Shown here: positions 1 through 49,240 of the stretch, one piece after another
Layout: each line of letters opens with the position of its first letter
How positions within the stretch are numbered: position 1 is the first letter of the stretch
Assembly (NCBI GenBank): GCA_024643555.1
Contig: JAHEMQ010000115.1
Span: 1 to 49,240, forward strand
DNA: 49,240 nt
Origin: Crocinitomicaceae bacterium
GTDB lineage: Bacteria; Bacteroidota; Bacteroidia; Flavobacteriales_D; Crocinitomicaceae
Direction of reading: 5' to 3'
Program-made: the position numbers and the translations under genes
Notes under the pieces: generated by a model
Databases searched by the model: none
What the model saw: the letters and a program-made list of their open reading frames with translations, nothing else
Told to the model about the DNA's origin: nothing

Positions 1-868
1 CTTCTCCAAATGTGTCGTTAATGTCCAACGCTTGACAGTAAGACTCGTGAGAAAAAGGTGCTTTCGCCATTTCACTTCGCTCTTCCAACGAAAGTTCCTC
101 AACCGTGTCGTAAAATCCAGGAATAGTAATTTTTCCATTTTCATCGTGCAAGGAAGCAATCATTTCCGTTAAAACATTAATGGGATTAGCGACACATCCA
201 CCATATAATCCGGAGTGTAAATCGCGGTTAGGGCCAACAACCTCAACCTCAACATAACTCAAACCCCTCAATCCTGTTGTGATAGATGGGGTGTCATTCG
301 CAAGCATTCCTGTATCAGAAACGAGAATGATGTCTGCTGCTAATTTTTTCTTGTTTTCTTTGACGTAAATGGCCAAATTCGGACTCCCGACTTCTTCCTC
401 GCCTTCGATCATAAATTTCACATTACAGGGAAGTTCGTTTGTTGAAAGCATTGCTTCAAACGCTTTTACATGCATAAACATTTGTCCTTTGTCGTCACAC
501 GCTCCTCTAGCAAAAATGGCACCCATTGGATGAATCGGTGTTTCTTTAATCATAGGTTCAAATGGAGGAGAAGTCCATAAGTCGATGGGGTCAGCTGGTT
601 GAACGTCGTAATGTCCATATACCAAAATGGTTGGCAAAGAAGAATCAAGGATTTTTTCCCCATAAACGATGGGATGTCCTGCGGTAGGACAAACCTCTAC
701 TTGATCCAAACCAATGGAATTCATGTGTTCCGCTAATTTTTCCGCACAAACAGCAACGTCATTTGTATATGCAGGATCTGCTGAAATCGATGGAATGCGC
801 AAAATATCGAGTAATTCATTAAGGAATTTATCTTTGTTTTGTTGAATATAATCTTGTGTGTTTTTCAT
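1..868 (-). CDS. M20-family dipeptidase, 3' part cut off by the window edge
   Basis: The reading frame opens at an ATG (868-866) and is still open at base 1, giving the first 289 residues of a protein whose family is usually about 450-460 aa. Visible motifs are those of the M20 metallopeptidases (carnosinase/ArgE/DapE/ACY1 group): YGHYDVQP at residues 84-91 (zinc ligand His and catalytic-site Asp), ARGACDDKGQ at 120-129 (bridging Asp), and EGEEEVGSPN at 155-164 (catalytic Glu pair). A dimerisation-domain start (GLRGLSYVEVEV, about 199-210) follows. No signal peptide, so a cytosolic di- or tripeptidase is expected. The divergent neighbour starts at 991; the 122-base gap holds that gene's promoter. 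Substrate specificity cannot be told from this fragment. Confidence 0.9.
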   Translation of the reverse strand, partial: MKNTQDYIQQNKDKFLNELLDILRIPSISADPAYTNDVAVCAEKLAEHMNSIGLDQVEVCPTAGHPIVYGEKILDSSLPTILVYGHYDVQPADPIDLWTSPPFEPMIKETPIHPMGAIFARGACDDKGQMFMHVKAFEAMLSTNELPCNVKFMIEGEEEVGSPNLAIYVKENKKKLAADIILVSDTGMLANDTPSITTGLRGLSYVEVEVVGPNRDLHSGLYGGCVANPINVLTEMIASLHDENGKITIPGFYDTVEELSLEERSEMAKAPFSHESYCQALDINDTFGE

Positions 869-910
869 GCCATTTATTTAAGACTCAAAGTTGCGAAAAT
901 TCATTGGTTT

Positions 911-939
911 TTGGTAATTCAAACATTATATTAATTTTG
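911..939 (+). promoter_or_regulatory. Bacteroidota-type promoter of the secreted adhesin-like gene
   Basis: TTG at 911-913, an 18-base spacer and TAATTTTG at 932-939 match the -33/-7 pattern TTG...TAnnTTTG. This is the only promoter in the window for which I also see a convincing -33 element. Confidence 0.55.
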
Positions 940-990
940 TAATGCAACCATTGTATTGAACAATGTGTCTTAGTGTCAATTCAATAGATT

Positions 991-3342
991 ATGATGAAAT
1001 CTTTACGCGTATCCCTAACTTTGGCTTTTGCCCTTTTTCATACCCTTAGTTTTGCTCAGCCAATTACTGTTTCAACAGTTCAGACGCCTCAACAATTAGT
1101 TGACAACGTTCTACTTGGTTTCGGGGTAACGGCGTTAAACGTCACCATCAATGGTAATCCACTTTTAGCAAATACTCCTCAGGGAAATGTAGGATTTTTT
1201 ACCAATAGTAATCCTGCCTTTCCGATTGACAGCGGTTTAATACTGACAACCGGAAATGCGATTGGTGCGATTGGCCCTAATTCATCTACCTCATTTACAA
1301 ACAACAATCCTCCCACCTCTTCTGTAAGTTCCGACCCGCATTTGAATGATATTGCTGCTGGATCTGTCACAAATGGTGTCGTTCTAGAATTCGATTTTAT
1401 TCCGCAAGGAGATTCTGTCATTTTTAATTACATGTTTGGATCAGACGAATATCCTGAATTTTCGCCATCGTCGTTTAATGATGCCTTTGGACTATTTTTA
1501 TGGGGACCTGGGATTGCAGGACCCTATGTTCAGGCCGGATATCCGAACGGAGGAATAAACATCGCTACCATCCCCGGGGGAATACCCGTTACCATTAATA
1601 ACGTTGGCGATGCTTCCAACACCAATTATTATGTGTTCAACGAAACATCATCCACCTTAACTTATGGAGATGCGATTCAATATGACGGAACTACAGTGAA
1701 GTTAACTGCAGCTTCTTCGGTGCAATGCAATCAGTTATATCACATTAAACTAGCCATTTCTAATGTAGGCGACCAATCGTATGATTCTGGTGTATTCTTA
1801 GAGGCGGGTAGTTTTAGTTCTGCGGCAGTTGATGTAGCGGTAGCAACCGTTTCGGGAGATACAACAATTGTGGAAGGCTGTACCTTTGCAGATTTTATTT
1901 TTACACGTCCGGCCGGACAAACAAACGATACATTAATTATTAATTATACGATTGGTGGGGTCGCTCAACAAGGGGTTGATTATAACAACTTAATCAATCC
2001 GATTACTTTCCTTCCGGGTGAAGATTCCGTTGTCATTAACCTGACACCAATTCAAGATAACATTACCGAAGGATTTGAATCTGTGGTAATCTCCGTTGAA
2101 ATCATCAATCCGTGTGGAGATACCATCATTTCATCCGGAACCATCTACATTGGCGAGGGGCCAATTATCAATATTACCGAAACAGATCCAACCATTTTCT
2201 GTGCAAATGACAGTGTTGTGCTTAGTGCTTCCGCATTCGGAGGATATGCCCCATATCAGTATGAGTGGACAACTATGAGTGGTGTGTCGCTCAGCACGAA
2301 TGACACGATTATTCAAGGAATTAGCCAAAATGGCTCTGTCAACTTCTTGGTGACAGCAACGGATAACTGTAACTTCTCGCAAACCGATACGGTTACCTTA
2401 ACATTAAATCAAACAATTGCCATTGACACCATCTATACTGGGCCATCAACATGTCAGCCAACCGGATATGTTTCGGTTATGGCAAGTGGATTAACAGGTG
2501 TTCCATCATACACTTGGACGGGACCAGGTCCAAATGGATTTATTGATGCTTCCGTTTGGCAGAACATCCCTTCAGGGTGGTATTATATCACTGTAACAGA
2601 CAATGTCTGTTCGATTTCCGACAGTGCCTTTGTAGGAATTCAAAATGCTCCGGATGCCGAATTTTCTGGAACACCTATTCAAGGTTGTGCGCCTTTCGAT
2701 GTAACATTCCAAAACACCAGTTTAAATGCCAATAATTATGCTTGGGATTTTGGAGATACACAAACAACGACTTCGGCGAATTTAAATTCAGTCACACATA
2801 CATATACGGGTCCTTTCGGAATGTATACGGCACGTTTAATTGCGTTTCAAAGTGCTCAATGTTCAGATACCGCTTATTACCTTATTCAAGTTGATGTTTG
2901 TGGTTGTACAGACCCTGTTGCACTTAACTACAACGCGAATGCAAATGTCGATAATGGCTCGTGTATTTACCAAACGGGGTGTACAGATCCGAATGCACTC
3001 AATTACGATCCAAATGCGATTGTTAATGATGGGTCGTGTACGTATCCTATTCCCATCGTAGACGCGCCAAACGTTTTCACGCCTTCTGGTGATGGGGTAA
3101 ATGAAACTTATTTCCTATCGACTAATAATGTTGTGAAACTAGAATTAGTCATTATGAATCGTTGGGGAAATATTCTCTTCGAAAAAAGCAGTAATGATTT
3201 AGTGACAGACAATCCAGCATGGGATGGGAAAGTGAATGGTGTACTTGTAAACGAAGGTGTTTACTTCTATAAATATGTGGGATACAACATCTCTGGACAG
3301 GAAATTACTGGACATGGGTTTTTACATTTAGTGCGAAAATAA
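991..3342 (+). CDS. Secreted multidomain protein with choice-of-anchor L domain and T9SS type B C-terminal domain
   Basis: A 783-residue exported protein. Residues 1-22 form a signal peptide ending SFA-Q. Next comes a choice-of-anchor L-like region (about 30-280, with FNYMFGSDEYPEFSPSSFND). A Calx-beta-like repeat follows (about 283-385, GVDYNN...FLPGEDS...DNITEGFE), then Ig-like/SprB-like modules and a PKD-like module (NYAWDFGD). Two tandem Cys repeats of the form CTDPxALNYxxNAxVxxGSC lie at about 638-687. The last ~95 residues (FTPSGDGVNETYF, NRWGNILFE, WDGKVNG, EGVYFYKY) are the gliding-motility-associated C-terminal domain that directs type IX secretion and surface attachment. It probably acts as a surface adhesin or matrix protein; no enzyme motif is visible. 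The start is MMK; the second Met at 994 is equally possible. Confidence 0.85.
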   Translation: MMKSLRVSLTLAFALFHTLSFAQPITVSTVQTPQQLVDNVLLGFGVTALNVTINGNPLLANTPQGNVGFFTNSNPAFPIDSGLILTTGNAIGAIGPNSSTSFTNNNPPTSSVSSDPHLNDIAAGSVTNGVVLEFDFIPQGDSVIFNYMFGSDEYPEFSPSSFNDAFGLFLWGPGIAGPYVQAGYPNGGINIATIPGGIPVTINNVGDASNTNYYVFNETSSTLTYGDAIQYDGTTVKLTAASSVQCNQLYHIKLAISNVGDQSYDSGVFLEAGSFSSAAVDVAVATVSGDTTIVEGCTFADFIFTRPAGQTNDTLIINYTIGGVAQQGVDYNNLINPITFLPGEDSVVINLTPIQDNITEGFESVVISVEIINPCGDTIISSGTIYIGEGPIINITETDPTIFCANDSVVLSASAFGGYAPYQYEWTTMSGVSLSTNDTIIQGISQNGSVNFLVTATDNCNFSQTDTVTLTLNQTIAIDTIYTGPSTCQPTGYVSVMASGLTGVPSYTWTGPGPNGFIDASVWQNIPSGWYYITVTDNVCSISDSAFVGIQNAPDAEFSGTPIQGCAPFDVTFQNTSLNANNYAWDFGDTQTTTSANLNSVTHTYTGPFGMYTARLIAFQSAQCSDTAYYLIQVDVCGCTDPVALNYNANANVDNGSCIYQTGCTDPNALNYDPNAIVNDGSCTYPIPIVDAPNVFTPSGDGVNETYFLSTNNVVKLELVIMNRWGNILFEKSSNDLVTDNPAWDGKVNGVLVNEGVYFYKYVGYNISGQEITGHGFLHLVRK

Positions 3343-3380
3343 TCGGTGTTTTAACCAATATAGGCGTTTGATCTTTTACT

Positions 3381-5096
3381 ATGAAGGCTCCATTTAAAAC
3401 GTCTTGGTTTGTTTTAGTATTGATTTCATTAGGGCTCGTTTTATTCCTTTATTTCAATTTTTGGAGTTCAAAGAAGACACCTCTCGCTAAAGGCGATAAA
3501 GTATATGGAGGGGTTTTTTCCTTTGCTTTGCCGGAACCTTTATCTAGTGTTTTTCCACTTGAAACAAACTCACTTTCTGATTTACGCGTCATTAGTCAGG
3601 TTTTTGACCCCCTCGCAAAACAATGCGATTCCAAGGGAACGATTCGCAACTATTTAGCAGATCAAATAGAAATTAAAAACCAAGGTAAAACCGTTTTCAT
3701 TCGAATTAAAAAAGGAGTTCTCTTTCATGACGACGAATGCTTTACCGGTGCTTCAAGAGAATTAACTGCAGAGGATGTTGCTTTTACCTTAAGCTTTGCT
3801 TGTTCTAAAAGTTCGCTAAATCAGTCTTCTGCTTTATTACTAGGGAAAATAGAGGGTTCGGATACATTCTACAAAAACGGAAAAAATCCGCTGCATCACA
3901 CTGTTTCAGGCATTAAAATTCTAGGTGCGCATTCACTTGAAATAAAATTAACCAAGCCATATAACCACATTATACAACTTCTATCGCATCCTAGTTTAGG
4001 AATTTTATCCAAAAAAGCAAGTGTTTTTTATGGCCGAAGAATTGCAAACCATCCTGTCGGAACAGGGCCCTTTTATCTCCATTCGTCAAATAATCATGAA
4101 GTTATATTGATGAGAAACTCAGATTATTGGGCACGCGATGAACATGGAAATCAATTGCCTTTTTTAGAGGAAATCCACATAAACACAAACACGAATCTTT
4201 CTGACGTATTTACCTTGTTTTCCCAACAAAAAATAGACTTATTGTTTGATTTACCTGCGAATCAACTCGAACTTGCGTTTGGAACTTTGTCCGAAGCTAA
4301 AAAAGGAAAAAATCTCTTGCACCGAGTTCACATTCAAAAGGCTTCTAAAATTAACTATGTCGACTGGAATGTAAGTCGACCACCTTTTAACAATTTACTC
4401 GTTCGACAAGCATTTGAATTGGCAATTGACAAAAATCGGATTTGTAATGAAGTGTTACGAGGGGATGGACAAGCAATAAATCATGGATTTATTCCAACAA
4501 GTTCATTTTATTCTAACCCTCATATTCCAAAGGTCGAAGTAAACATTCCGGCTGCTAAAACCTTATTCAAAAAAGCGGGTTATAGCCATCCTGAAGATTT
4601 TCCAAAAACACTGTTTTACGTCAATGCACAAGCTGGTAGCAATGCGGATTTGTGGTGTCGCGATTTTTGTAAACAACTGAGAAACAACCTAGGAATTAAA
4701 ATATATGTGGTTAACGTAAGTACCCGAGAACGGGATCAAAAAATCAAATCTGGCACTGCGGCGATCTGGAGAGGCGGGTGGGTTGGAGATTATCCTGACG
4801 CGGAATCCTATTTGCGCTTATTTTATCATGGTCCAAAAGACAACGAGGTTAAATTTCAAAATCGCACGTTTGATCAGCTTTATTTACAATCAACACTTAC
4901 TACCAGTGAAACCGAGAAAAAAACACTGCAAAGACTTTGTGAATCCATCGTTTCTAAGGACTGTGCCATTATTCCCGTTTATTCGGAAGATTTCTTTGTA
5001 ATGATAAACCTGCGCGTAAGGGGATTTGAAATGAATTCTTCTGGTATCATCGACTTCGCGACCATTTACATGAAGGAATTAAAGTATAGAGATTAG
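3381..5096 (+). CDS. ABC transporter substrate-binding protein, family 5 (oligopeptide/dipeptide type), membrane-anchored
   Basis: A 571-residue protein resembling OppA/DppA-type binding proteins (SBP_bac_5). One N-terminal hydrophobic helix (about 9-28) has no lipobox cysteine, so it is probably an uncleaved anchor. Family hallmarks include VGTGPFYL followed by NSDYWARDEHGNQLPFLEE in mid-protein and GGWVGDYPDAESYLRLFY near the C-terminus. It lies 38 nt after the secreted protein and may be cotranscribed. No permease or ATPase genes of an Opp system are adjacent, so it is an orphan component; peptide uptake or a signalling role is inferred. Its stop is 2 nt from the stop of the convergent dioxygenase gene. 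Confidence 0.85.
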   Translation: MKAPFKTSWFVLVLISLGLVLFLYFNFWSSKKTPLAKGDKVYGGVFSFALPEPLSSVFPLETNSLSDLRVISQVFDPLAKQCDSKGTIRNYLADQIEIKNQGKTVFIRIKKGVLFHDDECFTGASRELTAEDVAFTLSFACSKSSLNQSSALLLGKIEGSDTFYKNGKNPLHHTVSGIKILGAHSLEIKLTKPYNHIIQLLSHPSLGILSKKASVFYGRRIANHPVGTGPFYLHSSNNHEVILMRNSDYWARDEHGNQLPFLEEIHINTNTNLSDVFTLFSQQKIDLLFDLPANQLELAFGTLSEAKKGKNLLHRVHIQKASKINYVDWNVSRPPFNNLLVRQAFELAIDKNRICNEVLRGDGQAINHGFIPTSSFYSNPHIPKVEVNIPAAKTLFKKAGYSHPEDFPKTLFYVNAQAGSNADLWCRDFCKQLRNNLGIKIYVVNVSTRERDQKIKSGTAAIWRGGWVGDYPDAESYLRLFYHGPKDNEVKFQNRTFDQLYLQSTLTTSETEKKTLQRLCESIVSKDCAIIPVYSEDFFVMINLRVRGFEMNSSGIIDFATIYMKELKYRD

Positions 5097-5098
5097 TC

Positions 5099-6049
5099 TT
5101 ACTTCAAGACGGATTCTACCCAAGCTCTTCCCCAGTTTTCGTGCTCTTCACTAGTCCACAACTTTGGATAAAAAATACGCTTCTGAAAACGAGGGGGCAA
5201 ATACTTTTGCCAATTGGTGCCGCCGGTCGCAGCAACGTCTTGTGTATCTCTAGCTAAATATCGAACGGCTGACTTATAATGGGCCAATGGCCAATTCACG
5301 TTCACATTCGTGTCATTCTCTCGAAGTGCTTTTTTCACACGTTCATCTGTTTGATCTGTTGGGTTCAAACGCAAATACGCTTGCCAAAGATTTTTTGTTC
5401 GACATTTTTCCCCAAGCTCAATAAACGACGTGCGGTATTTTTCTTCGAACTGTGTTAACGTAAGTGTTTTTTTACCGGTAGCTACTTCTGTCGCTCCTTC
5501 CTTCCAATAAATATGCTCAAACATTGCTTCTATAGTGTCTGCTTGAGAAAAGTTCGAACGCTGATCCTTTGCAACGAGTTGAAGGAAATCGGTACTATAA
5601 ATTTCAATTTGACGGTATTGTGCGGATTGAAAGCCGCTTGCGGGCAGCAAGGACATTCGGAATTTTAAAAACTCCTCTCTGTCCATTCCTTCGATCATGA
5701 TTTCAAAACTTTTAATCAAGGCATCAAAATATCGGTTGATCCGCGTCACCCGTGAAATGAAAAATTCCTTTGTTAATTCCGTTTTGGACCCTATTTGTTC
5801 AAATTCACGCAATGCTAGTTTGAAATACAATTCCGTTATTTGATGGTACATAATAAAAACCGTTTCGTCTGGAAAATTGGTTTTTGGTTTTTGAAGTGTT
5901 AATAACGTGTCCAGTTGGATGTAATCCCAATAAGTAGTAACATCTGCGTATAGCAAACCTTCTAAATACGAATTTAAATTTTCTCCTAAAGACGCATATT
6001 TAAGGTTGAGTTGTTCTAATTTTTCGTGTAATTCTGGTGTGATTTCCAT
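5099..6049 (-). CDS. kynA: Tryptophan 2,3-dioxygenase family protein
   Basis: A 316-residue heme dioxygenase that should open the indole ring of L-tryptophan to N-formylkynurenine, the first step of the kynurenine pathway. Family motifs: YWDYIQLDTLL (40-50), DETVFIMYHQITELYFKL (61-78; His69 corresponds to the active-site His), PASGFQSAQYRQIEI (136-150), WPLAHYKSAVRYL (253-265; His257 is the likely axial heme ligand) and ATGGTNWQKYLPP (274-286), the substrate-binding loop. Length is normal for the bacterial to eukaryotic range (about 280-400). No other kynurenine-pathway gene is in the window, so it stands alone. It is convergent with the substrate-binding protein. The symbol follows family membership; the reaction is inferred. 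Confidence 0.9.
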   Translation of the reverse strand: MEITPELHEKLEQLNLKYASLGENLNSYLEGLLYADVTTYWDYIQLDTLLTLQKPKTNFPDETVFIMYHQITELYFKLALREFEQIGSKTELTKEFFISRVTRINRYFDALIKSFEIMIEGMDREEFLKFRMSLLPASGFQSAQYRQIEIYSTDFLQLVAKDQRSNFSQADTIEAMFEHIYWKEGATEVATGKKTLTLTQFEEKYRTSFIELGEKCRTKNLWQAYLRLNPTDQTDERVKKALRENDTNVNVNWPLAHYKSAVRYLARDTQDVAATGGTNWQKYLPPRFQKRIFYPKLWTSEEHENWGRAWVESVLK

Positions 6050-6147
6050 ATGCGATGATTTGATTGATGTTCGAAATTACATATTTTTTGCGTTCCCTTC
6101 TTTTTTCGTTGAGATTACAAATTAGGAAGCCGCGATTTATTGGGCAT

Positions 6148-6174
6148 AAAAAAAGCGCCTGTTGGGCGCTTTTC
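6148..6174 (-). terminator. Rho-independent terminator of the 52-residue membrane protein gene
   Basis: A perfect 9-bp stem (6151-6159 with 6165-6173) closes a 5-nt loop. On the minus strand it is followed by a run of Ts, placing it just after the stop of the gene at 6190. Confidence 0.8.
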
Positions 6175-6189
6175 TAAACTTATGTTGAA

Positions 6190-6348
6190 TTAGTTTTCTT
6201 CTTTTTCTTCGAAGATTCTTTTCGGACGCAATTGCTCGAATAATCCTAAGGTTAACCAATAAGGAAGAATAAATCCTAATAGGAACAAAAGCATCCAAAA
6301 TGCCATTCCGAAAATTAAAAGAAACAATACAATGCCGAAAGTGCTCAT
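6190..6348 (-). CDS. Small membrane protein, 52 residues
   Basis: An ATG-TAA frame encodes a 52-residue protein with a long hydrophobic N-terminal part (about residues 3-37: MSTFGIVLFLLIFGMAFWML then LLFLLGFILPYWLTLGLF, one or two membrane helices) and a charged tail ending FEEKEEN. It has its own likely -7 element (TAATTTTG on the minus strand, 6379-6386) and a strong terminator 16 nt after the stop, so it looks like a monocistronic gene rather than chance. I do not recognise the family. The longer overlapping frame at 6137-6391 on this strand runs through the terminator and is rejected. Confidence 0.7.
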   Translation of the reverse strand: MSTFGIVLFLLIFGMAFWMLLFLLGFILPYWLTLGLFEQLRPKRIFEEKEEN

Positions 6349-6355
6349 CTTCTAT

Positions 6356-6363
6356 TATTTTTG
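6356..6363 (+). promoter_or_regulatory. -7 element upstream of fumC
   Basis: TATTTTTG fits TAnnTTTG and lies 51 nt before the fumC ATG, back to back with the promoter of the small membrane protein. Confidence 0.4.
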
Positions 6364-6378
6364 TGTTTGAAAACGTTT

Positions 6379-6386
6379 CAAAATTA
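6379..6386 (-). promoter_or_regulatory. -7 element of the 52-residue membrane protein gene
   Basis: The minus strand reads TAATTTTG, 30 nt before the ATG at 6348. Confidence 0.4.
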
Positions 6387-6414
6387 AACAATTTAATTTA
6401 CAATACACTAAAAA

Positions 6415-7812
6415 ATGGAATTTAGGATTGAAAAAGACACGATGGGCGAGGTAAAAGTGCCGGCAAGTCGTTATTGGGGAGCACAAACAGAACGTTCAAG
6501 AAACAACTTTAAAATCGGACCCGAAGGTTCGATGCCTATAGAGGTAATCCATGCTTTTGCTTACTTAAAAAAGGCCGCGGCCCATGCAAACCATGATTTG
6601 GGTGTCCTTACTGTGGAAAAAAGGGATTTAATTTCTCGCGTTTGTGATGAAATTTTAACTGGACAGCACGACACTGAATTTCCATTAGTCATTTGGCAAA
6701 CTGGTTCAGGAACACAATCCAACATGAATTGCAACGAAGTAATTGCCAATAGAGGCCATGTTCTTCAAGGTGGAAACCTTTTGGATGAACAAAAGGTTTT
6801 GAATCCAAACGACGATGTGAATAAATCACAATCTTCGAATGACACCTATCCAACAGCCATGCATATTGCTGCTTACAAAATGACCACAGAAACAACTCTT
6901 CCCGGATTGATGCATTTAAGAACCGCTCTCCAAGAAAAAGTACTTGCGTTCAAAGACATCGTAAAAACCGGAAGGACACATTTCATGGACGCAACTCCTC
7001 TAACACTGGGTCAAGAGTTTAGCGGGTATGTAGCACAAATCGATTATTCCATTCGTGCAATTAATAATGCACTGGTAGTGGTTAGTGAACTCGCACTTGG
7101 CGGAACAGCTGTTGGAACAGGATTAAACACGCCAAAAGGCTATGATGTCTTGGTGGCGAAAAAAATTGCTGATTTTACAGGACTTCCCTTTGTTACAGCG
7201 GCGAATAAATTTGAAGCGCTTGCGGCACATGATGCCATGGTTGAATTATCTGGCGCATTGAAAAGAACAGCTGTTTCCTTGATGAAAATTGCGAATGATA
7301 TTCGAATGCTTTCCTCTGGTCCGCGTTGTGGAATAGGAGAAATCATCATCCCTGATAATGAGCCAGGTTCATCCATCATGCCAGGAAAGGTAAATCCAAC
7401 ACAACCAGAAGCATTAACAATGGTATGCGCCCAAGTAATGGGGAACGATGTTACTGTTTCGATTGCTGGTTCTAACGGACATTTTGAATTGAATGTTTTC
7501 AAACCAGTAATTGCTTACAATGTTTTACAATCCGCTCGCTTAATCGGCGATGCTTGTGTTTCTTTTACGGACAACTGCGCCGCAGGTATTGAAGCGAATT
7601 TACCAATGGTGAAAAAACACTTGGACAATTCTTTGATGCTGGTGACGGCATTAAACACAAAAATTGGCTACTACAAAGCTGCTGAAATTGCAAAATATGC
7701 GCACAAAAACGGCACAACTTTGAAAGAAGCGGCTGTTGGACTCGGCCATGTTACATCAGAAGAGTATGATGAATATGTTGATCCATCTAAAATGATTGGT
7801 TCATTAGATTAG
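6415..7812 (+). CDS. fumC: Class II fumarate hydratase
   Basis: A 465-residue iron-independent fumarase converting fumarate and L-malate in the TCA cycle. It shows the fumarase/aspartase signature [11 protein letters not shown] at 318-328 (Ser319 is the catalytic serine position), [11 protein letters not shown] at 186-196 (His189, proton shuttle), [10 protein letters not shown] at 97-106 and [11 protein letters not shown] at 140-150. Length equals the usual homotetrameric enzyme. It has a promoter-like element upstream and a strong terminator downstream, so it is probably transcribed alone. Another TCA enzyme, isocitrate dehydrogenase, follows one gene later. Confidence 0.97.
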
Positions 7813-7830
7813 TCCATCTCTTAATACTTG

Positions 7831-7859
7831 AAAGCGGTGGGATTCTCACCGCTTTTTTT
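7831..7859 (+). terminator. Rho-independent terminator of fumC
   Basis: A 9-bp stem (7831-7839 with 7847-7855) is followed by a T run to 7859. It lies 18 nt after the fumC stop. Confidence 0.85.
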
Positions 7860-7871
7860 ATGAGAAAATTG

Positions 7872-7879
7872 TACATTTG
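7872..7879 (+). promoter_or_regulatory. -7 element of the 86-residue membrane protein gene
   Basis: TACATTTG fits TAnnTTTG, 19 nt before the ATG and just after the fumC terminator. Confidence 0.45.
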
Positions 7880-7898
7880 AACACTATAAAACCCTTAA

Positions 7899-8159
7899 AT
7901 GAAACGAACAAAAGACGATTGGATCGCACTGATATCTTTCTTATTTGCACTATGGTTTTCTTTGGCTGGAATTGTTTGGGTATATGGAGCAGCGTTAATT
8001 ATTGCCTATCCTTTTGGTTTGATTAGTTTCATTCTTTGGCGCTTTTTTCTTGGGGAGAAAAGAAAACAAAGTAAAATTATACCAACCATTCTTGCTTGTG
8101 GACTACTCTTGTCGCTAATGGTATTATTCTTCACTTGGCTGTCCTATTCCGCCGGATAA
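7899..8159 (+). CDS. Small membrane protein of unknown function, 86 residues
   Basis: The protein has three hydrophobic stretches (about residues 9-28, 29-52 and 62-82) separated by short basic loops (FFLGEKRKQSK at about 49-59), so a three-helix inner-membrane protein is likely. No family is recognised and no catalytic motif is visible. It has its own -7 element and ends 42 nt before the icd start, with the icd promoter between them. That this is a real gene rests on the promoter placement and the coherent membrane pattern. Confidence 0.65.
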   Translation: MKRTKDDWIALISFLFALWFSLAGIVWVYGAALIIAYPFGLISFILWRFFLGEKRKQSKIIPTILACGLLLSLMVLFFTWLSYSAG

Positions 8160-8175
8160 TTCCCAAAAAAATCCG

Positions 8176-8183
8176 TAATTTTG
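8176..8183 (+). promoter_or_regulatory. -7 element of icd, decides the start
   Basis: TAATTTTG lies 18 nt before the ATG at 8202. An in-frame TTG at 8181 falls inside this element, so the longer reading is unlikely. Confidence 0.5.
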
Positions 8184-8201
8184 TGCTGTAAAAATGTACC
8201 T

Positions 8202-9434
8202 ATGTCAAAAATTAAAGTTGCCAATCCAGTTGTAGAGTTAGATGGGGATGAAATGACCCGCATTATTTGGAAATTCATAAAGGATAAATTGATTCTTCCT
8301 TACCTAGATCTAGATATAAAATATTACGATTTAGGGATCGAAAAACGCGATGAAACCAACGACCAAATTACGGTAGACGCAGCGGAAGCAATTAAGAAAT
8401 ATAAAGTGGGAATTAAATGTGCGACCATCACCCCAGATGAAGCTCGAGTAAAAGAATTCAACTTGAAATCCATGTGGAAATCTCCAAATGGAACCATTCG
8501 TAACATCTTGGATGGCACCGTTTTTCGTGAGCCAATCGTGATGCAAAATGTACCTCGCTTGGTAACAAACTGGACCGCTCCTATTATTGTTGGTCGTCAC
8601 GCGTTTGGGGATCAGTATCGTGCGACGGATGCTGTTTTTAAAGGTAAGGGGAAATTAACCATGACCTTCACACCTGAAGACGGTGGAGAAATTCAAAGCT
8701 TTGAAGTATACAATTTTAAAGGTGATGGTGTTGGAATGGCGATGTACAACACAGATGAGTCCATTCGTGGATTTGCCTACTCCTGTTTCAATATGGCCCT
8801 TTCTAAAAAATGGCCACTTTATTTGTCAACAAAAAACACCATCTTGAAAAAATACGATGGTCGCTTTAAGGATATTTTTGAAGAAATTTATCAAAATGAA
8901 TTCAAAGCAAAATACGAAGCCGCTGGAATCGTATACGAGCACAGATTAATTGACGATATGGTTGCTTCTGCTTTAAAATGGAATGGAAATTTCGTTTGGG
9001 CATGTAAAAACTATGATGGAGATGTTCAATCAGATACCGTTGCCCAAGGATTTGGTTCTTTAGGCCTAATGACCTCTGTATTGATTACTCCAGACGGAGA
9101 AGTAATGGAGGCAGAGGCTGCACATGGAACGGTAACACGTCACTACAGAGATTATCAAGCGGGGAAACAAACGTCAACGAATCCGATTGCATCTATTTTT
9201 GCTTGGACTCGTGGATTGGCTTTCCGAGGTAAATTAGATAATAATCAAGCGCTTATTGATTTTTGTTTGTCTTTGGAGCGTGTATGTATCGAAACGGTAG
9301 AATCTGGGATTATGACCAAAGATTTGGCGGTGTGTATTCACGGAAACAAAGTGAATCACGGTGAACACTTTGTTTATACAGAAGAGTTTTTAGATGCGCT
9401 AGACAAAGGTCTCATCGCTAAAATGAATGCTTAA
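8202..9434 (+). CDS. icd: NADP-dependent isocitrate dehydrogenase, eukaryote-like homodimeric type
   Basis: A 410-residue enzyme for oxidative decarboxylation of isocitrate to 2-oxoglutarate, producing NADPH. It belongs to the subfamily shared with mitochondrial and cytosolic eukaryotic IDH rather than the E. coli type. Evidence: KSPNGTIRN at 93-101 (substrate Ser94/Asn96/Arg100), Arg109 and Arg132, GDQYRATD at 136-143 (Tyr139), Lys212, IDDMVA at 250-255 (metal Asp252), [17 protein letters not shown] at 274-290, and the NADP-selective HGTVTRHY at 308-315. The ATG at 8202 is chosen because an earlier TTG sits inside the promoter. A UUCG-capped terminator follows 5 nt after the stop. Confidence 0.96.
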
Positions 9435-9439
9435 TGTTG

Positions 9440-9461
9440 GGGGTCTTCGGACCCCTTTTTT
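9440..9461 (+). terminator. Rho-independent terminator of icd with UUCG tetraloop
   Basis: GGGGTC (9440-9445), loop TTCG, GACCCC (9450-9455) and six Ts form an extra-stable C(UUCG)G hairpin. Confidence 0.92.
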
Positions 9462-9515
9462 ATGCGTTTATTTTACAGTTTAAAAACCTTAAGTTACATT
9501 TACAATGTGGGGTAT

Positions 9516-10901
9516 ATGAAGCTACTTGTTTGTTTATTAACCGTTGTACTCTGTTCGTGCAAAACCATTGACATTTCCCGTCCTTCCGTTTCAGTCGTTG
9601 ACACAAGTTTGGTTAACTTACCTCCTTCCTACATCAATATTCCAGTAGAAATTGATTTGACAACTCAATTAAACGAAGTCGAAAAGTCCCTACCGAAACA
9701 ATTTGTTGGAAAACAAGAACAATGCGAAGGAGTTAGTTTTTCCTATAAGTTTATTCGGGAACCGATTGATTTTCAATTAAAGCCAAGTGCTTTGTACTAC
9801 GAGGTGGGCGGAAAATTCGAACTTAAACTTAATTATTGCCCTAAATGCCACGACTTGTGGGATGAAAACGGATCCTGTACTGTGCCTAGAATTTATGCTA
9901 GTTGTGGCTCCGGTGAACCTATGCGCAGGGTAAAGGTCGCTTATTCAACAAGTGTTTCCATCACGGATGCCTATCGCTTTAATACGAGCACGAAATTGAA
10001 AAAGTTTGAGTTATTAGACCCTTGTGAAATCACCGTATTCAAGTATGATGCGACGAGCCTTGTGGAAAAACAAGTGCGTATGCAATTGGAAGCGATGGAA
10101 AAGGACATTGATAAACAAATTGAAGGTGTTGACATCCGAACTTCCCTCCAAGATGTTTGGAAACAACTAGAAGAGCCTATAAATTTAAGCGGATATGGCT
10201 TACTTTATTTAAATCCTAAAAGCATGGCATTAAGTCCAGTTCATCTAGAAGCCAATACGAAAACCGCTACATTAAATGCCCTATTAACCGTTCAACCACT
10301 GATTTCAACGAATAAAATTAGTCAACAAAAAACACCTCTTCCAAACCAATCTACCTATAAAAATAACGCAGGTTTCGAGCTTGCCATTTCAGTAAAGGCC
10401 TCTTATGACTCCATCAATAAATTAATGAATCAATCTGTGAAGGGAATGGATATTCCTTTTCATAATAAACACGTGGTCATTGATTCATTACATGTGCTCG
10501 GACAACAAAATCAAAAATTACTAGTGGAAGTACACTTTTCGGGCTCGAAAAAAGGGGTGTTTTTCTTGGTTGGTCAACCGGCTATTACGCCCGAACAACA
10601 TTTTGTGATGCATGATGTCGCCTACGATATAAATTCCAAAAGCGTGTTACTAAAAACAGCAAAGTGGTTGTTTGACAAAAGAATTTTAGAAGAAATCCAA
10701 AAAGCCGCCGACTATGATTTAAACCCTTTGCTAGAAGAAACGAAAGTTAGCATCGACCAACAACTAAACACGACACTCACACAAGGGGTCTTTTTATCTG
10801 GAAAGGTGGACGAACTTTCTGTTTCAACTATTATTTTAGGCGCCACGGATTTTTACATGATGACCTTAGTTTCTGGAAACATGAAACTAAAGATGAAATA
10901 A
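9516..10901 (+). CDS. DUF4403-like lipoprotein
   Basis: The 461-residue protein opens with a lipoprotein signal peptide: MKLLVCLLTVVLCSC, with lipobox LCSC and lipidated Cys15. An in-frame ATG at 9462 would begin right after the icd terminator and spoil the signal peptide, so 9516 is preferred. Overall architecture, with two similar beta-rich halves (the second begins near FELAISVKASYDSINKL and ends SVSTIILGATDFYMMTLVSGNMKL), resembles DUF4403 proteins of Bacteroidota and Proteobacteria, possibly lipid-binding. A Cys-rich patch (YCPKCHDLWDENGSC) is unusual. It is followed 15 nt later by an OmpA-domain protein, so the two probably form an envelope operon. Family assignment is from memory of the pattern and is moderate. 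Confidence 0.7.
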   Translation: MKLLVCLLTVVLCSCKTIDISRPSVSVVDTSLVNLPPSYINIPVEIDLTTQLNEVEKSLPKQFVGKQEQCEGVSFSYKFIREPIDFQLKPSALYYEVGGKFELKLNYCPKCHDLWDENGSCTVPRIYASCGSGEPMRRVKVAYSTSVSITDAYRFNTSTKLKKFELLDPCEITVFKYDATSLVEKQVRMQLEAMEKDIDKQIEGVDIRTSLQDVWKQLEEPINLSGYGLLYLNPKSMALSPVHLEANTKTATLNALLTVQPLISTNKISQQKTPLPNQSTYKNNAGFELAISVKASYDSINKLMNQSVKGMDIPFHNKHVVIDSLHVLGQQNQKLLVEVHFSGSKKGVFFLVGQPAITPEQHFVMHDVAYDINSKSVLLKTAKWLFDKRILEEIQKAADYDLNPLLEETKVSIDQQLNTTLTQGVFLSGKVDELSVSTIILGATDFYMMTLVSGNMKLKMK

Positions 10902-10916
10902 TTCGTTAAACGCCAC

Positions 10917-12044
10917 GTGCGGACATTGTTGTTTCTTTTGATCACCCCTATGCTTGCTTTTGCGCAGCAAGGCGATTTTTCCTCCTGTGAAAATGCGTTA
11001 AGTCTTGTTCCGAGTGGAAAATACACCGTTTCTTTTTTAGGAAAAAAAGGCCTTATACCAAGTGAGGGTGTTTTTCAACACGCTAGAAACCCCGGGAAAA
11101 ATCAACTTTGGATGGACTTCACAACTACTCAAAAGGGTGGTCTGACCATTTCATTTTTACATCAAGACCAGTCGATACAATTACTGATCCTGAAGGAAAA
11201 AGAAGTGGATGTCTGTTCCGCATTAAAAGAACAAAACTTACAAGTGATTGTTGAGCGGACGATTGATTCACTGGTTACATTAGAAACAGAACTTGAAGTA
11301 AATGAGAATGAACATTATTACATCGTTCTTTTAGGGGCCGAAAAATCAAAACAATCCATTTCTTGTCAGTTTTCTTTTCTCATTGATGAAGACGAACCAA
11401 AAAAATCATCATCATTAAACCTGGTATATAATGAGTCTCTTCCCATTTATCATCTATTCATACGTGACAAGGCTTCCTTTAGCCCAGTGGAAGCCCGCAT
11501 CGTTTTGCAAGGATCAACTGAAATCAATGGTATTTATAGAGCAAGTGATTTAGAAATGAATCTGTCTAAAAAAGTAAAGGAGGGATTTTTAAGGGTGGAT
11601 GCAGAAGGGTATTTATCGGCTGACTTTGAAAATACGGCTATCCCCATGAATAATCAATTTCACGATACGATTTGGTTGACACCGATTCAAGAAGGGATGT
11701 TAGCAGCATTAGACGACGTATATTTTGCAGCCGGACTTGCCACTATTTTGGAAGAATCTTATCCAAAATTGAAAAGACTTCGGGACTTTTTGATTTTAAA
11801 TCCTTCCGTATCCATTGAAATTCATGGACATGTCAATGAAGACAATGATAAAGACCTTGTTTCCATGAAATTATCTAAAAAACGCGCTCAAAAAGTAGTC
11901 GAATACCTTGTGGCGGGGGGTATAGATCCGAAACGACTTACGGCTATTGGGTTTGGAAATACTAAACCCATATACAAAACACCACAAACGGAGGAAGAAA
12001 AAGAGGCGAATAGACGCGTAGAAATTCTAATTCAAAAGAATTAA
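10917..12044 (+). CDS. OmpA-family C-terminal domain protein (peptidoglycan-associated)
   Basis: A 375-residue exported protein with signal peptide MRTLLFLLITPMLAFAQ from a GTG start at 10917. The N-terminal ~240 residues are not recognised. The last ~110 form an OmpA/MotB domain: VYFAAGLATILEES, IEIHGHVNEDND, LSKKRAQKVVEYLVAGGI, LTAIGFGNTKPI and EEKEANRRVEILI, which normally binds meso-diaminopimelate in peptidoglycan. It lies 15 nt after the DUF4403-like lipoprotein and may tether the outer membrane to the wall with it. Its stop shares the tetranucleotide TTAA with the stop of the convergent rpiB. Confidence 0.85.
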   Translation: MRTLLFLLITPMLAFAQQGDFSSCENALSLVPSGKYTVSFLGKKGLIPSEGVFQHARNPGKNQLWMDFTTTQKGGLTISFLHQDQSIQLLILKEKEVDVCSALKEQNLQVIVERTIDSLVTLETELEVNENEHYYIVLLGAEKSKQSISCQFSFLIDEDEPKKSSSLNLVYNESLPIYHLFIRDKASFSPVEARIVLQGSTEINGIYRASDLEMNLSKKVKEGFLRVDAEGYLSADFENTAIPMNNQFHDTIWLTPIQEGMLAALDDVYFAAGLATILEESYPKLKRLRDFLILNPSVSIEIHGHVNEDNDKDLVSMKLSKKRAQKVVEYLVAGGIDPKRLTAIGFGNTKPIYKTPQTEEEKEANRRVEILIQKN

Positions 12045-12469
12045 CAAGGTATTTTATTCACCCTGTTCTGGTGTCTTCCTCCTTCGAATGAGGTAGACAA
12101 AAACGTTTCAACCATTTCCAAAGCGAGTTCTTCAGAAACAAATCGTGCAGGAATGGCAATAATATTGGCGTCGTTGTGCGTTCGCGCTAACTCTGCAATC
12201 TCAGTTGTCCAACACAATGCACTGCGTATTCCTTGATGCTTGTTTGCGGTCATATTTATTCCATTACCTGATCCACAAAGTAAAATGCCTAACATTCCCG
12301 TGTTTTCTTCCACCATTGCCGCAAGTGGATGAGCATAATCGGCGTAATCAATACTCTCTTCTGAATAACATCCAAAATCTTTTACTTCTAAACCTTTAGC
12401 TGTTAAATGTTTAACAATACTTTCTTTGGTTTTAAATCCCGCGTGGTCACATGCAATTGGAATCATCAT
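12041..12469 (-). CDS. rpiB: Ribose-5-phosphate isomerase B (RpiB/LacAB family)
   Basis: A protein of about 142 residues (MMIPIACDHAGF...) that interconverts ribose-5-phosphate and ribulose-5-phosphate in the pentose phosphate pathway. Typical RpiB features: IACDHAGF near the N-terminus, DYADYAHPLA in the middle, the active-site CGSGNGINMTANK and GIRSALCWTTEIAELARTHNDANIIAIPARFV. The start is 12469 (or the adjacent ATG at 12466), because an earlier in-frame ATG at 12493 falls inside the -7 element. The promoter faces the proposed replication origin. The gene is convergent with the OmpA-domain gene, overlapping by 4 bases. Confidence 0.93.
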   Translation of the reverse strand: MMIPIACDHAGFKTKESIVKHLTAKGLEVKDFGCYSEESIDYADYAHPLAAMVEENTGMLGILLCGSGNGINMTANKHQGIRSALCWTTEIAELARTHNDANIIAIPARFVSEELALEMVETFLSTSFEGGRHQNRVNKIPC

Positions 12470-12490
12470 AACTTTTATACATTTTACATA

Positions 12491-12498
12491 CAAAGGTA
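12491..12498 (-). promoter_or_regulatory. -7 element of rpiB, decides the start
   Basis: The minus strand reads TACCTTTG, 21 nt before the ATG at 12469, and overlaps the alternative upstream ATG. Confidence 0.5.
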
Positions 12499-12522
12499 AT
12501 GACTATTCACAAACAGCTGTAG

Positions 12523-12531
12523 TTATTCACA
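12523..12531 (+). promoter_or_regulatory. DnaA box, perfect
   Basis: TTATTCACA matches TTATNCACA exactly. A one-mismatch copy (CTATTCACA) starts 20 bases before it in the same orientation, about two helical turns away. Confidence 0.65.
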
Positions 12532-12621
12532 ATGATGATTTCAACCTAAGCCAGAAGCCCCTATTTACTGAAATTAAAATCAGTAGTTATTCACTCGTTA
12601 AACTGTAAAATTGTGAATAGC

Positions 12622-12630
12622 TGTGTATAA
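12622..12630 (-). promoter_or_regulatory. DnaA box, perfect, minus orientation
   Basis: The minus strand reads TTATACACA. It lies one base after another minus-strand box (CTATTCACA, 12612-12620), a close tandem arrangement with 10-base spacing. Confidence 0.65.
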
Positions 12631-12907
12631 CCACTTAAAACTTTTCCTTGCAAAATTCAATCGTTTTTCGAATTGCATCTTTTTTTGAATTAATATCAAT
12701 AAGTTAGCTATTGTTATACAGAGTTATTAGCGCTGTTATTCACTTTATTTGACCTTCTTTTTTGTTTTTCTTTTCAACATAGTATTCAATTAAGACCTTG
12801 TTTAAAAGTCTGTATATTATTTACTATCAATTGATTAACAAATCATTACTTGTTGATTAAGTTATTTGTAATGTTTAAAACCTTAAATACAAATAATTCA
12901 GGTTTAC

Positions 12908-12916
12908 TTATACACA
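12908..12916 (+). promoter_or_regulatory. DnaA box, perfect, next to the AT-rich block
   Basis: TTATACACA lies 12 bases before the AT-rich, TAA-periodic stretch proposed as the unwinding region. Confidence 0.65.
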
Positions 12917-12999
12917 AATGAACATCCTTAATAAGAGTAATAAAGATTTTAAATAATTTAAAAAAAGAAATATATTCTATTAAATAAGCTGATACAGAT

Positions 13000-13007
13000 T
13001 AAATTTG
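13000..13007 (+). promoter_or_regulatory. -7 element of the DUF4175-ybeY-mnmG operon, decides the start
   Basis: TAAATTTG lies 32 nt before the ATG at 13040. A GTG at 13007 in the same frame overlaps it and is therefore not the start. Confidence 0.5.
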
Positions 13008-13039
13008 TGCTGTATCAAAATCTTGAATACTTTTATCTC

Positions 13040-16000
13040 ATGGAAAATAGCTTTGACTTACTGATTCTTCAAATCGATTCTTTTATACGAAAGTACTATA
13101 AGAATCAAATGATTCGAGGAATTTTACTGTTTTTTGTGATTTTCTTATTCACGTTTTTGTTGGCAACTAGTTTGGAATATATTGGACGATTTAATTCCAT
13201 CGTAAGAGCTATTTTCTTTTTTGGGTTCATTGCATTAAATGGTTATATCCTGGTGCGGTTTTTTATTATTCCGTTAACGAAACTAAGTTCCTTTGGAAAA
13301 CAAATTAGCAGACTACAAGCGGCAGAAATTATTGGTTCTTTTTTTCCGAGTGTATCTGATCGTTTAAAAAATACCCTTCAACTTCAAAATAGTTTAACAC
13401 ATCAAGAAGGTAATATTGAATTACTCAGAGCAAGTGTTAATCAACGTTCAAATGCATTGAGTGTCATACCATTTAAAAATGCCATTGAAATTGGAGAGAA
13501 TAAAAAATTCTTAAAATACTTAGTTCCATTATTTGTTTGTTTCGTGTTAATTGCTCTTTTTATTCCTTCTGTGATTACACAAGGAACAGAACATGTGGTT
13601 TTTTACAATAAAGAATTTAAGGAAAAGTCACCATTTGATTTTAAATTAAGAAACGCATCTTTATTATTGGAGGAAGGAAGAGATTTTCAAGTCGATTTAG
13701 AACTTATTCCCAATCAACAAGACAAGAAAGAATTACCAAATCAAGTATACATTGTATCTGAACAAGGTAAGTTTTTATTACTTCGAAAAACCAAAAATAC
13801 ATTTATTGGGACGATTAAAAAACCCAGAAAAAAAACCTCATTTTATTTTACAACGAATGAATTCGATAGTGAACGATTTCATTTAAACGTGATTGGAAAA
13901 TCCCTAATAGGAAAAATACAAGCTGTTTGTACGTATCCATCATACTTAGGGAAAACAAATGAAACAATTGATAACGTGGGTGATTTAACCTTACCGGAAG
14001 GAACGATTGTGGAATACCGAATTCGAACAAAAAACACAAAAAAAACCGAGGTTTTCTGGAATCAATCCAAAACGAGTTTTCTAGAAGAGTCGTTTAAATT
14101 TAAACAACTATGTAAAGAAGATAAGGTTCTTAAGTTTATACTAGAAAATAAATTTCATAAACAAAAGGATACAGTTCATTACCGAGTTTCGGTAATAAAG
14201 GATGCTTTTCCTTCGATCGAAGTATCCGAACAAACAGATTCTGTCTCGGCTGGTCTAAAGTATTTTAATGGTATTGTTTCGGATGATTATGGATTGAAAA
14301 ATCTACAATTTATCTATAAAATAACACATGAAAATGGACAAAATAAGGAAGTAAGAATGCCGGTTCAACAAGTCATGGGGTCGCAAATGAATTTCCGTTT
14401 TGCAGTAGATTTTAATCGTGAAGAAGTAAAGCTCAATGATAAAATCTCCTATTACTTCGTAGTGTATGATAATGATGGTGTTAACGGAAGTAAAGCAAGT
14501 AAGAGTCAATTATTTACATATGAATTACCGTCATTGGCAGAATTGAATGATACTAGAAATAAAGAACAAGAGCAAACAAAAGAAAATATTGATCAATTAT
14601 TAGCGAAAACGAAGGAATTTCAAAAGAATATTTCCGCGTTAAAAAAAGAAGCGTTGAATGCTAAATCATCCGATTGGAATAAATTGAATAAAGTTCAACA
14701 GTTAAAAGAAGAACAAGCTACCCTCATGGAGTCTCTCCAAAAAGTACAAAATGAAATGGATCGGAGTATGGAGGAAAAAAATCAACTTTCTCCGGTGGAC
14801 AAAGAACTTTTGGAAAAACAGGAAATGATTGAAAAGTTGTTGGAAGAATTAATGGATGACGAATTAAAAAAATTATTGGAGGACCTAGAGAAATTGCTAC
14901 AACAGAATGATAAAGAACAAGTGAAGGAAAAAATGGAGGAATTGAATCAGTCCAGTGAGGATATGAAAAAACAATTGGACCGTAGCCTTGAAATGTTAAA
15001 GAAAATGCAGCTAAACGAACGTATTGATGATGTAGAGAAGGAATTAAAAGATTTAGCAAAAGAACAAGATAAATTAAGAGAAGAAACAAAGGAAAATACT
15101 TCAAAAGAGGATTTATTGAAGAAGCAGGAAGAATTAAATAAAAAATTTGAGGAATTAAAGAAGGATTTAGAGAATTTAGACAAATTGAATAAAGAGTTGG
15201 AGAAACCAATGGATTTAGGAAATCTAGAAGAATTAAAAAAAGAAGTAATTGAGGATTTGAAGGAAGCGAAAGAAGGAATTGAAGAAGGGAAAGAGAAGAA
15301 AGCAGGGGAAAGTCAGAAATCTGCAGCTGAAGGAATGAATTCTATGGCCAATCAATTGAATGCGAAACAACAGCAAGCGAACAAAAAAGAACAAGAAGAG
15401 GATATGAAATCTCTTCGTAATATTTTAGAAAGTTTGATGACCCTTAGTTTTGACCAGGAAGCGTTGATGAATAAGTTTTCAAAAGTGACAACACAAGATC
15501 CTATGTATCGAAGATTGGGAAGGCGTCAACAACGTATCATAGATGAAACTAAAATAATTAAAGATAGTTTGCTTGCATTAGCGAAGCGTCAACCAAAAAT
15601 TGCGTCATTCATCGATAAAGAATTGAATGCCATAGAGAGCAATCAGCGAATGTCTGTAGAAGACATTGATGATCATCGAAAAAAAGATCTCAATAAACAC
15701 CAACAACTTGTCATGACTTCCTACAATAATTTAGCCTTATTACTTAACGAGGCATTGCAAAGCATGCAAAGTCAGATGCAATCCGAAATGGCAGGAAGTG
15801 GAAGCTGTAATAATCCCGGAAAAGGAAGACCAAAACCTGGACAATCTATGTCAACAGGGGACATGAAGGAAATGTTAAAAAAACAACTTGAACAAATGCA
15901 AAAAGGACCAAATCCAGGAGGTAGTAAACCTGGTGATAAACCAGGCGATAAACCTGGGGGAAAGCCTGGGTCTTCTGGTCAGAGCATGTTAGGTTTAGGT

Positions 16001-16417
16001 AATAAGGAAATTGCGAAAATGGCGGCAGATCAAACAGCCATTCGTCAACGTTTGGAACAACTCAGAAATGAGATGAATAAGGACGGGAAAGGATTAGGAA
16101 ATCAATTAAATCCATTAATTAAAGAATTGGAAGAACAAGAGAAAAATATCATCAATCAAAACTTTAATAATGAAATGGTGAATCGACAAAAAGAGATTTT
16201 AACTCGATTGTTGGAAAGTGAAAAAGCGTTGATGGAAAGAGGTTACGAAGAAAAAAGGGAATCTAAATCGGGAAAAGATGAAGATTATGGTAACAAAATC
16301 CGTTTTGATGAGTATAACAAATCGAAATTAAAGGAATTGGAATTATTGAAATCTGCTGACCCTTCATTGCGTCAGTATTACAAAGAGAAAGCAAATCAAT
16401 ATTTCAATCTGAACTAA
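13040..16417 (+). CDS. DUF4175 family membrane-anchored coiled-coil protein
   Basis: A 1125-residue protein of unknown function typical of Bacteroidota. Two N-terminal transmembrane helices (about 25-65 as a pair) and another at about 140-165 anchor it. Beta-rich Ig-like modules follow (about 180-480). Next is a very long Lys/Glu/Leu heptad region (about 485-790) expected to form extended coiled coils. A Met/Gln/Lys helical region and a Gly-Pro-Lys linker (repeats of KPGDKPGDKPGGKPG near residues 958-975) precede another helical C-terminus. The ATG at 13040 is chosen because the earlier GTG lies in the promoter. It heads a tight operon with an RsbW-like kinase, ybeY and mnmG and directly borders the proposed origin. 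The family name is from recognition of the pattern; no activity is known. Confidence 0.8.
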   Translation: MENSFDLLILQIDSFIRKYYKNQMIRGILLFFVIFLFTFLLATSLEYIGRFNSIVRAIFFFGFIALNGYILVRFFIIPLTKLSSFGKQISRLQAAEIIGSFFPSVSDRLKNTLQLQNSLTHQEGNIELLRASVNQRSNALSVIPFKNAIEIGENKKFLKYLVPLFVCFVLIALFIPSVITQGTEHVVFYNKEFKEKSPFDFKLRNASLLLEEGRDFQVDLELIPNQQDKKELPNQVYIVSEQGKFLLLRKTKNTFIGTIKKPRKKTSFYFTTNEFDSERFHLNVIGKSLIGKIQAVCTYPSYLGKTNETIDNVGDLTLPEGTIVEYRIRTKNTKKTEVFWNQSKTSFLEESFKFKQLCKEDKVLKFILENKFHKQKDTVHYRVSVIKDAFPSIEVSEQTDSVSAGLKYFNGIVSDDYGLKNLQFIYKITHENGQNKEVRMPVQQVMGSQMNFRFAVDFNREEVKLNDKISYYFVVYDNDGVNGSKASKSQLFTYELPSLAELNDTRNKEQEQTKENIDQLLAKTKEFQKNISALKKEALNAKSSDWNKLNKVQQLKEEQATLMESLQKVQNEMDRSMEEKNQLSPVDKELLEKQEMIEKLLEELMDDELKKLLEDLEKLLQQNDKEQVKEKMEELNQSSEDMKKQLDRSLEMLKKMQLNERIDDVEKELKDLAKEQDKLREETKENTSKEDLLKKQEELNKKFEELKKDLENLDKLNKELEKPMDLGNLEELKKEVIEDLKEAKEGIEEGKEKKAGESQKSAAEGMNSMANQLNAKQQQANKKEQEEDMKSLRNILESLMTLSFDQEALMNKFSKVTTQDPMYRRLGRRQQRIIDETKIIKDSLLALAKRQPKIASFIDKELNAIESNQRMSVEDIDDHRKKDLNKHQQLVMTSYNNLALLLNEALQSMQSQMQSEMAGSGSCNNPGKGRPKPGQSMSTGDMKEMLKKQLEQMQKGPNPGGSKPGDKPGDKPGGKPGSSGQSMLGLGNKEIAKMAADQTAIRQRLEQLRNEMNKDGKGLGNQLNPLIKELEEQEKNIINQNFNNEMVNRQKEILTRLLESEKALMERGYEEKRESKSGKDEDYGNKIRFDEYNKSKLKELELLKSADPSLRQYYKEKANQYFNLN

Positions 16418-16441
16418 GTAGCATTTCCTGCCGTTTTTTAT

Positions 16442-16855
16442 ATGAAAGAAGGATTTAATATTATTGAAAAAATTACGTTAACTACTGATTATCAGTCTCT
16501 TGTGGATGTTGAGAATTTAGTGGAACGGGTTTGTCAATCGTTGGGAGTACAGGATGACGCCTACGGTAATGTTTTAATTTCTGTAACAGAGGCAGTGAAT
16601 AACGCTATTTGTCATGGGAACAAAAATGATGCAAACCTAACAATAGAAGTAGGTGTTGGTGATCATACAGATGCCTTTTGTTTTCGTATATGTGACCAAG
16701 GTGATGGTTTTGATTATTCTAATCTACCAGACCCGACCGCTCCGGAAAATATTTTAAAGGAAAACGGACGAGGTATTTTCTTAATGAAAAACTTGGCGGA
16801 TGAAATAGCTTTCAATGATAAAGGGAATGAGGTCACTATTTATTTTAGTAAATGA
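16442..16855 (+). CDS. RsbW-like HATPase (serine kinase / anti-sigma-factor type)
   Basis: A 137-residue GHKL-fold ATP-binding protein. The N box is SVTEAVNNAICHGNK (about 48-62), the G1 box is CDQGDGFD (about 85-92), and the G2 region is ENGRGIFLMKNLADEI (about 107-122). This is the arrangement of SpoIIAB/RsbW anti-sigma kinases, with no sensor domain. No anti-anti-sigma or sigma gene is adjacent, so its partner is unknown. Its ATG lies 24 nt after the DUF4175 stop, and its stop overlaps the ybeY start (ATGA). The position between DUF4175 and ybeY looks conserved in Flavobacteria (from memory). Confidence 0.85.
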   Translation: MKEGFNIIEKITLTTDYQSLVDVENLVERVCQSLGVQDDAYGNVLISVTEAVNNAICHGNKNDANLTIEVGVGDHTDAFCFRICDQGDGFDYSNLPDPTAPENILKENGRGIFLMKNLADEIAFNDKGNEVTIYFSK

Positions 16856-17289
16856 TTTCTGTTCAATTTATTGAGGTTAAAAAACCAATATTTCTAAAAT
16901 CAAACGAATTGAAGTCTTTCCTGAAAAGACTTATATTCAAGGAAGGAAAAACATTGGGTGATCTATCGGTTGTTTTTTGCACGGATGAATACCTTTTAAA
17001 GGTGAATCAAGATTACTTGCAGCATGATTATTATACAGACATTATCACCTTTGATTATTGTGAGGGAACAAAAATTAGTGGAGATTTGTTGATTTCTTTG
17101 GACCGTGTAATGGAGAATTGCGTGTTAGAGAAAACTTCTTTTGAAAGCGAATGTTTCCGCGTGGTTTTTCATGGTGTTTTGCATTTGTGTGGATTTAAGG
17201 ATAAGACAAAACGAGACGTTTTGATCATGCGCGGCAAAGAAAGTGAATATTTAGATTTGTTTGTTTCACGTGAAACAAATAAAAATTAG
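16852..17289 (+). CDS. ybeY: Endoribonuclease YbeY (rRNA maturation / 70S quality control)
   Basis: A 145-residue single-domain metalloribonuclease (UPF0054) involved in 16S rRNA 3'-end processing and ribosome quality control. Evidence: [41 protein letters not shown] and the metal site [11 protein letters not shown]. In the usual HGxLHLxGYDH motif three histidines bind zinc; here the third is Asp. I believe Asp is common in Bacteroidota. The start overlaps the previous stop as ATGA. The last codons (FVSRETN) are written in a perfect parS site at 17262-17277, so the C-terminal tail is shaped by a DNA element. Confidence 0.92.
17262..17277. promoter_or_regulatory. parS site 1 (ParB binding), inside the ybeY 3' end
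   Basis: TGTTTCACGTGAAACA is the exact 16-bp palindrome known as parS for chromosomal ParB/Spo0J. It lies in the ybeY coding sequence, 12 bases before the stop. Confidence 0.93.
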
Positions 17290-17296
17290 GAACAAA

Positions 17297-17312
17297 TGTT
17301 TCACGTGAAACA
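17297..17312. promoter_or_regulatory. parS site 2 (ParB binding), abutting the mnmG start
   Basis: A second exact copy of TGTTTCACGTGAAACA. It ends at the base before the mnmG ATG and is 35 bases centre to centre from site 1. ParB bound here would cover the translation-initiation region of mnmG. Confidence 0.93.
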
Positions 17313-19190
17313 ATGAATATGTTAGAAAATTACGATGTGATTGTAGTGGGCGCTGGACACGCTGGTTGTGAAGCCGCCAATGCAGCCGCTAAAATGGGTA
17401 GTAAGGTTTTATTGCTTACTATGAACATGAACACCATCGCTCAAATGAGTTGCAATCCGGCTATGGGTGGTGTTGCGAAAGGACAAATCGTAAGAGAAAT
17501 AGATGCGCTTGGTGGAGGCTCAGGAATTGTGAGTGATAAGAGCGCTATTCAGTTTCGTATGTTGAATATGTCAAAAGGACCAGCTATGTGGTCGCCAAGA
17601 ACACAGAATGACCGCATGATGTTTTCTTGGGAGTGGCGCTTGTTATTGGAAAAAAACACCAACATCGACTTTTGGCAAGACATGTGTACAGGAATTATTG
17701 TTAAAGAAAATAAAGCGCTGGGCGTACACACCTCAATGGGTGTTGATATTTATGCCAAGACCGTTGTATTAACTAATGGAACTTTTTTAAATGGTTTGAT
17801 TCACCTAGGAGAAAAACAGTTTGGTGGAGGAAGAGCCGCGGAAAAGGCGTCCACTGGTATAACGGAATGTTTGATCGCTTTGGGTTTTGAAGCGGGCAGA
17901 ATGAAGACAGGGACCCCGCCGAGGGTTGATGGCCGCTCCTTGGATTATTCAAAAATGGAATTACAACCAGGAGACGTAAACCCATCCAAATTTAGTTATA
18001 CGGATACAAAAGCCCTAGACAAACAAATACCTTGTTATATTACGTATACAAATGAACAAACGCATGAGTTATTGCGTACGGGTTTTGACCGCTCCCCAAT
18101 GTTTAATGGAGCCATCAAAAGTATGGGCCCAAGGTATTGTCCAAGTATTGAGGACAAAATAAACCGTTTTGCGGATCGCGATCGACATCAAATATTTGTT
18201 GAGCCGGAAGGTTGGGAAACAGTGGAGATTTATGTGAATGGATTTAGTACTTCTCTGCCGGAGGATGTGCAATTAGCCGCACTTAAGACAATACCAGGAT
18301 TTGAAAAGGTTAAAATGTTTCGCCCTGGTTATGCCATAGAATATGACTATTTCCCTCCTACTCAATTAAAACACACACTGGAAACAAAGCGAATAGAAGG
18401 TTTATATTTTGCAGGACAAATTAATGGAACAACGGGTTATGAAGAAGCCGCCTGTCAAGGATTAATGGCGGGAATTAATGCACATTTGAAAACCAAAGAA
18501 AAAGAGCCATTTATACTATCTAGAAGTGATGCTTATATCGGAGTGTTGATCGATGATTTGATTACAAAAGGAACGAATGAGCCTTATCGAATGTTTACGA
18601 GTCGTGCAGAGTTTAGAATCTTATTGAGGCAGGATAATGCTGATGAACGTTTAACACCGCTAGGGTATGAAATTGGCTTAGCTGAGCAAGAGCGTTTTGA
18701 GAAAGTGCAACAAAAAATAACCCAAACCAATTGGTTAAAAAAAGAATTGCGAACCATTGGGATTACTCCAGAACAGGCCAATCCACTGCTGGAAGAAAAA
18801 GACTCAACCCCGATAAATCAGCAGGTGAAAATCACAAGTCTTTTAACAAGGCCTCACATTAATCTTCATGATTTATTATTGGTTTCAAATGAAGCCAAAA
18901 TAGCTGCAACTAAAGCCGCAGAAATTGATTCCGATGTATTGGTTCAAACCGAGGTTCAATTGAAATATGAAGGGTACATTGAACGGGAACAGGAACAAGC
19001 ACAAAAACTATCCCGTTTAGAAGATTTGATAATACCAGAACATGTAGATTATACTCAAATAAAAAGCATCTCGCTGGAAGCAAAAGAAAAATTACGGAAG
19101 ATTCAACCACGAACGATTGGACAGGCCTCTCGTGTCTCTGGGGTCTCTCCTAGTGATATTTCTGTGCTTTTGATCCACTTGGGTCGTTAA
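17313..19190 (+). CDS. mnmG: tRNA uridine-5-carboxymethylaminomethyl modification enzyme MnmG (GidA)
   Basis: A 625-residue FAD protein that with MnmE modifies the wobble uridine (U34) of several tRNAs. The FAD-binding Rossmann motif is [12 protein letters not shown] (about 11-22). GidA signatures are [17 protein letters not shown] (about 52-68), [14 protein letters not shown] (about 198-211) and [20 protein letters not shown] (about 364-383). The C-terminal helical MnmE-binding domain is complete. Length is normal (about 620-630). Start 17313 is adjacent to the second parS; an ATG at 17319 is an alternative. gidA is a classic neighbour of oriC in many bacteria, in keeping with the parS pair and the DnaA-box cluster nearby. 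It is the last gene of the DUF4175 operon. Confidence 0.96.
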
Positions 19191-19355
19191 AAACACGATA
19201 TAAGCCCGTTTAAGGCGCTTCTGCTGTATTAAACATAAAACCATTAGGCGCAAGGTGAAATGTGTCCGGAGGATTGTTTTATGAAGGCCTTTTTTTCTTT
19301 CATTTTGTTGTTTGAACAGCTTTTGGTATTTGCAAAACCGAAACTAATATTTCGT

Positions 19356-19363
19356 TACTTTTG
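19356..19363 (+). promoter_or_regulatory. -7 element of the hydroxyacid dehydrogenase gene
   Basis: TACTTTTG fits TAnnTTTG, 14 nt before the ATG at 19378. The rest of the 187-base gap after mnmG shows no clear terminator. Confidence 0.45.
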
Positions 19364-19377
19364 ATGAAATATCAGAA

Positions 19378-20340
19378 ATGCAGCGAAAAGTCTATTTTAT
19401 TGATTCTGTACATCACATTTTAGAGGAACGATTGACAAAGTTTGGTTTTACCTGCATAGATGCAACGCAAGTGCCGTCAGAAGAAATACTTTATTATGTG
19501 AAAGATGCATTTGGATTAGTCATACGTTCGAAGTTTACAATCAATCAAGAAAAAATATCACAAATACTTGATTTACAATTTGTTGCAAGGTCTGGTTCGG
19601 GTTTAGAAAACATTGATGTGACTTATTGTGAAAGTAAGGGCATACAGCTTTTTAATTCTCCTGAGGGAAATCGAAATGCAGTAGCGGAGCATGCGTTAGG
19701 ATCGTTATTAGCCTTGTTAAACAAGATTCCAAAAGCAAATACTGAAATCCGCGCGGGTATTTGGGACCGAGAAAGTAACAGAGGAGAGGAATTAGACGGA
19801 AAAACAGTTGGAATCATTGGTTTTGGAAACAATGGCGCTGCTTTTGCAAAAAAACTGCAGGGATTTGATGTAAAGGTCATGGCCTATGATCGTTATAAAC
19901 AAGGTTTCGGTACTCATTTCGTTCAGGAATGTACCCTAGAAGCGATACAAGAACAGGCAGATGTGATTAGTTTCCATGTCCCACAAAACACCGAAACCAT
20001 TTATTTTTTGAATGAGTCCTTTATTCAAAAGTGTCAAAAACCATTTTATTTGTTGAATTTGTCCAGGGGAAAAATCGTCAAAACAGCGGCGCTTGTTTCA
20101 GCGCTCAAATCAAATCAAATCAAAGGCGCATGTCTGGATGTCTTGGAATATGAGAAAACTAGTTTTGAGTCCTTTTTTGAAGCCGAACATCCCGAAGATT
20201 TCAAGTATTTGCTTGATTCTGCAAATGTGATACTTTCTCCACATGTTGGTGGCTGGACCACACAAAGTTATTTTAAATTAAGCAATGTGCTTGCGGATAA
20301 AATCATTGATTATTACACGAACAATCACCCATTAGTCTGA
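19378..20340 (+). CDS. D-2-hydroxyacid dehydrogenase (phosphoglycerate-dehydrogenase-like)
   Basis: A 320-residue NAD-dependent dehydrogenase of the D-isomer family. The nucleotide-binding loop is GIIGFGNNG (145-153). The catalytic triad is in place: Arg230 in LNLSRGK, Glu259 in LDVLEYEK and His289 in SPHVGGWT. There is no C-terminal ACT or ASB regulatory domain, so it resembles short 3-phosphoglycerate dehydrogenases, but the substrate cannot be settled from motifs alone. No serC or serB is nearby. It overlaps the convergent S4 gene by 9 bases. Confidence 0.88.
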   Translation: MQRKVYFIDSVHHILEERLTKFGFTCIDATQVPSEEILYYVKDAFGLVIRSKFTINQEKISQILDLQFVARSGSGLENIDVTYCESKGIQLFNSPEGNRNAVAEHALGSLLALLNKIPKANTEIRAGIWDRESNRGEELDGKTVGIIGFGNNGAAFAKKLQGFDVKVMAYDRYKQGFGTHFVQECTLEAIQEQADVISFHVPQNTETIYFLNESFIQKCQKPFYLLNLSRGKIVKTAALVSALKSNQIKGACLDVLEYEKTSFESFFEAEHPEDFKYLLDSANVILSPHVGGWTTQSYFKLSNVLADKIIDYYTNNHPLV

Positions 20341-20709
20341 CCATTCATCTAAAAATCGATCTAATTCTCTTCGGTCTTTTTTGCTTGGTTTTCCGTCGGT
20401 TTCGCGGTAACCTTTTTGCGCTAATTGGTATTCTTTCAGTTTGATAATTTCTTCTGGTTTCGTCATATCTTCTAGAAATTCAGAAACGAGCGGGGCACCC
20501 ACCCTTTTATCTAGAAAACCTAAAATTTTATATTCAAAAAGCGCACTGTGACGCTGAACACTAATGATATCGTTTAATCGGATTTCACGGGATGGTTTAA
20601 TTTCCATGCCATTCAGTTTAACTCTTCCCTTGGAAATGAATTCACTTGCTTGTGAACGTGTTTTGGCCAATCTAACGCACCACAAGTATTTGTCAATGCG
20701 GATTTTCAT
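20332..20709 (-). CDS. S4-domain RNA-binding protein (HslR/Hsp15-like)
   Basis: A 125-residue protein with an N-terminal S4 RNA-binding domain (RIDKYLWCVRLAKTRSQAS, SKGRVKLNG, PSREIRLNDII; about residues 3-50) and a charged C-terminal tail (KPSKKDRRELDRFLDEW). This matches Hsp15/HslR, which in E. coli binds stalled 50S subunits carrying nascent chains. It overlaps the upstream YjbR-like gene by 17 bases, implying translational coupling, and overlaps the convergent dehydrogenase by 9. Confidence 0.87.
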   Translation of the reverse strand: MKIRIDKYLWCVRLAKTRSQASEFISKGRVKLNGMEIKPSREIRLNDIISVQRHSALFEYKILGFLDKRVGAPLVSEFLEDMTKPEEIIKLKEYQLAQKGYRETDGKPSKKDRRELDRFLDEWSD

Positions 20710-21043
20710 CTCTTATTTTTTTCGGAAGGCTGGCAAATACTAAATCATAGGAATGATCCACTAATGCGATTAACATCGCGTCATCTACATCATCGAAAAG
20801 ACGAATGGTGTTCCAGTGTTTTTTATTCATGTGAAATCCAGGTTGAATTGCCTGATATCGTTCCCGAAGGTCAACTGCCTTTTCTGGGTCACATTTTAAA
20901 TTGATCCCATCAAATTCTTCTACATCCATCAAAGCAAACATTTTGCCAAAAACCTTGAAAACTAAGGTTCTTTGATCAAAAGGAAAGCCCTCGTTTACTC
21001 CTTTTTTTTGAAGACAATGAGCCCTTAATTCTTCCAAATACAT
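20693..21043 (-). CDS. MmcQ/YjbR family protein
   Basis: A 116-residue protein of the MmcQ/YjbR (CyaY-like fold) family: FPFDQRTLVFKVFGKMFALM, NLKCDPEKAVDLRERY, PGFHMNKKHWNTI and LVDHSYDLVFASLPKK are the family pattern. The proteins are small and have been described as DNA-binding; a precise role is unknown. It overlaps the S4 gene downstream and starts 9 nt after the desaturase stop, so it is probably part of that minus-strand transcript. Confidence 0.85.
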   Translation of the reverse strand: MYLEELRAHCLQKKGVNEGFPFDQRTLVFKVFGKMFALMDVEEFDGINLKCDPEKAVDLRERYQAIQPGFHMNKKHWNTIRLFDDVDDAMLIALVDHSYDLVFASLPKKIRDENPH

Positions 21044-21052
21044 AGAGAAGCA

Positions 21053-22162
21053 TTAATGAATAGCTGGAGCTTGGTCGTAATGTCCTAAATTATAAAGCAT
21101 TTTAGTGTGATCTGCCAAAGCCCCAATAAAGGTTTTATAGGAGTAGTAAGGTAAATTAAACTCTTCGGCTGTGGCCTTTACAATTTCTGCTATTTTACTG
21201 TAATGAATGTGGCAAATATTTGGGAATAAGTGATGCTCTACCTGGAAATTAAGCCCGCCAACATACCAAGAGAACCATTTCGATTTAGGTGCAAAATCAG
21301 CAGTATTATACAGTTGATTTACGGCCCAATCAGCTTCAATGTTTCCGCTTGCGTCAGGCATTGGGAAGTTTGACGTTGGAACGACGTGTGCTGGTTGAAA
21401 GATAATCGACAAGATAAATCCTGCAATGAAATGCATCGTAACAAAGCCAATAAGGGTTAACACCCAACTGGCAGGACTGAACACAAATGGACAAACAATG
21501 AATAAACCAACATAAATCACCTTAAATAAAATGATAAAACTTAAATGGCGCGCATAAGTTGTTCCTTGCGTTTTAATAAGGTCTTTTTCTTTGTATCGTT
21601 TCGCTTGTTTGAAGTCTTTCGTGGAAAACCACATGAGCGTCATCATCCCATAAAAAAACCAAGCGTAAACATGTTGAAATTTATGCGCTGCATAGCGTTT
21701 TTTGTGAGGTGTAAAACGCAATAAAAACGCCGGCGGATCAATGTCCTCATCTAAATGCGTGACATTGGTGTAAGTGTGGTGTAGCACATTGTGTTGAATT
21801 TTCCAATTAACAGCGCTTCCTCCTAATAAAATTAAAACATTTCCAACGGCTTTATTGATGGTTTCGTTTCTTGAATATGCGCCGTGATTTGCGTCGTGCA
21901 TGATAGATAATCCGCAACCGGCCATCCCAACACCCATCATCACCCAACACATAAAATAAATCCACGAATCCATTCCCGCAACAAAAAGAAAACCGAAAGG
22001 CACTAGATAAATGGCCAACATCGCAAACGTTTTAATGACCATTGCTGCGTTTGCATGGCGCGTAATGTTGTTTTCTTTGAAGTAATTGTTTACTCGGGAT
22101 CTCAGGGTTTTGTAAAACTCTGTATTCGTGTCTTTTGAAAATGAGACGGTTTGATGGTTCAT
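21053..22162 (-). CDS. Membrane fatty acid desaturase (front-end / linoleoyl-CoA type)
   Basis: A 369-residue di-iron membrane desaturase. The three histidine boxes are HDANHG (89-94), HNVLHH (124-129) and QVEHH (307-311). The Gln in the third box is the mark of front-end (delta-5/delta-6 type) acyl desaturases, but no cytochrome b5 domain is fused, so an external electron donor is needed. Four or more transmembrane helices are visible (about 43-62, 66-88, 164-180, 205-260). It would adjust membrane lipid fluidity. It has its own -7 element and heads the desaturase-YjbR-S4 group. Confidence 0.9.
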   Translation of the reverse strand: MNHQTVSFSKDTNTEFYKTLRSRVNNYFKENNITRHANAAMVIKTFAMLAIYLVPFGFLFVAGMDSWIYFMCWVMMGVGMAGCGLSIMHDANHGAYSRNETINKAVGNVLILLGGSAVNWKIQHNVLHHTYTNVTHLDEDIDPPAFLLRFTPHKKRYAAHKFQHVYAWFFYGMMTLMWFSTKDFKQAKRYKEKDLIKTQGTTYARHLSFIILFKVIYVGLFIVCPFVFSPASWVLTLIGFVTMHFIAGFILSIIFQPAHVVPTSNFPMPDASGNIEADWAVNQLYNTADFAPKSKWFSWYVGGLNFQVEHHLFPNICHIHYSKIAEIVKATAEEFNLPYYSYKTFIGALADHTKMLYNLGHYDQAPAIH

Positions 22163-22179
22163 GCTTTTGGTTTAATGTA

Positions 22180-22187
22180 CAAATTTA
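22180..22187 (-). promoter_or_regulatory. -7 element of the desaturase gene
   Basis: The minus strand reads TAAATTTG, 17 nt before the ATG at 22162. Confidence 0.45.
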
Positions 22188-22226
22188 GTGATAAAGTGTC
22201 TATGTAAAACTTTATTCATACTAGAA

Positions 22227-24071
22227 TTATATCAGCCCCTGTAATGAACAGAACTTGTAATAGTGCGATTTCGCAGCTATCAGTTCATCATGGCTTCCTT
22301 TTTCTACAATTTCTCCTTTCGATAAAACGACAATTTCATCTGCATTTTTGATGGTGCTAAGTCGATGGGCAATCACAAAAGAGGTTCTTCCTTCCATTAG
22401 GGTTTCAAGGGCATCTTGAACCAATTTTTCTGATTCTGTGTCAAGCGCAGAGGTGGCTTCATCCAAAATGAGAATGGCGGGATCCTTGTAAACCGCACGA
22501 GCAATATTCAAGCGTTGTTTTTGTCCACCAGAAAGTTTATTTCCTCGTTCACCAATGATGGTGTCGTAACCTTGTTCAAGCTCCGAAATAAACACATGAG
22601 CATTCGCTACTTTTGCTGCGTAAAGTACTTTTTCCATGTTTGGGTTTTCATCCCCAAACGCAATGTTTTCCGTCACTGTCACATTGAACAAGATGGATTC
22701 TTGGGAAACAATCCCGGTTAAATGTCTTAAATCATGAATTTTTAAGTCCCGAATGTCTTTTCCATCGATGTTTATACTACCTGTTTCTACGTCATAAAAA
22801 CGAGAAAGTAGGTCCATCAAGGTTGATTTCCCACTTCCAGACTCTCCTACAATCGCTACAGCAGATCCCTTTTTAACTTCCCAATTCAAGTTTTTAATAA
22901 TGGGCTCGTTTTGGTATTTGAAACCAACGTTGTCAAATACAATGGAATCATTGAATTGATCAATGGAAATGGCGTTTTCTTTTTCAAGTATTTTCTCATC
23001 ACTCGTCAGAATTTCGTTGATGCGATCAAGAGAAACCTTTCCTTTGTTAATGACAGCAACCCCACTGGAAACAGCTTGAATGGGTCGAAGTAATTGAGAA
23101 AAAACAACAATAAATGTAATAAACAGCTCTCCGGTTAAAGCGTGTCCGCCCTGATTACCTTCTAAGATCTGTTTCCCACCGAACCAAACCAAGCACATCA
23201 TCACTCCGGCACCGATTGTTTCGTTAAGTAGGGAGGAAACATCTTTTTTACGGATGGTTTTCGTGGTTAATTTTTGATGCCTTAAGTTAAGAGCCTGGAA
23301 AACACCAGTCATAAAGTGTAAGGCATTAAATGACTTGATGATACGCACACCACTTAAGCTTTCATCAAAGGACGAAGTAAGTAATCCCAACTGTTCTTGA
23401 CCTTGCTTTGCTGTGCGTTTTAAGCTTTTACCAACAGTGGAAATAACAAAAGCGGAAATCGGTAAAAGGAAAAAAGAAACGACGGTTAACTCGGCACTAA
23501 TGAACAACAATGTTCCCACGTGAATCATGATGGAAATGGGATCTCTAAATACCAACTCCAAGGTACAGACTACCGCATTTTCAACTTCTCCAACATCATG
23601 ACCCATACGCGTCAGCAGATCACCTTTTCTTTCGTTTGCGTGAAAACCAAGAGGCAATTTTATTGCTTTCACATAAAGCTGATTTCTAATGTCTCGCACC
23701 ACCCTTGCTCGCAATTCTGATTGAAACCACACGGCAAAATACCGAGAAAGATTTTTAAAGAAAAAGGCACCGAAAACCATAAAACACACAGTAAATAAAG
23801 CGCGTTTTGGGTCAGACACAACCATATGGTGCATTTCGTAATTGTAAAGATCGACCCAATGTGAAGGCAAATCTCCAATGTTTCCTGAATAATGAGGGAC
23901 TTTGACAACTGTTTTTAACTCTTTTGAACTGAAAATCAACTGTAAAAAAGGAATAAACAAGACCAAAGAAAGCAAGTTGAAAACAGTAAACAAGAGGTTT
24001 CCTATGATGGTTAACAACGCCAATAAGCGGTATTTAAAAGCAAAGCCAAAAATTTCCCAAAAGGTTTTCAT
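22227..24071 (-). CDS. ABC exporter, fused permease-ATPase (MsbA-like)
   Basis: A 614-residue half-transporter with six membrane helices in the first ~340 residues. The C-terminal ATPase has Walker A GESGSGKST (about 406-414), Q-loop SQESILFN, signature LSGGQKQRL (about 511-519), Walker B ILILDEATSALD and switch His in IAHRLSTI. The family includes MsbA (lipid A flippase) and multidrug exporters, but specificity cannot be read from sequence. It has its own -7 element only 4 nt before the ATG. The glycosyltransferase gene diverges from it, and a link to envelope glycan or lipid export is possible but unproven. Confidence 0.92.
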   Translation of the reverse strand: MKTFWEIFGFAFKYRLLALLTIIGNLLFTVFNLLSLVLFIPFLQLIFSSKELKTVVKVPHYSGNIGDLPSHWVDLYNYEMHHMVVSDPKRALFTVCFMVFGAFFFKNLSRYFAVWFQSELRARVVRDIRNQLYVKAIKLPLGFHANERKGDLLTRMGHDVGEVENAVVCTLELVFRDPISIMIHVGTLLFISAELTVVSFFLLPISAFVISTVGKSLKRTAKQGQEQLGLLTSSFDESLSGVRIIKSFNALHFMTGVFQALNLRHQKLTTKTIRKKDVSSLLNETIGAGVMMCLVWFGGKQILEGNQGGHALTGELFITFIVVFSQLLRPIQAVSSGVAVINKGKVSLDRINEILTSDEKILEKENAISIDQFNDSIVFDNVGFKYQNEPIIKNLNWEVKKGSAVAIVGESGSGKSTLMDLLSRFYDVETGSINIDGKDIRDLKIHDLRHLTGIVSQESILFNVTVTENIAFGDENPNMEKVLYAAKVANAHVFISELEQGYDTIIGERGNKLSGGQKQRLNIARAVYKDPAILILDEATSALDTESEKLVQDALETLMEGRTSFVIAHRLSTIKNADEIVVLSKGEIVEKGSHDELIAAKSHYYKFCSLQGLI

Positions 24072-24075
24072 ACGA

Positions 24076-24083
24076 CAAAGATA
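24076..24083 (-). promoter_or_regulatory. -7 element 4 nt before the ABC exporter ATG (possible leaderless start)
   Basis: The minus strand reads TATCTTTG and is separated from the ATG (24071) by 4 bases. Confidence 0.45.
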
Positions 24084-24133
24084 CGGAATCCTTTGCTACA
24101 CAGACGCACCCACGACCTCCTAGATTATTTGTG

Positions 24134-24141
24134 TAATTTTG
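24134..24141 (+). promoter_or_regulatory. -7 element of the glycosyltransferase gene, decides the start
   Basis: TAATTTTG lies 18 nt before the ATG at 24160. A TTG at 24139 in the same frame falls inside it and is rejected as start. Confidence 0.5.
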
Positions 24142-24159
24142 TCCCTTGATAGGTGTATT

Positions 24160-25146
24160 ATGAACATTAAAAACCCAAGTATTTCCATTGTTATCCCGAA
24201 TTACAACGGTTTTAAGTTGTTGCCAGAAACCATTGAACACGCGAAAAACGCACTAAAATCTAGTGGTTTGTCCGACTTCGAAATCATTGTTAGCGATGAT
24301 GCATCAACGGATCGGTCCCTGGACCTTCTTGCGCAATCTTTTCCTGATGTGATCTTGGTTAAAAGCAAAGAGAACTCAGGGTTTGCTGGTAACGTAAATC
24401 GGGGAATACAAAGAAGCACCAAAGAACTCGTTTGTCTGTTAAATTCCGATGTGCACTTGCAGGAAGGATATTTTACCGCTCAAGTTCCACTCTTTGAAAA
24501 TCCAATGGTCTTTGGGGTGATGGGACTAATTCAAGAACAGGGCACCAAGGTTTTTCAAGACGGAGCTAAATTACCAAGTGTTTCCAACGTGAAAATAGAC
24601 AGCAACAAAAATAATTTTTCCGAACACGAGGTTTTACCCACCTTGTTTCTTTCGGGCGCTAACGCATTGCTGCGAGCGAGTTATTTAAAAGAAATGGGTG
24701 GACTCAATGAGTCTTTTAATCCATATTATGCGGAAGATGTTGAACTTGGAATTCGTGCATGGCGTATGGGTTGGACCTTGTTGTATCAACCAGCATCTCG
24801 CTGTTTTCACGCCCAATCTTCCACGATTCTTAAACTCCCAAGTGACCACGTGCGAACGGTCGCGAAACGAAATAAACATTTTTTACATTTTTTGCATCTT
24901 CCCGACGGATTTCTTTGGGTTTACGTCCTACAAGTGAGTGTAAAGGCATTTTTTCAGGTTATGATGGGAAATCGAGTTCATGGAAAAGCCCTTCTTTCGT
25001 TTTATCGTGCTATTCCTGCTTTGATGAAACAAAGACAGGCCTTTCAAAATTCATCGATCAATGGACGCGTTTTGTCCTTAATGGAGGTTCGAAAAAAAAT
25101 CTTACGCTTGATGGAATTGAGCCAAACGACCGCTAATCCTTCATAA
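24160..25146 (+). CDS. Glycosyltransferase family 2 (rhamnosyltransferase-like)
   Basis: A 328-residue GT-A fold transferase. It begins SISIVIPNYNG and carries the nucleotide-sugar site SDDASTDRS, the DxD-equivalent LLNSDVHL, and the acceptor or catalytic region FNPYYAEDVELGIRAWRMGW, with a C-terminal hydrophobic stretch (FLWVYVLQVSVKAFFQVM) for membrane contact. This is the layout of WbbL/rhamnosyl-type transferases that build surface polysaccharides. The donor and acceptor are unknown. It is the first gene of a plus-strand run, 17 nt before rbfA, which has its own promoter element. Confidence 0.88.
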   Translation: MNIKNPSISIVIPNYNGFKLLPETIEHAKNALKSSGLSDFEIIVSDDASTDRSLDLLAQSFPDVILVKSKENSGFAGNVNRGIQRSTKELVCLLNSDVHLQEGYFTAQVPLFENPMVFGVMGLIQEQGTKVFQDGAKLPSVSNVKIDSNKNNFSEHEVLPTLFLSGANALLRASYLKEMGGLNESFNPYYAEDVELGIRAWRMGWTLLYQPASRCFHAQSSTILKLPSDHVRTVAKRNKHFLHFLHLPDGFLWVYVLQVSVKAFFQVMMGNRVHGKALLSFYRAIPALMKQRQAFQNSSINGRVLSLMEVRKKILRLMELSQTTANPS

Positions 25147-25151
25147 ATTCA

Positions 25152-25159
25152 TAACTTTG
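25152..25159 (+). promoter_or_regulatory. -7 element 4 nt before the rbfA ATG (possible leaderless start)
   Basis: TAACTTTG fills the 17-base gap after the glycosyltransferase and is separated from the rbfA ATG (25164) by 4 bases. Confidence 0.45.
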
Positions 25160-25163
25160 AGAC

Positions 25164-25502
25164 ATGAGTTCAATTAGACAAAACAAAATAGAAGCAGTTA
25201 TTCAGGCTGAATTATCCACTTTTTTTCAGCGAAATGCAAGCGAAATATGTCTTGGTGCAATGGTAACAGTGACCGTTGTTCGGGTAACTTCGGATTTATC
25301 ATTGGCTCGGTGTTTCTTGAGTGTTTTCGCAGGTCCAGATAAGACAGTTGTATTAGAAAATATCCGTGCGAATCAAGGTAAAATCAGGTATGAAGTTGGC
25401 AATCGATTAAAAAACCTCCGCAAAATACCGGATTTAGTATTTCAAATAGACGACTCACTTGATTACGCCATGAAAATCGATGAGTTACTAAAAAAGAAGT
25501 GA
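25164..25502 (+). CDS. rbfA: Ribosome-binding factor A
   Basis: A 112-residue KH-like protein that binds the 30S subunit near helix 1 of 16S rRNA during maturation. Family pattern: RQNKIEAVIQAELSTFF at the N-terminus, VTVVRVTSDLSLARCFLSVF in the middle and IRYEVGNRLKNLRKIPDLVF with DDSLDYAMKIDELL at the end. Length is normal. The next gene starts inside its stop (GTGA), so rbfA and the permease are translationally coupled, a pairing I recall as common in Bacteroidota. Confidence 0.94.
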   Translation: MSSIRQNKIEAVIQAELSTFFQRNASEICLGAMVTVTVVRVTSDLSLARCFLSVFAGPDKTVVLENIRANQGKIRYEVGNRLKNLRKIPDLVFQIDDSLDYAMKIDELLKKK

Positions 25503-26704
25503 TAAACACACCGTTTTACATAGCAAAAAGGTATTTGTGGTCGAAAGGGAAACGAAATATTGTCACCCTAATTAGCCGAATTTCACTTTTTGGAGTGATG
25601 ATTATTACCGCCGCACTTGTTGTGTTGCTATCTGCTTTTAACGGCATAGAAAAAATGATCGAACAACTTTATAGTGAGTTTGATCCACCCATTACGATTC
25701 AACACGTCCAACGAAAAACTTTTTTCGATAATGAATTAAATCTCACTGAACTGAAAGCCATTCCAGGAGTAAAAAGTGTTTCTGAACAAGTCGAGGAAAT
25801 CGTGGTGCTTCGACATGATCAAAAATGGATAAATGCCACCTTGTACGGAGTAGACAAATCTTATTTGAACGAATGTCATTTGTCCAAGCACCTCATTAAT
25901 GGTTACGGTGCATATGATTTTCAAGATGGACACTTCGCTTATTTAGGCGCGGATTTAATGCAAAACTTAAAAATTGGACTGGGCTCTTCGGAAAAAGAAC
26001 AAGTAGTACTTTATGCGCCAAAACGAAATGTGAAAATCAGATTAGGAAAGGCCCCTTTTCACTCCGCCCGAATCCCAGTGGATGGTGCGATGAACTTCAA
26101 TCAAGAAGTAAATGCTACAGCACTCATTTGGGACTTGACTTCTGCAAAAAATCTATTAGGTTACGACCATGAATTAAGCAAAGTGTACCTTTTTTTAAAG
26201 CCTGGATACGACCTTCAAGCGGTGAAAGAACAACTCCAAAAGAAAATAGGAAATGGTGTTTTTTCCGTCAAAACTAACTTGGAAAAAAACGAATTAATTT
26301 TTAGAACAAGTAAGTCGGAACGATTGGTGGTATTCATCATTCTGTTATTTGTTTTTATTCTGGCTGCGTTTAATTTAGTTGCCTCATTGACCATGTTGTA
26401 CGTCGAAAAGAAGGACAGCATCGATTTGTTAGGTGCTATGGGAATGAGCAAGAAAGGGGTGTTTCAAATCTTTTTTTTCGAAGGCTTATTGATTTCGGGA
26501 TGGGGAATATTTTTCGGCTTAATTCTTGGCTATGCCGTTGGATTTTTGCAGTTTTCTTTTGGGTTTTTGCGCATTCCAGGCGCAAATATTCCTTTTCCAA
26601 TCGTCTTTTCTTGGCTTGATTTTGTAAGTATTACTTGCTCAGTTTCTTTGCTGAGTTTCCTCTTTTCATATTTCCCCGTAAGACTTCTTACAAAAAGCAG
26701 ATAA
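25499..26704 (+). CDS. FtsX/LolC-like ABC transporter permease
   Basis: A 401-residue permease of the lipoprotein-release (LolC/LolE) type. The N-terminal helix (about 19-47) follows the typical FYIAKRYLWSKGKRNIVTLI. A large periplasmic domain follows (about 50-270), then three C-terminal helices (about 272-298, 322-345 and 368-392) with the FtsX-domain motif LLGAMGMSKKGVFQIFF. The GTG start at 25499 overlaps the rbfA stop as GTGA. No ATPase partner (LolD) is adjacent. A role in moving lipoproteins to the outer membrane is likely but inferred. Confidence 0.88.
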   Translation: MINTPFYIAKRYLWSKGKRNIVTLISRISLFGVMIITAALVVLLSAFNGIEKMIEQLYSEFDPPITIQHVQRKTFFDNELNLTELKAIPGVKSVSEQVEEIVVLRHDQKWINATLYGVDKSYLNECHLSKHLINGYGAYDFQDGHFAYLGADLMQNLKIGLGSSEKEQVVLYAPKRNVKIRLGKAPFHSARIPVDGAMNFNQEVNATALIWDLTSAKNLLGYDHELSKVYLFLKPGYDLQAVKEQLQKKIGNGVFSVKTNLEKNELIFRTSKSERLVVFIILLFVFILAAFNLVASLTMLYVEKKDSIDLLGAMGMSKKGVFQIFFFEGLLISGWGIFFGLILGYAVGFLQFSFGFLRIPGANIPFPIVFSWLDFVSITCSVSLLSFLFSYFPVRLLTKSR

Positions 26705-26740
26705 AACAATTATAAGAAGTATACTCGTGTTTTCAAATAA

Positions 26741-28282
<1,542 letters not shown>

Positions 28283-28293
28283 TTTTTTGACAC

Positions 28294-28572
28294 ATGAAAT
28301 TAGAAATCATCACACCAGAAGCGAGTCTTTTCAGAGGAGAAGCATCAAGTGTAACTCTTCCCGGGTTAGATGGCGTTTTTCAAGTGTTGAATAACCACGC
28401 ACCAATCATTTCATCCTTGAAAAGTGGCGATTTGATTTTTGAATTATCTGGAAATCCTGCCGACGCAGAAATGAGCGAACAATTGGTTCAATCAGGGTCG
28501 AAAGTTAGTGTTTCCATCAAAGGAGGTGTAGCAGAATTAAATAACAATCGTTTAATTATTCTTGCTGAATAA
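28294..28572 (+). CDS. atpC: F1Fo ATP synthase subunit epsilon, short form
   Basis: A 92-residue epsilon subunit with only the N-terminal beta-sandwich (MKLEIITPEASLFRGEA, VTLPGLDGVFQVLNNHAPII, VSIKGGVAELNNNRLIILAE). The C-terminal helical hairpin of the E. coli protein (about 138 residues), which inhibits ATP hydrolysis, is absent. It begins 11 nt after atpD and is followed by a terminator, so atpD-atpC is a complete two-gene operon. The lack of the hairpin implies that control of reverse ATPase activity differs here. Confidence 0.93.
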   Translation: MKLEIITPEASLFRGEASSVTLPGLDGVFQVLNNHAPIISSLKSGDLIFELSGNPADAEMSEQLVQSGSKVSVSIKGGVAELNNNRLIILAE

Positions 28573-28587
28573 TTGAATATCAACAGA

Positions 28588-28625
28588 TAAAAAAAGGGAT
28601 GTGGTTAACCAGTCCCTTTTTTTTT
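28588..28625 (+). terminator. Rho-independent terminator of atpD-atpC
   Basis: A-rich arm and GGGA (to 28599) pair with TCCC and a T run (28613-28625) around a 13-nt loop, shortly after the atpC stop. Confidence 0.75.
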
Positions 28626-28690
28626 GAGAATTAGTTTATGCGTTTTTGCATACAGAAGACAAGATTCTTTGATTAACTTCGTTCAGGAAG

Positions 28691-29449
28691 ATGGAAATGA
28701 CGAATATATTGACGCAATTGGAACCGAATAACATCCCAAAGCATGTTGCTTTTATTATGGATGGAAATGGACGATGGGCTAAAAAACAAGGTCAACATCG
28801 CTTGTTTGGACATGCGGCAGGAGTCGAGTCGGTAAAGGAAATCATCAAAACAGCAAGAGAAATAGGTGTAAAATACCTGACCATGTATGCTTTCTCAACG
28901 GAAAATTGGAATCGTCCACCAGAGGAAGTGATGGGCCTCATGGATTTGTTGGTTGAAGCGATTACGAATGAAACGGATGAAATGCAGAAGAATGGTGTGC
29001 GCCTATTAACGATTGGAGACATCTCTGCACTTCCTGAATCATGCGTCCATTCATTGAATAGCGCTATCGAAAAAACGGCGAATAATACTGCACTAACCTT
29101 GGTGTTGGCTTTAAATTATAGCGCGCGATGGGAACTAACCAATGCCTGTCGATCACTAGCAGAAAAAGTAAAAGCGGGCACAATGGAAACAGAGGAAATC
29201 ACCGAGTTAGCTATCAATTCCGTATTGAATACCGCAGGAATTCCAGACCCAGAATTACTCATTCGAACAAGTGGAGAATGCCGAATTAGTAACTTTTTGC
29301 TTTGGCAATTGTCTTATACAGAGTTATACTTTACACCGGTGCAATGGCCTGATTTCAGAAAAGAGGAGTTTTTGAAAGCGCTTAGTTCTTATCAGCAACG
29401 GGAAAGAAGGTTTGGGATGACCTCTGAACAAATAAACGAAACTAAATGA
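28691..29449 (+). CDS. uppS: Isoprenyl transferase (undecaprenyl diphosphate synthase)
   Basis: A 252-residue cis-prenyltransferase that extends farnesyl diphosphate with isopentenyl units to make the C55 lipid carrier for cell-wall sugars. Motifs: HVAFIMDGNGRWAKKQG (catalytic Asp24), YLTMYAFSTENWNRP, and near the C-terminus PDPELLIRTSGECRISNFLLWQ with ELYF. Its stop overlaps the bamA start (ATGA). It heads the uppS-bamA-ompH-ompH group joining lipid-carrier and outer-membrane assembly. Confidence 0.96.
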   Translation: MEMTNILTQLEPNNIPKHVAFIMDGNGRWAKKQGQHRLFGHAAGVESVKEIIKTAREIGVKYLTMYAFSTENWNRPPEEVMGLMDLLVEAITNETDEMQKNGVRLLTIGDISALPESCVHSLNSAIEKTANNTALTLVLALNYSARWELTNACRSLAEKVKAGTMETEEITELAINSVLNTAGIPDPELLIRTSGECRISNFLLWQLSYTELYFTPVQWPDFRKEEFLKALSSYQQRERRFGMTSEQINETK

Positions 29450-32001
29450 AATACTTAGTTATATTTTTGCTCCTATCATTTGCTTCATTTAGTCAAAGTG
29501 GACCAACCACGTTGGGTGGTTTAGATTTTGATTATGCAGCTCCAAAGGAATACGAAATTGGACCTGTACGTGTGATTGGTGCAGATAATTTTGATCATCA
29601 AGGAATAAAAATGATTGCCGGACTCCGTCAAGGACAAATGATCACCTTGCCAAGTCAGCAAATCAACAAAGCCATTCAGAATTTATGGAGCGAGGGATTA
29701 TTTTCCAACATCTCTATATACGCAGAAAAAGAAATCGCTGGTGTGGTTTATTTAGTCATTGAATTGGTACCCCGACCAAAACTTTCAAAGTTTAAATTCG
29801 AAGGAATTACGAAACGTGAAGCGGATAAGGTGCGTGAAGAAATTTCTCTTTATGCGGGAAAAACCATCACGGAAAACCTCCTTTTTCAAACGAAAAGTAA
29901 AATCCGTGGTTATTTCCGCGAAAAGGGATTTTATCATGCGAATGTCAATATCCGACGCATGAAGGATACCTTGATCAATGATTCAGAAATATTTTTAATC
30001 AATATTGAAAAAGGACCAAAAATTGGCATTAAGGAAATCGAAATAATAGGTAGTACAGAAGTTCCATTATGGAAGCTGAAAATGGCCATGAAGGACACGA
30101 AACAAAAAGGAATCATTCGTGTGTTCAAACGCTCTAAATTCACGGAGTCTAGTTACCAGACTGATAAAACGGCCATGCTCGCTAAATTTAACAAAGTAGG
30201 ACTGCGAGATGCACAAATTATCCATGACACCGTTTATTTATTGGATGAGAAAAACCTAAAGATTCAAATTCAAATCAGCGAAGGAGAAAAATATTATTTT
30301 GGCGACATCGAATGGATTGGAAACACCAAATACCGCTCCAGTTTTTTAGATACAGTTTTAGGAATCCACAAAGGTGATTTGTACAATAAAGAATTGTTCA
30401 CACAACGACTATTTGGTGGACCAGATGGCCGCGATATCACAGGGCTCTATATGAATAAAGGATATTTGTTCTTTCAGGTAATTCCTGTGGAAACGAATGT
30501 GACCAACAATTTCATCAACCATCAAATTCGAATCATCGAAGGGAAAATCGCAACGAATGGAAACATAACCATCCGAGGGAACACAAAAACCAACGACTAT
30601 GTTATTCTGCGTGAAGTGCGCACCAAACCGGGCGATGTGTTTAACAAGGAAGACATCATGAGAACGCAACGTGAACTTTCGCAGTTGGGCTTCTTTAACG
30701 ACCAAGGATTCCAAGTTAATCCAATGCCAAATCCCGCAAAAGGCACGGTGGATATTGAATACGTAGTAGAGGAAAAGTCAAGCGATCAAATTGAATTATC
30801 TGGAGGATACGGTGGCGCTGGTCCGTCCACACCAGGAAGAATCATCGGAACGGTTGGTTTATCCTTCAATAATTTTTCTACCAAAAACTTCTTTAAGAAA
30901 GAGGCTTGGTCACCATTACCAGGTGGGGACGGACAGCGTTTATCCATTCGCGCGCAATCAAACGGAAGGTATTACCAAGGTTATAATTTCTCCTTTACGG
31001 AACCTTGGTTAGGAGGAAAAAAACCAAATTCCTTATCCTTCTGGGTAAACAGAACAGCACTTTCTACAACCGGATTCCTTCGTTCGGACCCGAATTACAC
31101 AGGGCTTTCCATTACCGGAACTGGAGTTGGATTGGGTAGACGTAAAAAATGGCCAGATGATTATTTTACTGCGTATTATGAATTGAGTTATCAGTACTAT
31201 GACGTCATGAAAGACTCGCGTTTCCCTTTGTTTAACGAAGGGTATGCGAATGACATCGCATTTAAGTACGTGTTGCAACGAAGCTCCGTCAGTGCGCCGA
31301 TTTACCCACAAAGCGGATCAAACTTTACCTTAACAACCAAAGCGACCTTGCCTTATTCATATTTTAGAAACAATGTGGATTACGCTTCAATGACTGATCG
31401 TGAACGCTATTTGTTCCTAGAATACTATTCATTCAAATTTACAGGCGAATGGTTCTTGCCATTGACTGCCGATAAAAAGTTAGTGTTAATGCCGCGCTTT
31501 GGTTTTGGCTACATTGGAATGTACAACAAGTCGAAAGGACTTACTCCCTTTGACCGTTATTCGATGGGAGGAAGTGGTTTGTCAGGTGTGAATCAGCTGG
31601 GGGGAAGACAAATCATCGCTTTAAGAGGTTATGACGATCAAAGTATTTCGGCAAATGGAGGAGACCCAATCATTGCAAAATACACCCTTGAGTTGCGCTA
31701 TCCTATTTCGTTGAATCCTCAGGCTACATTTTATGCTTTAAGCTTCTTAGAGGCAGGAAACACATACCCTACGTTTGATAAATTCAACCCGTTTAATGTG
31801 AAACGAGCTGCAGGTGTAGGAATTCGCGTGTTCTTGCCAATGTTTGGTATGCTTGGACTAGATTATGGATTTGGTTTTGATAAACTGGATAGTTGGTCAA
31901 GTGCCTCAGGCTCATCTTCTGGTTCAGATGCTTCGATTGCCAAAAAAGGATTCTATCCGAAATTGAGTTTTACCATTGGGATGAACTTGGGAGAATTATA
32001 G
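29446..32001 (+). CDS. bamA: Outer membrane protein assembly factor BamA
   Basis: An 851-residue Omp85 protein that inserts beta-barrel proteins into the outer membrane. The signal peptide ends about SFASFSQ (residue 17). Residues ~35-455 hold a series of POTRA domains (e.g. IGPVRVIGADNFDHQGI, SKFKFEGITKREADKV, IEIIGSTEVPLWKL, IEWIGNTKYRSSFLD, NGNITIRGNTKTNDYVILRE). The C-terminal barrel begins near QIELSGGYGG and includes the conserved IALRGYDDQS (the VRGY/F equivalent). A Ser/Gly-rich loop (about residues 817-829, SSASGSSSGSDAS) precedes the last strands. It is translationally coupled to uppS and followed by two Skp-like chaperone genes that would feed it substrates. Confidence 0.95.
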   Translation: MKYLVIFLLLSFASFSQSGPTTLGGLDFDYAAPKEYEIGPVRVIGADNFDHQGIKMIAGLRQGQMITLPSQQINKAIQNLWSEGLFSNISIYAEKEIAGVVYLVIELVPRPKLSKFKFEGITKREADKVREEISLYAGKTITENLLFQTKSKIRGYFREKGFYHANVNIRRMKDTLINDSEIFLINIEKGPKIGIKEIEIIGSTEVPLWKLKMAMKDTKQKGIIRVFKRSKFTESSYQTDKTAMLAKFNKVGLRDAQIIHDTVYLLDEKNLKIQIQISEGEKYYFGDIEWIGNTKYRSSFLDTVLGIHKGDLYNKELFTQRLFGGPDGRDITGLYMNKGYLFFQVIPVETNVTNNFINHQIRIIEGKIATNGNITIRGNTKTNDYVILREVRTKPGDVFNKEDIMRTQRELSQLGFFNDQGFQVNPMPNPAKGTVDIEYVVEEKSSDQIELSGGYGGAGPSTPGRIIGTVGLSFNNFSTKNFFKKEAWSPLPGGDGQRLSIRAQSNGRYYQGYNFSFTEPWLGGKKPNSLSFWVNRTALSTTGFLRSDPNYTGLSITGTGVGLGRRKKWPDDYFTAYYELSYQYYDVMKDSRFPLFNEGYANDIAFKYVLQRSSVSAPIYPQSGSNFTLTTKATLPYSYFRNNVDYASMTDRERYLFLEYYSFKFTGEWFLPLTADKKLVLMPRFGFGYIGMYNKSKGLTPFDRYSMGGSGLSGVNQLGGRQIIALRGYDDQSISANGGDPIIAKYTLELRYPISLNPQATFYALSFLEAGNTYPTFDKFNPFNVKRAAGVGIRVFLPMFGMLGLDYGFGFDKLDSWSSASGSSSGSDASIAKKGFYPKLSFTIGMNLGEL

Positions 32002-32052
32002 ATTATTGTAATAAATGTTTAACTTCGTCGTTCTTTAGAAACAATTTTTTTT

Positions 32053-32565
32053 ATGGCAAAGTATTGTTTTCTTTTCATCTTGTTTTTTGGCATGCGTTTT
32101 GCCAATGCACAGACCTATGCATTCATCGATTCGGACTACATTTTGAAAAATGTTCCTGAATATGTGGAAGCAAAAGAACGATTGGATAAAATGGCGGAAC
32201 GTTGGACCAAAGAAATAGAAGAGCGCTACGAGGCCATCAAAACGAAAAAAGCCAACTTCGAACGCGAAGAAGTGCTCCTTCCAAAAGAGGAAAGAGAAAA
32301 GCGTAAAAGTGAAATAGAGAAATTGGAGAAGGATGCCATTGACTTACAAACGCAACATTTTGGGTCAGAAGGTGACTATTTTCAAAAACGTCAAGAATTA
32401 GTGAAGCCAATTCAAGACCGTGTTTTTACGGCCATGAAAAAAGTGGCGAAAAGAGAAGGATATTCCTTCGTTTTTGACAAAGCAAACCAAAGTAATTTGG
32501 TCTACGCAGAGAAGGAATTCGACATGAGCGATTCTGTTCTCGAAGAAATGGGTATAACAAAGTAA
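32053..32565 (+). CDS. OmpH/Skp family periplasmic chaperone, copy 1
   Basis: A 170-residue protein with a signal peptide (MAKYCFLFILFFGMRFANA-Q) and the OmpH pattern: FIDSDYILKNVPEY, a long charged helical hairpin (about 40-120) with KSEIEKLEKDAIDLQ, and a C-terminal VAKREGYSFVFDKANQSNLVYAEKEFDMSDSV. Skp binds unfolded outer-membrane proteins and delivers them to BamA. It sits between bamA and a second OmpH paralogue. Confidence 0.9.
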   Translation: MAKYCFLFILFFGMRFANAQTYAFIDSDYILKNVPEYVEAKERLDKMAERWTKEIEERYEAIKTKKANFEREEVLLPKEEREKRKSEIEKLEKDAIDLQTQHFGSEGDYFQKRQELVKPIQDRVFTAMKKVAKREGYSFVFDKANQSNLVYAEKEFDMSDSVLEEMGITK

Positions 32566-32577
32566 CAAAAAGAAAGA

Positions 32578-33096
32578 ATGAAAAAGTTATTATTAGGATT
32601 AGTATTATTTATTGGATTTGGAGCAGCAGCTCAATCGAAAGTAGCGCATGTGGATTCACAAAAATTGTTAGATACAATGCCCTCTCGTAAAGCAGCGATT
32701 TCTCAATTGGACCAAATTCAAAAATCAGGAGTTTCTGAATTAGAAGAAATGCAAAAAGCATTTGAAGCGGCATATAAAATTTTCATGGAAAAAGGAAATG
32801 AAATGCCTCCAATGATTAAAGAAAATGAGCAAAACAAGTTGATGCGCATGCAACAAAACATCGAAACGCGTCAAGCGGAATTAGAACAAGAATTAAAATC
32901 CTACAGCGAACAATTGAACCAACCTATTTTAGACCGTGTTCAAAAATCAATTGAAATCGTTGCGGAACGCAAAAAATTAAGCTATGTGTTGGATCAATCA
33001 TCCATGACCATGTACTACAAAGGAGGAATGGACATCACCAATGAAGTAATCGTAGAATTACTCATTTTAGATGCAGCCGCGACTAAAAAACCATAA
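32578..33096 (+). CDS. OmpH/Skp family periplasmic chaperone, copy 2
   Basis: A 172-residue paralogue of the preceding gene, 12 nt downstream. It has a signal peptide (MKKLLLGLVLFIGFGAAAQ), VAHVDSQKLLDTMPS, a long helical arm (about 45-125) and AERKKLSYVLDQSSMTMYYKGGMDITNEVI. The two copies differ enough to suggest separate client sets or a mixed trimer (inference). A terminator follows, ending the uppS-bamA-ompH-ompH unit. Confidence 0.92.
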   Translation: MKKLLLGLVLFIGFGAAAQSKVAHVDSQKLLDTMPSRKAAISQLDQIQKSGVSELEEMQKAFEAAYKIFMEKGNEMPPMIKENEQNKLMRMQQNIETRQAELEQELKSYSEQLNQPILDRVQKSIEIVAERKKLSYVLDQSSMTMYYKGGMDITNEVIVELLILDAAATKKP

Positions 33097-33113
33097 TAGA
33101 AATCGATTTATCA

Positions 33114-33144
33114 GAAAAGGCAATCCATGTGATTGCCTTTTTTG
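33114..33144 (+). terminator. Rho-independent terminator after the second ompH gene
   Basis: An inverted repeat (AAAGGCAATC, about 33116-33125, with GATTGCCTTT, 33131-33140) with a T run lies 20 nt after the stop. Confidence 0.8.
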
Positions 33145-33146
33145 TT

Positions 33147-33154
33147 TAGTTTTG
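33147..33154 (+). promoter_or_regulatory. -7 element 4 nt before the murI ATG (possible leaderless start)
   Basis: TAGTTTTG follows the ompH terminator directly and is separated from the murI ATG (33159) by 4 bases. Confidence 0.45.
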
Positions 33155-33158
33155 AAAC

Positions 33159-33983
33159 ATGAATAAGAAGGCTCCCATTGGTATTTTTGACTCTGGTTAT
33201 GGTGGATTAACGGTATTTCAAGAGGTTCAGAATGCCATGCCTGATTACGACTATATCTACTTAGGCGATAATGCACGCGCGCCCTATGGAAATCGTTCCT
33301 TTGATGTGGTATATGAATTTACGTTGGAGGCAGTGAAGTTTTTATTCGATCAGGGTTGTCCTTTAGTTGTCTTGGCGTGCAATACGGCTTCAGCCAAGGC
33401 GCTGCGTACGATTCAGCAAGAAGACTTGCCAAAAATAAATCCGTCAAACAGAGTTTTGGGCGTCATTCGACCAAGTACAGAAGAAATCGGCGCATTGAGT
33501 GAGAGTCGCCATGTTGGTGTATTGGGAACCACAGGAACGATCCAAAGCGAATCCTATCTCATCGAATTGAAAAAGTTTGCGCCGGATATTGTTGTTTCGC
33601 AACATGCCTGTCCAATGTGGGTGCCGTTGATTGAAAATGAAAAATACGATCATCCAGCCGGAATTCAGTTCATTGAGGAAGATGTGAAAATGCTGCTTGC
33701 AAAAGACAGCCATATAGACGCGATAATTTTAGCTTGTACACATTACCCGGTAATTAAGGATAAAATTCAGGAAATCGCAGGAAAACACATAAAAGTGGTG
33801 TCTCAAGGTCCAATAGTTGCGGATAAATTAAGTCATTACCTTCTTTCACATCCTGAAATGGATGTTCAATTGTCAAAAAATGGCACAAAGACGTTTTATA
33901 GTTCGGAGTCCGTTTCTGTTTTTAATGAAAAGGCAGCAAGGTTTCTTGGCTATCCTGTTGCTGCAATTCATCACAGTTTTTAA
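33159..33983 (+). CDS. murI: Glutamate racemase
   Basis: A 274-residue cofactor-independent racemase supplying D-glutamate for peptidoglycan. The two catalytic cysteines are present: Cys74 in LACNTASAKALR and Cys193 in LACTHYPV. The N-terminal GIFDSGYGGLTV (Asp11) and GDNARAPYG also match. It follows the outer-membrane assembly operon but has its own terminator-separated promoter. Its TAA stop overlaps the stop of the convergent DUF4296 gene in a shared TTAA. Confidence 0.95.
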   Translation: MNKKAPIGIFDSGYGGLTVFQEVQNAMPDYDYIYLGDNARAPYGNRSFDVVYEFTLEAVKFLFDQGCPLVVLACNTASAKALRTIQQEDLPKINPSNRVLGVIRPSTEEIGALSESRHVGVLGTTGTIQSESYLIELKKFAPDIVVSQHACPMWVPLIENEKYDHPAGIQFIEEDVKMLLAKDSHIDAIILACTHYPVIKDKIQEIAGKHIKVVSQGPIVADKLSHYLLSHPEMDVQLSKNGTKTFYSSESVSVFNEKAARFLGYPVAAIHHSF

Positions 33984-34309
33984 GGGTTTTCTCTGCTCAA
34001 TCGATCCATGATGCTCGTATTTAAAGCTTTGAATTCCTCAGGTTGGCTCGCGTAATACCGATAACTTTCTCGAAATTGCTTGGCCTTCACTCCGTATTTT
34101 TTAAAAATTCGGTTCACGGATTTATCTAAAGCGTCTTTGTAAACACCAGGGACACCATATTTGCTTTGGTAATGACTTTCCAATAACAATACATCTTCCA
34201 ATATCAGACTCATTTTATCTGCTTCAATGAGTCCTGAAGGTTTTGTTGAAGTTACGCTTCCACAGGAGGAAACGATTAGCACGATAAAAAGGGGAAGAAT
34301 AAATTTCAT
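33980..34309 (-). CDS. DUF4296 family lipoprotein
   Basis: A 109-residue predicted lipoprotein (MKFILPLFIVLIVSSC, lipidated Cys16). The DUF4296 pattern is LILEDVLLLESHYQSKYG followed by YKDALDKSVNRIFKKYGVKAKQFRESYRYYASQP. It is a Bacteroidota family without a known activity. Its ATG overlaps the last base of the upstream dihydroorotase gene (shared 34309), so it is probably translated from the same transcript. Confidence 0.85.
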   Translation of the reverse strand: MKFILPLFIVLIVSSCGSVTSTKPSGLIEADKMSLILEDVLLLESHYQSKYGVPGVYKDALDKSVNRIFKKYGVKAKQFRESYRYYASQPEEFKALNTSIMDRLSRENP

Positions 34310-35649
34310 TAAGCGATATTGAATAATAAACGATCACCGCTTTGACCTTCGAATAATTCTCCTTGATGATAAGCCAAGCGCCCATTGATAAACGTCCGGT
34401 CAATCGCATGACTAAACGTGTATCCTTCAAACGGGGACCAAGCACATTTGGACAAACAATTTTCCTTCTGAACAGTTGTCTGGCGACTTGGATCGACAAT
34501 CACAATGTCTGCATGGTACCCTTCTCGGAGGAATCCACGCTCTTGAATGCGAAACAAAATAGCAGGAGCATGTGCCATTTTTTCTACAACTCTTTCGAAG
34601 CTAATTTTTCCTTCCTGTACTTTTTCAAGCATGGCAATTAAGGCGTGTTGAACAAGTGGTCCGCCTGATGGGGCACTCATGTAAGGGTTCGATTTTTCTG
34701 CTAGGGTATGAGGCGCGTGATCTGTCGCAATCACATCAATTCGGTTTTCTAATACCGCTTTCCAAATACCTTCTCGGTCATTTGCTGTTTTTACTGCTGG
34801 ATTCCATTTGATGAAATTTCCCTTTTCAGCATAGTCTTGATCAGAAAACCATAAATGGTGAATGCAGGCTTCTGCTGTGATGTGTTTTTCAGCGAGTGGA
34901 ATGGAATGATCGAACAAATGTGTTTCTTTTTCTGTCGAAATGTGTAAGATATGCAAGCGCGACTTGTGTTTTTTCGCCAGCGATACCGCTAACGAGGAGG
35001 ACAAGTAACAGGCTTCTTCACTGCGAATCAAGGGGTGAGCTTCAATGGGAATCTGTTCCCCGTATTTTTCTTGAAAATGTGCCAAATTCGTTCGAACAGT
35101 ATGTTCGTCTTCACAGTGTGTAGCAATCAGCATGGAAACACGTGAAAAAAGACTTTCCAGTACTTCGGCTTTATCCACTAACATGTTGCCTGTTGAAGAC
35201 CCCATAAAGATTTTCAAGCCACATACATTTTGGTGATTGGTTTTCAGCACTTCTTCCAAATTATCATTGGACGCCCCCATAAAAAAGGAGTAGTTTGCCA
35301 ATGAAGATTGCGCCGCAATTTGATACTTATCCTCCAGTAAAGACTGAGTCAAAGCATTTGGAACGGTATTCGGCATTTCCATAAAAGAGGTAATGCCACC
35401 AGCCACTGCCGCGCGCGATTCAGTAAAAATCGTTCCTTTGTGTGTCAGTCCTGGTTCCCTAAAATGTACTTGGTCATCGATGCAGCCTGGGATAACATAT
35501 TTCCCTTCTGCGTTGATTTCGCTCACACCACTTGGTAAATCAATGGAAGAAGCAATCTTGCTGATGCGTCCATTTATAATCAACACGTCTCCAACAAATT
35601 GCTTGCCTTCGTTAACAATCGTTCCCGCTTTAATCAAATAATTATTCAT
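34309..35649 (-). CDS. pyrC: Dihydroorotase-like amidohydrolase
   Basis: A 446-residue cyclic amidohydrolase annotated as dihydroorotase (pyrimidine synthesis) by family. Features: VIPGCIDDQVHFREPGLTHK (53-72), GGITSFMEMPNT, GLKIFMGSSTG (Lys in the position of the bridging ligand), ATHCEDE, LHILHIST, and ATDHAPHTLAEK near the end. In the usual HxHxR metal motif the first His is Gln here (Gln60, His62, Arg64). I recall this QVHFREPG form from other Bacteroidota, so activity may be retained with altered metal binding. It overlaps the DPM1-like gene upstream by 4 bases. The gene symbol is tentative. Confidence 0.82.
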   Translation of the reverse strand: MNNYLIKAGTIVNEGKQFVGDVLIINGRISKIASSIDLPSGVSEINAEGKYVIPGCIDDQVHFREPGLTHKGTIFTESRAAVAGGITSFMEMPNTVPNALTQSLLEDKYQIAAQSSLANYSFFMGASNDNLEEVLKTNHQNVCGLKIFMGSSTGNMLVDKAEVLESLFSRVSMLIATHCEDEHTVRTNLAHFQEKYGEQIPIEAHPLIRSEEACYLSSSLAVSLAKKHKSRLHILHISTEKETHLFDHSIPLAEKHITAEACIHHLWFSDQDYAEKGNFIKWNPAVKTANDREGIWKAVLENRIDVIATDHAPHTLAEKSNPYMSAPSGGPLVQHALIAMLEKVQEGKISFERVVEKMAHAPAILFRIQERGFLREGYHADIVIVDPSRQTTVQKENCLSKCAWSPFEGYTFSHAIDRTFINGRLAYHQGELFEGQSGDRLLFNIA

Positions 35650-36359
35650 AAATCCATTTTACGCATTTTCCAAACACCGAAAAATGCTTCTTTGAAAATT
35701 CCTGTGGACATTTTTGACTCTCCAACTATGCGGTCAATGAAGGTAATTGGAATTTCAGTTACTTTGAATCCATGTTTTAGAGCAGCATATTTCATGCAGA
35801 TTTGGAAGGCATAGCCTTTAAAAATAACATGGTCCAGTTTAATCTTCCTAAGAACTTCCGCACGATAACATTTAAATCCAGCGGTTGTGTCTCGAATGCC
35901 AATCCATAAAATGATGCGCACGTACACACTTGCAAAATAGCTCATCAAGATACGTTTTAAGGGCCAATTTTTTACTTTTCCGCCCCTACAATAACGCGAA
36001 CCTATGGATACGTCTGCACCGCCTTTACAGGCGCTTAATAAACGGGGTAAATCCGTTGGATTGTGAGAAAAATCACAGTCCATTTCAAAAACATATTCGT
36101 AATCGTGCGCTAATGCCCACTTGAAACCATGAATATAGGCTGTACCTAGCCCTTGTTTCCCAGCTCGTTTTTCTAAAAAAATACGGTTTGGAAACGTTTC
36201 TTGCAAAGATTCTACAGCTTGAGATGTGCCATCAGGAGAAGAGTCGTCAATGAAGAGAATAGCGAAATTTCCTTCGAGTGCCATGATTGCACGTGCCATT
36301 GGACCGACATTGTCAAATTCATTGTACGTGGGAATAATGATAATCGATTTGTTTTCCAT
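35646..36359 (-). CDS. Polyprenol-phosphate mannosyltransferase (DPM1-like, GT2)
   Basis: A 237-residue GT2 enzyme of the dolichol-phosphate-mannose synthase type: IIIIPTYNEFDNV, FIDDSSPDGT, GLGTAYIHGFKWAL, EMDCDFSHNP (DxD) and GSRYCRGG match the family. The C-terminal region lacks the extra transmembrane domain seen in some homologues. It would load a sugar (often mannose) onto a polyprenyl phosphate for later use in glycosylation. It overlaps the pyrC start by 4 bases and forms an operon DPM1-pyrC-DUF4296. Confidence 0.9.
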   Translation of the reverse strand: MENKSIIIIPTYNEFDNVGPMARAIMALEGNFAILFIDDSSPDGTSQAVESLQETFPNRIFLEKRAGKQGLGTAYIHGFKWALAHDYEYVFEMDCDFSHNPTDLPRLLSACKGGADVSIGSRYCRGGKVKNWPLKRILMSYFASVYVRIILWIGIRDTTAGFKCYRAEVLRKIKLDHVIFKGYAFQICMKYAALKHGFKVTEIPITFIDRIVGESKMSTGIFKEAFFGVWKMRKMDL

Positions 36360-36430
36360 ATGCTCGGAACGAAATTAAGGAACAATTGTCAAAACGAAAA
36401 CGAACGGACACATTATATTAATTTTTAAGC

Positions 36431-36458
36431 ATAAAAAAACCGCCACTAGGGCGGTTTC
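36431..36458 (-). terminator. Rho-independent terminator of rplY
   Basis: An 8-bp stem (36437-36444 with 36450-36457). On the minus strand a run of Ts follows, placing it after the L25 stop at 36498. Confidence 0.85.
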
Positions 36459-36497
36459 GAGCTTATATAGTTGCTATGAATTACTCATAGGACCGTT

Positions 36498-37088
36498 TTA
36501 TGCTTCTTCTTCTTCCTCGTCGTCAGCATCAGCACCTTTAACAGCACCACGAGCCATTTTGACAGAAACAACAACTGCATTCGCAGGGTCTAACAAAGTA
36601 ACACCTGGAATTTCAATGCTGTTTACACGAATGGAATGACCAATACGCAATTTAGAAATGTCTAATGTAATCGCATCTGGAAGGTCTTTCGCTAAACCAA
36701 CACATTGAAGTGTACGGAAAACCGTCATTAATTTACCTCCGGCCATTACACCACGAGATGATCCTGTCAATCTTACTGGAAGTTTCACGCGAACTGGTTT
36801 CGTATCGCTTAATTCCAAAAAGTCCACGTGTTGAATAGTGTCTTTTGTTGGGTGTTGTTGCAATTCACGAATGATTGCCATCGCTTTTTTCCCTTCAATA
36901 TCCAAAGCAACTTGGAATACTTCTGGTGAGTAAACGAGTTTATCCATTTCTGTTCGCTTTACTGCGAAGTGAGTTTGCTCACCTTGTCCGTAAAGCACAC
37001 AAGGAACTAGACCAGCATTTCTTAGACTGGCAGCATCCTTTTTCCCTACGTTCGTTCTAAGCGAACCGCTCAAATGTGCTGTTTTCAT
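36498..37088 (-). CDS. rplY: 50S ribosomal protein L25, long (CTC) form
   Basis: A 196-residue L25/general-stress-protein Ctc: GSLRTNVGKKDAASLRNAGLVPCVLYG at the N-terminus binds 5S rRNA (L25 domain about 1-95), and the TL5/CTC C-terminal beta domain (about 98-180) carries VRVKLPVRLTGSSRGVMAGG. A highly acidic tail (ADADDEEEEEA) ends it. It lies 11 nt after prs, the usual Bacteroidota pairing, and is closed by a strong terminator. Confidence 0.95.
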   Translation of the reverse strand: MKTAHLSGSLRTNVGKKDAASLRNAGLVPCVLYGQGEQTHFAVKRTEMDKLVYSPEVFQVALDIEGKKAMAIIRELQQHPTKDTIQHVDFLELSDTKPVRVKLPVRLTGSSRGVMAGGKLMTVFRTLQCVGLAKDLPDAITLDISKLRIGHSIRVNSIEIPGVTLLDPANAVVVSVKMARGAVKGADADDEEEEEA

Positions 37089-37099
37089 GTATATATTAA

Positions 37100-38029
37100 T
37101 TAAGAGATTACAAAATGGGAACTAATAGACTCATTATTCAACAAACGCTTGATAACGTCTCCGAATAAATTTGCCACGGTAATGACACGAATCTTATCAC
37201 TGTGACGTGATTGAGGAATCGTATCTGTTACAATTAGCTCGGTTAATTTAGAATTTTCAATGCGCTCATATGCCGGTCCACTTAAAACAGCATGTGTACA
37301 GAAAGCCCTAACGCTTTTTGCGCCTTTTTCGATCAACAAGTCAGCCGCAGTCGTAAGTGTTCCTGCTGTATCGCACATATCATCAATGATAATGACGTCT
37401 TTTCCGTCCACATCTCCGATGACTGTCATTTCCGCAATTTCATTCGGTTTTTTACGGTGCTTATGGCACAGCGCTAAACCACAATTTAAGTTTTTCGCAT
37501 ACGAGTTAGCACGTTTGGCTCCTCCGGCATCAGGTGCTGCCACCACTAAATTCGATGTGTCTAACTTTTCAATTTCTGCCAAAAACAAGGTGGACGCATA
37601 CAGGTGATCTACTGGAACTTCGAAGAAACCTTGAATCTGGTCTGCATGTAGGTCCATGGTCATCACGCGATCAACGCCAGCTGCCATCAACATATTCGCT
37701 ACCAGCTTAGCTCCAATGGCTACACGTGGTTTGTCTTTTCGGTCTTGGCGTGCAAATCCGAAATAAGGAATTACTGTAATGATTTTTCTTGCAGAAGCTC
37801 TACGTGCAGCGTCAACCAACAGCAATAGTTCAAACAGGTTTTCGGTAGGAGGCATGGTAGACTGAACGATGAAAACATCTTGTCCACGCACGGTTTCCTC
37901 AAAAGAGGGTTGGAATTCCCCATCGCTGAAAACGCTTACTTTCACGTCTCCAAGTTTCACGCCGAAGCTGTTCGCTACTTTTGTAGCCAAGGCTTCTGAT
38001 GATCTTCCGGCAAATATTTTTACTCCCAC
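37100..38029 (-). CDS. prs: Ribose-phosphate pyrophosphokinase (PRPP synthetase)
   Basis: A 309-residue enzyme making PRPP from ribose-5-phosphate and ATP. Motifs: FSDGEFQPSFEE, RQDRKDKPR, MTMDLHADQIQGFF (Mg/PRPP region) and the phosphoribosyl loop VIIDDMCDTAGTL. Length is normal (about 310-320). It feeds nucleotide, histidine and tryptophan synthesis and fits the neighbouring dihydroorotase-like gene. It has a -7 element upstream and is followed by rplY. Confidence 0.97.
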   Translation of the reverse strand: MGVKIFAGRSSEALATKVANSFGVKLGDVKVSVFSDGEFQPSFEETVRGQDVFIVQSTMPPTENLFELLLLVDAARRASARKIITVIPYFGFARQDRKDKPRVAIGAKLVANMLMAAGVDRVMTMDLHADQIQGFFEVPVDHLYASTLFLAEIEKLDTSNLVVAAPDAGGAKRANSYAKNLNCGLALCHKHRKKPNEIAEMTVIGDVDGKDVIIIDDMCDTAGTLTTAADLLIEKGAKSVRAFCTHAVLSGPAYERIENSKLTELIVTDTIPQSRHSDKIRVITVANLFGDVIKRLLNNESISSHFVIS

Positions 38030-38048
38030 GTTCTTAGAAAATTGGATG

Positions 38049-38056
38049 CAAAGTTA
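38049..38056 (-). promoter_or_regulatory. -7 element of prs-rplY
   Basis: The minus strand reads TAACTTTG, 19 nt before the prs ATG at 38029. Confidence 0.45.
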
Positions 38057-38140
38057 GGTAAAATAAAAGTTTCTACCAAAAGACTGCAACTATCTCCATA
38101 AAGCTTGTGTTAAATAGGGTTCGATGTGCGCTATTTGGCG

Positions 38141-38148
38141 TAATTTTG
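38141..38148 (+). promoter_or_regulatory. -7 element of the second ABC exporter, decides the start
   Basis: TAATTTTG lies 9 nt before the ATG at 38158. The longer frame starting at 38107 would read through the promoter and is rejected. Confidence 0.5.
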
Positions 38149-38157
38149 TATTCGATT

Positions 38158-39948
38158 ATGACGCTGAAAAATCCACCGAAAAAAAAGCTCTTTAAACGCC
38201 TGCTTTATTTTGCGAGACCATACCGCAAGTATTTGATAGTATCCTTTTTTTCGGTCGTTTTTCTTTCTATTCCTGGCCCATTAAGACCTTTGTTAATAGG
38301 TAAAATGGTAGACAATTACATTGTAAAAACCCACAATCCATCGATGTTATTCGTTGGCTCATTGGTTTTACTAGGCGTTCTAATGTTGGAGGGATTCTTA
38401 CAATTGGTGTCTTCCTACTTTTCAAATTTATTGGCACAGTCGGTTATTCGAGATTTGCGTCAAAAGATTATTCAACATTTCTTAAAATTCCGCATGTCCT
38501 ATTTTGATCGAAATCCAGTTGGCGCGATGGTGACAAGGGTCGTTTCTGACATGGAAGCAATAACAGAAGTGTTTTCATCAGGGATCATGGAAATCATTTC
38601 TGATTTGTTCTCCCTCATTTTCATCCTCATCCTCATGTTTATAAAAAATTGGGAATTGGCCTGGATGACATTGGTCCCTATTCCTTTTTTGCTCATTGCT
38701 ACACGTATTTTTGCTCGTTCCATGAAGGAGTCATTCCAACAAGAACGCTTAGCTGTCACGAAATTAAACACCTTTGTGCAAGAGCGATTGAGCGGTATGG
38801 CAATTGTACAGTTGTTTAATCGGCAAAAACAGGAGTATAAACGCTTTGAAAAAATCAATGAAGGACATCGTCAAGCGCACATTAAAGCGGTTTGGGCGAA
38901 CTCCATTTTTTTTCCAGTTGTCGAAATACTGAGTTCTGTTTCCATTGCGTTTTTATTAGTTTGGGGCGCCTTGAATGTGTCTGGAAAAACAAATATGGAG
39001 ATTCGTTCCATGTACGGAGAAATTTTCGCGTTTACTCTGTGGATTAACCAGCTATACCGACCAATACGCCAATTAGCAGATAAATTCAACATTTTGCAAC
39101 GTGGAACGGTGAGGGCAGAACGTGTTTTTGATGTGCTAGATGAGGTAAATGAGGTGCAAACTGGCGGAACACTGACAACGGTCGATTTTTCAAAAGATGT
39201 TGAATTCCGTAATGTATCCTTCGGTTATGTGGAAGACCAAATGGTTTTGTCGAATGTGAATTTGACGATTCATCGCGGAGAAACGGTGGCATTTGTTGGC
39301 GCTACAGGCGCAGGAAAATCTACCATTGTCAATTTAATTGGACGATTTTACGAACATAATTCCGGTGAAATTTTATTAGGTGATGTTCCCATTGAACAAA
39401 TTGATTTACGAACACTTCGTAAAAACATAGCGATTGTCCTTCAAGACGTTTTCTTGTTTTCGGACTCGATTCATAACAACATCACTTTAGGAGATGCTCA
39501 ATATAGTCGAGCAGCTGTTATAGCGGCCGCGAAGGCGGTAGGCGCTCATGAGTTTATCATGAAGCTCCCAAATGACTATGATCATGAAATTGGTGAACGA
39601 GGGGGGATGCTGTCAGTCGGCCAGCGTCAGTTATTGGCCTTTATACGAGCGTATCTGTATGCGCCTCATATTTTGATTTTGGATGAAGCAACTTCTAATG
39701 TAGACAGTGAAAGCGAGTTGCTTATCCAACGTGCGATTGATAAAATAACGGAAGGAAGAACCTCCATCATTATTGCCCATCGCTTATCTACCATTCAGAA
39801 AGCAGACCGTATTGTAGTAATGGAAAAAGGATCGTTAGTAGAAATGGGAACGCATGACGAACTCGTTCAGCTTGAAGGAGGATTTTATAAGCGTTTGTAC
39901 GACATGCAATTTTTTAATCAGCAGGCTGGAAAAGATGAAACGATTTAA
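38158..39948 (+). CDS. ABC exporter, fused permease-ATPase (multidrug/lipid type)
   Basis: A 596-residue half-transporter with six membrane helices in the first ~330 residues (ABC_membrane type, FDRNPVGAMVTRVVSD) and an ATPase: Walker A GATGAGKST, Q-loop LQDVFLFSDSIHNNI, signature LSVGQRQLLAF (V replaces the more usual G), Walker B ILILDEATSNVD and switch IAHRLSTI. This is the YheI/MdlB-like exporter pattern. The start is the ATG at 38158. The next gene overlaps its end by 14 bases. Specificity is unknown. Confidence 0.92.
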   Translation: MTLKNPPKKKLFKRLLYFARPYRKYLIVSFFSVVFLSIPGPLRPLLIGKMVDNYIVKTHNPSMLFVGSLVLLGVLMLEGFLQLVSSYFSNLLAQSVIRDLRQKIIQHFLKFRMSYFDRNPVGAMVTRVVSDMEAITEVFSSGIMEIISDLFSLIFILILMFIKNWELAWMTLVPIPFLLIATRIFARSMKESFQQERLAVTKLNTFVQERLSGMAIVQLFNRQKQEYKRFEKINEGHRQAHIKAVWANSIFFPVVEILSSVSIAFLLVWGALNVSGKTNMEIRSMYGEIFAFTLWINQLYRPIRQLADKFNILQRGTVRAERVFDVLDEVNEVQTGGTLTTVDFSKDVEFRNVSFGYVEDQMVLSNVNLTIHRGETVAFVGATGAGKSTIVNLIGRFYEHNSGEILLGDVPIEQIDLRTLRKNIAIVLQDVFLFSDSIHNNITLGDAQYSRAAVIAAAKAVGAHEFIMKLPNDYDHEIGERGGMLSVGQRQLLAFIRAYLYAPHILILDEATSNVDSESELLIQRAIDKITEGRTSIIIAHRLSTIQKADRIVVMEKGSLVEMGTHDELVQLEGGFYKRLYDMQFFNQQAGKDETI

Positions 39949-40810
39949 AATAGGGGGGGTGCCAGAACACTTCAATTTGCCATGGAGAAATGCCATTGAA
40001 GATGGAGCATTTCAGCGAATTGGAGCTGAATTACATTGGTCAGATATGACCGGAGGAACAGGACAAATGATCAAGGGCTTACAAGCCGGATCTCTTGATA
40101 TTGCGGTGTTGTTGACCGAAGGAATCACGCGTGCCATTTTAAAAGGACTAGATGCAAAGATCCTTAACGTTTATGTGAAGAGCCCTTTATGCTGGGGAAT
40201 TCACGTGCCAAACAATGGGTCTATCTCGAATGTTTCTGAATTGTCGGAAGGTACATTTGCCATTTCAAGAGAGGGCTCAGGATCTCACCTTATGTCTTAT
40301 GTGAAGGCGCAACAAGAAAACTGGGATTTATCACAGTTGAAATTTAATGTCGTTGGAGATGTTTACGGCGGAATTTGGGCATTGAACCACGGAGAAGCAA
40401 ACGCGTTTTTGTGGGAAAAATATACCACTTCACCTTTTGTGGAGCAAGGTAAATGTACTTTATTAGATGAGGTGTATACACCCTGGCCTTGTTTTGTGAT
40501 TGCTGTTAAATCCGAACTATTATTGGAGAACGAAGCCTTATTACATCAAATCATTCATGTTGTTCAAAATGAAGCATTCAAGTTAAAAACAGCACCCAAT
40601 GCCATTGAACAATTTGCTTGGCGTTATGCGCTTCCAACAAACCAAGTGGAAGCTTGGCTAAGTCAAACCGAATGGAATTACGGGGATTCACTGCATTTTT
40701 CAGATTTTGAAGAGGTCATTCAACAATTACTTCACCTTGGTTTAGTGACTAGTGACGAAACGGAAAACTGGAAAAAATGCTTATTTATTGATTCACAGAT
40801 GAATAAATAA
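39935..40810 (+). CDS. Cytosolic periplasmic-binding-protein-like protein (NMT1/THI5, Ca3427-like)
   Basis: A 291-residue protein beginning MKRFKIGGVPEHFNLPWR with no signal peptide. It has a type 2 periplasmic-binding fold pattern: VPEHFNLPW, GGTGQMIKGLQAGSLDIAVLLTEG, LSEGTFAISREGSGSHLMSY, GGIWALNHGEANAFLWE. This resembles the Ca3427/THI5-like group, whose ligand is unclear. The ATG at 39935 is chosen: it overlaps the ABC exporter stop by 14 bases, whereas the longer frame from 39854 lies inside that gene and destroys the normal N-terminus. Coupling with the exporter is striking but its meaning is unknown. Confidence 0.75.
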   Translation: MKRFKIGGVPEHFNLPWRNAIEDGAFQRIGAELHWSDMTGGTGQMIKGLQAGSLDIAVLLTEGITRAILKGLDAKILNVYVKSPLCWGIHVPNNGSISNVSELSEGTFAISREGSGSHLMSYVKAQQENWDLSQLKFNVVGDVYGGIWALNHGEANAFLWEKYTTSPFVEQGKCTLLDEVYTPWPCFVIAVKSELLLENEALLHQIIHVVQNEAFKLKTAPNAIEQFAWRYALPTNQVEAWLSQTEWNYGDSLHFSDFEEVIQQLLHLGLVTSDETENWKKCLFIDSQMNK

Positions 40811-40909
40811 AATAGTCAATTAAACAAGCGCAATATTCGTTATTTAAAAGGGAATGTTCATTCTCTGAATACTGAATGGAAATTCAAGGTATATTTCCTA
40901 AAAAAACGT

Positions 40910-41023
40910 ATGAGCACACTTTTACCATTAGTTTTTGGCAGTACTTTTTGGGTAGCGGTTTGGACGGTTGTAGGAATGATAGGGGTTTTTATTGTCCTAT
41001 TTCTTTCAGATAAAAATAAATAA
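40910..41023 (+). CDS. Candidate small single-helix membrane protein, 37 residues
   Basis: An ATG-TAA frame encodes MSTLLPLVFGSTFWVAVWTV followed by VGMIGVFIVLFLSDKNK, one clear transmembrane helix (about 13-33) with a short basic tail. A near-match to the -7 element (TATATTTC, 40890-40897) lies 12 nt before the ATG. The stop is 4 nt from the convergent ctpA stop, like the other tail-to-tail junctions here. The remaining sequence of the gap 40811-40909 shows nothing else. Coding status needs proof. Confidence 0.4.
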   Translation: MSTLLPLVFGSTFWVAVWTVVGMIGVFIVLFLSDKNK

Positions 41024-41027
41024 TCCT

Positions 41028-42599
41028 TTATTTGAATGAAGAAAGCGCCTTGTTCAATTCTTTATCAAAAGGATTGAGGACACGATAATAACCTTCTTCA
41101 GTCCAGCCCTGACTAGCAATCTCCGCTTTTAGCATGCGTTTTATAAGTGTTTTACTTATGCGAAGTCCATATGGATCTTTTTTCACATGAAACTCTTTCT
41201 CTGCAAAAGCAACAAAGGCTGCCAAGAGTTGGTCACTTACCTCAAAACTTACATTAAATTGTTTTGCTGTGCTCCATTTTGAGCGGGAAGTCTGCATGTA
41301 ATCGAAAGCGAAGGCTCTGGATGCACCACTCCACTGAAGTTCTGTTAAATAAAAAGATGTTCCACTGGTATCACCAGGCACAAAAATGTCAGGCATAATA
41401 GCACCGCCTCCATACACTGTTCGTCCGTGTTTTGTTTTAAATTTCAGTGAATCCACAAAAATTGAACTATCTGCCTGGAAAAATTCATTGTTAGCAATGC
41501 GTTCTTCGTCACGCATGTAGGCATCATATCCGCCTTTATAAGAGCGTTGAATGCATCTTCCGGACGGTGTGTAGTATCGCGCAATGGTTAAGCGTAAATT
41601 GCTGCCGTCACGCAACACTTCATCTTTTTGAATCAGGCCTTTTCCAAAGGACCTTCTTCCCACGATGATCCCACGGTCGTTATCCTGAATAGCTCCTGCA
41701 ACGATTTCACTAGCCGAAGCAGAATGTGCGTTGATGAGCACAACTAATTTCGTTTTTTCTAAATGTCCGCCAGCAGTTGAATAGTAGGAACGTTCGCCTT
41801 CTTTCTTCCCTTTGGATCTTAGAATCAAATGGTTTTTTGGAAGAAAGGCATCCACGATGTCGATGGCTGAGGACATTACTCCACCCGGATTATTGCGAAG
41901 GTCGAGTACTAGTTTCGTCATGCCTTGTGCTTGTAGTTCAGTACTTGCTTGGTAAAACTCTTCCGATGTCATCTGTGAAAACTCAGTGATGAGGATGTAA
42001 CCGGTCTGTTTATCGATCATGTATGCACATGGTATGGAACGAATGGGGATAATTCCTCTCTTTAATTTGATGTTCAGTTCTTTTTTCTGACGCAACATGG
42101 TAACCTGAACTTTTGTGCCCGGTAGTCCTTTTAAAGTGGCAAGGACTTTGTCATTAGTCATTTGTTTTCCTGTGGCTTTTTTCCCGTTGATTCGTATGAT
42201 TTTATCGCCAGCCTTGACTCCCATTTTTTCAGATGGTGAGCCCTCGATAACATTCGTTACACAAATGGTATCACGCAGTAATAAAAACCGAATACCTACA
42301 CCTCCAAATTGACCAGTAATCGATTCATTCACGGCCGACATATCCTTCGCAGAAATGTAATTGCTGTGCGGATCAAGCTCATGAAGCATATCCGAAATGG
42401 TTTCTTCAAAAATGGCGTCCTTGTCCACTTTGTCCACATAGTTCTGGTCCAAAAGCGTGAGGATGTCTTCCAATTTTTGAAGTTCATTATTCGGTTTTTG
42501 ACTGATGTTTTCTAAAAATGAACCACCTAGAAATCCTACTGCCAGCAATGCCGACAATAATATGGGAAGTAAGTAATTGGATTTATTAGATTCAGGCAT
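41028..42599 (-). CDS. C-terminal processing peptidase (S41, CtpA-like)
   Basis: A 523-residue serine protease. The N-terminal anchor is NYLLPILLSALLAVGFLGGS. A PDZ domain lies about 85-170 (GQFGGVGIRF, GSPSEKMGVKAGDKIIRING). The S41 catalytic region has the Ser in NAHSASASEIVAGAIQD and the Lys in RRSFGKGLIQ. The C-terminal ~150 residues are a family extension. Start 42599 overlaps the dCMP deaminase stop by 8 bases; the longer frame from 42638 lies inside that gene. It would trim C-termini of envelope proteins. Confidence 0.92.
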   Translation of the reverse strand: MPESNKSNYLLPILLSALLAVGFLGGSFLENISQKPNNELQKLEDILTLLDQNYVDKVDKDAIFEETISDMLHELDPHSNYISAKDMSAVNESITGQFGGVGIRFLLLRDTICVTNVIEGSPSEKMGVKAGDKIIRINGKKATGKQMTNDKVLATLKGLPGTKVQVTMLRQKKELNIKLKRGIIPIRSIPCAYMIDKQTGYILITEFSQMTSEEFYQASTELQAQGMTKLVLDLRNNPGGVMSSAIDIVDAFLPKNHLILRSKGKKEGERSYYSTAGGHLEKTKLVVLINAHSASASEIVAGAIQDNDRGIIVGRRSFGKGLIQKDEVLRDGSNLRLTIARYYTPSGRCIQRSYKGGYDAYMRDEERIANNEFFQADSSIFVDSLKFKTKHGRTVYGGGAIMPDIFVPGDTSGTSFYLTELQWSGASRAFAFDYMQTSRSKWSTAKQFNVSFEVSDQLLAAFVAFAEKEFHVKKDPYGLRISKTLIKRMLKAEIASQGWTEEGYYRVLNPFDKELNKALSSFK

Positions 42600-43029
42600 G
42601 TTCACAATCAAGTATTTGTACGACATCAAGTCCTGCACTTTTTAGAAAGTCAATTCCAGAAGTGTCTTTATAAGCTTCTTTGTACACTAAGCGTTTGATG
42701 CCTGACTGTAACACTAGTTTGCTGCAATCTTTGCAAGGTGAATGGGTCAAATAAAGCGTTGCATCTTTGCAATTATTCGTGGACTTTGCCACCTTTAATA
42801 TGGCGTTTGCCTCAGCATGGAGGACGTACCAGTGTGTGTTTCCTTCTTCGTTTTCGCAGCAATTGTCAAAACCTGCAGGCGTACCATTGTATCCGTCTGA
42901 AATAATGATGGCATCTTTTACAATAATAGCACCGACTTTTTTTCGTTGACAGTGTGATAATTCAGCCCAACTGAGCGCTAATCGCAAATAGGCTTTGTCG
43001 TAACGAAGTTGTTTGTCGCTTAAACTCAT
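42592..43029 (-). CDS. Deoxycytidylate (dCMP) deaminase family protein
   Basis: A 145-residue zinc deaminase. The active site is LHAEANAIL (zinc His, catalytic Glu) and SPCKDCSKLV (two zinc cysteines). The N-terminal AYLRLALSWAELSHCQRKKVGAIIVKD and GYNGTPAGFDNCCE match dCMP deaminase/ComEB. It converts dCMP to dUMP for thymidylate synthesis. It overlaps the protease downstream by 8 bases. Confidence 0.92.
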   Translation of the reverse strand: MSLSDKQLRYDKAYLRLALSWAELSHCQRKKVGAIIVKDAIIISDGYNGTPAGFDNCCENEEGNTHWYVLHAEANAILKVAKSTNNCKDATLYLTHSPCKDCSKLVLQSGIKRLVYKEAYKDTSGIDFLKSAGLDVVQILDCEHA

Positions 43030-43038
43030 TTTTAGGAA

Positions 43039-43476
43039 TTATAGGTCTGTTGTATGCATAATTTGTCCACCTAAGTAGCCGGTCCATGCAAAAATAACGA
43101 AGCTGATCAGACAGATGAGTAGAATGACCCAAGAAAGTTTCTTTTCTGCAGCCATGTTCTTTTTTGCTGCATACAAGCCGACAATGGAAGCGATGGCAAG
43201 TAAAGCAATAAACCAAAGTGCTGTTTCAGCAAATTCTTCATGCTGTTCAATGGTGTATTCACTTATTCCTTTGATGTGCTCCACTGTTTCTTCTGCTTCA
43301 TGCCCTGTTCGAAAGGTGATAAAAGTGCCGATACTGGAAATCAGCATCAAGATAAACGAAGCAATTCTCGTTTGAACGGTGTCGGATAAAATTCCTATGA
43401 TTAGAACAATTCCAGCAAATAGAGTTCCAATGATCCCAAGGTGGTTGGTGATGAGGTGTAAGTGAGTTTGATCCAT
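43039..43476 (-). CDS. Four-helix membrane protein, histidine-rich, unknown function (possibly DUF2231-like)
   Basis: A 145-residue membrane protein with helices at about 12-31, 35-54, 86-105 and 115-136. Conserved-looking polar residues include His5/His7/His12 (TNHLGIIGTLFAG), TGHEAEETVEH and IEQHEEFAETA, which could bind metal or heme, as in DUF2231-type membrane proteins. It follows the DUF420 gene in the oxidase-assembly cluster with a 48-base gap and may take part in respiratory-chain assembly (inference). Family identity is uncertain. Confidence 0.65.
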   Translation of the reverse strand: MDQTHLHLITNHLGIIGTLFAGIVLIIGILSDTVQTRIASFILMLISSIGTFITFRTGHEAEETVEHIKGISEYTIEQHEEFAETALWFIALLAIASIVGLYAAKKNMAAEKKLSWVILLICLISFVIFAWTGYLGGQIMHTTDL

Positions 43477-43524
43477 GTGATGTTATGAGTTGATTTAACC
43501 TAAAATTACGCTATTTAATGGATA

Positions 43525-44094
43525 TTAATGCACGTAAAAAGGAGAAATCATCCAATAAACGATCACACCCGTCACGGCAACGTATAACCAAATCGGAAAA
43601 GCAAAGCGAGTGTATCGTTTGTGTTTCGCGTAATTACCTTCCAGTGCAAATAAATAGGTAAACAGCACGAGCGGAATAACGGCAATGCTGAGTAAAATGT
43701 GAGAGGCTAATAAAAGGTAATAGATGTATTTAATGGATCCGATATTCGAATCTACTTTGCCATCGTGGTTCATGTCTCCGTACAATGTAGTATCAGACGT
43801 CATGTGGTATGCAACATAACATAACAAGAACAATAAACTAATGGCTAAACATGCCTGGATAGTGCGTTGATGAAGCTTCATCTGACCCTTTTTAATAAAC
43901 GCTAAGGCAAGAATTAATAATACAGCGGTAATTCCATTCAATGTTGCGTAAAATGGCGGTAAACAAGATAAATCTACACCTTCAATCTTAATTCCAAATA
44001 AGGCAGCAACTGCAATAGGAATGATAATGGAAACGGCAATGATTAATTTTCGGTAGTTAGAGGCTGGAATTGGGTTACTTGACATGGTATTCAA
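43525..44094 (-). CDS. DUF420 membrane protein (CtaM/YozB-like)
   Basis: A 189-residue protein with four or five membrane helices and the DUF420 pattern LPPFYATLNGITAVLLILA, MKLHQRTIQACL, YYLLLASHILLSIAVIPLVL and HKRYTRFAFPIWLYVAVTGVIVYWM. The conserved histidines in the helices suggest copper or heme handling. CtaM of Staphylococcus aureus is needed for heme-copper oxidase function. It starts inside the end of the SCO gene (20-base overlap), showing tight coupling. Confidence 0.85.
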   Translation of the reverse strand: MNTMSSNPIPASNYRKLIIAVSIIIPIAVAALFGIKIEGVDLSCLPPFYATLNGITAVLLILALAFIKKGQMKLHQRTIQACLAISLLFLLCYVAYHMTSDTTLYGDMNHDGKVDSNIGSIKYIYYLLLASHILLSIAVIPLVLFTYLFALEGNYAKHKRYTRFAFPIWLYVAVTGVIVYWMISPFYVH

Positions 44095-44743
44095 AATTCA
44101 AAAGGTTAGTAATATCATTCTTTAAGCGTTTGTATTCTTTTTGATTGACGGTTAAATCAGGATTTGTTACGGCATAGACGCCTCGCACGTGTCCGGACTT
44201 ATCTACCAATGTAAATGAGCCTGAATGGGCGTATCCACCCGCGGCTTCTTCATCTCTACCCGCAAAGGTGAGAAAATTCTCAATGCCCAAACGATGTGTT
44301 TCGTTCTCGTTACCGGTTAGGAAAGTCCAATTTTTTGCATGGATGTCGTGGTCTTTTTTATACTTGCGAAGCACTGAAGGGGTATCATGTTTGGGATTGA
44401 TGCTGAAAGAAATAAATTGAAGGTGTTCTTTAAACTTGTCTGTTTCGTTGTTTAGTTTTTTGAACTGAGAATTCATAATTGGACAGATGGTTGGACAAGT
44501 TGCAAAAAAGAATTCAGCAATCCAGACTTTTCCTTTGAATGATTCATTGTGGACAATGTTGCTGTCCTCGTCAAAAAACGTAAAGTAGGGAATCGTAGGA
44601 TATAAGGTGTCGACAACCGTTTTCCCATTTTCTTCACGGTATTGAATGTCAACATTTCCAAGAATGGGTAGTTTTTGTGGTGTTTTGTCGCCACAGGAAT
44701 TTAGAATAAAAAGTGTGATTATTAGGTATGTTAGCCTAGTCAT
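44075..44743 (-). CDS. SCO family copper chaperone lipoprotein
   Basis: About 222 residues from the ATG at 44743: MTRLTYLIITLFILNSC gives a lipobox with lipidated Cys17. The thioredoxin-like domain has the copper motif CPTICP (CxxxC), FISFSINPKHDTP and the third ligand His in GGYAHSGSFTLVD. SCO proteins deliver copper to the CuA site of cytochrome oxidase subunit II. The start overlaps the end of the upstream SCO-like gene by 8 bases. The longer frame from 44785 has no functional signal peptide. Confidence 0.9.
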   Translation of the reverse strand: MTRLTYLIITLFILNSCGDKTPQKLPILGNVDIQYREENGKTVVDTLYPTIPYFTFFDEDSNIVHNESFKGKVWIAEFFFATCPTICPIMNSQFKKLNNETDKFKEHLQFISFSINPKHDTPSVLRKYKKDHDIHAKNWTFLTGNENETHRLGIENFLTFAGRDEEAAGGYAHSGSFTLVDKSGHVRGVYAVTNPDLTVNQKEYKRLKNDITNLLNFEYHVK

Positions 44744-45431
44744 GTTTCGCCCGTTCTTTGTCATATTGCTTTTGAAGCAGGGCAAGGTGCTCTTTCATTC
44801 TCCGAATCATGCCCTCTTCGTTTCCTCTTAAAACCATTCTGAGGTGGTTTTGTTTGTCGAGAAGCAACATAAGGGAAGAATAACTTACGCCGGCGAAATA
44901 TTCTTTTCCTCTTCGATAAAGACGTTGATTGTTGTGCTTGATGTCATAAATTTTCGCAGGATCTCCTTTGGCAACGATCCATATAGAAGGGTCAAAACCA
45001 ACAACCTCTTCTTGTAACATCTCTCGAATGTCTTGAATTTGTGCGTCGGTGGCTGGATTCCCTTTTTCATCGATGGCAAAAGAAATGAGCCTTACTTGTT
45101 TTAATTTTTTTCTTTTATTCTGACGAATATGCTGAAAAAGTAGTTGATCAAAACTCCATAGTGAAATACCACATTCTTTTGGACATGTTGTTTGAATTGT
45201 GGAGATAATGACGATATCCCCTTTGTAATGATTTAGATTTTTTAGTTGTTTCTGACCGTTTTCTTGCACCTCAAAACTTGGGGCATTTACAAGTCCATAA
45301 TCCGCTAATTGTTTGAAGCGATGATCACAACTTCTTGTAGAGATGAAGATTAAAAAGAGTGCTGGCCCGAAAACCAATAGCAATGCCAAAATCGATTTGG
45401 ATCGACTTCTTGGTTGCTGTGTTTGCGTCAT
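44736..45431 (-). CDS. SCO-like thioredoxin-fold protein, second copy
   Basis: About 231 residues from the ATG at 45431 (MTQTQQPRSRSKSILALLLV), with one N-terminal membrane helix (about 14-33), then a thioredoxin-like domain with CPKEC (CxxxC), VRLISFAIDEKGNP and a late region GVSYSSLMLLLDKQNHLRM. The conserved third SCO His is not obvious in the position where it would align (KEYFAGVSYSS instead of a GGYAHSGS-like stretch), so copper binding may differ. It may be a thiol reductase rather than a copper carrier. It is coupled to the neighbouring SCO gene. Confidence 0.8.
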   Translation of the reverse strand: MTQTQQPRSRSKSILALLLVFGPALFLIFISTRSCDHRFKQLADYGLVNAPSFEVQENGQKQLKNLNHYKGDIVIISTIQTTCPKECGISLWSFDQLLFQHIRQNKRKKLKQVRLISFAIDEKGNPATDAQIQDIREMLQEEVVGFDPSIWIVAKGDPAKIYDIKHNNQRLYRRGKEYFAGVSYSSLMLLLDKQNHLRMVLRGNEEGMIRRMKEHLALLQKQYDKERAKHD

Positions 45432-45435
45432 TTGT

Positions 45436-45804
45436 TTAGAATCCGAATGTTTTCCAAGCTTCTGATACTTCTGTAGCTTCCCACAATCCAATAAAGATGA
45501 GGTAAGCAATAAAGATCGCGTATGGAATCAAAATAACGTTTCTAAGGGCTTTCTTCTCGTCACCCAAATGCATGAACACCATCACGATGTATGCTGCTTT
45601 CACGAGTGTCATCACGATAAAAGACCACTTTACATAGGCCCAAGCATCGCTGCTTTGTTTGATCATGGCACCTAAGAATACTTCAACCGTGGTAATGATT
45701 GTTAGTAAAACCGTTACTTGTACAATCTTTTTACGAATGGATTTTCCTTGTTCCTCGCTGTGGTGGTTGTGTAAAGAATATTCAATTAAATCATCTCTTT
45801 CCAT
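45436..45804 (-). CDS. Cytochrome c oxidase subunit IV family protein
   Basis: A 122-residue protein with three membrane helices (about 25-45, 56-75 and 87-108) and the prokaryotic COX4 pattern AYVKWSFIVMTLVKAAYIVMVFMHLGDEKKAL. It stabilises the quinol- or cytochrome-oxidase complex. It lies 25 nt after the subunit III gene and 4 nt before the SCO-like gene. Confidence 0.88.
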   Translation of the reverse strand: MERDDLIEYSLHNHHSEEQGKSIRKKIVQVTVLLTIITTVEVFLGAMIKQSSDAWAYVKWSFIVMTLVKAAYIVMVFMHLGDEKKALRNVILIPYAIFIAYLIFIGLWEATEVSEAWKTFGF

Positions 45805-45829
45805 GAGAATATATTTTAGTGTGATTGAA

Positions 45830-46855
45830 TCAGATTAAATAGAAGAACGTGAAGACAAATACCCAAACTAAATCGACAAAGTGCCAATATAATCCAGTTT
45901 TTTCAACCATTTCATAGTGTCCTCTTTTGTGGTATGTTCCCGCAATAACACCTAGTAAAATGATGATATTGATGACAACACCAGAGAATACGTGGAATCC
46001 GTGGAAACCGGTAATAAAGAAGAAGAATTGAGCGTATTGTTGCGGTCCGTATTCGTTTTGTTTCATGTTTGCACCATACACAACACGGTTAGCTTCACCG
46101 CTATACAAAGCTTCATAATACATTTTTTCAGCGGCAGCACCAGTAATTGCGGCAGCACCAATTTTGTGCTCAGATCCGGATTTTTTGAAGATTAACTTCA
46201 TCTCGTGGTCTTTTGCTTTGTTGATTTTAGCTACAGACCCATCTGCTAAACGAATATTTCCACCTTCTAAATGACCTTTTTCAGCGGCATGTTGGAATTC
46301 GTGCATCAAATCTCCTTTGATTATTTCACCTTTTTTGTGGTGCTTTCCAGCTTCGATTACCGTAAAATTTGCGATTTCTCCGAAATGTCCTTTCACAATG
46401 GCTTGAGATCCATCTGCTAACTCAATCTTTCCGAACTCAGATCCGTGGATAAAGTGTGACCACTCCCACGCTTGAGATCCTACGAAGAAGAATCCACCGA
46501 TAATCGTGGCAATCATCCATTTCGTAACACCTTTACGGTCCATACGATGTCCGGCTTCAACGGCAAGTACCATTGTAACAGAGGAAACGATCAAGATGAA
46601 CGTCATCAAGGCAACATAAAGTAGGGGATAACCGTGACCTAAAAAAGGCATGGAGTTAAATGTTTCCTCTCCAATCGGCCATGCATCTTGCGCGTCGTGA
46701 CGCGTAAATCCATATGCAATAAGCAATCCACTAAATGTCAGGGCATCTGACACTAGGAAAAACCACATCATTAATTTACCATAGCTCGTTTGAAAAGGGG
46801 ATTCTTTTCCGCCCCATAGCGTTTTGGCATCTAGTTGAGTTGTATGTCCAGCCAT
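45830..46855 (-). CDS. Cytochrome c oxidase subunit III with a soluble insertion
   Basis: A 341-residue subunit III. Helices at about 27-49, 74-99, 112-136, 272-305 and 321-341 include the conserved Glu in QAWEWSHFI and FHGFHVFSG with YWHFVDLVWVFVF. Between helix 3 and the next helix sits an unusual ~135-residue hydrophilic region (about 137-271). It contains a repeated IxLADGSxA element (143-151 and 201-209) and several histidines (EAGKHHKKGE, HEFQHAAEKGH). Ordinary subunit III is about 260-280 residues and lacks this domain. It follows a second subunit III paralogue. Confidence 0.92.
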   Translation of the reverse strand: MAGHTTQLDAKTLWGGKESPFQTSYGKLMMWFFLVSDALTFSGLLIAYGFTRHDAQDAWPIGEETFNSMPFLGHGYPLLYVALMTFILIVSSVTMVLAVEAGHRMDRKGVTKWMIATIIGGFFFVGSQAWEWSHFIHGSEFGKIELADGSQAIVKGHFGEIANFTVIEAGKHHKKGEIIKGDLMHEFQHAAEKGHLEGGNIRLADGSVAKINKAKDHEMKLIFKKSGSEHKIGAAAITGAAAEKMYYEALYSGEANRVVYGANMKQNEYGPQQYAQFFFFITGFHGFHVFSGVVINIIILLGVIAGTYHKRGHYEMVEKTGLYWHFVDLVWVFVFTFFYLI

Positions 46856-46876
46856 TCTAACTAATTTTTTGCAAGT

Positions 46877-47962
46877 TTAGTGAATAAATATGAAAAATAA
46901 GAGTAAAGCTAACCATAAAACGCCTAAAAAATGCCAAAACAAGGCACTTAATCGAAGTGACAAATGGTTGTCACTATTAAAACGACCTCTAAATGAAGCT
47001 GTTACGACTTTTAACAAATAAAGCAATGCGATGAGTACGTGTAGCAAATGCACAAACGTAATCAAGTATAAATATTGCGAAGCTGAGTCTGCGGATTCCA
47101 TCGCTTTCACCTGAAGATGCGGTTTGATGGGTTTTCCTTTGTACCATAGCTTACGATCTTTGTAGTCTAATTGCTGTTTTTTGTAAAAGATGGTGAAATC
47201 TTTTCCATATTCTCCTCGAGCGAAAAAGTCTCCGCGTCCATCTAGAATATTTACAGCCAGTTGACTTAAACGAATTTCATCCGTGAACAGCAATGGAGTT
47301 GAGTCGTTGACAAATAGCTTTGAGTTTTTAATCAAGATAGGTTGGTGGTTGAAATACAATTCAAAAGAGGCCATTGGATGAGTCAAGGTCAAAGGCTTAT
47401 TTTGATTAACCGTTTTGAATTGAGCCATGTACCCTTGGAAGGTTTGGAAGTCGTACGGATTCATTTCTTTGCCACGATACATGAATTTGTTACCATCGAC
47501 ATCGATGAAATCACCCTTGTATTTCACTTCGAAATAATCGCCATAACGCCCATCGGTAACTACCAAATTATTCACAGCATGAAGTCCATTGCTTACAAGC
47601 TCTCCGTACCCTTTAAATTGAAAGTAAATAAATCCTGCGCCTAAAATTAGAGTGCTGGCCATCCACATTTTAAGTTGCCCTTGTTTGTTTTTCTTTGCGC
47701 TACGAATGGCAAGGGTAAAGGCCAAGCTACTGAGCGCAATGCTTGCAGTACTCACCCAAAAGAAAAACGGCATCGGGTATTTTAACCAAAATGAATCACC
47801 CATGGATACATAATAGCCAGAGGTGAATCCCGCAAATAACATGATGATGCTAAAAATACCTACGTAAACTAGGTTTTTTTTCATTTTTTCCTTCACTTCA
47901 GGACTAATTTCATTATCGAAATTTCGTTTTTCTGTGAATTTTTGTTCGTTTTCGCTGCTCAT
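46877..47962 (-). CDS. Cytochrome c oxidase subunit III paralogue with a duplicated soluble insertion
   Basis: A 361-residue subunit III-like protein. Helices are about 31-52, 63-86, 97-117, 297-323 and 336-360, with WHFLGVLWLALLLFF at the end. The first cytosolic segment (1-30) is charged. A ~170-residue soluble insertion (about 123-293) separates helices 3 and 4. Within it, 138-169 and 250-280 are similar, with the shared pattern GxYGxxFxxxYKxxxxDxxxxKxxYxGKxxxP, which suggests an internal duplication. The conserved helix-3 Glu of true subunit III is not evident at FIYFQFKGYGE in the usual spacing. It may serve as a structural paralogue. Confidence 0.85.
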   Translation of the reverse strand: MSSENEQKFTEKRNFDNEISPEVKEKMKKNLVYVGIFSIIMLFAGFTSGYYVSMGDSFWLKYPMPFFFWVSTASIALSSLAFTLAIRSAKKNKQGQLKMWMASTLILGAGFIYFQFKGYGELVSNGLHAVNNLVVTDGRYGDYFEVKYKGDFIDVDGNKFMYRGKEMNPYDFQTFQGYMAQFKTVNQNKPLTLTHPMASFELYFNHQPILIKNSKLFVNDSTPLLFTDEIRLSQLAVNILDGRGDFFARGEYGKDFTIFYKKQQLDYKDRKLWYKGKPIKPHLQVKAMESADSASQYLYLITFVHLLHVLIALLYLLKVVTASFRGRFNSDNHLSLRLSALFWHFLGVLWLALLLFFIFIH

Positions 47963-47993
47963 GGTGGTTCAATTAATGATAAATGGATAAACG

Positions 47994-48866
47994 TTAAAAC
48001 GATCGATCAAACACATAGACAAATTGGATGATCGGTAAATAAACAAATGAAGCGAACATTAGTTTACGCGCATCTGCAACTTCTAAACTATGGTAAAGTT
48101 TGTAGGAATAAAGGAAAAACCCGATTCCCAAAATACTGGCAATAATGAGTGAATAATTCCCCGTCCACCCTAGCAACCAAGGCACCAAACTAAACGGAAT
48201 TAATGCCAAGGCATATAACATGATTTGAAAGGCAGAATGTTTTGATCGGCCTGTGTTGGAAGGCAGTAAGGAAAACCCTGCTTTTTTGTAATCGTCATAA
48301 AGCACCCACGCAATAGCCCAAAAATGTGGAAATTGCCACGTGAATTGCACGAAGAAAAGGACCCCTGGTTCAAAGCCAAAGGCATTGGTATGTGCAATGG
48401 CTCCTAACATTGGAGGAATGGCCCCTGGAAATGCTCCAACAAATACAGCCCATGGTGTTTTTTGTTTTAATGGGGTGTAAATGAAGACATAACTGATAAA
48501 TGCCCCTAAGCCAAGCAAGGCACTTTTCCAGTTAATGAAGGCCAATAATATGGTTCCAAAGACAAGCGTTAGTGTGCAAATGAGATAAGCTTCCTTCAAG
48601 GACATTTGTCCAGTTGGTAAAGGTCTGCGATTCGTTCGGTTCATGAATTTATCCAAATCCCGCTCCCAAATTTGATTCGCTCCGTTTGACGCGGCAGTAA
48701 CCAAAGTTCCTCCCATCATTAAATAGAAAATCGTCAAAGCATCGGCTCCTCCTGCAAATAAATAACCAGATAAAGCTGATAAAATGACCAAGAAGGACAA
48801 TCGAAATTTGGTGAAAACCAAGTAGGTTTTAAAAGTGGAAGGCGCTTGAACGTTCTCTTGAGTCAT
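47994..48866 (-). CDS. cyoE: Heme O synthase (protoheme IX farnesyltransferase)
   Basis: A 290-residue UbiA-family prenyltransferase with about seven to nine membrane helices that adds a farnesyl group to heme b for heme-copper oxidases. The Asp-rich active-site region is NGANQIWERDLDKFMNRTNR then RPLPTGQMS, and the second polar motif is ALYDDYKKAGFSLLPS (written WVLYDDYKKAG). Length is normal. It is the first gene of the oxidase cluster on this strand, with a -7 element only 4 nt before its ATG. Confidence 0.95.
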   Translation of the reverse strand: MTQENVQAPSTFKTYLVFTKFRLSFLVILSALSGYLFAGGADALTIFYLMMGGTLVTAASNGANQIWERDLDKFMNRTNRRPLPTGQMSLKEAYLICTLTLVFGTILLAFINWKSALLGLGAFISYVFIYTPLKQKTPWAVFVGAFPGAIPPMLGAIAHTNAFGFEPGVLFFVQFTWQFPHFWAIAWVLYDDYKKAGFSLLPSNTGRSKHSAFQIMLYALALIPFSLVPWLLGWTGNYSLIIASILGIGFFLYSYKLYHSLEVADARKLMFASFVYLPIIQFVYVFDRSF

Positions 48867-48870
48867 GTCG

Positions 48871-48878
48871 CAAAATTA
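48871..48878 (-). promoter_or_regulatory. -7 element 4 nt before the cyoE ATG (possible leaderless start)
   Basis: The minus strand reads TAATTTTG and is separated from the ATG (48866) by 4 bases. It would drive the whole cyoE-coxIII-coxIII-coxIV-SCO-SCO-DUF420 cluster. Confidence 0.5.
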
Positions 48879-48958
48879 CGAATTAAGGGCGTTCAATGTT
48901 GCATTTTTTAGAGTCTTTTTCGTTCGGAGTAAAGCAAGTGGCGCTTAGCGATGATTTA

Positions 48959-49240
48959 TCAAAAATCTTCGGCAGGTGTGAAGTAATCATTCTGAATGAA
49001 ATAATCGATCATGGCTTCTTTCATCAAATGTTGTTCTGCTTGATGACCAAGTGCAGGAATTAATTGATTTAATTTAAAATGCGGCCATTGATCCTTGTCT
49101 CGCCCTTCAAATTCGTAATAGCCATAAGGTTCAAGCAAGGTGCAGATGGCGATGTGCATCAATTCCGTTTTCTCCTGTTTGCTGAAATTTTTGTAACCGA
49201 TACCGAGTTCGTTTACGCCAATCAGAAATAAAAGCGATGG
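48959..49240 (-). CDS. Hypothetical protein, 5' part cut off by the window edge
   Basis: The frame is open to base 49240 and ends at 48959, giving the last 93 residues, beginning PSLLFLIGVNELGIGYKNFS and ending NDYFTPAEDF. No signal or membrane segment is seen in this part. Aromatic and acidic residues are frequent (LEPYGYYEFEGRDKDQWPHF). The family is not recognised. The TTG at 49162 is internal and not a real start. It is upstream of cyoE in the same direction; the 92-base gap holds the cyoE promoter. Confidence 0.75.
   Translation of the reverse strand, partial: PSLLFLIGVNELGIGYKNFSKQEKTELMHIAICTLLEPYGYYEFEGRDKDQWPHFKLNQLIPALGHQAEQHLMKEAMIDYFIQNDYFTPAEDF

Follow-up and report, generated by a model that had tools for sequence, protein, structure and literature searches.

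Two exact copies of the 16-bp palindrome TGTTTCACGTGAAACA are located at the ybeY/mnmG junction of this Crocinitomicaceae genome. They very probably constitute a tandem parS and, as such, the centromere of a chromosomal ParABS system. This reading is favoured because the sites are exact and rare, the genome encodes ParA and ParB with the expected motifs, the sites are conserved as DNA, and a probable origin lies nearby. The window, by which the whole analysed stretch of 49,240 nucleotides is meant, contains the pair, both neighbouring genes and the candidate origin.

The two palindromes at the ybeY/mnmG junction

The first copy occupies positions 17262..17277 and the second 17297..17312, neither with an assigned strand. 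Both are exact matches, both agree with the 16-bp parS consensus, and they are spaced 35 bp start to start, hence 35 bases centre to centre, as the original prediction had it. Rather than lying entirely between the genes, the pair spans the junction. The first copy is found in the last codons of ybeY, where it is translated as part of ..FVSRET... This gene for an rRNA maturation RNase (16852..17289, + strand; NCBIfam TIGR00043, 9.1e-25, above cut-off) has its stop codon at 17287-17289, and its 3' end contains the first copy. The final base of the second copy directly precedes the ATG, at 17313, of mnmG (gidA), which encodes a tRNA-modification enzyme (17313..19190, + strand; NCBIfam TIGR00136, 7.3e-258).

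Exact copies of TGTTTCACGTGAAACA are rare. The whole assembly (2,191,249 bases in 118 contigs) contains two exact matches, none with one mismatch and one with two mismatches; since the assembly is 86% complete, 14% of the genome may be missing, and an extra copy there is possible. It had been claimed that the window holds no further exact copies, and the next-best matches indeed have three mismatches, at 3551 and 41179. At up to three mismatches, the window has four matches against 0.58 expected, and none of 100 shuffles reaches four. A longer parS array was sought, and no third site at two or fewer mismatches was found beside the pair. From base composition, the expectation is 8e-4 exact copies per 2.19 Mb; for a second copy at so short a distance it is about 2e-11, in keeping with the earlier statement that two copies by chance are essentially impossible. 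The genome-wide search also returned the few and clustered copies that had been foreseen; the even scatter around the chromosome that would have spoken against parS is absent.

Evidence for conservation can be found in other members of the genus, sampled as 37 genomes including the present one, with a readable junction in 33. A parS site at one mismatch or fewer is present in 34 of the 37, and the three genomes without it (G019, G031 and G032) are also without an assembled mnmG. G012 was left unclassified, as its site lies 73 bp from a contig end. In every readable genome (33 of 33) parS is found at the ybeY/mnmG junction, with its first base anywhere from 36 bases ahead of the end of ybeY to 3 bases beyond it. 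In 26 of these genomes, translation of the first copy gives VSRET or something close to it; in 4 it gives LFHVKH/Q, and in 3 the copy lies past the stop codon. The reading of ybeY changes while the letters of the 16-mer stay, which points to selection on the DNA and not on the peptide.

The second copy is more variable. A second parS lies within 60 bp in 27 of the 33 readable genomes, at spacings of 24-50 bp, with 35 bp in 10 of the 27. Four genomes (G001, G004, G007 and G025) have a single site, and two more (G014 and G030) have one site on each side of mnmG. Because single-site members exist, the pair is not required in the genus, and the second copy is not essential there; most likely it adds redundancy or loading capacity. 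The suggestion that so close a pair should be an especially strong ParB nucleation site is not supported by these six genomes, nor by Pseudomonas aeruginosa, where, according to PMC4368675, any one of four oriC-proximal parS sites suffices.

The partition proteins and the probable origin

A single ParB is encoded on contig C94 (locus L003, G000:C94), which is not the contig of parS (TIGR00180, 4.8e-55). The gene order on this contig is parA-parB-DUF5683-dapB-like, where the open reading frame after the DUF5683 gene is presumed to be dapB-like from a reading of its sequence. The ParA-like open reading frame preceding parB has KGGVGKT, which we take to be a deviant Walker motif. Compared with solved structures, the ParB matches ParB, Spo0J and Noc chains (best 3e-51), with a Caulobacter chain among the matches, and it carries the GERRFR motif. 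It has equivalents of Q162, K171, S172, R173, N178, G201 and R204, which are named as parS contacts in passages of PMC7383237, where R173 and G201 are described as invariant in ParB; the numbering is that of the same passages, and the residues were placed by counting from the KSR motif. Position 170, also a parS-contact residue, is A instead of G; H is found at 179 and K at 184. The genome therefore encodes a protein of the ParB/Spo0J family with the CTPase fold and the parS-reading residues, together with a ParA partner. With both genes present, and with the match to the consensus, the identification of the palindrome as the chromosomal ParB-binding site is well supported, and the absence of parB that would have counted against it does not hold. 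In a search of the 37 genus assemblies, parB was not found in 6, one of which is 94% complete.

A candidate oriC is located in the window at 12494..13006 (no strand assigned), in an AT-rich gap between two genes. An rpiB-like gene (12041..12493, - strand; Pfam PF02502, 1e-57) borders it on one side, and on the other a large DUF4175 gene (13007..16417, + strand; Pfam PF13779, 6.2e-9, above cut-off) lies between the gap and the parS neighbourhood. From 12503 to 12908 the gap contains eight 9-mers with at most one mismatch to TTATNCACA, which we take to be the DnaA-box consensus; three of them are exact. The densest 500 bp begins slightly inside rpiB and has 10 box-like words, and no other part of the window has more than 4. 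The cluster is about 4.4-4.8 kb from parS. Having a DnaA-box cluster in an AT-rich stretch, the gap is probably oriC.

The position of the cluster is kept in the genus. In 20 of 22 genus genomes scanned, the densest DnaA-box stretch, lying 4.2-4.8 kb upstream, coincides at least in part with this gap; it is the strict maximum in 17 of them and tied in the other 3. One exception is G005, the other G025, whose piece stops short of the gap. When 8-mers were counted in 21 genus gaps with no motif given, TTATACAC came out on top (21 occurrences against 1.1 expected, in 16 of the 21) and TTATTCAC was also enriched (11 against 0.8, in 7 of the 21), counts that are inflated by the common descent of the gaps. 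Strong enrichment in the same gaps is also seen for unrelated words such as AATGAACA and ATAAACAA; possibly they are binding sites of another initiator factor, or they may reflect descent. In G054, a member of another family, the densest cluster near parS is also upstream of rpiB, with 5 words. The corresponding gap of G038 (G038:C1:1-865, L168) is almost without DnaA-box-like words, though the GC skew turns nearby.

For the GC skew, 20-kb stretches were sampled, and in relatives, the present assembly being divided into 118 contigs. The best turn in G054 is at 3.65 Mb, with parS at 3.639 Mb, and 60 of 60 resamplings fall within 200 kb. In G038 it is at 20 kb, with parS at 15.5 and 17.4 kb, but only 45 of 60 resamplings lie within 200 kb. 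The turn is thus no more than about 11 kb from parS in these two single-contig relatives. A congener, G017, has a step at 0.94-1.04 Mb with parS at 1.119 Mb, a weak agreement at 80-180 kb, and none of 500 shuffles is as good; 324 of 500 resamplings place the step within 200 kb of parS, against 87 of 500 within 200 kb of dnaA. The dnaA gene itself was rejected as an origin marker in G038 and G017, where its distances from parS are 0.45 Mb and 0.57 Mb, respectively. Passages of PMC10197239 on gut bacteria, including Bacteroidetes, likewise state that the origin need not adjoin dnaA. Together, the DnaA-box cluster in the window and the skew turns in relatives support an origin-proximal parS pair, as the original prediction proposed.

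parS beside mnmG and far from parAB

The location beside mnmG extends beyond the genus. At the level of the order, mnmG is flanked by two sites, some 1.9 kb from each other, in 11 of 18 genomes. Across 20 order-level loci, the tested site is within 100 bp of mnmG in 15 and within 852 bp in 3 more, and the other 2 pieces contain no mnmG. A count of 18 of 18 order-level genomes with a site at one mismatch or fewer was set aside; because a reversed control matches 8 of 18, the order-level evidence is restricted to the position beside mnmG. In a draw of 148 genomes from the phylum, TGTTNCACGTGNAACA is exact in 111 and the reversed control in 2, and 24 of the 27 new loci fetched are within 200 bp of mnmG.

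Pairs of closely spaced parS sites are common, since at least 118 stretches from named genomes of many phyla contain one. Among the matches listed, 2 of the 23 close-pair stretches assigned to Bacteroidota by record title belong to the genus of the present genome. The spacing of 137 close pairs among these matches gives a vector strength of 0.17-0.25 for periods of 9.5-11.5 bp (range scanned, 21-51 bp), values from which nothing is concluded about helical phasing. Among the close pairs listed (loci L033-L150), few have spacings of 28-34 bp, and more have 25-27 and 35-51 bp.

In the single-contig Bacteroidota examined, parB is far from parS. The gene was searched in 45 genomes, and 10 single-contig Bacteroidota were used for the distance. 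In all 10, parB is found at 27-81% of the half-chromosome from parS (0.33-1.67 Mb). The individual shares are 81% in G054, 59% in G152, 57% in G175, 56% in G038, 51% in G114, 43% in G191, 37% in G109, 36% in G163, 32% in G120 and 27% in G132, taking the best parB, placing the origin at parS and using rounded genome sizes except for G038 and G054. In G191, another ParB-family match, weaker than the first, lies at about 15%. Location of parAB within the ori domain is usual for such systems without being essential; here parAB and parS are on different contigs. Among the matches listed, ParA or ParB is encoded in the same close-pair piece in 1 of 23 Bacteroidota (Alistipes, L044), against 56 of 95 others. 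In this Alistipes locus, parA, parB, parS and mnmG are all within about 5 kb, perhaps an older arrangement. Because passages of a review (PMC7022226) give the location of par operons and parS in the ori domain as a conserved feature, Bacteroidota look like an exception. A partial literature search, made without the main survey (Livny et al. 2007), found no paper on the separation of parS and parAB in Bacteroidota, on parS at mnmG in Flavobacteriales, or on an rpiB-side origin in Flavobacteriales.

Other readings of the pair, and its likely role

The location beside mnmG raises the question of whether the pair doubles as a regulator, with ParB beside the start codon repressing or timing mnmG in addition to its part in segregation. 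The second copy abuts the mnmG start codon, mnmG neighbours parS in most of the phylum-level loci (24 of 27), and passages of PMC7022226 report that P. aeruginosa ParB at the intergenic sites parS3 and parS4 represses downstream genes. In the order, however, the site frequently follows mnmG or flanks it on both sides, and the same passages report that loss of ParB in Bacillus subtilis and Streptococcus pneumoniae left parS-adjacent genes unchanged. A regulatory role is therefore unlikely.

Alternatively, the two copies could be an RNA element that, by base pairing within the ybeY-mnmG transcript, conceals the mnmG start. Folding of the transcript does give a long stem, at -25.4 kcal/mol with a z of -3.7, and none of 200 shuffles is as stable. 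This fold has no power to discriminate, because any two copies of one palindrome would be expected to fold in the same way. Moreover, the genus includes four single-copy genomes and two with copies flanking mnmG, and the spacing varies from 24 to 50 bp. A stem needs no particular 16-mer, yet TGTTTCACGTGAAACA is the ParB site in other phyla too, and an RNA element is accordingly very improbable. Finally, the first copy could encode a conserved C-terminal peptide of YbeY, the second having arisen by chance, which would account for the VSRET-like reading in 26 of 33 genomes. This is contradicted by the frame changes already described (LFHVKH/Q in 4 genomes, after the stop codon in 3), and with a second copy that is non-coding for ybeY and a chance estimate of about 2e-11, it can be dismissed almost entirely.

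As a tandem parS, the pair would work in the way that is known from other ParABS systems. By analogy with these, ParB dimers would bind the 16-mers, load at the pair as CTP-dependent clamps, and spread or slide along the flanking DNA on the oriC side. ParA would then move the ParB-DNA complex, so that the freshly copied origin region would be separated first.

Similar sites can be found in several known systems. With parS of the B. subtilis, Caulobacter and Pseudomonas type (consensus TGTTNCACGTGNAACA as used here), the pair shares the 16-bp palindrome, the origin-proximal cluster, the cognate ParA and ParB, and the rarity in the genome, but here parAB is not beside parS. The parS clusters of Bacteroides caecimuris and Muribaculum intestinale are also near a GC-skew inversion, with an origin that is not always beside dnaA (PMC10197239); the passages concerned name neither the gene neighbour of parS nor the distance to parAB for gut Bacteroidetes. 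In P. aeruginosa, several sites (parS1-4) are likewise clustered near oriC, according to PMC4368675 and passages of PMC7022226; there, redundancy has been demonstrated among four sites, whereas here there are two within 51 bp. Noc of Firmicutes, a ParB paralogue, reads a related palindrome, NBS, as described in passages of PMC7383237. Unlike Noc, the ParB of this genome carries the R173 and G201 equivalents rather than Q and R, and the palindrome here is parS.

The TGTTTCACGTGAAACA pair is thus mostly ordinary, almost certainly a standard textbook centromere, here in an unstudied Flavobacteriales genome. A more specific proposal for Bacteroidota is that centromere and partition genes have become separated, with parS remaining at mnmG, beside an oriC upstream of rpiB and distant from parAB and dnaA, and that the pair, retained in the ybeY-mnmG transcription unit and overlapping both genes, may couple ParB loading to mnmG expression; as a whole, this carries only an outside chance of being right. 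Since dnaA does not mark the origin in this group, the ybeY/mnmG junction is useful as a sequence landmark for it. The distance between parS and parAB, in turn, provides a clean natural test of whether ParABS depends on an origin-proximal operon.
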